NCBI RefSeq assembly: GCF_029633865.1
Contig: NC_079213.1
Coordinates: forward strand, 96,016,820 to 96,080,819
Direction of reading: 5' to 3'
DNA length: 64,000 nucleotides
DNA from: Lampris incognitus
Lineage: Eukaryota; Chordata; Actinopteri; Lampriformes; Lampridae
Positions 1 through 64,000 of the stretch are shown one piece after another. Position 1 is the stretch's first letter. Every line of letters starts with the position of its first letter. Made by a program: the position numbers and the translations under genes. The notes under the pieces were generated by a model. It made no database searches. It saw nothing but the letters and a program-made list of their open reading frames with translations, and was not told where the DNA came from.

Positions 1-917
<917 letters not shown>

Positions 918-1054
918 TGTGATGCTTGGCTCTTGTGACACATGACCTTAGCCAGAGCGTGTCTAGAGGGGAAGAGACTCCTCAATGGGTGGGACTGAAA
1001 ACAAGTGACGCATGACTAAGAGGCCCAGGAAGTTCCAGCAGACAGCTGTTATTG

Positions 1055-3490
<2,436 letters not shown>

Positions 3491-3493
3491 ATC

Positions 3494-5103
3494 ATGCCAA
3501 CAATTGCGGGGAAAGTAAACTCATCGTACCCAGACGAAACAGCGAGTGCTTCAAGTTGGCCAGTAAGTACTCATACTATTCTGGACCACACCGGTATTTC
3601 TGCGTGATTTATCCAGCTCACTATAAATCGAGTTTACTTCACATTCCCGACAATTTTTTTTCAGCAAAGTGTATCTCGGCTGCCAGAAGGAAAAAAATAC
3701 ATCAATACATTATAACCTGTCCTATCGGTGCTACTGTGTGATTTGGAGAATGGTTGGCACTGACGCAAAGCCACAAAAAAAAAGCGGTTTGGCCCTTTAA
3801 TGTTCGTAAAAGACCGGAGTCACGTGGCTCCTGTATCACATACCGGAAGCGCCGACTAAAGTCCTTGAGAATGAGTCACTCTTAAACCTTAAACTCGACA
3901 CCGCTGTGGTCCCTATATTCCAATGAGTAGGGGCGCTCTTCTTGACTCGGTGTGCGGTGTCCTTTAGGGGGACACCGGGACTTTTCCTTGCATACCGTCA
4001 GTTGTCATAAGATGCTGGTATGCAGAGGATTTATTGCCACCGCTAACTTACTCTCCCTCCAATGCCACTGTGTCCTCTTGTGGTTCATTTCAGTGAGCCC
4101 TCCTTAAATGTCAAACCAAAGCTCTTCTTGTAGTGCCAGAGTCTCGCACACCACTACCCCGTACTGCTCAGCTGTATACCCCCTTGATTAAAATCTGATT
4201 AATTCATTGCATACCACACATAAGAAAAGCATTGAGCATCAGAATAAATGTTGGGTTTAACTGTGTTTATGTAAACACAGGTGACACAATGTTTTTTGGA
4301 TGAATTATCTACCATACATACACATATTTGACTGTGCTGTGGCACTTGTAATCTCCATCCATTATCCGAACCACTTATCGTGCTCTCAGGGTCACGGGGA
4401 TGCTGGAGCCTATCCCAGCAGTCATTGGGCGACAGGCGGGGCGACACAATGTACAGGCCACCAGGTCATCTCAGGGCCCACAAACACACACACATTCACA
4501 TCTAGGGATAATTTAGTATGGCCGATTCACCTGACCTCATCATCATCATCATCGGTGGTCACTCGAGGTCGAGTATGACTGTCCTCCTTCTTGATCTTTG
4601 TGGGTCATCAGGTGGGCGAAGAGGCCACCTGACCTACATGTGTTTGGACTGTGGGAGGAAACCCATGCAGACACGGGGAGAATATGCAAACCCCACACAG
4701 AGGACGACTCAAGACGACCCCCAAGGCTGGACTACCCCAGGGCTTGAACCCAGGACCTTCTTGCTGTGAGGCGACCGCGCTAACTACTGCGCCACCATGC
4801 CGCCGCATTTGTAATCTGTTGTTTCAATTTAAATTTTACATTTGAGTCACGGATTTCCTTCAGATTTCCTTCCGATGCTGTGAAGAGGTGACGCTCCAGT
4901 GCCAATGGACAACTAGATTTGGTAGAGACATCAAGGTATGTTTCTCCAGCATCTCATGCACTTTATTTCCTTTTGATCACATCACTGTTATATTGCCTAT
5001 CTTACACCTTGCCCAGTTCTTACAGGGTTTCCCTCACCAAACCACTGGCCATTACTGTGGTGTCTTCATACTGATGGGAAATACCTTTCTAGTCTCTATT
5101 TAG
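3494..5103 (+). CDS. unidentified three-exon frame with a GHYCGVF motif
   Basis: I do not recognise this gene. Three blocks (3494-3562, 4864-4935, 5026-5103) can be joined in phase 0. The first starts at ATG and ends CCA before gtaagt. The second lies between ttccttcag and gtatgt. The third follows ttcttacag and ends at TAG. Together they would encode about 72 residues, including SFRCCEEVTLQCQW, FGRDIK and HQTTGHYCGVFILM. The last segment resembles the glutamine/cysteine end of Ulp1-type (C48) cysteine proteases (Q, then C-G-V-F), but no His/Asp part is visible, so this is a weak inference. A SINE lies in the first intron. The blocks could be real exons of a small gene, a fragment of a larger one with the blocks at 6.8-7.4 kb, or a decayed transposon gene. 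In favour of the frame are three consistent splice junctions in one phase. Confidence 0.35.
4355..4808 (-). mobile_element. tRNA-derived SINE, full length, with a nested LINE tail
   Basis: Read on the minus strand, the element starts with GGCGGCATGGTGGCGCAGTAG (A box) and has a B-box-like GGGTTCAAGCCC, both typical of a tRNA-type pol III promoter. It ends in the ATAATGGATGG-type 3' end. A target duplication TTGTAATCT flanks it (4346-4354 and 4809-4817). The same family occurs at 8.25, 14.1 and 19.2 kb. The B box comes from the SINE and does not mark a functional tRNA gene. Confidence 0.85.
4537..4625 (-). mobile_element. 5'-truncated LINE 3' end inserted in the SINE
   Basis: About 90 bases beginning with (TCA)n match the 3' end of the LINE at 10.6 kb: both share the stop-proximal coding tail and the run of TGA/TCA triplets. 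The insert is bounded by a direct duplication CACCTGACC (4528-4536 and 4626-4634), which in the other SINE copies occurs once. It is therefore younger than the SINE. Confidence 0.8.
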
Positions 5104-5536
5104 ATGTTTGGTATTATCTGAAAATGTCATAACTTCACAGATCTTTGCCTTTCACAGTATCCACTCAACCTCAGCAAAGATGTTCCGCTTTAGTTTACAG
5201 AGGTCTGTATTTTTCTTCTCAGATGGGAGCAAAAGTACAAGAGGAAATTAAACCCACCACCATTACCATGACGTTTCGTTTGTAAATGCTTTAAATTTTT
5301 CAAAAGGTTAACTAAGCGTAATCTACTCTGCAGTAACTGGTGTGTATAAAATGCAAATGTTGAGCAGACAAATGGTGAAGTACTGAGTTGTGGCTGAAAA
5401 TTGCACATGGCACAGATCTGAAAATCGTGGCGCATTACTCTTAGATATCTTTGAATGTAACTTCCTAAACAACATTTGCTATACATTGCTTTAGTTTCTT
5501 TTCCTTTTTTTTTTCTTTTTTTTTTTTTTTTTTTTT
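5104..5536. other. intergenic, nothing recognised
   Basis: No gene or repeat recognised, except a T-rich tract at 5505-5537 that leads into the next retroelement tail. Confidence 0.35.
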
Positions 5537-6010
5537 TGACGTGCTGGACGTGCCAGTCGTGTACAGGAGTACTTTTGGTGGTGGACTCATTCTGCCAGGG
5601 TGCACTGCGGGGCGCCGCAGGGGGTCATTCCTGCCTGTGGTTAGTCAATGGTCATTGGACCGGCCCTTTGACTTATTTTGCCCTGTTGGGTGTTTGTTTG
5701 TGCTGTTTGTTTCATGCTGCAGTCGTGCAGTGTGGATATGGTGTTTGCTGCAGCATGATACACATATGTTTACATATTTTATTCTTGTTTCTATTTCTTA
5801 TTTTATCTTCTATTTCTAGTTATTTCTATTTTCTTGTTATCTCGTATCTTGTCAGTTTTTCTTTACTAGAGTGTGAGTGTCTGTAATAGGACCCAATTTC
5901 CCCTAGGGGATCAGAATCAGAATCAGAATACTTTATTCATCCCCGAGGGGAAATTGGGGAAATAAATTTGGGGAAATTGGATGAATAAAGTATTCTGGTT
6001 CTGATTATTC
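5537..6010 (+). mobile_element. retroelement 3' tail with inverted terminal segment
   Basis: An AT-rich 3'-UTR-like stretch is followed by GATCAGAATCAGAATAC and a reversed partner ending AAAGTATTCTGGTTCTGATT. The tail motif (GGGGAAATTGG and ATGAATAAAGTATTCTG) occurs once in each orientation at 5905-6005, forming a fold-back. Related TTCTGATTCTG tails occur near 9.1, 19.0 and 31.0 kb. The family was not identified, but the tail is of the kind left by 5'-truncated non-LTR elements. Confidence 0.5.
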
Positions 6011-6267
6011 TGTCACTATCTCACTCAAAAGCCATGGACAGAGGTTTGCTTACTGGTCCAATGAGGCTAAAGCGTTGCTCCAAGGGCCACTGCAGCCAGT
6101 ACACAAGGTCCCAAAGGCCAGGAAGACATAACATGAGGGGAGCATGATGCTGATGGTAGAGGACACCCAGTGGCACACTCCTGTTTGTGATAGAATCATT
6201 AAGAAATGTCAGATTATGTCATACATACACACATATTTATACTAGTATAACTCAGTCTGTATATGGG

Positions 6268-6560
6268 CTTACTTTATCTTCTTCTTTCGGCTTGTTCCCT
6301 GTTTTTCAGGGGTCGCCAAAGCAGATTTTATAGTTTCAATTGGTACCCTGTGAGGGCACAGTACCAATGGCAGCTATTGTTAACCCAGGCCTCGACCGAT
6401 CGGTCCGGTATGGTCTTGTCAATCCGCATACTGATTTGGCAAAATTTTACATCAGATAACCTCCTGACACAACCACTAACCCTATGGACAGGGGCACAGG
6501 TAAAGCACTGGATGCCATCCCAGTATTCATGGACTTGCGCCCATGCCTGCCACATTGGTC
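6268..6560 (-). mobile_element. internally deleted RTE-like element
   Basis: At the left is a TTTCGGCTTGTTCCC...GGGGTCGCCA block, resembling the reverse complement of the RTE 3' tail. At the right is an AAATTTTACATCAGAT...CCTGACACAACC block, resembling the reverse complement of the RTE 5' region seen at 38.8 kb. No coding part lies between them, so this looks like an ends-only derivative. Similarity was judged by eye. Confidence 0.45.
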
Positions 6561-6774
6561 TTACTTTATTTATAATAAGCTTTGTTTCCATGTAATTGAA
6601 CAATCACATAACCCACAGTTTGTTATGGATGTTTTCATCATTAATTTTCAACGTTCATATTTTTGTTACTGTATGCCCAAAAAGCCTTGGTGGTCCGATT
6701 GTGCTGGCAACAGTGTAGGCAGTATGTTGTTGTCTGTGAAATATGCTTGATCTTGCCTGACCCATATTTTACAA

Positions 6775-7374
6775 TTGCCAAACTGTGTCCTTTTGGATAT
6801 CCTCAACAAAGTGGTACTCCAGGAAGAAGATAAAGCATACCTAACATTGGCTCTGGTGTGCACCACCTTCAGAGATACTGTGTCCACTGATTATTTCAGG
6901 AGACGGGCACATTTTCAGTGGCTTGACAGTAAGGAAAGGGTGCAGCAGTGTACAATACTTAAGTGCTGTGGTGTCTATGCATGTTTTCACTGGCTCTATG
7001 GAAATGTGCTCTTTTGGCTTACATTTTGCTTTACACAGGTGTTGCTAGGTGGAGCAGGTTCTCTGCGTCATACATAAAAGGGATCTACGCTATGTACACC
7101 ATTGACACCTGCCTTGAATGTCGGAGGCTTAATGAAAACTGCACACAAGGCATACATCTTATACTGGATAATTGTATATCTGTCAGTATATGCTGTATTG
7201 ATGTCATAACTATGCATAGACCACATGCGTGGTGTAGTGGTCAAAGTATGATTTTATTCTATTATTTTCTTTCTCTGTATTGCAGGATATGTTGGGACAG
7301 GGAAAATACGAGAAATTTATCCTGAAGACCCGCATCCAGGCTATTGTGATCACTTCTGCAGCCAAATGTTATAG
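6775..7374 (+). pseudogene. F-box-like three-exon remnant, unidentified family
   Basis: I do not recognise the gene. Three blocks join in one frame: to 6928, 7039-7149 and 7286-7374. The first (LPNCVLLDILNKVV, then LTLALVCTTFRDTVS) has the leucine spacing of an F-box and is followed by YFRRRAHFQWLDS. The second has a paired-cysteine segment (TCLECRRLNENC). The third reads GYVGTGKIREIYPE and HPGYCDHFCSQ before TAG. Splice phases agree (1 and 1). Decay is suggested by an in-frame TGA at 6748 with no AG acceptor between it and the F-box start, and by a GC in place of GT at the second donor (7150). F-box proteins normally recruit substrates to SCF ubiquitin ligases; no such role is claimed here. 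It may belong with the exons at 3.5-5.1 kb. Confidence 0.4.
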
Positions 7375-8250
<876 letters not shown>

Positions 8251-8358
8251 TGTCCAGGGTGTCTCCCCGCCTGCCACTGAATGACTGCTGGGATAGGCGC
8301 CAGCATCCCCGCAACCCTGAGAGCAGGATAAGCAGTTCAGATAATGGATGGAATGGAA
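8251..8358 (+). mobile_element. SINE 3' fragment
   Basis: TGTCCAGGGTGTCTCCCCGC through AGCAGGATAAGC and ATAATGGATGG match the 3' third of the SINE at 14.1 kb. The tRNA-like head is missing, so the copy is 5'-truncated. Confidence 0.8.
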
Positions 8359-8364
8359 TGGGAA

Positions 8365-9490
8365 TGGCGTCGGAGTGGAAGAAGCAGAGCAAAATTGGAA
8401 ATGAGAATGAGGACACGAGAGGGTTTGAAAATAAGAAAAGGAGGACAAATACATCGAGTTGCTCACATGGTTCTAATCAGTCATTGGGAATGGAGAAGTA
8501 TATCATTGGGATGATAGCCATGACCTATGATGAAAGAAAATGGGATTTTCAAGGGACCACATGAGGTCGGAAAGTTTGTAGGGAGAATCAATCAGCGTAA
8601 CTAGAAGTGGGATGGTTATCATTGATTTTATCTCAAAGCGTCAGAGAGATAGAGCCCTTAAGATCGAGATATTTGGATGACTCTGTGTGTGACCTGCTTC
8701 CCACTTGGATTAAGAGTAAAGAAGAAGGGAGTGATAAATGGCATGCCACTGACTGTAAAGGCTGAGTCATTTCGGGATGTTGCAGGTATGTGTGAGGCAA
8801 GAAGATTCCGAGAAGGGAAGAAGGAGGACAGTAATTCTGTGTGTTTGACTTTTGAATGGGAATAGCCGGAAAGAATGTACCTTGATTAAGTGAGTTACAG
8901 GGTGACGCCATATGAGAGCTTCTCTCAGATGGCTCTGCTGTCAAGAATATGGACATGTTGCAGCAGCATGTAATGGAGTCAAAACATGTGGGAAGGACAA
9001 CTGCAATGTGGAAAATTGTAAAGTCGAGAAAGTCCAAGTAAAATGCCTGCGCTGCAAGGAAAATAATGATACGTGGTCAGCACAGTGTCAAAAAAAAAGA
9101 TTAAGAATCAGAATCGTGTTTATTGGGCATTAGGTTTGCACTACATGGAATTTGACTCTGGTTTCGTGTCTCTCTGTGTACTTAACATAGAATAACAACA
9201 CAACAATTTTCAGATATATACACAAAGATCGAAGAAAGTGAATAAGTAAGGAAGAGAAAGTGAATAAGATGAGAGAAATGGGAATGTCATTTGCTGAAGC
9301 TGCTAAAAGAATTGAGAGAAACAACGAGAATAATGTGAGACAAGAAGCCAAAGAGGACAAGTCAGTCAAAAAGCATACTGAGCTTTGCTTTTGTAAGGAC
9401 CAGATGAAGTTTTTGGCCTTTTGCGCAGTGGTAATTAACAGTACTGCTGGAGTAGAAAGAACATCTGAGAGAATTTACAAATTGTAGATG
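8365..9490 (+). pseudogene. decayed non-LTR ORF1 with CCHC zinc knuckles
   Basis: Discontinuous frames give VINGMPLTVKAESFRD, VCLTFEWE, a knuckle-like CCQEYGHVAAAC, then CLRCKENNDTWSAQC and, after an insertion, MREMGMSFAEAAKRIERN. This order (RNA-binding domain, CCHC knuckles, SFAEA motif) is that of nucleic-acid-binding ORF1 proteins of fish LINEs. Stops and frame changes break it and no reverse transcriptase follows. I prefer a LINE because of the C-terminal SFAEAAKRI segment, but did not test this. Confidence 0.55.
9103..9243 (-). mobile_element. short retroelement insertion in the ORF1 remnant
   Basis: The knuckle reading CQKK is interrupted by ATTAAGAATCAGAATC, a poly-tail of the type seen at 5.9 kb in reverse orientation. 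The ORF1 reading resumes after a GAAAGTGAATAAG sequence that occurs twice (about 9234 and 9258). Confidence 0.5.
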
Positions 9491-10597
9491 CAGTAAGGAC
9501 ATTTCTGAGTGTTGTAGAAGTTTCAGGAGAAGGTGTGCAGCAGATGCTGACCTATGAAATACGTTTAATTGAGAAAAAGAGCTTTTTTAAGTAGTCATTT
9601 TGATCTAGTTGGTGACGGTAATGCACCAAATCGTTGTTTGCCAACCGCCAATAAACCTAAGAAAGGAGGAAGAAGAACCCGAGCTGATCTGGTACCTACC
9701 CCGGACGCCGGAACAACTTGCATTTTGGAACCATAATGGGGCGTCTTGACTGGACCTTCAAACAAGGGTCATTCAACGTCTCAGTGTTAGACATTGTGAA
9801 CTGTTAATAGTACCATACTGTTCACCGATATATACACACCAAAACACCAACAAGGACAGTGCCTGGCCTTAGTGTTTCCACCAGGGTTTGAGTTATAATC
9901 TGAGTTTTATCCAAAGGAGTTGAATCAAGTGCAACTGGACTTGCTATATATCCGTGAAGACGTTTCGCCTCTCATCCAAGAGGCTTCCTCAGTTCGGGTG
10001 CGCTTTCCAAGAAAGAGACTTCACCGCTCTAACACACAGCAGCCCACTGATGGCAACAACTGTAGATTGCAACAACCCGACACTGCCCGAGACGTCTGCG
10101 ATATTGCGACATCAAAGTTTCAACAGCCTGAAACATGCCAAAGCCAGACCCGGCGCCAGGATGAAGTCATCGACGACACACAACCAACAGCGCCATCTAT
10201 TGTTCTGAAGCAACTGCTAAGCCATAGTCACATTATCTCGCCCAATAATGTCGTTGTTTTTTTGGCGTTTTTCTATCGATACATAACACTTAAACAGAGA
10301 GGCGAAAAATAAATACAATGGCCAAATAAAAAGTGAAAGCCATCCTCTTGCCATTACGCAGACAAAATAGACCAGAGACCAGAGTGATCTGTTTTCAGCA
10401 GGCCGCGGTCGCGGTCCTGGAACCCAATGATGCTGAAGTCTTTACTGGACGATGGGGAGAGGGTCAGATTTGAGGCCCATTTAAATCCGCGATTCGTGGA
10501 CCTGTTTTTTGTAGGAAAAAAAATATACTAAACTAACCAGGCTTGTAGACCCCGTCGACAGCAGCGGCCTTTTTCCGGCGGCGTGGTAGCGAGTCTA
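9491..10597. other. intergenic with one unclassified repeat segment
   Basis: Apart from the repeat segment at 9908-10010, nothing was recognised. A GC-rich patch near 10400-10590 has no coding signature that I can name. Confidence 0.3.
9908..10010 (+). repeat. unclassified repeat, single arm of the 59-kb palindrome
   Basis: ATCCAAAGGAGTTGAATCAA through GACGTTTCGCCTCTCATCC is nearly identical to one arm of the palindromic insertion at 58986-59150, so the two are the same dispersed repeat. Its class is uncertain. Confidence 0.7.
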
Positions 10598-11040
10598 CTC
10601 ATCATCATCGGCGGTCACTCGGGGTCGAGTATGACTGTCCTCCTTCTTGGTCCTTGTGGGTCTTCAGGTGGGCGAAGAGGCCGATCCTGGAGCCGCATAT
10701 TTTGGTGCAGTGGGTGCAGTGTGGGCAGGGATGGGCGGTGGTAGTGGTGGGATTGGTTTGGGCCTTGTTGGTGGAAACGCCCTCCTTTCTGAGTCTGCGC
10801 TTGTCCTCTGCAGCACGGCGGAGATCATTATTATATAGAGCAGCTCCTTCCCAGACAAGTTTTCTCCAGGTCGCCCTGTTCGTTGCTGTGTCCTCCCAGG
10901 TCTTAGGGTCTATGTGGCATTTTTCTGATGTTCGCTTGGATTTTATCCTTATACCTTTTCTTTTGACCTCCCTTCTTTTGACCTTTCTTTTGACGTTGTC
11001 CTGTGAGAAGCTGGGAGCACAGGACTTGTATAGGACAGTA
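10598..11040 (-). pseudogene. C-terminal end of a LINE polyprotein with a zinc finger
   Basis: On the minus strand the sequence encodes a GRSKEKVIRIKSKRTSEK segment, then NRATWRKLVWEGAALYNNDL, an RRAAEDKRRLRKEG helix and a CPHC...GSRIGLFAHLKTH zinc finger. It ends in tandem TGA stops. This is the typical tail of a non-LTR reverse-transcriptase polyprotein. The RT and endonuclease domains are missing (5' truncation). The clade was not determined. A sister copy sits inside the SINE at 4.5 kb. Confidence 0.7.
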
Positions 11041-11104
11041 GTAGTAGACAGCTAGTCTACTACTACTACTGTTACTCAATATTATAAAGATAATGGCTGA
11101 TACA

Positions 11105-11165
11105 TGTAGTGACTTGGAATGGAAAGGGATGATCCGCTGTGGCGACCCCTAACGTGAGCAGCCGA

Positions 11166-11201
<36 letters not shown>

Positions 11202-11235
11202 TAGTAGTAGTAGTAATAGTAGTGGTGGTAGTAGT
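11105..11235 (+). mobile_element. RTE LINE 3' tail ending in an (AGT)n array
   Basis: GGATGATCCGCTGTGGCGAC and CCCTAACGTGAGCAGCCGAA match the 3' end of the RTE element at 41.9 kb. They are followed by about 25 AGT units. The copy is severely 5'-truncated. Confidence 0.8.
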
Positions 11236-11334
11236 TGTGAAAGACCCAGCTCTTTCAAGAACACAATCACACCATGGTATTAATAAAAAAAAATAAAAAA
11301 ATAAACCGCTTCTATGCTGCCTATGCATTAACTT

Positions 11335-11495
11335 TGTGCACTGCCTGTTGACGCCTACGTCCTATTGGACTTGAACCTAGTTTTTTTGGCACTTACTTGC
11401 GTTGTTGTCTTCTGGCTAGATCCTTGCTTTTGTTAATTCACAGATGTACGTCGCTTTGGATAAACGCGTCTGCTAAATGAAATTGTAAAACTGTA
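11335..11495 (+). mobile_element. L2 LINE 3' tail fragment
   Basis: GTCGCTTTGGATAAACGCGT followed by CTGCTAAATG closely matches the tail of the L2 element at 57.57 kb. The copy is 5'-truncated. Confidence 0.65.
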
Positions 11496-11724
11496 AATGT
11501 TCGCGGCTAGCGTCCTCTCAGCATGCACCGTTCGCGCAAGTTTCTACTGCGCACCGCGGTGGTGAAGTGCAGCTTTACTGTCATTCACGAGAGAATATGG
11601 TGTGTTTAGTTCTTTTTGAAAACATGTTTATTTTACTCTGTTTATCTCGTTGGAGTAAATAACACTAATTAAATTGAAAAAATGCATTATTTGTGATTTT
11701 AAAAAAGGGTTGGTTGTTGTGTTG

Positions 11725-11797
11725 CTGTAAAGTTCCTTGAGGCTAAATTGTAATTGGTGATATTGGGCTGTACAAATAAAATTGACTTGACTTGATG
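11725..11797 (+). mobile_element. retroelement tail fragment
   Basis: ATTGGGCTGTACAAATAAAA followed by TTGACTTGACTTG is a common fish retroelement 3' end with a short tandem tail. No body is visible. Confidence 0.5.
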
Positions 11798-12020
11798 GTA
11801 ATGAATTAGCGACCCCCACAGATGTGTGATTTTATTGCTTTCATGGGAGCTCAGACCCATCCTTACGGGAGCTCAACCCCCACTGGCTCCCACATACCTC
11901 GAACCCATGTTTCCACATCATGCACTGCCCATGACGAATTTACGTCGTCGTTTTATGTGTAGCGATTTTGTCATTTTCAGCTTGCCGTAGTTGTTTCCTT
12001 CATTCGTTATCTGGCCGAAG

Positions 12021-15000
12021 ATGGCTGAAGCTCCTCCATGGCCCAGCCGGTTCTTCTGCCACAGATGTTCTGCAGAGATTAGTCCTCGTATTCCCGTATG
12101 TAACATAGATAAATTGTTATTACATAGTCATATTGACAAAAAGCTAATTAGATTGATTATGTCACTTGTGTAGTTGGTTTTCTGCAGAATGTTATATCTG
12201 ACAGCTGGTCTGACAACGATAGCTAGCTAGCTAGCTAGCTCCTCTGAGGCCAGTCTGGTTTATTATTCTAACGTTAGCTAAGTGGATTTCAGTATATATA
12301 TAAAAAAGGGTCTGCATATCTTAATTGACGTTTGTCTTCGCACACATGAGCAACGTTTTTTTTCCAAAATTACGTGACATTTTTTACAAAGTAACCAGAC
12401 TGCTAAAATTTATTTTGCGCGATTCGGTGGTTTATTTTGCGTGGTGAAACTACCTTTGCGAATAATACGCTGCATATTTTGACATCGACCCTGCAGATAA
12501 CGGTAAATCTGGGTGTCGTGCATCACATTTGAAAGGTTTTGTGATACATTACAGCATAAATTGAACAGATTAGTCTGCACGATTCCCAACTGCGTATATG
12601 TTTAGTCCCCCGTGCTGAATGATCCATCCTACAGTACACTAGTAACAATACCACTGTGCATTCGTTCTTGCTTCGCTATCCAGTAAAACACCAGATACAT
12701 GTCAAGCAAAGACTAGAAGGATCTTAAATAGAATAGTAAGGGACCGGGGTAAGGTTAATTTTCATTTGGTTATTGGACGTTTTAAAGGGAATTTAAGGGA
12801 CCGTCTTCAAAGTGCAGTTTTTGTATTAACAAAAACTTCAACAGCTTCCCATATAAATGTCCAACTTATACAAAACCAAGTGTGTTAGAAAGTGCATGGC
12901 AGGTGGGTCAATCCGTTGTCATTTAATTTTTGAAAAACGTTTTGTTGATTTTTCATAAATTTTTATATCATAAAAAAATTAATAACTTCCTGTATATAGG
13001 GCCTACTCATACAAAACCAAGTGTGTTAGAAAGTGTACACCAGGAAGGTCGATCTACGGCGATTACATTTTTGAAATTTTTTTTGCTGATTCTTAATAAA
13101 TATTTAGATTACAAAAACATCCTGTTGCTCTCTGGTGGTATTGGACACTAATGCTGCATTGAAAGGAATCTGGGAGACGGTAAACGGCAGATGGCAAACT
13201 GGAACGGGAAAAACCACAAACTGCGAAACGGGACTGCGGGACGGTAAAAAAACAAAAAAAACTACATGAGTTATGTTGATATTGTATATTTTGCACAAAA
13301 AATTGTACAAAAGTGTTTTGTGTTTGTATTTAAGTACATACAATAATTCTGTCAATTCATATACCTGTAAAATTAATCCGCCATCTTGTCTGTTTTGTGA
13401 TGTGCTATGTAATATCCGGTTGTAAATTCATTTGTGGAGGACTGAAAAATGTTAAATTAATTTAAACTTTAGATAGCAGTGTCGTCTGCCGTTGCCGTTG
13501 TCATCGTGATTTTACCGTCCTGCTCTCTTCCTCAATAATGACTTCCGGTTTGCCATCTGCCATTTACCGGATTCCATGTGAATGCAGCATAAATCTTCCA
13601 CTGGATGAAAAGATAATCTGTACTCTTTATTAGGGGGCCAAGGACCAATGGTACAAGGCACCCTATTGTTTTTGCCTTGCTTTTGTATGAGTAGGCCTTA
13701 GCTACAGAAAGCTTTTGAATTTTTTGTAATATAAATAAATGATGGAAAAATCAACAAAACATGTTTTCAGATATGTAATTGCTGTAGATTGACCCTGCTG
13801 TTGTGCACTTTCTAACATGTTTGGTTTTGTACAAGTAGGCACTATATAGAGGTGGCTGTTGATTTTTTTTTGTTTTTGTAATATAAATATTTATCAAAAA
13901 TAAAAAAAAAATTCAAAAATGTAATTGCTGTAGTCACTCTCCTGTTGTGCTCTTGCTAACACTCTTGGTTTTGTATGAGTAGGCCCTTTAAACAGGAAGC
14001 TATTTAATTTTTTTTTTTGTAATATAAAAATGTGTGAAAAATCAACAAAACATTTTTTCAAAAATATAATTGCCGTAGATTGACCCTCCTGGGGCGGTGC
14101 AGTGGTTAGTGCAGTCGCCTCACAACAAGAAGGTCCTGGGTTCGAGCCCCAGGGTATTCCATCCTTGGGAGTCGTCCCGGATCGTCCACTGTGAAGTGTG
14201 CATGGGTTTCCTGCGGGTGCTCCGGTTTCCTCCCACAGTCCAAAGACATGTAGGTCAGGTGAATCGGCCATACTAAGTTGTCCATAGGTGTGAATGTGTG
14301 TGTGTGTCAGCCCTGTGATGGACTGGCAGCCTGTCCAGGGTGTCTCCCCACCTGCCGCCCAATGACTGCTGGGATAGGCTCCAGCATCCCCGTGACCCTG
14401 AGCAGGATAAGCGGTTTGGATAATGGATGGATGGCTGACCCTCCTGGTGTACACTTTCTAACACACTTGGTTTTGTATTAGTAGGCCCAATATACTTGTA
14501 GCTATTGATTTTTTTAAAAATAAATATTTATTTAATTTTTTAAAAAAAAATCAGACATGTAATTGCTGTAGATTGACCCTGCTGGTATACACCTTCTAAC
14601 ACACTTGGTTTCATATGAGTAGGCCCTACATACAGGAAGCTAATGATTTTTTTTTGTAATTTAAAAATGTATGGGAAATCAACAAAACATTCTTTTAAAA
14701 AATGTAATTGCCGTGGATTGACCACCTGTGCACTTTCTAATACACTTGGTTTTGTATAAATTGGACATTTATATGGGAAACTATTGAAATTTTTGTAATA
14801 CAAAAACTGCATTTTGAAGACTGCCCCTTAAATTCCCTTGAACGTCCAATATCCAATAACCAAATTAAAATGAACTTTACACCGGTTAGTAAGGATGTCC
14901 CTCACAAAGGAAAAAGATCTGCCATAGGTTTCCCTTGATCGCTGGTAATAAGGTAAGCGCAGAACTTTAGTTTGGACTGGATGACACAAATTGTTATGAT

Positions 15001-17764
15001 TATTCTCAAGAATTGTCCTTGTATTACCAGAATAACTGGGTGCATCAAGGTGTTTTGTCTCTTTTTCAAGATGGATACACACAGCAGATACTTATAGTTG
15101 ATAGTGTTGAGGGGGTTGATGTGTGATCATTTACTGATTTACTAAAAATAACTTTTGTAGCAATATGGATCTCAACAGTGTTATTTTCAAAACAATTGAG
15201 CCTACTTTTTTTTATCAGAGAGATGCATTCCGACAGTCTTTCAAACAACACGTTTTGAGACTTTGCATCTCTTGGTAACAAATTGCATATCAGTGAAATC
15301 GTCTAAAAACTTTTTTCTATTTTGCCAGTCCAAATAGTTTACTTTGCTTGATTCTGGTGTGTGCAGGATTACACATGTCCAAGATGTGAGTCAGGATTCA
15401 TCGAGGAACTGCTAGAAGAGAGAAGGTTTGTATAAAGCATTTTGAATAAAGTATTTATGTAAAGGTCAGCTCATCTGATGTGTTATCATTTTTCCCCATT
15501 TGTACTTATTATTTTGCTCTTTGAGAGATTCAATTTATGATGTCTGGTAAGTATCTTGTGAGGGTAATGCAATTACATCACTTTTAAATCCTAAAAATCG
15601 ACTTCTAAAAGTAAAGCATAGGCTTGGCTTTTAAACTATTTGTCCCCTGTTTAGTGCTGACAATGGCTCCATGTCCACTATCTCCAGCGGGGACCAGAAC
15701 CATCAGCCATTCGAGGTTTCTGAAGGCTTTTTTACACAGATATTTCTCTCACATTTCACACCGTCTCCATAAAAGTATTACATCATATTGAAAATACTTC
15801 CTCAATTGGTTTTCATTTCCAGTTTTACTGATTTAGATTTTGAAAAAATGTAAAATATAGTATCACTTACATGAATTGATGTATTATTCATTTTGCAAGT
15901 CCTTGCTGGTTTGTTCTTTTTGCATTTACATTCATTGTTCTCTACGTTATATAATCCATGTCATTAAACAAGAGGAGTAAATTGTCTTTATGTAGTCACA
16001 TACGAATAATCACTTTCAGACATGACTTTCAGGTCATGATACTACAATTTTTTTTCATGCATATTAGGTTGTGATAATGTTATCTTGGTAAAGAAGGAAA
16101 CATGTTAGCATGCATGCTCTTCAGCCATTGGGGTGGATTTTGGCCTGACACTTGACATATTTGTCAGCCTCCATAGTGTTCTGTTGACATAAATAGTTGT
16201 AGACTTGTTGAACAAATACAAGGTTCTACTGGTTTCTACCACTGATATAGAATTACTGAAGTCACTTTGTATGTCTTTATCTTTTTGTGTCTCAGAGTGT
16301 GGACCAGCACTTGTTTACATTCCCTTCGGGCTACAGTCAGTTTGCCCTGGGGGTCTTTGATGACCACTTTGAATTCGGAGCTGGGCTGGGAACAGAGGAT
16401 AACCGTGATGCTGAAAACCGCCGGGAAAGCGAGATGGCATCACGGCAAAGATATGGTGCCAGGCCACCAAGGCGTCGTCATAGTTCCAGAATACAAGCTG
16501 GTAGACATGAGAGAGTGCCCATTTTAGAGGGGTAAGGAACACAGCACCATGACTGTAGTTATTTTCACCTAGAAATGACGGCTCCTTTTTGTCAGTTGTC
16601 TTTTGTAATTTGGGATGTACTTATGACTCATTAAACTGCACATATTTACACACAGTCTAGTTTTATCCCTCCCTTCTAATAGACATTTAAATTTTAACTG
16701 TGGTTTGTTCTCTGACACAGGATTATTCAGCAGCTCGTGAATGGAATCATTGCACCCACGGCAATGCCAAATATTGGTGTTGGACCATGGTGAGTGTCTA
16801 GAACAGATTAACAATAAACCAAAAAGAAAATCATTGGGTGATGTTTGATTTTTGTCAGTCTTGGCTCTGATTTAAAGTTATCATTTTGAAAGGGGTGTGC
16901 TTCACTCAAATCCTATGGATTATGCCTGGGGTGCCAATGGACTAGATACAATAATAACACAGGTATAGGCATTTGTTTATTTAGTTTCATTTAAAAACTT
17001 CTCGGACTAAACCAGACTAATTAGGTCATCAACATACAAACCACAGTTCTGTTTTTTCTTTCTTTTTTTTTGCCTTTTATTTTGCCTCTTAGTTATTAAA
17101 CCAGTTTGAGAATACAGGACCACCGCCTGCAGACAGGGAGAAGATAAAGAGCCTTCCTACAGTACAAATTACAGAGGAGCATGTTAGTAAGTAACCGTGA
17201 CTGCTCAACTCACTGTATTTTATGGTCAACCCGCACAACTGTGGAGAGGAGAAAATGTCCTCGCTTTCTGTGGAAATACACCGGGTTACTCTACAGGTTA
17301 GATTTGTTTTTCCACAAATTACCTTTCACATGGATTTTCTTCCAGCCTCTGGTCTAGAATGTCCAGTTTGTAAAGAAGATTACAACGTTGGAGAAAATGT
17401 CAGACAGCTTCCATGCAATCACGTGTTCCACAATGATTGCATAGTACCCTGGTTGGAACAGGTTAGAGTCCTCTCTTCACTCAGCTGCTTTGGCCCTGCT
17501 CTTATCCTACAGTTAGACAGATAATTTTATAAAAATGACTTTGTGTCCTGCAATGATACTGTAACATCTTCACATTTATTTACCACTATTTTTCTCCAGC
17601 ATGACACGTGTCCAGTGTGCAGGAAAAGCTTGAATGGACAAAACACAGCAATGAGCCCACCAGAACTATCAGGGATGAACTTTACCTCCTCTTCATCTTC
17701 CTCTTCTTCCACTCCTCCATCCTCAAGTTCAACCAGCAGTGAAAACTCAGCAGATAACTCGTAA
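12021..17764 (+). CDS. rnf126: E3 ubiquitin ligase RNF126
   Basis: RNF126 is a cytosolic and nuclear RING-H2 E3 ligase that works with BAG6 to ubiquitinate mislocalised hydrophobic proteins. Nine exons: 12021-12095, 15367-15425, 15655-15715, 16296-16531, 16721-16789, 16893-16962, 17093-17186, 17346-17461 and 17600-17764. All have GT-AG junctions with matching phases and join to 945 nt (314 residues). The N-terminal zinc finger (C13-x2-C16 ... C29-x2-C32), which in the family binds BAG6, is split between exons 1 and 2. The conserved middle reads [10 protein letters not shown] and [16 protein letters not shown]. The RING spans about residues 227-267 ([19 protein letters not shown]). A Ser-rich C-terminus after [13 protein letters not shown] separates RNF126 from its paralogue RNF115. 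The start is the first ATG, and MAEA matches the family. Nothing is missing. Intron 1 (3.3 kb) holds the foldback element. Confidence 0.96.
13152..13589. mobile_element. MITE nested in the foldback element
   Basis: Inverted ends TGCTGCATT...GGTAAACGGCAGATGGC and GCCATCTGCCATTTACC...AATGCAGCA are flanked by TAA on both sides. A 3-bp TWA duplication is what PIF/Harbinger transposases produce. The interior is AT-rich and non-coding. It sits between the two arms of the larger element. Confidence 0.65.
14091..14435 (+). mobile_element. tRNA-derived SINE, nearly full length
   Basis: The head GGTGCAGTGGTTAGTGCAG and B box GGGTTCGAGCCC are followed by the family body and the ATAATGGATGGATGG end. A duplication TGACCCTCCTGG flanks it (from 14081 and from 14436). 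It interrupts the right arm of the foldback element and is therefore younger. Confidence 0.9.
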
Positions 17765-18886
17765 AAATATTCCTCCATCTCATCCCATGAGCTGTTTATT
17801 GCTCCAAGACTCCCACAACTCAGAGCAGTAACCTCCAATCTCTCCCTCGCATATGGTGGAGAATTGAGTGCAACTGTTTCTCTCACCAGGAGTGCCCAAG
17901 CCAGGTTCGAGAGTGAAGTGATGTGTAAGATCCATGTGTTTCTGTCCCTCCAGCTGCTCTTTAAGCCATCATGAATCTCGTCCATGGAAGGCTGGAGGCC
18001 TGGATTGGGCTTCCTATCTGGGAAGATGTTGAGATTGATGGGTACCTCAAAAGACTTATCTATGAGTCACCTCATACAACAAGAGTAAATCATGAAATCC
18101 AAAGTTGGAAGAAGTGACAACAAGATACTGCTGTCTTGTTTTGTTTTTTCTTGTCCCTCTGGAGTTGTATGGTTTAAAACGAAACTGGTTAGTGATGAAG
18201 GAAGAAGTATACATTATTCTTTGTATCAAGTAGCATCCATGTCCACACAAGTGAAATGACTTCAAGTGCACATTAAAATGTGTACTTTAAATTTTCCATG
18301 GTTTGGATAGAGATGACACTTTTCCATGGTTTGGATAGAGATGACATTTCAAACATTTTGATCCCATCATTGCAAAGCAAAATTGCAAAGGCCTGTACAA
18401 ATAATATTTTTCAATTGTACATCAGTTGGTTTCGTAGTACCTGACACTGCACAGGTATTATTATTTTGCACTTGAAATAATGTGACAAAATTTGGTGATG
18501 TTGTATTTGGATAATGACTCATATTACTGAATTACCTAAAAAGGGATTTTAGGAATTTTTCAATATATATTTTTAGGTTCAAGTTTTATCTGCTAGCCTA
18601 AATTTTAATTAGCTTTTCATATTATTATAATACAGGATCAGAATGTTTCAGTGCATTAATGGAAACTGAAGGAAAGGGAAAAAATGCAAGCGCTGTTTCC
18701 TGTGGTTCTGTCTGTCTCTTGTATGCCAATTTATTTGTATTCCCAATTTGTTTGGGGGAATCACAGTTAAAATAAGCAATTACTGCTACAGATAAATGCT
18801 ATGTAATATTGCAATATTAATCTCGGGAAATTATTTTGTAATTGTTTTGTGTTTTAAGGTATGGCATAATCAAAGCCCCCCCCCCT
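17765..18886 (+). other. rnf126 3' untranslated region and spacer
   Basis: This is the AT-rich stretch after the rnf126 stop. It contains a perfect 28-base tandem duplication (18292-18319 and 18320-18347, unit starting TTTTCCATGG). An ATTAAA at about 18270 could serve as a poly(A) signal, but the true 3' end cannot be fixed. Confidence 0.45.
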
Positions 18887-19190
18887 CAGACGTTGGATGG
18901 GCAACGTGATTCAGAAAGGGCCGATGTGGGTGCAGGTCTTTGTTCCAACCAATCAGTTACACACCTGATTCTACAGGTGTGTAACTGGTGTGTAACACCC
19001 AGTTTGCCCTCGGGGATGAATATTCTGATTCTGAAAAAAATCAAGGTCCTTAGCAAAGACAAATAGGCGTGTACCTGCTTGGTTGGAACAAGACTATTGG
19101 TTGACTAATAGAATCAGGTGTGTAGCTGCTTGGCTGGACCAAAGACCTGCATCCACACCGACTCTTTCTGGATCATGTTGCCCATCCCTG
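18887..19190. mobile_element. foldback hAT-like MITE
   Basis: Long inverted arms run from GATGGGCAACGTGATTCAG, GTGGGTGCAGGTCTTTGTT and CAATCAGTTACACACCTGAT to a near-perfect reverse partner that ends GTTGCCCATCCCTG. The CAGGGATGGGCAAC end is that of a widespread hAT-type family. A retroelement tail (GGGGATGAATATTCTGATTC) sits in the middle. A clean target duplication was not found. Confidence 0.65.
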
Positions 19191-19198
19191 CTAGCAGA

Positions 19199-19345
19199 TC
19201 CATCCAATTATTCAAACCGCTTATCCTGCTCTCAGGGTCGCGGGGATGCTGGAGCCTATCCCAGCATCCCCCCCACCTGCTGCTGGGGGGCGGGGGGGGC
19301 ACCCTGGACAGGCCGCCAGGCCATCACAGGGGCCCCCTGCTAGCA
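19199..19345 (-). mobile_element. SINE 3' fragment
   Basis: AACCGCTTATCCTGCTCTCA and GGATGCTGGAGCCTATCCC are the reverse complement of the SINE 3' part. The tRNA-like head is absent. Confidence 0.75.
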
Positions 19346-19594
19346 GATGTGATGAAAATTATGTTGGTCAAGCTTGTAGATTGGTAGGTCGACAGACTGG
19401 ACAAATACCTCCGGCTCGTTTTCCATCCTTGAGTTGCATCTTTCCCAGTTTTAATTTCGGTTTTGACTAAGCCGGATGCTCTTTTGGATTGTAACCTCGC
19501 TCCAAAGTGGGAACAGGCTTTTTTCTTGTTAGCTACGTGATCTTGGTTTGACTCGCTCACATGGTGCCAAGCAGGGCGTGGTGACGCGCAAACA

Positions 19595-19787
19595 CAACAA
19601 CGTCATGCGGACGTCATGCGTACGTGAGGTGCCGCTAGAGGACGCGCAGATCGGTCGAGTGGAACCAGAACCCGAAAGCTGAACTGTTGGCTGCTGTCAA
19701 CGTCTATTCGACGAACTACCGAAATTAGAAGAGTGTATCAAGTGTTAAAAGATTAGGTTGTCGAAGAAAGTTTTTTTTTGTTTTATC
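19595..19787 (+). promoter_or_regulatory. probable bsg promoter and 5' UTR with CRE-like repeats
   Basis: Two copies of ACGTCATGCG (19600 and 19611) and a TACGTGA (19621) lie about 170-190 bases before the bsg start codon, in a patch richer in CpG than its surroundings. ACGTCA is the core of CREB/ATF sites. No TATA box is evident. Function is inferred from position only. Confidence 0.45.
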
Positions 19788-22700
19788 ATGAAGCTGCTAT
19801 GGGGTCTCAGCACCCTTCTCCTGTGCGTTTACCGAGCTAGCGCCTCGACAGGTAAGGCTTTGGCATTAGCCATGTTGTTTCGAAATAACAGGTTTCACGC
19901 TTGTCACATGAACATCTGAAATGTTTTAAGCCCATGTGTTTGACTGTGGCGGTGCCGTGATTCTGTTTCACTCGACGTTACTCAAGCACGTTTAAGTTAT
20001 TCAGCCAGCCGCTAATGGGTGCCAGGAAAAAGACGAGCGTGAAATGGAGCAGCAGGCGAAACCATTGGTTAATTTGGAGTCGTTAGAGTCCTCTTGAGCC
20101 ATCGCCCACCATTAAAACATTCCGTGGCGTTAATGCTTTACAGCGATAAATAATGGGCCCGTTCCAGTATTTAATCAACTGGTGTTCTTCTTTAGGTGTG
20201 TTATTTTGCTAAACGTTATTCCCCCCCCTTCGTGTTGCGTGTGTATAAGGGAGTATGTCGATTAACACTAGCTGTTAGTCAACATACATGTGACATGTAA
20301 ACATGTAATAAACATGTGACATGTTTATTATCCAAAAACCGAGTTTGACCACCCTTCTTAGTATGACCACTGCTGTTGTTGGTTGACTTGGTACAGTTTT
20401 CCATGACCGCTTTAGTCGCGGGTCGCCCGGTAGGGCTCGCGTGATGGACTGTTTCCCCACATAAGCTTGTTCGCTTGCTCTGTTGGATCCAGATGACATC
20501 TGCCTTTGGTTCTGTCGGCCTGCAAGTCTCAAACGATGCAGCCTTAACGTCAACTAGCTTTTATCAGAGTACAGATATATATATTTTCCATCGTTTAGTC
20601 CTGACGGCAGTGACAAGGCTATGGATGGCGAGTTTCAAGCCGGCACAAACCAGTTAGATTTACTGAATCAGCCAAGCCACTAGCACTCCAGTTTGCTAGC
20701 CAATTTGCTAGCAAGGTTTGTTAGCCTTGACGAGATGGTTGGCATTTACTACTTGGGCCAGGAAATAACCAGTAGTATTGTTTATCTCTGCCATTGCGGT
20801 CACACTGATTTGCCATGTGACTTGGTAAAGAGTGAACTGTGACTATTGTCAGCACATTTCCATTAAGGATATTATGGTAAATGAGAGCTCTCGTTGTTAG
20901 TGGCGTCACATCTCTGAAAGTGAATGAAACGGGTGAAAATATATGTCATTGGTAGCTGAAAGGGCTATTCACACACCGACAGCCGGCCATTGTTTCTTCA
21001 TTTGTTACCCTTCCTCTCAGTTTAACTTATCGCTCTGCAATACCTGTATTTACATGTTAACAAACTGTTAGTTTCGTCCCACAGACTTGTTTTGTGTGTA
21101 GATAATGCAGCTGGCTTTAGATTACTTTTAATCCCATTATATTGCCCCTTTACAGCTGGGGCCTAATTTGTTTTAAGAATGGGAAGAGCCTAACGCTTCC
21201 TCTAAAACTGGTGCCTCGAGAAATTATGGCAGGCCATATGTTATGCAACCATTGTCTCACTCAGTCACTAATTGAAAACACTGATGGTGGTTTCCACATA
21301 GCCATGTGTTAAATAAGAACCATGATTTTTATTCAGTAATTTTTCTTGATGTGATATGTGAATCCATAAATACATTTATCAATTAGAAGTTGTGGTGACA
21401 TTCATTTGTGCTTTTCTCTTTTTTTTTTACCTTGTGCTTTATTTGACAGTGTTTAACGAATGAAAATAAACATCCGCAAAAGCATATTTGAGCAGACCTT
21501 CAAAAAAACATACCCAGACTGTCATTTTTCCTTCAGCCTTTAATCCTGCAAAGCAGTTTGTCTAGATTGTCAGGTATTTGCAGAGACAGCGTGTCAGTCT
21601 AATAGAGTTTAAACAAATGTCTTTTATTCGCCAAGGTTTTCCATTGCTAGGGTCAATCAGAGTGACCTGTGACCTCAAGCAGAGTGGCATGAGCGTTCCA
21701 GATACTAGACTGCCTCAGAAGACTGCACAGTCTTAGGCAAACTCCAATGTTGGTCGATCTTTCTTGCTTTGGCAGTGGCAGATCTGGGGCAGAGCAGGAG
21801 TTTAATTAAATTAACCTGGAGTTTCAACTTATTCTCTTGTACCACTTTAGTATGAAAAGTGGGTTATTGTCATAGAGGCAGGCAAGCAGGTACCTCGGGG
21901 CCTAGATTTTATTTGGTTGCACAATGCCAGGAAATGCCAGTTTTCAAGATGTTTGTGGTGCAAATGAGTTGTAGTACACAAGAAGCCCCTAATTTGTTTA
22001 AGTTTCCACCACTAAATCTGCTCTGATGTAGATGAACTTTTTTTAATAAATAAAAGCAGCGACCCTGCTCTTGGCTGAGTTTTGGGAACATTGAGCTACA
22101 TTTTTAGTGTTTCCTTTTAAAAGTGGTGACAAATGGGTAATTGTGGTGGCCTATCACAACCTTAATAAAGGGGGAACTTGAGGGCTGCTTACTAATTGTA
22201 CCACATTAATCTGCATGAATATACAGAATTTGTATACTGGCTTGGATTTTTTGTCTCTCTCTCAACCATCTGCCTCTGCTCCATTGTTTTTATTTTATGC
22301 TTGAAGCTATTGTGTCCATGCTGTATTACAATAATATCCGTCACATTGTATTAGCTTTTCCTGTTTAACATAAAACTTTCAATATATGTTGTTGCTCACA
22401 TGAGTCTTGAAGTTGGGGCTTAGGATATCAGGAAACTTTGTTCATTCTTTTGTTTTTTGTTTTTTTTAAAGACAATTTTATTTGAATAACCCAATATCAC
22501 ATATTACAAATTTGCCTCAAGGGGCTTTACAGCAGCACAACATCCTGTCCTTAGACCCTCGCATCAGATAAGGAACAACGCCCTAAAAAAAAAACCTTAA
22601 AAAAAAAAGTGGATGAAATTCCTGCTTGAACCCTTGGACTTTAGCCTGTTGATTACGATGAATATAAACTTTATGTCAAGATAAAGCATGTATTGCCAAC

Positions 22701-25700
22701 GTTGGCTTTATTTGCTCTCCTTTTCTTTCCTTTATTTTTTACATACTTTAGATACGTATTTTAAGAAATACGTATCTTGATACGTATTTCTTAAAATATT
22801 TAGTACTCCTTTTATTATACCCTTGATAACTATCCATTTTGAATAAAGGACTTGTGCTGTTAGTACATTGTTGAAGCCTCGTAGTTGGTTGTTTACTGTA
22901 AGTAAATAGAACATGAGCTGTGGAGTTTGTCCTTTGAAAAGGCAGTAGCTTGTTTACCATTCTTGGCCATGTGAATAGCATGTTAATTTCCTGTGGCTAT
23001 AACATATAAAAGTAATGTATATTTTGTACAAAAATATCTGTTTACAGTCAGCATGATTTACATCCCCAATGGAACTTTGTCCAAGGCTATATTTAATTGT
23101 GAACTTTGATTCAACTCTGAAGGTGACCTTTGGTAATGGCTGTGAGGCTACCCTCAACTAAAAACAACACATGATACTTGAAGTCGGAAGCCTATATGCT
23201 TATAACACAGTTCACAAACCTGCCTCTTTGGATATGGATTTAATTGATCATGCCCGACGGTGTTCACAGGACTGGCCGTGAAAATGGATCCTTCTCCATT
23301 GCGCACGTACACCAGTAAAACCACTTTCCTGTTGTCTATTGTGTTTAGACACTGTCTGGTCATGCAATGATAGACTAGGGTGTGCCTGTTTTCATGTAGG
23401 CCAAAACAATTTTTAACCCACTGAGAGGATTTTTTTCCCCCTTCTAAATAGGCATCTGACTCCAGTTTGATCACCAGGATGCTCACATCAAAGACCCTGT
23501 ATTATTCCTATTTTTCTTAGTGTGCTGTGCAGCAGGTGTCCACCCCATGTTTGTGTTCTGCTGTTTTTCTAAGGTTCATGAGTTGATGGGAAAGGTGCTA
23601 CATTTCAGCTATTTCACCATAGTTTTGCCTGCAGTGTGAGAATGATATTCTTCTTTATCCCCACCTGAGTAGTAAATCCTCTGCAGAATGCCCTCAAAAA
23701 GACATTGGGTGGTAGCCCGGATTATTACATCTAGGGCTGTCAAATGACACAAGGCCTGAAATTATTAGTCTAAAATGCTTTGTTCTGCCCAAGATTGATC
23801 CTTCATGGATTTTTGCTTATAATGTGATTGGTTTTCATGTCACTCTCACCTGCTTTGCTTTTTCATATTTTTGCTGTTTTTCTTTTCTTCTTTTTAGTGG
23901 AAAACTATCATTAATTACACGTTTTTTATTTCAGTGGAATGCTATTGTCTGCTTTTTCTGCTAATTGCATTTTATCTTGCTGCATGACTCATTGTTATTG
24001 GCAGAGATAAGTGCCAACAGAAATTATTTCATGGTTATTTGAAGTCAAAATTAAACGCATACAAATTGTTATTACAATCTAAATTGAAGTCTCTAAGAAC
24101 TGAATTAAAAGGCATGTTGAATTTTGATTAGAAAATAACCTTCAAATAAAAGATGAATGTTGTATGCCATAAAGATCGTTCAGTTACAAATCCTTCAATC
24201 AGGAAAAATGTGTCATTTCATCTTATGTACTACGTACACAAAAGAAACAAAATTCTGTTTTCCCCAGCCCACAGCAGTGCAACACATATCCAAAAACAAC
24301 ACCACCAAAAACATACAAATACAGAGAGAACAAAGCAACAAAAAACAAAAAAAAATACCCACACAAACAGCCAACAACACAGTCCAAAAACTCCACCATC
24401 CAGAGAACGAACGCCCGCCAGGATGACTGTCAGAACTGCCGGTCTTCATGGGCTAGCAGTTAGCTTAGCCTGCCCCCGCTTCCGACCAGACCACCTTTGG
24501 TATTTCCTCTTCAGGCGCAGCTCCAGGCAGCGCTGTGGTCCTTGGGCCCATTGGATGCAGCAGACCAGACTCCCTCAGCCGATCCAACACTAGCTCTCCA
24601 GCCAAACACCTTCAACAAACCTCCCCCGCACTCCACACGACGACACAAACGCATACACAGATAAAAACACTGCACAGTCGATGCTAGGCGAGGCCGCCGC
24701 CACACCGCCTCGATGTTTCCTCTCGGGCAGGGCTGTGGGCTAGCAATTAGCTTAGCCTGCCCCACTTCCACGTCCTGTTAGACCGCCCACGGTGCCTCCT
24801 CCTGGGGCCCGAAAGACACAGCAGACCAAGCTCTCTCAGCCAATCCAGCATCAGGCTGTCCCTGCCAAGCAAAATCAACGATCAAAACAAAAACTTCACA
24901 TGATGACACAATCTTAAGATGTGGAAGTGGACAAAGACACAGCGTAATCGGTACTGGGTGAGGCTGCTGCCAACGCGAGTCCAGGCCGCCATCTTCCCTC
25001 ATATTGGATTTTAAATTTGAGTAGGTTTGAATAGGTTATTTATATTCAAATTTATACAATTCACTTTATGCTGGCACTAATCTCTGCCCATACCTTGTCT
25101 TAAAAGAGTGAGAGCACCAAGAATGATCATCAACATTGCTCAAAATAATCGGAAAATTTTGCTATTATCCATATCTTTTCTATGTGCATGCTCTCATTTT
25201 AAATTGTCATGTCATCTATGTTAACTTTGTTCTTTTCTTTCTCTTTTTTTGCTTGCTTGTCTCTTCATCCATCACTGCATTTTCACAAACCAATTAAATC
25301 AACCGACATGCTCCAAACCAAAACATCCACAATCTTAATTAACGCATAACTCTCAATCTTTAACGTTTGTATTTCTTTGTGCTGGGTTGACCATACATGG
25401 TACTCAGCGGGCTTTATCAAGTCTCCCCTGTCCCAGACAAAGCTGATCACCGACAGTGTGGATCTGCATTGTGAAGTGATAGGGAACCCCATACCTGAGG
25501 TACAATGGTGGTTTATAGAGGGGGAGGAGCCCAATGAGTCCTTCACCCAGCTCTTTGATGGAGCAAGGGATGACCGTGTGCGAATAAATGCCACATATAT
25601 CGCACATGCTACAAGCACCATTCAGCTCACTAACCTCACTCACAGTGACACTGGTACATATGAGTGCCGCGCTTCCAACGACCCTGACCGCAATGAACTG

Positions 25701-28700
25701 AAGAAGACGCCCAAAATCAAGTGGATTCGCTCGCAGGCAAACATTATTGTGATTGAAAGTGAGTGGCAGAGGAAGCGGGAGGAGACTCCAGACAGTTTCT
25801 TGTCTGTTGTCTATTCATTAGTGAAGTCCAGGAGGTCCATCTCCTGTTACTCACCCCCATGCTCCCTGGTCCGCTGCCTTCTTTGTCCTGCCTTACCCAG
25901 TTCATACTGTCCTTCCCCTCTCCTCAAGAAATCCAAGCTGGACATGTAGTTGAGAGCAAACATAGTCATGATGTGTGGCCACGCCTCTCCCTAGACCTGG
26001 TTTACCTGACATAGCACATGTTTATAATCTGATACCCCCCCCCCATGTCAAGACTTGGGCACAGCTCAAAAATGTAAGGTGTGTTTAAATATAATACTGG
26101 TCATAAGGTTAGAAACTTGCAAATGGCTCCTGGATAAAATGGAAAAATAGTTGCATGGCTAAGTTATTAAAAAATGGGTCAGATTACTTAATTAGAATGG
26201 CTTCTTGTAGATACCCCCCCCCCGCTGGCATTTTCATTAATTGATACTAACATTGGCGATACCCTTTAGTTTACACTCATTGATCTCTCCTTTGGCTAAT
26301 AGCCTACTAAATTGTGTACAGGAGACTGCAACTAATTTGCAATGTCATAGGGCATCCTTCTGGCTTGTGGTCCAGTATTATCCTTTTAGCCATACCATGA
26401 CCTATTGGCTAGTTTTGTTACCTCAACCAAATCAACAGCACCCCTTAAGTAGTTCCCATCTTTAGTCCTTTTCAACTGGCAGTTGATCTACCAACACTTC
26501 ATACTTCTTTGGTTGCTTCTTCTGCATGTGTTTATTGCAAGATCTTTTCCCATGACCTCGTAGACAATGTCTATTAGCTTCCCAGTTTGACTCCTATTCT
26601 TCCCTCTTTTCTACCTTTGGTAGAGACAGAGCTCCCCATTTGGGTGTTATACATTCACCCTTCTTGGAAAGTTCTGTATCTCTGTACATCCTGTGTTGCA
26701 TTTTTAGCTTGGTTTCTAAATTCTTAGAGGGAATTTGTTCTTTCTCCCACCATGGTAAGTTTCAGGAATTGCAAAGGCATTGGCTAGCTTTTTACTGCAA
26801 AACTACATTTGTGTTGAGCAAAAATGTTTTTGTGATAAGATTAGATGAAATCCTTATTTCAGTTATATCAGTGTGGCTATTGATTTTTGCAGTCATTTTA
26901 AAGCCTAGTTTGAACCTACTTAATCAGTAATCAAGTTTGTGTAGTGTATTATGCTGATTACCAATGTCTAAAATAGCATGAAAATGTTTAAGATAAATGT
27001 TAAAAGGTTATTTTTTCTGCTCCGTTTATCTTCAGCACCAAACATCATTGCCGAACCAGCTGAGGTTTACAACCAGACCTCTGCTGTGCTCAGCTGCAAC
27101 CTGACGGAGTCCAGTCTTCCTATCAAGGGATCCTACTGGCAGTTCAATGGCAAAATCATTGAAAATTCCAAATCCAGCAAAGAAACTCCATACACTACAC
27201 TGACGTATGTAACATATGACCTTTGCCAAGTGCCATAAAAAAATCTGTAACCATGAAGATGTTAGCTCACCCTTATATTTTTTGATGTTTTTACTAATCA
27301 GTAAAGCAGTTTTTACTCAGGCTTGTCACTTGTTATTTTAGTATTTGGCCAAAAATGCAATGCACCAATGGGCAGTAAAGCACTACAAGGTGAACGGGCC
27401 ATATAAGACATTGCAAAATGCGTAAAATAATCTGCAGGCACGCATCCTACCTTAGGTTTCTTTCATTCCTTCTCTCACTGCTACACATTCTTACTCTTGC
27501 ACTTTCCCCCATTCTTTCTCTTGTTCTCTCTTTAATGTACTTTCCCTTTTTACTCATCTCCCTCTACTACTCTCCCTTTCCCTCTTGCTCTCTAGCTGCC
27601 TCCATTAGCAGCAGTGCTAGGGGCTTCACTCAGGCATTCACGGCTGTTGATTAGCAGAGAGATGAACTGCAGACGTGCAGCTTTGCCTATGGCCTTTGTA
27701 GCAGGGATAAGTGCCCCTAGCAGTCCGCTCTCTTGCATTGACCTTAATTCCCCATTAAACAGAAAGCAGTCAGGACTGCACGGAACAGCAGCACCAAACA
27801 AAATCGTGATTGTTCTTACCAGAGGAATTTGGAAGATAGGTTGCATTTCAGTTTTGCTTTGTTTTGTTTTTTTACACTCAGGCCTTTAACAAAAACGGGT
27901 GGTGTTTTATGGTTTGTCTTTTCTTAATGGAGAACCTATTGTGTCTTGGGCATTATTTGTCAACTGCTTAGGTTTCAGAAAATAATGACTTCAGAAAAAC
28001 GAACTATCTGCATTTATGCAATGCATTAACAAGTGTCGCACGGAGTTTCCCCGACACATTAGAACCTAAAATGTTTCTTCTTTCAATAGTTTGGATAAGA
28101 TCACTTCTCGTTCAGGTGGAAAGTATGAATGTGTGTTTGAGACCGAACCAGTGGTACAACAGGCAATTGAAGTCAAAAGTAAGTTTTCCTCTGCCATGTA
28201 TTTGTCATTAATCTGCAAAGTATTTCCTTTTTTAGAGACTAAGACGTTTTTTTCCTTTATTATATGTATCCAATCAGATGCCGTCAAATCAGATTACCAT
28301 GCATCCATTCATGTTGCCATCAACCACTCAGATTTCATCATTCCATGCTCCTATTAATTTGAATCTGTGTTTCCTGTAGCAACTCCCCATGTTGCTGCCT
28401 ACAAACATTCTGAGCACGGCAATGAGGGGGACAAGGCTGTGATGATTTGTGTGAGCCAAGGGTTCCCACTACCCACCGACTGGAGCTGGTTCAAAATGAA
28501 TCCAGATGAGAGTAGATTGGTATGCCTTTCTCCAGTCTTGATGTTGATGTTATGCTCTAAATAAGCTACAGGATAACATATCTTAGGCGCCTGAAGTACG
28601 CTCTAGTTATTAAACTCAAGTTGTGAAGGCATGTCTGTTCAAAGTGACAGCTGCCCTGGACTGTGATTGTTGAAAAGACCAGTGTAATTGAAATAAAGCA

Positions 28701-29628
28701 AATTAACACAGAAATGTCCCTTCTATCTTGAATGTACCTTTTATTTTGTTCACAACCTCCAGGCTATCACCAATGGCACCGGTGACAAATATGAGATCAA
28801 GAACACCCCTAACAAGACCATTCTGACTATCCAGAAGTTGAACATTGATGAGGACATGGGAGACTACTTCTGCACTGGATTCAATGACTTGGGCACTGAG
28901 AGTGACAAGATCCACCTGCGTGTCCGCAGCCGCCTGGCTGCCCTCTGGCCCTTCCTGGGCATTGTGGCTGAGGTTATCATCCTGGTCACAATCATCTTTA
29001 TTTATGAGAAGAGGAGAAAGCCAGACGAGGTCAACGATGGTAAGTGAGCCAATTTGTTTCCCCTTTACCTGACAAAAGCTATAAAGTGGGCGGGAATATA
29101 ACATTTCTCACCTGTCCACATTGGCTGGTACACTTCCAAAGGTTATCAGCCATTAATCATTGAGAAATCAAATGTATTTTTAGATTAGATAAGCTCCTCC
29201 CAACAATGTTTTTACTTGGCAGTAGTGGTCGGTAGAATCCGAATCTTTGTCAGCCTAAATTATAGTAGATTTAGCTGGCAAGGATACTGTTCATTTCCTA
29301 ACCTACCTTCAAAGTAAGTAAGATGGGCTAATACTTTGTCTTATCCTGTAGCTAAAAGTAATGAATCTAACGCTGTCCCTCTTTCAAATGCTGTGTACTA
29401 ATTTTTTGGGATTGGTCAACACCAGGTCTGGAATTTTCATGCCATCCAATGGGAAAATTGTTGATTATCATTCTCGAAGGGTCATTGTTTTTAGGTGGGG
29501 CCTATAATTGTGTTTTGTTATTTATGCTTTTGGCTTTTCTCTTTCAACTTTTGTCATTGACTTTAATAGACAAGGTTTAATATTATTTCGCATTCATTCA
29601 TCATGATTTACAACTGTTTTATGTAGTT

Positions 29629-29708
<80 letters not shown>

Positions 29709-32169
29709 CACACACACACACATTTTGCCAATGGTTTCCAGCTTTATCTGAAGCAGTTGTGCTAGAGACTTTTTATTATTCACACCTTTACTTCTCTGTT
29801 CGCTGCTGCTTTTACATTTTGGTAAGTGATCAAAACTGCATGTCAGACTGAAGTGGTTGAACTGAGATAACCGCTTGGAAGACGCTATGGGAGTTTGAAT
29901 GAACTGCTTTCATAGTCACCACTTCTAATAAGAATGAACTTTAAGATTGGTCACTCTTTCACTGGCCTTGGAATGTTTGTAGAGACCAACTTGGAATGAA
30001 AGATTATATTACTGTACTGTCTCCGCCAGGTGGTAGCCGTGTGTGCGTGTGTGTGTCCGTCTTATTTCGCATACTACTGGGCTTATCAGCCTAATATTTT
30101 TGTGCACAGTTATGACTATGATCAAGAAACGCTCAAGGTTGCGGTGATTCAAAACCTTTGAAAAACATTTCTTCTGGCTACCGCCGCTCCCGGTCTTCAT
30201 TCACTCTCTAGCTCGCTCGACTAACGCTGCTGTCGTTGCCTGATCTGAGTCAGTCATAGATGTGAGTCGCACATTGTTGACTTAGCTCAAGCAGCAACAG
30301 TGTCAAAACATGTATTCGGGTACAAGTCTTAAAAGTAAATGAGAAGTTGATCGTATTTCACAGGTCAGCAAATCATTCACTGCTGATCTGAAAATAATCC
30401 TGTCTTTATTTTCATAACACAATAAAGCTGAGTAAACCGTTTATGCTCGTGAATGCAACTAATGACTCAGATCAGCAGCAACATGATCAAAAGTTATCAA
30501 AAGAATTTTGATAATCCAAAAAACGCGAAAGTTAAAAAGGTACAACTTCTTCTAGGTTGCAGTCAAAACAGGAAGTGTTGCCTATTCTTGTCGCTGCCCG
30601 ATCTGAGTCAGTCGCAGATGTGAGTCGTGCATGCATGAACGTAAATGGTTTGCTCAGCTTTATTATATTATGAAAATAAAGACAAGGTTAGGGTTAGACC
30701 CAAATGGTCCCATAGCAAACCTTTTCTTTTTTGAAAAGTGCAAGTTCATATTAGACTTGGTTCGCGTTCGTGCAAAGGTCCGTCTAGGGGCTGCACATCC
30801 ACAGACTGACAGTCAAAATGTTATTATGTAGATTTTGTTTAACTTGGAGAGCCATATATTTAAACTTTTTTTCCCTCATATTTCCAATTCAATCAATTGG
30901 GGACTGTGCAAAAGTCTTATAATGGCAGGAACGACTGTTTTTTCTGTCCATGTGTGTACCTGTCCGCTACTAATCTCGCATACGACTGGGCCCGTCAGCC
31001 TATAATTTTGTGTATAGTTAAGACTGTATGATTCTGATTCTGATCAAGGACCTGTGATTAAAGACCTGTTATGCCGCAATTAGGTGGCAACTCCTCAGCT
31101 GGTTTTTTTTTTTTTTTTTTTGCCTAAGTCCAAGCACCGGAGAAAGGGAGATACACCTGGCGGAGATCTGCACTCTGAGTGCACTCTTCTAGTTGTTTTT
31201 TAATATCATTGACGTGTATAGTTTGAGCCAATGAAAGAGTCAAATAACACATTCAGATAAAGAACTACAATATCATGGTCTGAAGTGAAGTTGGAACTGT
31301 TAATTTAAAAAAAGCGTGGGGGGTTCAGCATTCTATCTGCATGCTGTCTGCACCTTGAACTCTATGCATGATCAATGATGGAATCTTTTAAAGACACATT
31401 TGTCTCATTCATGGTTACTAAGGTAGCCTACTCTTTGCCTTATCTTGTGAATACATGTTCTTGCTCTAGTGTGAATATCTTCACCATACCTGCCGGAATG
31501 CTGTCTTATTAGCTCTCTCTATTCACAAATATTAACAATTTATCTCAATATTGCCACTGTGATGTTCCATTCTCTTGTGCCATTTGGATGGCTGTTTTGC
31601 ATGAGGCTTTGTGATACTAAGAAATGATTGTATTGATGAAAAAATTGCACTTTTCTGTGATTGGAACGAATACAGAGCAAATGGGCAAATCAAACATTGT
31701 AATCTAATTTTAGGTAAAGTTTTTTTGTAAATTCAGCCAAACTAAACTTAAAAATCTTCATCAACACATCTGGTGGGGATTCTTTAATTCATTTTTAGAT
31801 AGGTTCCTCATTACCACATTTCATTCATTGCATAGGATATGTCATATTTATAGCATTTGCTACCAAAGGGGAACATGTATTTGTCACACCAATCTGACAA
31901 GAAAAAAAAAAGCTGAGATGGCATCTTTTTTTCTCTCCTGCAATCGTCTGATTTATTTCCTGTTTTGTTTCCTCCCTTGAAACTTTGCTGCTAAACAGAT
32001 GATGACTCAGGAACTGCTCCACTGTAAGTACAGTTTTAGCATCTTGATCCCTACTACAGATGTCATCTTTTGCTTCTTGACTAATCTTTGGCTGGACATG
32101 TCCTTCAGGAAGAGCAATGCTGCCACAAACCACAAGGACAAGAATGTGAGGCAAAGGAATTCTAACTAA
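19788..32169 (+). CDS. bsg: basigin (CD147), three-Ig-domain form
   Basis: Basigin is a type I membrane glycoprotein that escorts monocarboxylate transporters (MCT1/MCT4) to the plasma membrane and takes part in cell adhesion. Eight exons: 19788-19851, 25408-25758, 27036-27204, 28090-28178, 28380-28519, 28763-29039, 31999-32023 and 32109-32169. All have GT-AG junctions and join to 1176 nt (391 residues; human form 1 is 385). A signal peptide ([20 protein letters not shown]) is followed by three Ig domains with cysteine pairs at about 43/108, 159/209 and 248/308 and several N-x-S/T sites. The transmembrane helix (about 329-352, [20 protein letters not shown]) carries the family's buried glutamate. 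The tail ([27 protein letters not shown]) matches the family. Exon 2, the first Ig domain, is 351 nt with phase 1 at both ends, so it can be skipped in frame. Intron 1 (5.6 kb) and intron 6 (3.0 kb) hold repeats. Confidence 0.97.
22455..22625 (-). repeat. probable fish SINE-like repeat in bsg intron 1
   Basis: A T-rich start, ATTTGAATAACCCAATATCA and CAAGGGGCTTTACAGCAGCA, followed by A-runs, resemble a dispersed fish repeat in reverse orientation. Its family and ends are not certain. Confidence 0.4.
24250..25010. repeat. GC-rich repeat with two related units in bsg intron 1
   Basis: A block unlike its AT-rich surroundings contains two diverged copies of one unit: GGGCTAGCAGTTAGCTTAGC and GGGCTAGCAATTAGCTTAGC, about 285 bases apart. 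Each is followed by a GCAGACCA..CT-CTCAGCC.ATCCA segment. It is probably a dispersed repeat of unknown class. The open frames across it have no recognised domain. Confidence 0.45.
29632..29725. repeat. (TA)n-(TG)n-(TA)n-(CA)n microsatellite
   Basis: Alternating TA and TG/CA tracts lie in bsg intron 6. The TG and CA arms are complementary and can form a hairpin. Confidence 0.95.
30020..31192 (+). mobile_element. candidate non-autonomous Helitron
   Basis: The left end begins TCTCCGCCAGGTGG. The right end has a short hairpin GCACTC-T-GAGTGC and then CTAG, as Helitron 3' ends do, followed by T. The left-end motif recurs in reverse just before the hairpin (CACCTGGCGGAGA). Inside are two pairs of repeated blocks: ATCTGAGTCAGTC near 30240 and 30600, and CGCATAC.ACTGGGC near 30070 and 30975. 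No Rep/helicase frame is present. The 5' boundary and class are inferred. Confidence 0.45.
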
Positions 32170-33100
32170 GACAACTGAAGGAGGTTTGTATAACAAGTGA
32201 TAGCTGCATAAATGAACTGTTCTTGGTAAGGCAAACCAAAGATTACTTGGATCTATGAGAGTTACACTTATAATTGTTTCTCGAATTGTTAACCAGATTC
32301 GTGCTTTCCTGGAGCATTAAGTAAATTTGATCATTATTAAAATTTTTGGTTTTAAAAACATAGCTCAGCTTATTTATTGATGTGATGTGTAGTTCTTTTT
32401 ACTCATTTGCTTTTGTTCTCCCGCTCCTCCCTCTTTTCTTTTTAGAAGAACATCCAGAAGACAGCAATCCAGGATTTGAAGAGCATTCAGCTGTTGTGTG
32501 TGTGACACATTTTAATAGTGCATCCTACAATTTCTAGATAACTTTGTGCTTAGGTGTTAATGTTTTAAGAGATGGACTGATTTCCTCCCATTTTACTTTC
32601 TCCTGTATTCCTCAAATGATGTTCCAACGGGGACATATTTCGGCTTCAAGCCATGGGACAAATATTGCATGACTTTATTGCTGTTCTAGCAAAGTGTTTG
32701 TCTGTAGTAAATGCCATTGTAATGTTAATGTGAGGAATGCTAATTAATTTCTTTTGCGCTAATTCTTCATAAACTGTCCCTCACAGCTGTTATTATCTGT
32801 GCATACTTGCGAGCCGCAAATGCCACTTACAGTATAGGTAGCACAAGTTCTATTGGTAAGAGTCATGGTGCAACACCCCCCACCTCCACCCCCTGCTTTT
32901 AGCAGTAACCAAAATGCTTTTGACATCAACTTTGTACTCTGACCCCATACACTCATAAACCACCGTTTGGAGTTTTCCATTTTGCCTTAACTGTGCCCTG
33001 CTTTCTCTTTTGTCTTTTTGCATTTTATTTCTTAAATCATGTAACATATGGATTTAAATGCTAAAATGGAATGTCCACCTTATTTTTTTTAAACATTAAA
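32170..33100 (+). other. bsg 3' UTR with poly(A) signal
   Basis: AT-rich sequence after the bsg stop, with ATTAAA at 33095-33100. A good acceptor (CTTTTTAG) at about 32445 and a possible donor (GGAGgtttgt) at about 32183 allow a 3'-UTR intron. Splicing exon 7 straight to 32446 would instead give an alternative short tail, RTSRRQQSRI. Both are untested. Confidence 0.45.
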
Positions 33101-34790
<1,690 letters not shown>

Positions 34791-34799
34791 GAAGTTCGG

Positions 34800-36560
34800 T
34801 GCCCTGTGAACAGACTGATACTTTCAGGCAAGTAGAAAAGCACTTCCTTGGAATAAAGACCAATGACTTTTAATGTTGCCGTTTCTCTGTAGCTTAGTCT
34901 CACTGCCTTTTTGGCTATCAGTTTAAAGGAAGCCTGTGTCCCATCACAAAAAGCTGCTTTGCGCTTGCGTGTGCGTAAAAAGCCTCTACCATATTTTCTG
35001 CTGTGAGAAATGCACTGTTCACATAGAGAAAAAGCAAAGCGTTGCTATCCTGTAATGCATGCTTTTATTTCCTGTTTTAAATCATAGTTTGAAATACCAA
35101 TGCTTTTGTTGCCAGTCACATCCATATTAAAGACAACTTAAGGACCAAGAACAAGAGAAGGTAACGTTTGTTTGGATACTGAATGCAAACAAAATGTTAT
35201 TACAGTGTAAAGGTGAAAGCACATTGGAAACATCGGATGTGCACATTTTGAAGTACATCAACTGATGCAAAAGGCCAAACGCACCAAAAGTGTCAACTGG
35301 TGTGTCAAACTTCCTTGATGAACAGAGAACCCAGCGACTGCTGTAACAAATTACTTGTTTTGGAGGTGTCGAGTACTGCTTTCAGTGTTTGGGGCCATAA
35401 ACTTTTAGATTGGAAAAGTTACTATAATTTTGTTTCTAATGTTATAATTTTGTTTCTAATGTAATTTTGTTTCGAATGTATTCAAATAAGAGTTAATTAT
35501 TGGTGATTAGTCAAAACTTTGGTCTCCCCCTTCTCTTCACTTGACTATTTCAGAAATGATGTTCCATTTAACATGACTAGTATTGTAACTGGATGTGTAC
35601 CACCACCTCAGAGATCAATGAGAATGTCAAGAATATGAAAAACCCTAGTTGGTAAACTTACTAAGCAAGTATCAAGCATGTAGATTGAACACCATCAGTA
35701 GTACCAACTTGCACAATCGAAATAAAGTTATCTGATTTTAAATGTTTCTAGGCTTTGCTTAAAGGGAGAATGGCATAAGTTAAGGTTTATAATTCATCAA
35801 TAAGTATTTGTCCCTTTGTGGCAGGAAAGATTTTCATTGGTAGGCATAAATGGTTTATTATGTATGACTCGCACTAAAGCCACAGCAATAGCCTACCCAG
35901 TGTATTTAAAAAGAAATGCCAAGTCATTTACTCAAAGTACCTTCAACGAATAACCCACATTTGAATGTTATGAGAATGAAGCTTTGTTCCCTTACAAAAC
36001 GGCCATGTTGAGAATGATATCATGATGTGTTCAGTGACAGAAACCTGATCAGTTTCCTTAGGCTTGCTAGTTGGTATACGGGACATCCATTTCAAAGATA
36101 CACTTGTCTGATACTTAACATTATCGGTTTAGTTTTTATTTGTTCTTAAGCACATCTAGTGAAATGAGAATCAACCGGCACATCCTCCAAAAACCAATGA
36201 TTATGATTCCTTCCATATTATAGACATTTCAGTCAAACCTTACATAGGAGCAGTGACATATTAGATTCCCATTTCATTGCCTTTGGTTTAGGCTAAATCA
36301 GCCCAACGTCACCAGAAAAATGAACACTGGTCGATTGTTCAAGTGGGTTAAAACCACCAATGTTCACGTTTTCATAGGCGACCTCTTGCAGTCATGTGAA
36401 TAAGTGTGTTTTTTGGGGGGGGGTTTTGCATGTAAAAGCTCAACTTCAGAAAGGCACTGGTGTCGTCAATGTCGCTCCTTTTCAGATGGGGGATGAGACT
36501 CTGGTAACCTTGAAAACTGATAAGAAGCTTGTTCTGGCCCTATCTGTCCGGAGCTTTATA
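34800..36560. other. intergenic, nothing recognised
   Basis: About 1.75 kb of AT-rich sequence. A short imperfect triplication of TAATTTTGTTTCTAATG occurs near 35430-35480, and an AATAAA at 35722. No exon was recognised. Confidence 0.35.
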
Positions 36561-38138
36561 CACTGCTCAAAAAAATAAAGGGAACACCTAAAAACACAAT
36601 ATAGACCTCGATGAATGAAATATTTCAGCTGAAAATCTTTATTTATTAGACAGAGGAATGTGTTTAGAGCAAAATAACCTAAGAATGATCAATGGAAATC
36701 AAAATCATTAGCCCATTAAGGTCTGGATTCAGAATCATACTCAAAATCAAAGTGGAAAATGAGAACATAGGCTGATCCAACTTCTGTGGAAATTCTTCAA
36801 GACGATTCAAAATTAGGCTCAGTAGTGTGTGTGGCCTCCACGTGCCTGTATGCACTCCCTACAACGTCTGGGCATGCTCCTGATGAGACGACGGATGGTC
36901 TCCTGAGGGATCTCCTCCCAGACCTGGATCAGGGCATCGGTCAACTCCTGGACAGTCTGTGGTGCGACATCGCGTTGGCGGATGGTACGAGACATGATGT
37001 CCCAGAGGTGCTCGATTGGATTCAGGTCTGGGGAACGTGCAGGCCAGTCCATAGCATCAATGCCCTCGACATACAGGAACTGCTGACACACTCTGGCCAC
37101 ATGAGGACGAGCATTGTCATGCATGAGCAGGAACCCAGGGCCCACTGCACCAGCATATGGTCTGACAATGGGTCTGAGGATCTCATCTCGGTACCTAATG
37201 GCAGTCATGGTACCTCTGGCTAGCACGTAGAGGTCTGTGCAGCCCTCCAAGGATATGCCTCCCCAGACCATCACTGACCCACCGCCAAACCGGTCATGCT
37301 GGAGGATGTTGCAGGCAGCAGAACGTTCTCCACAGCGTCTCCAGACTCTCACGTCTGTCACATGTGTTCAGTGTGAACCTGCTCTCATCTGTGAAGAGCA
37401 CAGGGCGCCAATGGCGAATCTGCCAACCAAGATGTTCTCTGGCAAAGGTCAATCGGGCTGCACGGTGTTGGGCTGTGAGCACAGGCCCCAATTGTGGACG
37501 TCGGGCCCTCATACCATCCTCATGCATTCTGTTTCTCACTGTTTGAGCAGAAATCTGCACATTAGTGGCCTGTTGAAGGTCGTTTTGTAGGGCTCCGGCA
37601 GTGCTCCTCCTGTTCCTCCTTGCACAAAGGACCAGATAGCGGTCCTGCTGCGGGGTTGTTGTCCTCCTGCGGCCCCCTCCACGTCTCCTGGTGTACTGGC
37701 CTGTCTCCTGGTACCTCCTCCATGCTCTGGACACTGTGCTGGGAGACACATCAAATCTTCTTGCCACAGCACGCATTGATGTGCCATCCTGGATGAGCTG
37801 CACTACCTGAGCAACTTCTGTAGGTTGCAGATACCGCCTCATGCCACCTCTAGTGGTGAGGGCACTAGCAAAATGAAAAACTAACCAAAGATCGGCCAGA
37901 AAAGATGAGGACAGGCAAATGGTCTGTGGCCACCACCTGCAAATCCATTCCTTTTATAGGGGTTGTCTTGCAAATTGCCTAATTTCCACCTGGTGGAAAT
38001 TAGACAATTTACCAACAGGTGAAATTGATTCACAAATCAGTGTTGCTTCCTAACTGGACAGGTTGATATCTCAAAAGTGTGATTGACTTGGAGCTACATT
38101 GCATTGCTTATGTGTTCCCTTTATTTTTTTGAGCGGTG
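36561..38138 (-). mobile_element. Tc1-type transposon, nearly complete
   Basis: It is 1578 bp. Terminal inverted repeats begin CACTGCTCAAAAAAATAAA (left), with a right partner differing at one position in 27 (CACCGCTC...). TA lies on both sides, as expected for Tc1/mariner insertion. The transposase is on the minus strand. This terminal sequence belongs to a Tc1 family common in teleosts. Confidence 0.95.
36819..37842 (-). pseudogene. Tc1 transposase with one frameshift
   Basis: This is a cut-and-paste DDE transposase. The N-terminal part has paired helix-turn-helix motifs ([38 protein letters not shown]) and a GRRR linker. The catalytic residues appear as LFTDESRF (D), LLMHDNARPH (D) and SPDLNPIEHLWD (E). 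The length, about 340 residues, is normal for Tc1. The frame is broken once, between the first and second catalytic segments (near 37340): TGTGACAGACGTGAG runs into AGTCTGG where family members have two further bases. Otherwise open, so this copy is young. Confidence 0.9.
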
Positions 38139-38786
38139 TAATATGTCAGATAGAAACTATCAAAGAAGAAAAGCCTATTTGTGGGGATGTGAAATTACAT
38201 CTGGCCAACCCAAATCTTAAGAATTTTTTCCCTCGATGTGACTGAACCACAGGGACACTACTACTATTACTTTTGGCTGCTCCCGTTAGGGGTCGCCACA
38301 GTGGATCATCCATTTCCATCTCTTCCCTGTCATCTGCATCTTCCTCTGTCACACCAGCCACCTGCATGTCCTCTCTCACCACATCCATAAACCTCCTCTT
38401 TGGCCTTCCTCTTTTCCTCTTCCCTGGCAGCTCCATATTCAACATCCTTCTGACAATATACCCAGCATCTGTCCTCCACACATGTCCACACCCTCTCAAT
38501 CTTGCGTCTCTTGCTTTGTCTCCAAACCGTCCAACCTGCACTGTCCATGTAATACATTGTTTTTCAACAAAAACCAAATGTTACAAAACGAAACAGTACA
38601 TAGCCTATCATAGTATGTAATATAAGGACTTAGAGGTATACTCACTCAGTGCAAAACCTGGGCCTGTTTCAATGAACACAAAGCTGATATCCTGGCAGGA
38701 ATCGACCAGAGGGACACACGGAGCTCTTGTTTGACTGCTCTCAGTCGCTCTCTGTTTTTAGTTTTTATGGTAGTTAGGGTTGAAAA

Positions 38787-41700
38787 ACCAAGCCACTGAG
38801 GATGCACAAGCCAGTGCATCCTTAGTGCCGGTCCCAAGCCCGGACAAATGGGGAGGGTTGCGTCAGGAAGGGCATCCGGCGTAAAATCTTTGCCAAATCA
38901 AATATGCGGATCATAAATAAGACTTACATACCGGATCGGTCGAGGCCCGGGTTACCAACGACCGCCACCGGTACTGTTAACCAGCAGGGTGTCGGTGGAA
39001 ACTATGCTACTGCTGGGCGAAGGAGAAGGAGAGGGGGAAAGCATGTCCAGAGGCAGCTAGAGAGGAGGAAGGGTAGGCATGTGGAGGTGAGAGTTGGAAC
39101 TTTGAATGTTGGCACTATGACTGGTAAAGGGAGAGAGCTGGCTGACATGATGGAAAGAAGAAAGGTAGGCATACTGTGTGTGCAAGAGACCAGGTGGAAG
39201 GGGAGTAAGGCCAGGAGTATCGGAGGTGGGTTCAAACTCTTCTACCATGGTGTGAATGGGAGGAGTAATGGGGTAGGGGTAATTCTGAAGGAAGAGTATG
39301 TAAAGAGCGTGCAGGAGGTGAAGAGAGTGTCAGACAGAGTGATGAGTATGACGCTGGAAATTGAAGGTTTATTGCTGAATGTTATCAGCGCATATGCCCC
39401 GCAAGTTGGGTGTGAGATGGATGAAAAAGAAGAATTCTGGAGTGAGTTGGATGACATAGTGGAGAGGGTACCCAAGGAGGAGAGAGTGGTGAGTGGAGCC
39501 GACTTCAATGGACATGTTGGTGAAGGGAACAGAGGTGATGAGGAGGTGATGGGAAGGTATAGAGTCAAGAAGAGAAATGTGGAAGGACAGATGGTGGTCG
39601 ATTTTGCGAAAAGGATGGAAATGGCTGTGGTGAATACATATTTCAAGAAGAGGGAGGAACACAGGGTGACGTACAAGAGTGGAGGAAAGTGCACACAGGT
39701 GGACTATATCTTATGTAGAAGGCGCCATCTAAAAGGGATTGGAGACTGCAAGGTGGTGACAGGGGAGAACGTAGCTAGGCAGCATCGGATGGTGGTCTGT
39801 AGGATGACTTTGGAGACCAAGAAGAGGAAGCGAGTGAAGACACAGCCGAAGATCAAATGGTGGAAGTTGAAGAAGGAAGACTGTTGTGTGGAGTTCAGGC
39901 AGGAGCTAAGACAGGCACTGGGTGGCAGTGAAGAGTTGCCAGATGGCTGGACAACCACTGCAGAAATAGTGAGGGAGACAGCTAGGAAGGTACTTGGGGT
40001 GTCATCAGGACAGAGGAAGGAAGACAAGGAGACTTGGTGGTGGAATGAGGAAGTACAGCAAATTATACAGAGGAAAAGGTTGGCAAAGAAGAAGTGGGAT
40101 AGTAAGAGAGATGAAGAAAGTAGACAGGAGCACAAGGAGATGCAGCGTAAAGCAAAGAGAGAGGTGGCAAAGGCAAAGGAAAAGGCGTATGGTGAGTTGT
40201 ATGACAGATTAGACACTAAGGAAGGAGAAAAGGACTTATACCGATTGGCTAGACAGAGGGACCAAGCTGCAAAGGATGTGCAGCAAGTTAGGGCGATCAA
40301 GGATAGAGATGGAAATGTGCTGACAAGCGAGGAGAGTGTGCTAAGAAGGTGGAAGGAATACTTTGAGGGGCTGATGAATGAAGAAAATGAGAGAGAGAGA
40401 AGGTTGGATGATGTAGGGATAGTGAATCAGGAAGTTCAGCGGATTAGCAAGGAGGAAGTGAGGGCAGCTATGAAGAGGATGAAGAATGGAAAGGCAGTTG
40501 GTCCTGATGACATACCTGTGGAGGCATGGAGATGTTTAGGAGAGATGGCAGTGGAGTTTTTAACTAGATTGTTTAACACAATCCTGGAAAGTAAGAGGAT
40601 GCCTGAGGAGTGGAGAAGAAGCATACTGGTACCGATTTTCAAGAACAAGGGCGATGTGCAGAACTGTAACAACTACAGAGGTATAAAGTTGATCAGCCAC
40701 AGCATGAAGATTTGGGAAAGAGTAATAGAAGCTAGGTTAAGAGGAGAGGTGACGATCAGCGAGCAGCAGTATGGTTTCATGCCACGAAAGAGCACCACAG
40801 ATGCGATGTTTGCTTTGAGAATGTTGATTGAGAAGTATAGAGAAGGCCAGAAGGAGTTACATTGTGTCTTTGTAGATTTAGAGAAAGCTTATGACAGAGT
40901 GCCGAGAGAGGAGGTGTGGTATTGTATGAGGAAGTCAGGAGTTGCAGAGACGTATGTAGGAGTGGTGCAGGATACGTATGAGGGAAGTGTGACAATGGTG
41001 AGGTGTGCGGTTGGAATGACAGATGGGTTCAAGGTGGAGGTGGGATTACATCAAGGATCGGCTCTGAGCCCTTTCTTGTTTGCAATGGTGATGGACAGGT
41101 TGACGGGCAAGATTAGGCAGGAGTCTCCATGGACGATGATGTTCGCAGATGACATTGTGATCTGTAGCGAGAGTAGGGTGCAGGTTGAGGAGAGCCTGGA
41201 GAGGTGGAGGTATGCACTGGAGAGAAGAGGAATGAAAGTCAGTAGGAGCAAGACGGAATACTTATGCGTGAATGAGAGAGAGGACAGTGGAATGGTCAGG
41301 ATGCAAGGAGTGGAGGTGACAAAGGCATTTGAGTTTAAATACTTGGGGTCAACTGTCCAAAGTAACGGGGAGTGCAGTAGAGAGGTGAAAAAGAGAGTGC
41401 AGGCAGGTTGGAGTGGGTGGAGAAGTGTGTCAGGAGTGATTTGCGACAGAAGGGTTATCAGCAAGAGTTAAAGGGAAAGTTTACAAGATGGTTGTGAGAC
41501 CAGCTATGTTATATGGTTTGGAGACAGTGGCACTGACGAAAAGACAGGAGGCGGAGCTGGAGGTGGCAGAGTTGAAGATGCTAAGATTTTCACTGGGAGT
41601 AACGAAGAAGGACAGGATTAGGAACGATTATATTAGAGGGACCGCTCAGGTTGGACGGTTTGGGGACAAAGCAAGAGAGGCAAGATTGAGATGGCTTGGA

Positions 41701-41923
41701 CATGTGTGGAGGAGAGATGCTGAGTATATTGGGAGAAGGATGCTGAATATGGAGCTGCCAGGGAAGAGGAGACGAGGAAGGCCAAAGAGGAGGTTTATGG
41801 ATGTGGTGAGAGAAGACATGCAGGTGGCTGGTGTGACAGAGGAAGACGCAGAAGACAGGAAGAAATGGAAACGGATGATCCGCTGTGACGACCCCTAACG
41901 GGAGCAGCCAAAAGTAGTAGTAG
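38787..41923 (+). mobile_element. young, nearly intact RTE LINE
   Basis: The 3.14-kb element is flanked by a perfect 16-bp duplication TAGTTAGGGTTGAAAA (38771-38786 and 41924-41939). The 5' part (AAGCCACTGAGGATGC ... GCATCCGGCGTAAAA) and the 3' end (AACGGGAGCAGCCAAAAGTA plus AGT units) are both present. It lies inside the hAT transposase gene, on the opposite strand. Confidence 0.95.
38904..41898 (+). pseudogene. RTE endonuclease-reverse transcriptase, one frameshift
   Basis: One 855-codon frame starts at ATG and carries an AP-type endonuclease (VGTLNVGTM, QETRWKG near residue 94, SAYAPQ, DFNGHVG) and a reverse transcriptase (FVDLEKAYDRVP, GLHQGSALSPFLF, MMFADDIVI with FADD near 747-750). 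At about 41455 an extra T in GGGTTATCAGC shifts the frame. The remainder (RVKGKVYKMVVRPAMLYGLE through LPGKRRRGRPKRRF) follows in the next frame to 41898. It makes target-primed reverse transcripts when intact. Similar proteins are often mislabelled craniofacial development protein 2-like. Confidence 0.93.
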
Positions 41924-43637
41924 TAGTTAGGGTTGAAAAGACAAGCTCGCAGAGATAGGTTGTGGAAAATGGGACCAACGTTGTGATGGCTCCATTTGCC
42001 ATGATTGGAAAGTCCTTGGCAGCAGTCAACCAAAAACTATCCAGAGATAGATCAGCATAGCTCAGTTTTAAAATACAGTCTTGTCTCAGTTCCACGAGTT
42101 GCTCTTGCTCCTACAAAGTAATGTCCTTTCCAAAAACTACTACTGAGCTATATGGGTCCCTGACCCAGTCAAAAGATTTGGTGGAGGATGAGGGGAAATA
42201 AAAGGATAATTTCTCCTCAGGAGTTTTCAAATGTTCACTTATTATTTCACACAATGCAGCAGCGTCGACATATCCTTGCCATTTTTGGGTCAGGGGGAAC
42301 ATTTCGAGAGTGTCCCTTTCCAGGTGCCGTCACCAGAGGGAGACCTTTGAACGGAATCTGTTTACCTTGTCCGTACTTGTGAGCAGATTTTCGTTTTGGC
42401 CTCTCATTCGAGTATTCAGTTCATTCAGGTGTTGAAAAATATCCGCTGTGTATGCGAGCCTTGCACACCATTCATCACTTGCAAGCAACTTTGCGTCATC
42501 GCACTTCTCATCAGTTAATAAGGTTTTCAGCTCCTCCCGCAACTCATACACACGGGCCAGTACTTTCCCACGAGATAACCAGCGGACCTCCATATGCAGC
42601 AATAAGGCCTTATGCTCCGCTCCCATCTCCTCACATAAAGTTGCAAATAAGCGGCTTTTCAGAAGTCTTGTTTTGACAAAGTTTACCATACGCATGACAC
42701 CATTCAACACATCAGCTAGGTCTGCTGGTAAAGTTTTAGCAACAAGTGTCTCGCGATGCAAAAAGCAGAGTGTGATCACAACATCTGGGTTTCTCTCTCT
42801 CACTCTGTTAACGAAGCCCTTGCTGCGCCCGACCATGGCTGCTGCTCCATCAGTGCAGACACTCACGTAATTGTCCCACTGAAGTCCTCCTTGTTCAAGA
42901 TACTCTGATGTGACCCGATAAATGTCCTCCCCTGTTGTTTTTTCAGGCAATGCCTTGCAAAAAAGGAAATTTTCTCTGATGGTGTCTCCATCCACAAAGC
43001 GCACCATAGCCAAGAGTTGAGCATGTCCACTGATGTTCGTCGACTCATCAAGTTGCAATGCAAATTTCCCACTGGAACGTATCTTTTCCAAAACAACAGT
43101 TTCAATGTCTGCAGACATGTCATCGATGCGTCTGGCAGTCGTGTTATCCGAGATGGGATCTTTGGCAATTTCTTTAACTGCATCTGGGCCAAGCATTTTG
43201 TTCACAATGGCTTTGCAGGCCGGCAATATCAATGTCTCTGCCACCGTGTGTGGCTTTTTTTGCTTTGGCCACGAGTTCAGCTACTAGGTAGCTAGCTTCG
43301 ACAGCTCTCTCAGACCCCTTTGTGGTCTTCCTCATCAGAGCTGCCTGTTTCTCAGTGTGATCATGCAAACGAACAAAATACTCTGTGTTCTTGTTTTGAA
43401 GAGATGGGTGTTTCATTTGCAGGTGACGTTTAAGCTTACTAGGGACCATGGCACTGTTGGCTAGCTTTTCCCCACATACTAAGCACAATGGAATCGGTGC
43501 GGTAGAATCTCCCGTGAAAGAAAATCCAAATGACAGATAAGTGTCACTGCATTGCCTAGATGAACTCACCGTTTTTGATCTCTTTTGACCCCCACTTGTA
43601 GTGGGCTCTTCATCTGGGCTAGTCCGACTTTTATCAG

Positions 43638-43798
43638 GATAATAATAATAATAATAATTTTATTTATATAGCACATTTCTAAACAATGTTACAAAGTGCT
43701 TCACAAAAAACCCAGATAAAAGTAAGATCAAATAGGAGTAAAATTAAAAACAGTAAAAATAAAAACACATATTTTTTGTTTTTATTTTTAAAAACAAA
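43638..43798. repeat. (TAA)n-headed SINE-like repeat in the hAT
   Basis: ATAATAATAATAATAATTTT is followed by TTTATATAGCACATTTC and ACAAAGTGCTTCACAAAAAA, a common fish repeat in reverse orientation. Confidence 0.55.
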
Positions 43799-43799
43799 A

Positions 43800-43846
43800 A
43801 GAGAAAAGATGCTCTTGATCAACATGATCAGAAGCATCTTTTCTCT
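43800..43846. repeat. near-perfect hairpin
   Basis: Arms AGAGAAAAGATGCT and AGCATCTTTTCTCT enclose a second inner palindrome, TGATCA-ACA-TGATCA. Confidence 0.85.
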
Positions 43847-46199
43847 TCAAACATTTCTCCATTTTTAGCGCGTTGTCACGTGTGGGTAATGGTCTACCTG
43901 CATCTCTAACTCTATTGTCTGAAATCAAAAATAATTACTAATCGCGCTAACTACCGCCCCCACAGGCATAGGAGAGTACTTCATTAGATGTTGACTGCGT
44001 AGGCCTACCACCATAGCACAACCGTAGACCCTCAAAGAGAGCTGAATGTAATTAATTATTTAGCGCAGCTTAAGATACATTTTTCTGGACCCATTAAGTG
44101 GAATAGGATAATTTCCCATGGCACACCTGGCGATCTCTCACAGCACACTGTGCCACGGCACAGTGATTGAAAAGGGCGGATCTAATATACTCATTCCTAA
44201 TCCTGTCCTCCTTTATCATTCCCAACAAAAATCTTAACATCTTCAACCCTGCCACCTCCAGCTCCGCCTCCTGTCTTCGTCAGTGCCAACGTCTTCAAAC
44301 CATACAACATAGCTGGTCTCATTACCATCTTGTAGATCTTCCCTTTAACTCTTGCTGGTACCCTTCTGTCGCAAATCACTCCCAACATTCTTTTCCACCC
44401 TGCCTGCACTCTCTTCGTCACCTCTCGCACTCCCCATTACTTTGAACAGTTGACCCCAAGTATTTAAACTCATACACCTCCACTCCTTTCATCCTCACCA
44501 TTCCGCTGTCCTCCCTTTCGTTCACACATATGTATTCCGTCTTGCTCCTCCTGACTAATTCCTCTTCTCTCCAGTGCATACCTCCGACTCTCCAAACTCT
44601 CCTTAACCTTCTCCCTGCTGTCGTTACAGATCACAATGTTATCCGTGAACATCATAGTCCCCAGAGACACCTGCCTGATCTCGTCCATTACCATTTCAAA
44701 CAAGAAATGGCTCAGAGCCGATCCTTGATGTAATCCCACCTCCACCTTGAACCCATCCGTCATTCCTACCGCACAACTCACCACTGTCACACTGCCCTCA
44801 TACATATCCTGCACCACTTACATCTCTGCCTCTCCCCATTTCCTCATAAAATACCACACCTCCTCTCTCGGCACTCTGTCATAAGCTTTCTCTAAATCTA
44901 CAAAGACACAATGTAACTCCTTCTGGCCTTCTCTATACTTCTCTATCAACATCCTCAAAGCAAATATCGAATCTGTAGTGCTCTTTTGTGGCATGAAACC
45001 ATACTGCAGCATGCTAATCGTCACCTCTCCTCTTAACCTAGCCTGTAGTACTCTTTCCCATATCTTAATGCTGTGGCTGATCAACTTAATACCTCTGTAG
45101 TTACTATAGCTCTGCACATCACCCTTATTATTAAAAATCAGTACCAGCATGCTTCTTATCTGCTCCTCAGACATCCTCTCACTTTTCAACATTGTATTAA
45201 ACAATCTAGTTAAAAACTCCACTACCATCTCTCCTAAACACCTTCATGCCTCCACAGGTATGTCATCTGGACCAAGCACCTTTCCACTCTTCATAGCTGC
45301 CCTCACTTCCTTGCTAATCCACTGCACTTCCTGATTCACTATCCCCACATCAACCAGCCTTCTCTTTCTCTCATTTTCTTCATTCATCAGTCCCTCAAAG
45401 TACTCTTCTCAACACATTCTCCTCACTTGTCAGCACATTTCTATCTCTATCCTTCATCGCCCTAACCTGTTGCACATCTTTCCCAGCGCAGTCCCTCTGT
45501 CAAGCCAAATGGTAGAAGTCCTTTTCTCTTTCCTTAGTGTCTAACCTCTCATACAACTCACCATATGCCTTTTCCTTTGCCACCTCTCTTCGCTTTACGC
45601 TGCATCGCCTCGTACTCTTATCTACTTTCTTCATCTCTCTGACTATCCCACTTCTTTGCCAACCTCCCCCTCTGTATACTTTGCTGTACTTCCTCATTCC
45701 ACCACCAAGTCTCCTTGTCTTCCTTCCACTGTCCTGATGAAACACCAAGTACCTTCCTAGCTGTCTCCCTCACCATTTCTGCAGTGATTGCCCAGCCATC
45801 CGGACACTCTTCCCTGAACTCCACACAATAATCTTCCTTCTTCAACTTTAATCATTTGATCCTTGACACTGCCTTCCCTCTTTTCCTCTTCTGGGTCTCC
45901 AAAGTCATCCTACAGACCACCATCCAATGCTGCCTAGATACATTCTCCCCTGTCACCACTAGGGTTGGGTACCAAAAACGGTGCCCATATGGCACCGACC
46001 GAAATATCTCGGTCCTACCGAGTATAAAACTCTTTGAGAAAAAACGGTGCCAAATTTAGATACTTTACGGTAGATGACGTGAACGGTATCGCAGCCAGCC
46101 AATCACTACCAGCGTTGTTGTACACAGGTGACTGACTGACAAATCAGCATGAAGCTATTTGGTATGTGTGTGCGTCTCGTAACTGCGTTGGAGTTGCAA

Positions 46200-46875
46200 A
46201 CTGGCAGGCAAGATTCAGTGAGCTACTTTGCGTTCCAAAGCGTGGCTACACTTTGTAAAAATAGACAGCAAACCTGACACAGTAAAATGCAACCGCTGCA
46301 AAGCGATCATCAAATGCAAGTCTGGGAATACGTCAAATATGCAGTGGCGCCTACAAGGGGTGGCCAGGGGTGGCCACGGCCACCCTGATACTATCCCTGG
46401 CCCCCCCGCTGGCCCCCCCAGCCACGAGTCGCATATGCAGAATATGCTTCTGATTATGCATAATATGCTTCTATCTGATATCTTACATTAGGTGCTGTTC
46501 AATAATATATATTTTTCTTAACTCTCATATTGACCGTTTTCAACTAGCCTATACAGTATACTACAACAGCAGCATAGAATTCCCGAAATTCAGTCATGGC
46601 TTTTGATTTTGGTGTGCCACCCCAAGATTTTCAGTGGCCCCATTTGGCCACCCCGATGAAAAATTTCTGGGGGCGTCACTGCGAATATGATGAAACATCT
46701 GATCACGCATGGGATAAATTTACGAGTGGACAACTGCTCTTTGTTTGATAACGTTAATGTCCGTGCTGCTGCCAACATTAACGTTTGCTCTGGGACGTCT
46801 GCTGCTGGGTCTTCTGGTGCCACTGCTAGCAATGATGAAACAGGTAACGACGGTTATGATGATGTATATAAATAG
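46200..46875 (+). pseudogene. N-terminal fragment of a hAT transposase (BED zinc finger)
   Basis: SKAWLHFVKIDSKPDTVKC, CNRCKAIIKCKSGNTSNM and, after the MITE, MKHLITHGINLRV make one BED finger (W..F, C-x2-C, H-x4-H). An Ala/Ser/Asp-rich stretch ends at a stop. The catalytic core was lost by internal deletion, so the element cannot mobilise itself. Confidence 0.75.
46342..46681. mobile_element. hAT-type MITE splitting the BED finger
   Basis: The ends CAGTGGCGCC and GGGCGTCACTG are inverted. An 8-bp flanking duplication has one mismatch (CAAATATG and CGAATATG). The inside has inverted GGTGGCCAGGGG / TTGGCCACCCC segments and no coding potential. Confidence 0.85.
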
Positions 46876-48064
46876 GCTCACATACATTAAAGATGTCAGT
46901 CTGCACATTGACCTCATTGTCATTGTTGACCTCACTTTCAATTTCAAAGCGCTAGAGTACAGAACCAAAATAAAACAATGTGTCAATGAATTAAGGTGCT
47001 TGCTGTATAGAAACGTAGTTTGCTGATAATCCTATAAGGTTTTCATAATATATAGTATTGAAAAAGTATTGTTTAGGTATCGTATCAAATTGGAGGAATT
47101 GGTTTGGTATCGGCATCGGACATTTTCAAACGATACCCAACCCTAGTCACCACCTTGCAGTCTCCAATCCCTTTCAGATTGTACCTCTACATAAGATATA
47201 GTTCATCTATGTGCACTTTCCTTCACTCTTACACGTCACCCTGTGTTCCTCCCTCTTCTTGAAATATGTATTCACCACAGCCATTTCCATCCTTTTTGCA
47301 AAATCCACCATCATCTGTCCTTCCACATTCCTCTCCTTAACACCATATCTACCCATCACCTCTGTTCCCTTCACCAACATGCCCATTGAAGTCCACTCCA
47401 ATCACCACTCTCTCCTTGGGTACATTCTCCACCACTTAATCCAACTCACTTCAGAATTCTTTTTTGTCTTCCATCTCTCACCCAACTTGCAGGTCATATG
47501 CGCTGCCCAACATTCATCACCACCCCTCCGATTTCCAGCTTCACACTCATTACACTGTGACACTCTTTACCTCCATAACAGTCTTGGCATACTCTTCCTG
47601 CAGAATAACCCCTACCCCATTTTTCCTCCTATCCGCACCATGGTAGAAGATTTTGAACCCAACCCCGATGCTCCTGGCCTCACTCCCCTTCCACCTGGTC
47701 TCTTGCTCACACAGTGTATCTATCTTCCTTCTCTCCATCATATCAGCCAGCTCTCTCCCTTTATCAGTCATACTGCCAGCAATGGAAGTTCCGACTCTCA
47801 CCTCCACACTCCTACCCTTCCTCCTGTCCCACTGCCTCTGGACATGCCTTCCCCCTCTCCTTCTCCTAATAGCATAGTTTCCACTGGCACCCTGCTGGCC
47901 AACAGTATTGGTGGTGGTCATTGGTAAGCCGGGCCCGAACCAATCTGGAATGGAAATCGGATTTTTGATACGCATATTTGATTTACTAAAGGTTTAACAC
48001 CGGATGGCCTACCCTCCCCATTTATCCAGGCTCGGGGGACTGGCACTAAGAACGCACTACCATC

Positions 48065-50235
48065 AACAATTGAGTCAAGTGAGCCAATACCTACCTCTGG
48101 CAGCCTTACATGCCTATATATACACAAGTCATAACAGACCCAATTTAGAGAGATGAATTTGATGTACAACCTTAAACTGGATTAGACTCAGACGGGCACA
48201 GGAGGAAGAGGAGTTGACACATGCAATTGCCCTCTCCCACCAGTCATCATCAAGCTCTGTATCTAACTCCTTCACCCAGGTGCACTTAATATTTTGAGAG
48301 TATGGTCTTTTGAAAGATATAGTTTGGTTCTAGATCCGTGAGATAAGTCTTCCAAGCGTGAGAGGAGTTTCAAGGAGTGTGCTCGTGCCAGATTTGGGTG
48401 GTAATATTGGAAACTGGGTTATGGGTTTAAGAATTGGCGTATTTTAAAATATCAAAAAAGGTTTGAGCCAGGCAGGTTAAATTTAGCAGATAGGGTCTCA
48501 AAGCTAGCAAAGGCACCATCAATGTAAAAGTCACTGAAATATTTTAGTCCTGCTCCAATGCCCAAAAATAGCATCCAGCTTTGCAGGGAGGAATACATTA
48601 TTATTACAAATAGACCCCAGCAGGGAGAAATTTCGAAATTTAAAATGCTGATGGAATTGTGTCCAAATTTTAAGCTTGTATGTGACAATGGGGCTTGAGG
48701 TATGTCAGGAGGGGGGATGATGGTAAGGGCACAAACGAGCTCGAAGGAAGGACAAACAGGAGTCAGCTTCCATACGGCACCAGTCCATGTCTAGATGATG
48801 TAGCCAAAAAAAATCTTTTGGATGTGTGCTGCCCAATAATAAAACAAAGTTTGGATGAGCCAAGCCTCCTTTTGACCCATTTCTCTGAAGCAGAGATTTA
48901 TTTATGCATGGAACGTGGCTCCTCCATATAAAGGTTGAGATCAAGCTGTCAACTGAGAGGACAAACGATTTGGGCAGAAAAGAGGCAAACACATAAAAGA
49001 AGTCAGGGCAAAATATTCATTTTCACAGATTGAACTCTGTCAGTTAAAGATAAAGAAACAACGTTCCATCTCTGAAGGTCTGATCTCACTTTTTCCACCC
49101 AGGTACTTGAAACTAGTTTTAGAAAAATGAAAAGGAAGGTCATCTTGGTTGATCATTAATGCCGAGTTGTTAACCGGAAAACACTGTGAAATTTAATTTA
49201 TATCTGGAAAAAGCGCCAAAGTTTTTCCAATACATCTGATATTTCTGGTACACAGGCAACAGGGTCAGTGACATAATAGGTCTACTGCATATAAGGACAA
49301 ACGATGTTCAATACCCCAACGATGAATGCCCTTAATCAATGGGGATGCTATTAGAGCTATGGAGAGGGGTTCAAAGGCTATAGCGAATAAAAGAGGTGAT
49401 AGGGGCCAGCCCTCAAGAGTTCCTCATGAGAGGGAAATGTATGAAGAATGTAGATTATTGGTACAGATGCAAGCCTGTGGAGAGGAATACAGAAGGCGGA
49501 CCATTGAGGTAAAAATTTTCCCCAAAACTGAACTTTTGCTGTTCAAGGCAAGATGGGCTGGGTTTGCATCATCCATTCCCTGAAGAAATGTAGTACAATA
49601 AACAATGTTCATATTGTGTGCAATCCCTGTCAATAACACTATCAAAATATTACAAAAAGATTCCGCTGGGTGTGATTATTTAAATGCAATCAGTACCCCT
49701 TTACAGCCCTTGTAATCCCTTCCTCAAACACTAACCCAGACGAAAAATAAAAGGAAAAGGAAAAAAAAAAACTCACTCCTTATCCTGGAATCGATGAAAG
49801 TGGACTATTATTATACGCCGTGGCCGCCCACCTGTCTAGTTCCGGGGGCTTCTCAAAAATGCCGTCGCCCACCACTTCCACCTGGAGCTCGGAAACAAGC
49901 CTAATGGATGTTGGTCCAGCACTTTCAGGCACACCAACAATACGGATGTTTTGATGCCAAGAGCGATTCTCCAAGTCATCCACGTTAGCCTTCAGGTAAG
50001 TGTTTTCAGATGCTAACTCAGATGACAGCGGCCTCCATTGATTTTATCCTGTCACTATGATCCATAAGACAAGCTTCAAAGGCAGTGAGAGTTCGCCCAT
50101 GGTTGTCTGAAGTAAAACGGATTACATCAAGTGAAGCTTGAATTGGAGACAGAGCGGTTATCAGTTCAGTTGAGAGGCTTGTTTTGAGTTCTTCTTCCGT
50201 ATAATTGGTGAATTTGAGCATTATCGCCACCTACT
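48065..50235 (-). mobile_element. L1-type LINE, internally deleted
   Basis: The right end encodes an ORF1-like protein (FTNYTEEELKTSLSTELI; MDDLENRSWHQNIRIVGVPE; EVVGDGIFEKPPELDR), as in L1/Tx1 ORF1. The left end encodes the ORF2 C-terminus (STFIWRSHVPCINKSLLQRN, DGAFASFETLSAKFNLP, SSSSCARLSLIQFKVVHQIH). Between them only part of the RT region remains, so at least 2 kb of ORF2 is missing. Stops and frameshifts are frequent. The left end abuts the 5' end of the old RTE. Confidence 0.75.
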
Positions 50236-50374
50236 GTTACATTAGATAGTCCTTAATTTATATCCTTCCCATCAGTCCAGTATCCCTGAGAAAGGTGAAG
50301 ATATATTTAAGTACATCATTCCCAGTGTTCCTTGTGAAAATTGATTTTAGGTCCAGGTGTATAATTCCTTTTTG

Positions 50375-52160
50375 TGAGGAGATGGTGATGGGTAGGTATG
50401 GTGTCAAGGAGAGGAATATGGAAGGAGAGATGGTGGTGGATTTTGTGAAAAGGATGGAAATGGCTTTGGTGAATACATATTTCAAGAAGAGGGATGAACA
50501 CAGGGTAATGTATAAGAGTGGAGGAAAGTGCACACAGGTGGACTATATCTTATGTAGGAGGCACGATCTGAAAGGGATTGGAGACTGCAAGGTGGTGACA
50601 GGGGAGAATGTAGCTTGGCAGCATCAGATCATGGTCTGTAGGATGATTTTGGAGACCCAGAAGAGGAAGAGAATGAAGGCAGAGCCAAGGATCAAATGAT
50701 GAAAGTTGAAGAAGGAAGACTGTTTTGTGGAGTTGAGGGAGGAGATAAGAAAGGCACTGGGAGGTAGTGAAGAGTTGCTGGATGGCTGGGTAACCACTGT
50801 AGAATTAGTGAGGGAGACAGCTAGAACAGTATTTAGTGTGACATCAGGACAGAGGATGGAAGACAAGGAGACTTGGTGGTGGAATGAGGAAGTACAGCAA
50901 AGTATACAGAGGGAGAGGTTGGTAAAGAAGAAGTGGGATAGTCAGAGAGATGAAGGAAGTAGACAGGAGTACAAAGAGATGAAGCGTAAAGTGAGGAGAG
51001 AGGTGGCAAGCGCAAAGGAAAAGGCATATGGTGAGTTGTATGAGAGGTTAGACACTAAGGAAGGAGAAAAGGAGTTGTACCGATTGGCTAGGCAGAGGGA
51101 CCGAGCTGGGAAGGATGTGCAGCAGGTTAGGGCAATCAAGGATAGAGATGGAAATGTGCTGACAAGCAAGGAGAGTGTGTTGAGGAGGTGGAAGGAGTAC
51201 TCTGAGGGGCTGATGAATGAAGAAAATGAGAGAGAGAAGGTTGGATGATGTAGGGATAGTGAATCAGGAAGTTCAGTGGATTATCAAGGAGGAAGTGAGG
51301 GCAGCTATGAAGAAGATGAAGAGTGGAAAGGCAGGTGGTCCTGATGACATACCTGTGGAGGCATGGAAATGTTTAGGAGAGATGGCAGTGGAGTTTTTAA
51401 CAAGATTGTGTAACACAATCTTGGAAAGTGAGAGGATGCCTGAGGAGTGGAGAAGAAGCATACTGGTACCGATTTTCAAGAATAAGGGCGATGTGCAGAA
51501 CTGTAGCATACAGAGGTAATATCAGCCACAGCATGAAGATATGGGAAAGAGTAATAGAAGCTAGGTTAAGAGAAGAGGTGACAATCAGCCAGCAGCAGTA
51601 TGGTTTCATGCCACAAAAGAGCACTACATATGCGATGTTTGCTTTGAGAATATTGAATGAGAAGTATAGAGAAGGCCAAAGGAGTTACAGTGTGTCTTTG
51701 TGGATTTAGAGAAAGCATATGACAGGGTGCCAAGAGGAGGTGTGGTATTGTATGAGGAAGTCGGGAGTGGTAGAGAAGTATGTAGGAATGGTGCAGGATA
51801 TGTATGAGGGAAGTGTGACAATAGTGAGGTGTGCAGTTGGAATGACAGATGGGTTCAAGGTGGAGGTGGGATTACACGAAGGATCAGCTCTGAGCCCTTT
51901 CTTGTTTGCAATGGTGATGAACAGGTTGACGGACAAGATTAGGCAGGAGTCCCTGTGGACTGTGATGTTTGCAGATGACATTGTGATCTGTAGCGAGAGT
52001 AGGGTGCAGGTTGAGGAGAGCCTGGAGAGGTAGAGATATGCACTGGAGAGAAGAGGAATGAATGTCAGTAGGAGCAAAATGGAATAACTATGCGTGGATG
52101 AGAGGGAGGACATTGGAATGGTGAGGATGCAAGGAGCAGAGGTGACAAAGGTGTATGAGT
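50375..52160 (+). mobile_element. internal fragment of an RTE LINE
   Basis: Colinear with residues about 215-820 of the RTE at 38.9 kb (YFKKRDEHRVMYKSGGKCTQ, GKAGGPDDIPVEAWKCLGEM, VMFADDIVI). Both the 5' third and the 3' tail are absent. Several frameshifts and stops are present. A missing 3' end is unusual for target-primed copies and points to a later deletion. Confidence 0.88.
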
Positions 52161-53505
52161 GGCAACGAGTGTCGGGGAAGGATAGAAGATGGGATGCAGC
52201 AGCGCACCGAGTGAGAGAAAAGCTACAATATCAATGGGGAAAAATGATTTGCTGAAGACGACACTGTGGACCAGGAAAAACACAGGTATGATTAAAGACC
52301 AAAATAGAGAAGGGATGATGAAAAGACTTAAATTCAACTGTTTTTTTTTCTCGTTAAGCACTGAATGCAACTTTAACCACAGAGAGGTCAGGGTAATTAA
52401 ATTGGACTTGTCTAAACTTTGTGGAATCCCACAAGTTCGGTTTAGTTTTAGGTCTAGAGAGGGGCCCTTTATAGAGATGAGGATTTCCCCTACACCCATC
52501 AATGGGGATTTGAAAACATAAAGATGTCTAACGATATCAAGATAATGTCGCTGAATGTGAATGGTCTAAATGCACCAATGAAAAGAGAAAGGGTTATGAC
52601 AAAATTTAAAAAAGAAAAAGTACAAATCCTATTCCTCTAAGAGACCCATTCATGCCATTTAGAAAATTGGAAAACTGAAAAGGTATGGCTATAGGAATTT
52701 ATATTACAGCTTATATAAAGAGGGACGCAGAAGAGGAGTTGCAATATTGATATCAAACACAACCCAATTTGATTATGAAAAGGAATTCAAAGATAGAGAA
52801 GGAAAGTATATTATATTAAAGGGGAGATTGGAAAATGAACCAATAACACTTATAAATGTACATATGTGCACCCCCAGAAAGTGATAAATATTTTTTACGT
52901 CCCTCTTTGATGTCATAGCTGTAGAAACAGAGGGAATATTAATCTGTGGAGGAGATCTAAATGTTATGAACCATAATGTGGATACAAGTCTCAAAAGAAC
53001 CAAAAAGCAGATATCAAGATTCATAAATATGTCATTGGAAGAGACGGGAATGATAGATATATGGAGATATGGAGAAACCTACATCCTATGGAAAAAGATT
53101 ATACTCACTATTCAGCTGCTCATAAAGTCCACTCAAAGATAGACTTTTTTCTTTCTTTTTTTTTTTTAATGAATATAGGTGACAGCTACAGAGTGAAGGA
53201 ATGTAGGATTGGTGGGGCAGATGGGTCAGATCATAACCCACTCTATTTAAAATTATGTCTAAATAACAGAAAAAGACAAACCGTATGGAGACTCAATGTG
53301 GGGATATTGAATAATAAAGAAAAGAGAATAGCAGAAATAAAAAGATACATAGAGGAAAATAACAATGGAGCAACAGACCCAACAATAATTTGGGATGCCA
53401 TGAAAGTGGTCATTAGGGGAAAATTGATTGCTGAAACAAATGTTAAAAGAGTTAAATTAGAGTCATACAGAAAATATACTGAAAGATTAAGGGAACTGCT
53501 TGACT

Positions 53506-54300
53506 ATTAGTCCTTTTCTCTATAGATCTGCTGTTCCTAGTGGGTATTAGTGGGATCTTATTCTAGCTGTAGCTGTCTTATTCTAGCTGTAGCTGTTTTT
53601 CACCTAGTGTGTCCTTAAATTAGTTCTTGTTGCCTAGCTGTTTTGACTTAGCTATCCTTTTAGCTTATAAATATATTCCTTGGTAACTTGCTGTTTGCAG
53701 TTTTAATAGTTTTGTGTGAAGTTTGATAGAGTTCTATGTAAGTGACCAGTTTCTGGGCAATAGGACTAGTTTCAGTTTACCTCTTTGGCTAATTGGGTGT
53801 TAGTTAAGTGGCCAGGGTGTGACCAGAACATCACAGGGATTTATAAGTCTGACCTGGTTCAGTTTCAATCCAGTTTGCATTTTAACTTCTGGAGTGATTC
53901 TGAATTGCTGGTTCATCTAGAATAGAGTATCATCTATCTTGATTAACAAGTTGCTATTAGTTTTATTCCAGCTGATTGAGTATTAGTTCTTTTCTTTATA
54001 GATCTGCTGCTGGTTCCTAGTGAACTAGTGGGAACTTACTCTAGCTGTGTTATTCTAGCTGTAGCTGTTTTTCACCTAGTGTGTCCTTAAATATTTCTTG
54101 TTGCCTAGCTGTTTTGACTTAGTTATCCTTTTAGCTTATAAATACATTCCTTGGTAACTTGCTGTTTGCAGTTCTAATAGTTTTGTGTGAGGTTTGATAG
54201 AGTTTTACATAAGTGACCAATTTCTGGGCAATAGGCCTAGTTTCAGTTTAGCTCTTTGGCCAATTGAGTGTTAAGTGGCCAGGGTGTGGCCTGCACTCCT
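53506..54300. repeat. two tandem ~476-base units at the L2 5' end
   Basis: ATTAGTCCTTTTCTCTATAG (53506) and ATTAGTTCTTTTCTTTATAG (53982) start two diverged copies that share TTTTCACCTAGTGTGTCCTT, TTGCCTAGCTGTTTTGACTT and GTTAAGTGGCCAGGGTGTG. The second is shorter by about 150 bases. Confidence 0.85.
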
Positions 54301-54671
54301 GGCAGACAATTAGCAATCAGTGTTCTTTAAATCACTGCTGCTACCTGGAAGAATCTGCTTCCAAGCGTCAGGCAAACTAAGCGGAGGGCAAACATATCTA
54401 GGCTGACCAAAGGCTAGAGTGAACAAAGGCAAGTGTGACTTTTTTCAAGCCAAGACTTCACCAAGCAAGGACTGCTCTTTTTAGATCCAGTAAGTCATCT
54501 GTATTTTGTGTACCTAGTATAGACTATGCGTTTCCTTCGCATTCCTGTCCTTTCCTCTTCCCGGGGCTGGCACAGATGTTGGGTCACTCCTACGTGCTGT
54601 GACCCTACCAATCTCTTCTATCCCGCTCTCTCTACTCATGTTGAGCAAGTGGTGATTGGAGGGCTCATCCT

Positions 54672-54810
54672 GCTGGGCCGAAAGCTGAGTTTATCTCAGG
54701 CTACGCATCCTTGCTCTCCCTCAACTTTCTTGCTCTAACTGCTGGGCTGAAAGCTGAGTTTATCTCAGGCTACGCATCCTTGCTCTCCCTCAACGTTCTT
54801 GCTCTAACTG
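54672..54810. repeat. 69-base direct duplication in the L2 endonuclease start
   Basis: GCTGGGCCGAAAGCTGAGTT and GCTGGGCTGAAAGCTGAGTT begin two nearly identical 69-base copies; 69 is a multiple of three. The protein segment ISGYASLLSLN is repeated. Confidence 0.9.
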
Positions 54811-57800
54811 AGACGTGGATCACGCCAGAAAAAAACTACCACACCTGCAGTTCTGTCAGATGTGTACTTTTCCTCACACTCCCAGAGCTGGGAGGTGAGG
54901 TGGTGGTACTGGCCTGCTAATCTCCCCAAAATGGAAATACACTTGTTTCCATTCCACAATTTTCTCCGCCCTCATTTGAATTTCAGGCTGCTAATGTCTC
55001 TTATCCAGTCAAATTCAACATTGTGGTTGTGTACTGCATACCAAGCCCCCTTGGTGAGTTTTTGGAGGAGCTTGACACACTTGTCTCACACTTCCCTGTT
55101 GATGACTCTGCACTTATCCTTCTCGGTGACGTAAACATCTACACTGACAAGCTAGATTCTCTTCTCTCTTTCCTCTCCTCCTTTGACCTTCACCTCTCAC
55201 CCTCTCCTCCTACCTACAAGGCCGACAACCAGCTGGACCTTATCTTTACTAGACATTGTCCTATTTCCAATCTGTTATTCCCTTCCAGCTCTCTGACCAC
55301 TATTTCATGTCCTACTCGCGCTCCCTCTCTTCTCGCCCCTCCCCTACCTACATGGTTTCCACCCGTAGACACCGCCGCTCTCTCTTCGCCACTGATCTTT
55401 CTTCCTCTGTTACCGCTATCCTCCCTACACCTAATCTTTCTCTCTCCTACCCCCTGCTACTGGTCTTCTCTCTACCCTCTCCTCTTCTCTAGACAATCTC
55501 TGTCCCCTCACCCCCAGCCCTGCACGCCAAACTCCACCTGCCCCTTGGCGGTCCGACTTAGTACATACTGACAGACAGAGCCTAAGAGTGGCAGAGCGGC
55601 ATTGGAGAAAAGGCAAACTCCCAGAGGACCTTCTCAACTTCCAATCTTGTCTTGCCACTTGCTCCTCCTCCCTTTCTGCTGCTAAAGCTGCCTTCTATTA
55701 TTCTAAAATCCTATCCTCTAATCCTAAGAAACTCTTTGAAACCTTCTCTACACTTCTTCAACCTCCACCCCCTACTTCCTCCCTTCTCCCTGATGACTTC
55801 GCTAACATCTTTGACAAGAGGGTAAATGACATCCGATCCTCCTTTTCTCACCACCCGATTAGCGCTCCTTGCACTAGCCCACCCTCTGCACCCTCTTTCC
55901 CCCGACAAGGTCCTTAACCTTATCACATCCAGTCGCACCACCACATGCTCTCTTGACTAGTCCCCTCCCCTCTTCAGTCTATAGCACCTGAACTCCTTCC
56001 CTTTCTAACCCACCTCATCAACACCTCCCTCCAGGCAGGATGCTTTCCATCTGCCTTCAAGACTGCTAGAGTCACCCCCTTCTCAAGAAACCGTCACTTA
56101 ACCCCTCTGATGTCAAAAACTACAGACCGGTTTCCCTTTCTATCTAAAACTCTCGAACGTGCTGTCTTTAACCAACTTTCTTTGTACCTCCTCCTGGACT
56201 CCAACCTGTCTGGGTTCAGGGTGGGTCACTCGACAGACAGCCCTCCTTGCAGTGACAGAATTGCTGCACTCTGCGAGAGCAAACTCTCTCTCTCTCCTCT
56301 TTCCTGATAGTCCTGGACCTGTCAGCTGCATTCAACACAGTGAGCAACCAGCTCCTTCTCTCTACCCTCCAGAGGCTGCGTGTCACAGGCTCTGCACTCT
56401 CAATGTTTGCTTCCTACCTGACGGGTCACTCCTACCAGGTGACATGGAGGGGATCTGTGTCGGAGCCTCACAGGCTGACTACACACGTCCCAAAAGGTTC
56501 GGTTCTGGGTCCTCCTTTTCTCCCTGTACACGACAGCCCTGGGTTCTGTTATTCGTTTGCATGACTTCTCTTACCATTGTTATGCTGAAGACACCCAGCT
56601 GATCTTGTCTTTTCCTCCCTCTGACACACAAGTAGAGACATGAATTGCTGTGTGCTTGCATGCACCTCGTAGTGGATGGCGACACACCACCTGAAGCTCA
56701 ATCTGGACAAGACAGAGCTGATGTTCCTCCCGGGGAAAGGTTGCCCACACGAGACCTGACCATCACCATTGACAACACCATGGTGACGCCAACTCGGACT
56801 GCGAGGAATCTGGGTGTGATCCTGGACGATCAACTGTCGTTTGCTGCAAACGTTGCATCGGTTGCTCGCTCCTGCAGATTTCCCCTTTATAACATCGAGG
56901 ATTCGCACATTCCTCACCGACGAGACAGCACAGGTGCTCATCCAGGCTCTGGTCATCTCCCAGCTGGACTATGGCAACTCCCTCTTTGCTGGCACCCCGG
57001 CGTCAGCCATCAGACCTCTGGAGCTTGTTCAAAAAGCTGCAGCTCGTCTGGTGTTCAACCCCCCTAAGTTCTCATGTCCCTACACTGGCTCCCAGCGGCG
57101 GCTCGCATCCAGTTTAAGACTCTGGTGGTAGCCTACAGGGCAGTGAAAGGAACAGCTCCTTCCTATCTCCAGGCCATGGTCAAGCCCTACACCCCGCCCA
57201 ACCACTTTGCTCTGCTGCCTCAGGACGCCTGGTTGCCCCATCACTCAGAGGCCCCTGCTGCCCATCGACCCCGGTCACGGCTCTTTTCTGTCCTGGCCCC
57301 ACAGTAGTGGAATGAACTCCCCACTGATGTCAGGACAGCGGCGTCGCTGCCCATCTTTCGGCGCAGGTTGAAAACTCACCTCTTCAAGAACTACTACCCT
57401 GTTACTTGCTCTTAGCACTTATTATATTCACTCATTTTTAAAAAAAATCTCTTTCTTGTGCTTTTACTTTAGCACTGGTTTTGCTGTTAGATGCTTGTTT
57501 AGAGAGAATATGCACTTATGACCTCTGATGACTAGTAGTTCTCCTGATTTCCTATGTTAAATGCACTTAATGTAAGTCGCTTTGGATAAACGCATCGGCA
57601 AAATGACTGTAATGTAACTGGAGCAGGACTATCAGAATTCAAATAACCCAAAGGTATGCCAACAAATGAGGGACTTGAAAACAAAGCTAAATGACATGCT
57701 ATTAGATGAAATTGGTTTCTGAAACAGAACGATTTAGGCTCAAGGGCCACTAAACGTATACGAAAACAACAAATAACTAATAATATACACATAATCAGAG

Positions 57801-58985
57801 ACCCACACGCAAGTGAGTTGACATATATACCAGAAAAAAATAGAGAACCATTTCTAAATTCATTGAATTGGCCACTTGCAAAATTACATGTTAACAGCTG
57901 ATATTACAATGGAGGAGGTGAGTGATGCAATAAATACTTAAAAAGATAACAAATCTCCAGGTAGTGATGGATACCCAGTGGAGTGGTATAAGACATTCAA
58001 AGAAGAGCTGGCACCATTACTTCTGGCCTCCTTTAATTGGACACTTCAAAATAACAAAATGCCATGCCACCATCATGGACTGAAGCAATAATCTCAGTCA
58101 TCCCAAAAAAAGGAAGGGACAAAGAACACTGAGAATTTTATATCAATATTAAATGTAGACTATAAAATATATACAATTATTTCAAAACAATTGACCACCT
58201 TTATAACAGAATTGATAGAGGAATATCAAACAGGATTCATAAGAGGACGTCAAATGCAGTATAATATCAGAAGAACCCTGCATATAGTAGAACAAGCACA
58301 TAAGAAAAAACTAAGTACTGTATTAGTAAGCATCGACGTGGGAAAAAGCATTCGATTGTGTAAATTGAATATTTCTATGTAAAGTATTGGAATATTTGGA
58401 TTGAGCAGTAAATCAGTACAATGCATAAATACGCTATATCAACAGCCCACTCCTAGAATTAAAATAAATGGAAGCCTAAGGGATAAAATTAAGTTATAGA
58501 GGTCAACTTGACAAGGATGTTGCCTTTCACCCACTCGATTGCTCTTTTTGCAGAACCATTGGAACAAGCAGTTCATTAAAACAAAGACCTTAAGGGAGTT
58601 ATGGTAAATGGCACAATACATAAAATAGGACTTTTTGTGGATGATGTCATAGCCTTCCTTGAACAACCAAATAAATCACTTCCTGTACTGATGAAGCATA
58701 TAGGTACCTTCCAGGATATAAAATTAATATTTCAAAAACACAGATACTAACACTTCACTATACTCCATCAAAGGTGATCGAGGAACAATTTAATTTTAAC
58801 TGGAAACTAAAGAAAATTAAATATCTGGGGGTTGCCATCACAAAAGGACTCCAAATTATACAAAGCAAACTATGACAGGATAAATCAAGATACAAAAGGA
58901 CACTGAAAGATGGTCTACTCTACCACTAGATCTTAACTCAAGAATTGAGACTATCAAAATTAATGTACTGCCTATCTGTGAATGT

Positions 58986-59150
58986 TCTCATTCATCCAGG
59001 TCATGGTTATCCAAAGGAGTTGAATCAAGTGCAACTGGACTTGGTATATATCCGTGAACACGTTTCGCCAAGAGGAAGCCTCTTGGATGAGAGGCGAAAC
59101 GTCTTCACAGATATATACCAAGTCCAGTTGCACTTGATTCAACTCCTTTG
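58986..59150. mobile_element. palindromic insertion in the L1
   Basis: Arm ATCCAAAGGAGTTGAATCAA...CGTTTCGCC meets its inverted copy GGCGAAACGTCTTC...TTGATTCAACTCCTTTGGA around a short centre. GAATGT occurs on both sides (58980-58985 and 59151-59156), and the L1 frame (SVNVL / NVLPRLLYLF) shows the same residues on each side, which supports insertion. A single arm lies at 9.9 kb. Confidence 0.75.
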
Positions 59151-60734
59151 GAATGTACTACCTAGGCTTCTCTATTTATTCTACTCTTTACCTATAGAGG
59201 TCCCTCACACTCAATTCATGACCTGGGACAGCATAATATCAAGGTTCCTTTGCAGAGGCAAAAAGCATAGAGTTGGGTATAAAACTATTCAATTACCAAA
59301 AGATAGAGGGGGTATGGGTCTTCCAAACCCGAAAGAATACTTTTATGATATATTGTGCGTTGGTGTAAACCAGATTACCCAGCAACGTGGAAAGAATTGG
59401 AAAAGCATTTGGAGGTTATCCAATCCAGAATATAATTGAAGATAAAGATGCATATAACAAAATTAAAAATCAAATGGATTCAATTACATTGTTTACTCTA
59501 GAATTATGGTTCAGAATAATAAAAAGTACAGGATAAAGAAAGATACAGATTTGCTAAATTAGGCTGCATTTGATAGTAATTTCAAACCGCCCAGGTATGA
59601 CCAAGTATTCAAATAATGGGAAACCAAGGGAATCGCAGCATGGTGTCACATTAGAGAAGGATGGGGAGCTCAAGAGTTTCCAGAATATAAAAGATGAATA
59701 TGATTTGGGTAAATATGGATTCTATAAGTACCTACAAATGAGGGATTACTATAGGAAGGAAATCAAGATAGAGCCCTCCATGGAAGTGAATGGTGTGATC
59801 CAAATTATAATCGGTTCATACAGGACTCTAAAATTAGAATCATATGTGCACTATACCAAAAATTGAGGACAAATGAGTATTCAACTAAATGTAGAAAAAA
59901 ATATGGGAAACAGAGTTCATAATTTCAGATGGCAACTGACAAAACATGTTGGAAATACACCAAACATCCACCAATTCACGGATATGGAGAGAATTTTCTT
60001 GGAAAAATGTCCTGTTTTTTTAAACACGCCCAAAGTCAAGGGTAAATATCTGAACACAAACCTATCATGCTGGAGAAAATGTGGAATATTAGACGTAGAC
60101 CACTCGCATATATTTTGGAAATGCCACAAAATATCAATGTTTTGGAAAATGGTACACAAAGCTTTACAAAAGATACTACAATACAATATCTCTGAGTTAC
60201 ACGGTGCTTTATGTGTGTAATTTTACTGAAGGAAATGTACACAACGGATATCTGGTCAAAATACTGTTAATGGCTAGTAAAAAGGTTATCACAAGGAAAT
60301 AGGTAAAGTGGATCCCCCTACTCAGGATCAATGGTTAGAGATGGTAGAGGAACTCTATATACTGGAAAAACTGACACATCGTTTGAGATTAGAAAAAGCA
60401 CAACTAGAAGAAAAGTGGCTGAAATGGACATTATTCAGAAGCCAGAATAGCGACGAAGATTCCAGAAAGGACAACTGATCTAGATATGGAAACTAAGAAT
60501 GGATGGACTATGAAGATTGTAACTCCCAAACAAATTTATTTTTAATTTTTATTTTTTGCTTTTTTTGCGTTTCATTTTAGTTTGTTTGTTGTAAAATAAT
60601 GAAAATACCAATAAAAACTAAAGTGGGGAAAAAAGAGAAATGTGACTTTATTGTGGTATTTTTACAAATAAATTTATTGAACTGAAAATTGTACTGTACT
60701 TCAATTAATTCACTTCATACATTGTTGTGGCATA

Positions 60735-61120
60735 CAGCCTCAAATCTCACAACTAACTACGTACATTTAGTCAAGTACTGTGCTTGAGTACAATTTTGAG
60801 GTACTTATACGTTACTTGAGTATTTACATTTAATACTATACTTAGCGCCACCTCGACCAACAATGTTAAAGTTGCTTACTGCTTACATATTAATGCATCA
60901 ATATGATTCAATAATATAACATAATAGAACTGACAGTAGCCACTATGCATTATTGAGTACTTTTACTTTTGATTCTTTAAGTCCATTTTGTTGCTGATAA
61001 TTCTGTACTTTTACATTTTGAATTTTTAATGTAGAACTTTTACTTGCAATGGAGTATTGTTATATTGTGCTATTGCTACTTTTACTCAAGTAAATGATCT
61101 GAGTACTTCTTCCCCCACTG
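60735..61120 (-). mobile_element. non-autonomous DNA transposon, CAGTGG type
   Basis: Reversed, the right end reads CAGTGGGGGAAGAAGTACTC followed by AGATCATTTACTTGAGTAAA, the start of a very common fish family rich in AGTACTTTTACTT motifs. The left end is not sharply defined. Confidence 0.55.
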
Positions 61121-61690
61121 TTGGATAATAAACTAAGGTTATTTCATTTAGTGTAGATTGAGAGTGCAGTCAGGCAGGGCAAGACAGGGATGTAACAGGG
61201 ATGCAAATAATAACAAATTAGGGCTACTTTACATACACAATTTTAAACACTGCCTTACTTGCAGCTGTTGTCAGACTATCTTCTGCAAGTAAACACTCTA
61301 AACCAAGTGGTGTTGTATGGGGGACTAGGGTTGGCTAATCAGAATCTAGCATGCACACAGATATCAGGATGCATAGCCTTGGTTTATTATTTTCAAAATA
61401 AATATTCTGTATCTGTTGGTTAACAGGGAATGAAATTGGCACCTGCCAAATAAAGGGTAATGTTAAATGTCCGTGGCAAGTAAAATTTTCAGGTCACCCG
61501 CCTGTCACCATGGCAGACAGGTTTTTCTCATACCAAGAATAATTTCAATTCAACATAAAAACAATGGTTAAGTTAAGAATAGTCAGGGATAGTCAGATTC
61601 TGAAAACTGAAGGGAAAAAAAACGTGGCGTAAACAAAGCTAGCAAGCTAGTCGACATCACATTAACTTACTTGTGACATGATGAGTCGGC
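61121..61690. other. intergenic, nothing recognised
   Basis: AT-rich sequence between the MITE and the LTR fossil. It may include the outermost part of the LTR. Confidence 0.35.
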
Positions 61691-64000
61691 GTCTCTTCTC
61701 AGGTGACCTCTCGTAACCCAGAAAAGGGGATGGGTTGTGGCAGGAATGAGGAAAAACACAGGAGACCAAGGCGAGTTTGATGTTTATTCCTCAACTCCAA
61801 AAACCAACTGCAGCAGGAACAACCCTGCACCGGCAAGTCCGGGAACGTAAACCAAGCCCCCAGCTCACAGTCCTGCTGGGTGAGAGGCATAGCCCCTAGT
61901 GTCCGCCACACAGCCCCCCCCCCCCCCGAACACCCAGAAGGGACTCCTGCAAAGAAAATTAGTGTCTCACTGGAGGCTCAAGTGAAACAGTAGGTGAAAC
62001 ACAGTCCAAAGCCGGCTGAGAAGCAGAACGCTGAACCCGTGAAGACACTGCCGGGGTCCTGGAAGGAGGACGACCCCGACGGGGAACCTGGGCCGGAAAC
62101 ACAACTTCGCCTGCCACCCTGTGCGCCGGTTTAAGCCTATCAAGCGTGACACGCTCCCTACGCCCACCCATATCTAGCACAAAACCCTTAGGACCCGTCT
62201 CAAGAACCCGAAATGGGCCATCGTATGGGGGTTGGAGGGGTGAGCGGTGAGCATCATGCCGTACAAAAACAAAACGAGCCGACATGAGCTCCGCAGGCAC
62301 GAACGACCGCGGAAAACAGTGGTGAACGGGGCCTGGAACCCGAGTGCTGTCGGATAAAAAAGGATAAACGGCCGGACGGGGTCGAGGAGCGGAACTCCCA
62401 GGCAAAAATTCCCCAGGGACGCGGAGCGGCTGACCGAGCACCAGTTTAGCGGATGACGCGTCGAGGTCCTCCTTAGGAACCGAACGCAACCCGAGCATAA
62501 CCCAAGATAAACGCTCCACCCAGTTACCATTCGAGAGCGCAGCGCCGCCTTGAGCGACCGGTGAAAACGTTCACACAACCCGTTAGCCTGAGGGTGATAC
62601 GCGGTAGTGCGGTGTACCTGCACACCCAAGGATCGCGCAAGTGCCGAGCAGAGCTCTGACACGAACTGGGGGCCCCTGTCTGAGGTGATATCTGACGGAG
62701 TGCCGAAACGGGCGACCCAGGAGGAAAGAAAAGCGCGTGCAACATCCGAGGATGTTGTGGAGGATAGAGGGACAGCCTCTGGCCACCTGGTGGTCCGATC
62801 CACCATTGTGAGCAGGTGCGTAAAACCCTGTGAAGAAGGTAGAGGGCCCACCAGGTCCACATGCACGTGGTCGAAACGTCTGGCCGGGATCGGAAACGGT
62901 TCGGGGGCGATTTAGTGTGCTGGTGGACCTTAGCGCGCTGGCACGCTACACATGCAGCTGCCCACCCCTTGACGTCCTTGCGGAGGCCAGGCCAGACGAA
63001 CTTGGAACCGACCAACTTCACCGACGCCCGAACTCCAGGGTGCGAGAGGGAGTGAATCGAATCGAAAACTCGACGGCGCCAGGCCACTGGAACAACGGGG
63101 CGGGGACGGCCGGTGGAGACATCGCAGAGGAGGGCAGGACTGCCTTCCTGCATCACAGCGTCCTTTAGTTTGAGACCGGTACGCGTTGACCTAAGGGCAA
63201 AGACGTCCGGGTCGCTGGGCTGGTCGGCAGCCATAGCGGAGAAATCCACACCGAGGTGCACAGGACACACAAGCACAAGCGACAGACAATCAGCAACAGG
63301 GTTGGACTTCCCGGCCACATGCTGAATGTCCGTTGTGAACTCGGAGATCGCCGCTAGGTGGCGCTGTTGACGAGCAGACCACGGCTCAGTCACCTTGGAC
63401 ATGGCAAAAGTCAGCGGCTTATGATCCACATAAGCCGTGAATGGGCGACCCTCCAGCAGGAAGCGGAAATGCCGGGTTGCAAGGTGCAGTGCCAGCAACT
63501 CCCGGTCAAAAACGCCGTACTTGCGCTCGCTATCCCGCAGTTTGCGGCTAAAAAATGCGAGTGGCTGCCACGCATTCGCCACACGCTGTTCAACCACAGC
63601 CCCCACGGCTATGTCAGACGCATCGGTTGTTAAAGCTATGGACGCCGTGGGTGTGGGATGGGCGAGGAGGGCAGCGTTAGCCAGGGCGCACTTAGCTCCG
63701 TCAAAGGCCTGGACCTGTTCGGGAGTCCAGTCGACAGGGTCGTCAGCCTTTTTAAGCCGCAGGGCTTCGTAAAGTGGCTGAAGGAGGTGGGCAGCGCGAG
63801 GGAGGAAACGGTTATAGAAATTCACCATTCCCAAGAATTCCTGCAATGCCTTAACAGAGACTGGGCGGGGAAATTCCGCCACCGCTTGCACCTTAGAACG
63901 CAACGGGACCGCGCCTTGCGGCGAAATGCGGTGACCCAAGAAGTCAATCACCGGCAGTCCAAACTGACACTTGGCCGGGTTGACTATCAGGCCGTGTTCG
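61690..64000 (-). mobile_element. Ty3/Gypsy LTR retrotransposon fossil, 3' part
   Basis: A minus-strand fossil that runs off the right edge. Visible parts, in element order, are the end of the reverse transcriptase, RNase H, a zinc-binding domain and integrase, then the end of pol. A C-rich (plus strand) polypurine-type tract near 61914-61927 is followed by a probable single LTR of roughly 0.2-0.3 kb. The RT-RNase H-integrase order identifies Ty3/Gypsy rather than Ty1/Copia. The visible part is broken, with about two breaks, but large parts stay open, so it looks fairly young. Gag, protease and the other LTR are outside the window. Confidence 0.9.

Follow-up and report, generated by a model that had tools for sequence, protein, structure and literature searches.

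A nest of six mobile elements in the genome of Lampris incognitus and the order of their insertion

Nested elements are routinely used to work out the order of insertion. In REANNOTATE, interrupted repeats are defragmented and their insertion order is taken from the nesting, and 48% of the repeats on human chromosome 2 were found to be nested (Table 3 of PMC2672092). Transpositions in transpositions, or TinT (PMC3014933), likewise orders periods of activity by element-in-element insertions. In these papers, REANNOTATE is automated and applied to human and cereals, and TinT uses genome-wide frequencies, whereas in the present study a single locus was analyzed by hand with the addition of empty sites in sister copies, and one nest gives only one path. 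The nest is an ordinary, well-documented case of a common pattern and leaves existing knowledge of these elements unchanged, but is a clean worked example in which nesting, target duplications, empty sites and decay agree.

Two of the elements resemble described systems. The younger LINE of the nest, like the RTE / Bov-B LINEs as portrayed in PMC13295347, has a single frame, with a reverse transcriptase and here a candidate endonuclease, as well as a short repeat tail and a family of copies with variable duplications. Its target has T-runs shortly upstream of TA, similar to the Tn-TA signature in that source, as judged by eye at one site. However, its tail is GTA-type, unlike those of RTE / Bov-B (PMC13295347), and its place in the clade is presumed. 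One of the two DNA transposons, hAT1, shares with the Buster hATs (PMC3517528) 8-bp duplications with a central TA, namely GACTAAAG, CTTTAGAG and TTCTAGCA in hAT1 copies elsewhere and ATCTAATA at this locus; kinship of the transposase with that family would be conjectural.

The window is a 64,000-nucleotide stretch of the Lampris incognitus genome (NC_079213.1), and the nest occupies positions 38257-48058. The original prediction described five elements; the nesting proved real, but the count rose to six since hAT1 carries a further insertion at 43640-43772. A scan of the window against Rfam at gathering cut-offs gave no matches. With the element boundaries, duplications, empty sites and divergence ranking observed here, the nest was very probably produced by serial transposition into one spot. 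An RTE-like non-LTR retroelement would have inserted first, on the minus strand, and would then have received hAT1 and hAT2, DNA transposons from two distinct hAT-type families, each with an 8-bp duplication of the target. The young RTE, which belongs to the family of the old one, would have come afterwards, entering the hAT1 transposase frame with duplication of 13-17 bp, as would a hAT-type MITE in hAT2 and the tail of a 5'-truncated retroelement in hAT1 near the N-terminal part of the transposase. The biochemical routes of these insertions were presumably cut-and-paste or target-primed reverse transcription. Nothing observed points to a function of the nest as a whole. For the LINE family we adopt the name RTE from the original prediction, a label that we assume to be appropriate.

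The outermost element, the old RTE, consists of three minus-strand pieces. The 3' end piece (38257-38554) is 91.3% identical to positions 41631-41927 of the young RTE, and its last 8 bases are the left duplication of hAT1. The middle piece (44180-45959), with the duplications of hAT1 and hAT2 at its ends, and the 5' piece (47146-48058) are 84.4% and 82.3% identical, gaps included, to 39753-41637 and 38813-39764, respectively. In the pairwise alignment, 48058-47149 aligned to 38813-39757, 45959-44188 to 39753-41630 and 38546-38257 to 41639-41927, and the pieces were successive along the young copy. When the flanks were rejoined at the hAT1 site, the junction aligned to the young RTE free of gaps, with a single 2-base gap elsewhere. 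These observations, with the 8-bp duplications at both cuts, bear out the proposal that an old minus-strand RTE was cut by two hATs. No convincing target duplication of the old RTE itself was found; the best candidate, 8 bp with one mismatch, lay in simple tail sequence and was not counted.

That an L1-type element surrounds the old RTE as one more outer level of the nest is very improbable. The segment at 48708-49016 on the minus strand does match human L1 ORF2p chains (E 0.0003-0.0006), but 32 of the 40 other genome matches to 48059-48520 started exactly at 48142 and none earlier, and no convincing trace of the left flank, 38141-38256 (at most 17 nt), or of 48059-48141 (at most 16 nt) was present in seven fetched L1 copies. 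On these grounds a reading of both flanks as a single L1 frame was dropped.

The substitutions between the old and young RTE amounted to 13.5%, 10.4% and 8.0% in the individual pieces, which places both in one family, a closer link than the common clade originally proposed. These raw rates are unequal (O1 vs O2, p 0.02), as might be expected if the pieces were separate RTE copies that share an orientation by chance next to the hATs. That coincidence is very improbable: at each of the hATs the pieces adjoin at corresponding RTE coordinates, with duplications of hAT size, and five long copies of the family have the same regional gradient (5.0, 4.1 and 1.8%), a profile that the old copy fits (chi2 0.53, p 0.77). 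Origin from different copies, which the original prediction had named as a refutation, was therefore not borne out.

One of the two transposons inserted into that copy, hAT1, spans 38555-44179 on the minus strand. Its left piece (38555-38786) has the end CATTGTTTTTCAAC, just inside which about 50 bp present in sister copies have been lost, the middle piece (41940-43639) holds most of the transposase frames, and the right piece with the right end (43817-44179) is contiguous with 43639 in sister copies, which end at or near 44179. The target duplications, ATGTAATA at 38547-38554 and ATCTAATA at 44180-44187, are 8 bp long with one mismatch, as predicted. Among random pairs of 8-mers from 37-49 kb (400,000 draws), full agreement occurred at a frequency of 0.00003 and exactly one mismatch at 0.00056. 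The 8-bp duplication was perfect in three of the four testable sister copies, while the fourth (L058) had no credible one, and the motif nnnTAnnn was found in three sister copies and in the window copy. In one sister copy (L055), the CAGTG of the element shares its first two bases with the left duplication. At least 14 candidate genome sites were found for the right end. The transposase had no Pfam transposase domain and no match in a PDB search; a weak zinc-finger match to PF18658 (23.9 bits) was below the cut-off of 27.3. The label ZBED comes from the original prediction and is presumed here.

The young RTE (38787-41922, plus strand) lies within hAT1 and has a frame of 855 aa from 38904 for a reverse transcriptase and a candidate endonuclease that is broken toward the 3' end. 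The reverse transcriptase scored 119.8 bits against Pfam RVT_1 (cut-off 29.6) and the candidate AP-type endonuclease 24.1 bits against Exo_endo_phos, just below the cut-off of 24.5, while residues 61-816 of the frame aligned with human L1 ORF2p chains (E 4.5e-27). The element is flanked by 17 identical bases at 38770-38786 and 41923-41939. The anticipated perfect identity was therefore present, and the length is given as 13-17 bp: the GTA-repeat tail overlaps the duplication, and the first 3-4 of the 17 bases may belong to that tail. The overlap in sister hAT1 copies was 14-16 bp. The site was empty in four of the seven fetched hAT1 copies (L053, L055, L056 and L057), in one of which (L056) an open frame spans it; the other three were deleted at the site or ended short of it. 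Fetched copies of the RTE family had GTA-type tails, and several had distinct duplications, although none was found in 7 of 20.

The other transposon, hAT2, spans 45960-47145 on the plus strand, in a left piece (45960-46341) and a right piece with the right end (46682-47145), both delimited with sister copies. It is flanked by a perfect 8-bp duplication, GTCACCAC, at 45952-45959 and 47146-47153, and all 12 of the first 12 bases of its ends are inverted. A BED finger fragment at 46234-46341 (Pfam zf-BED, 24.8 bits, cut-off 20.6), together with the duplication and inverted ends, supports its identity as a BED-finger hAT. No full transposase frame was found in hAT2, so these copies appear to be non-autonomous. 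At least 170 candidate genome sites were found for the left end, and the duplications of sister copies had at most two mismatches in five of six, the other (L050) having six, which is not credible.

The MITE that interrupts hAT2 (46342-46681, plus strand, 340 bp) has the ends CAGTGGCGCC and GGCGTCACTG and its own 8-bp duplication, CAAATATG at 46334-46341 and CGAATATG at 46682-46689, which differ by one mismatch and had gone unmentioned. Its site was empty in six of seven hAT2 copies (L046-L051), in agreement with the proposed insertion. There were 1358 candidate copies in the genome, and the duplications of MITE copies had at most one mismatch in six of seven; six mismatches in the seventh (L067) are not credible. 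The element is a hAT-type MITE, short and present in many copies, with inverted ends and an 8-bp duplication.

The sixth element (43640-43772, minus strand) derives from a dispersed retroelement-like repeat with 1022 genome candidates, of which it is a truncated 3' end with a TAA-repeat tail. It was missing from this site in six of seven hAT1 copies, and five of seven relatives continue in common sequence past its truncation point. It is followed by a 44-bp filler (43773-43816), the last part of which (43799-43816) repeats neighboring hAT1 sequence in inverted orientation, and no ordinary target duplication was found. This inverted copy and the loss of about 50 bp near the left end of hAT1 indicate that some local rearrangement did occur, but assembly of the whole nest by recombination between repeats is very improbable, since target duplications of the type anticipated flank four of the insertions, and sister copies lack the young RTE and the MITE at sites where the overlaps equal the duplications.

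Under successive insertion, the elements can also be ranked by copy-specific divergence, which was 248/2925 (8.5%) for the old RTE, 78/1826 (4.3%) for hAT1, 31/844 (3.7%) for hAT2, 6/338 (1.8%) for the MITE and 27/3119 (0.9%; codon positions 8/7/12) for the young RTE, percentages that are not strictly comparable because the panels differ in closeness, that of the old RTE omitting its closest relatives and that of the young RTE consisting of close ones (97-98.5% identical over 2.1-3.1 kb). The ranking matches the nesting order. The old RTE differed from hAT1 (p 1e-8) and hAT2 (p 7e-7), and both hAT1 (p 4e-15) and hAT2 (p 6e-8) differed from the young RTE, while the difference between hAT2 and the MITE was no more than suggestive (p 0.098) and hAT1 and hAT2 did not differ so as to be ordered (p 0.53).

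Nesting, empty sites and divergence thus agree with the predicted order, in which the old RTE came first, the hATs next and the young RTE and MITE last. Insertions of RTE consequently both predate and postdate the hATs, the old copy being cut by them and the young copy lying inside hAT1. The notion of a hAT burst is not supported: two insertions, each from a different family, underlie it, and the candidate sites number at least 14 for the right end of hAT1 and at least 170 for the left end of hAT2. It is about evenly balanced whether one RTE family was mobile from well before the hAT insertions (approximately 8-10% decay) until very recently, and perhaps still, in which case its nests would amount to a dated record spanning the hAT invasions.

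A first estimate for the young RTE, 107/3090 (3.5%), came from a less close panel, with which the young RTE and hAT1 showed no difference (p 0.16). Subfamily differences had inflated it (codon positions in the middle region 14/11/32, p 0.001), and it was replaced by 27/3119. The divergence of a young copy requires a panel from its own subfamily, otherwise recent insertions look too old. The value for the old RTE also depended on the panel, 293/2940 with both panels pooled. In a tree of 12 copies, the old copy had the longest terminal branch, 0.098 compared with 0.023 for the young copy.

The original prediction described a nest of five elements at 38257-48060 of the window, which lies on contig C3 of the 1.48 Gb host genome. 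The nest itself stood, but not the count, since a sixth element, within an insert at 43640-43816 in hAT1, had been overlooked. The proposed order was confirmed: an old minus-strand RTE (three pieces, O1, O2 and O3, within 38257-48058) came first, then hAT1 (38555-44179) and hAT2 (45960-47145), then the young RTE (plus strand, from 38787 to near 41922) and the MITE (46342-46681). RTE insertions thus both preceded and followed the hATs. The "hAT burst" was not upheld; there were two insertions of two families, and a right-end query for one, hAT1, gave at least 14 candidate sites, the window copy included (all candidate counts from genome queries are lower bounds). RTE, ZBED and Buster are putative names here. 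Nesting of repeats is common, 48% of those on human chromosome 2 being reported as nested (REANNOTATE, PMC2672092), and ordering nested elements is established practice in both REANNOTATE and TinT (PMC3014933).

The target duplications were ATGTAATA (left) and ATCTAATA (right) for hAT1, GTCACCAC on both sides of hAT2 (right copy 47146-47153), CAAATATG (left) and CGAATATG (right) for the MITE, and 17 identical bases for the young RTE, although the initial 3-4 of these could belong to its GTA tail. In 400,000 draws of random 8-mer pairs from this stretch, agreement was full in 0.003% and marred by exactly one mismatch in 0.056%. Having T-runs a short distance upstream of a TA, the young RTE target resembled the Bov-B Tn-TA signature (PMC13295347), judged by eye from this one site.

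With the young RTE as a ruler, the three old RTE pieces matched consecutive parts of it, joining at hAT1 and hAT2, and when hAT1 and one duplication were excised, 208 aligned bases crossed the junction with no gap there. The pieces showed 13.5%, 10.4% and 8.0% difference relative to the young RTE (O1 vs O2, p 0.02; O2 vs O3, p 0.21), which, taken alone, might suggest that they derive from different copies. However, five long family copies had a like gradient (5.0%, 4.1% and 1.8%), and the old RTE fitted it after scaling (chi2 0.53, p 0.77), so that a single copy was borne out. The low 3' value is partly due to the panel having been found by 3'-end similarity; long sequences were retrieved for 20 of the other 39 places listed.

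Private substitutions, counted against each panel of sister copies, amounted to 248/2925 (8.5%) in the old RTE, 78/1826 (4.3%) in hAT1, 31/844 (3.7%) in hAT2, 6/338 (1.8%) in the MITE and 27/3119 (0.9%) in the young RTE, percentages that rank the copies and are not ages, because the panels were unequally close to their queries. The old RTE differed from hAT1 (p 1e-8) and hAT2 (p 7e-7), and the young RTE from hAT1 (p 4e-15) and hAT2 (p 6e-8); hAT2 vs the MITE was suggestive only (p 0.098), and hAT1 and hAT2 did not differ (p 0.53). The young RTE panel consisted of seven relatives 97.3-98.5% identical, with near-flat codon positions (8/7/12). A first panel gave 3.5%, no different from hAT1 (p 0.16), with a third-position excess (14/11/32) that is a sign of subfamily difference, not decay. 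The excess was weaker in the old RTE (38/44/62, p 0.04), and therefore part of its 8.5% may be older than its insertion. With codon positions 1 and 2 only, the old RTE (82/1166) still exceeded hAT1 (32/1021, p 4e-5), whose coding changes were flat (16/16/20). In a 12-copy tree, the old RTE had the longest terminal branch, 0.098 vs 0.023 for the young RTE.

Seven hAT1 copies were fetched at length. The young RTE site was uninterrupted in four (L053, L055, L056 and L057), where the window hAT1 pieces overlapped by 14-16 bp, corresponding to the young RTE duplication; a deletion spanned the site in L058, and L054 and L059 had no match on its left side. A single open frame spans the site in L056, so the young RTE landed within the hAT1 transposase frame. 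Perfect 8-bp duplications with a central TA flanked three of the four copies with comparable ends, L058 being the exception; in L055, the left duplication shares two bases with the element, the first two of its CAGTG. A central TA is the form reported for Buster elements (PMC3517528). About 50 bp are gone from the window hAT1 inside the left end.

A left-end query for hAT2 gave at least 170 candidates. Six of the seven copies fetched had both halves, contiguous at the MITE site with an overlap of 8 bp (6 bp in L050), and were 827-842 bp long. The overlap was CGAATATG in 5/6, and thus it is the right MITE duplication that has stayed unchanged. The duplications around these hAT2 copies had at most two mismatches in 5/6 and six in L050. 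The MITE had at least 1358 candidates; the 40 scored began and stopped at 46342 and 46681, give or take a few bases, and six of seven fetched copies, not L067, had duplications with at most one mismatch.

The 43640-43816 insert was missing from 6/7 hAT1 copies, and the seventh, L035, had about 730 bp of different DNA there. Its first 133 bases (43640-43772) are a dispersed repeat with at least 1022 candidates, most likely a truncated 3' end from some longer, TAA-tailed element, since 5/7 fetched relatives (not L074 or L075) share sequence past position 133. The last 44 bases terminate in an inverted copy of adjacent hAT1 sequence, and no ordinary target duplication was seen around the insert. 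A 49-bp inverted repeat next to the sixth element (43799-43847), hAT1 sequence plus its inverted copy, may mark an aberrant retroelement insertion.

A third RTE copy, on the plus strand at 50374-52160, shares 91% identity with the young RTE and lacks both ends; its 3' break corresponds to young RTE position 41334. Five of 21 RTE 3'-end copies at the 20 fetched loci start at family place 41330-41340, a possible 5' truncation hot spot or short derivative; L014, L016, L017 and L026 were noted there, and L016 and L017 are independent insertions, since their 16-bp duplications differ. An L1-like minus-strand remnant (48142-50230), whose ORF2 part matches human L1 ORF2p, has family sequence only as far as 48142, and 83 bp of unassigned sequence (48059-48141) adjoin the old RTE. 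A Tc1-like element (36559-38140) has 33-bp inverted ends (94%) and a minus-strand transposase fragment at 37297-37842 (Pfam HTH_Tnp_Tc3_2).
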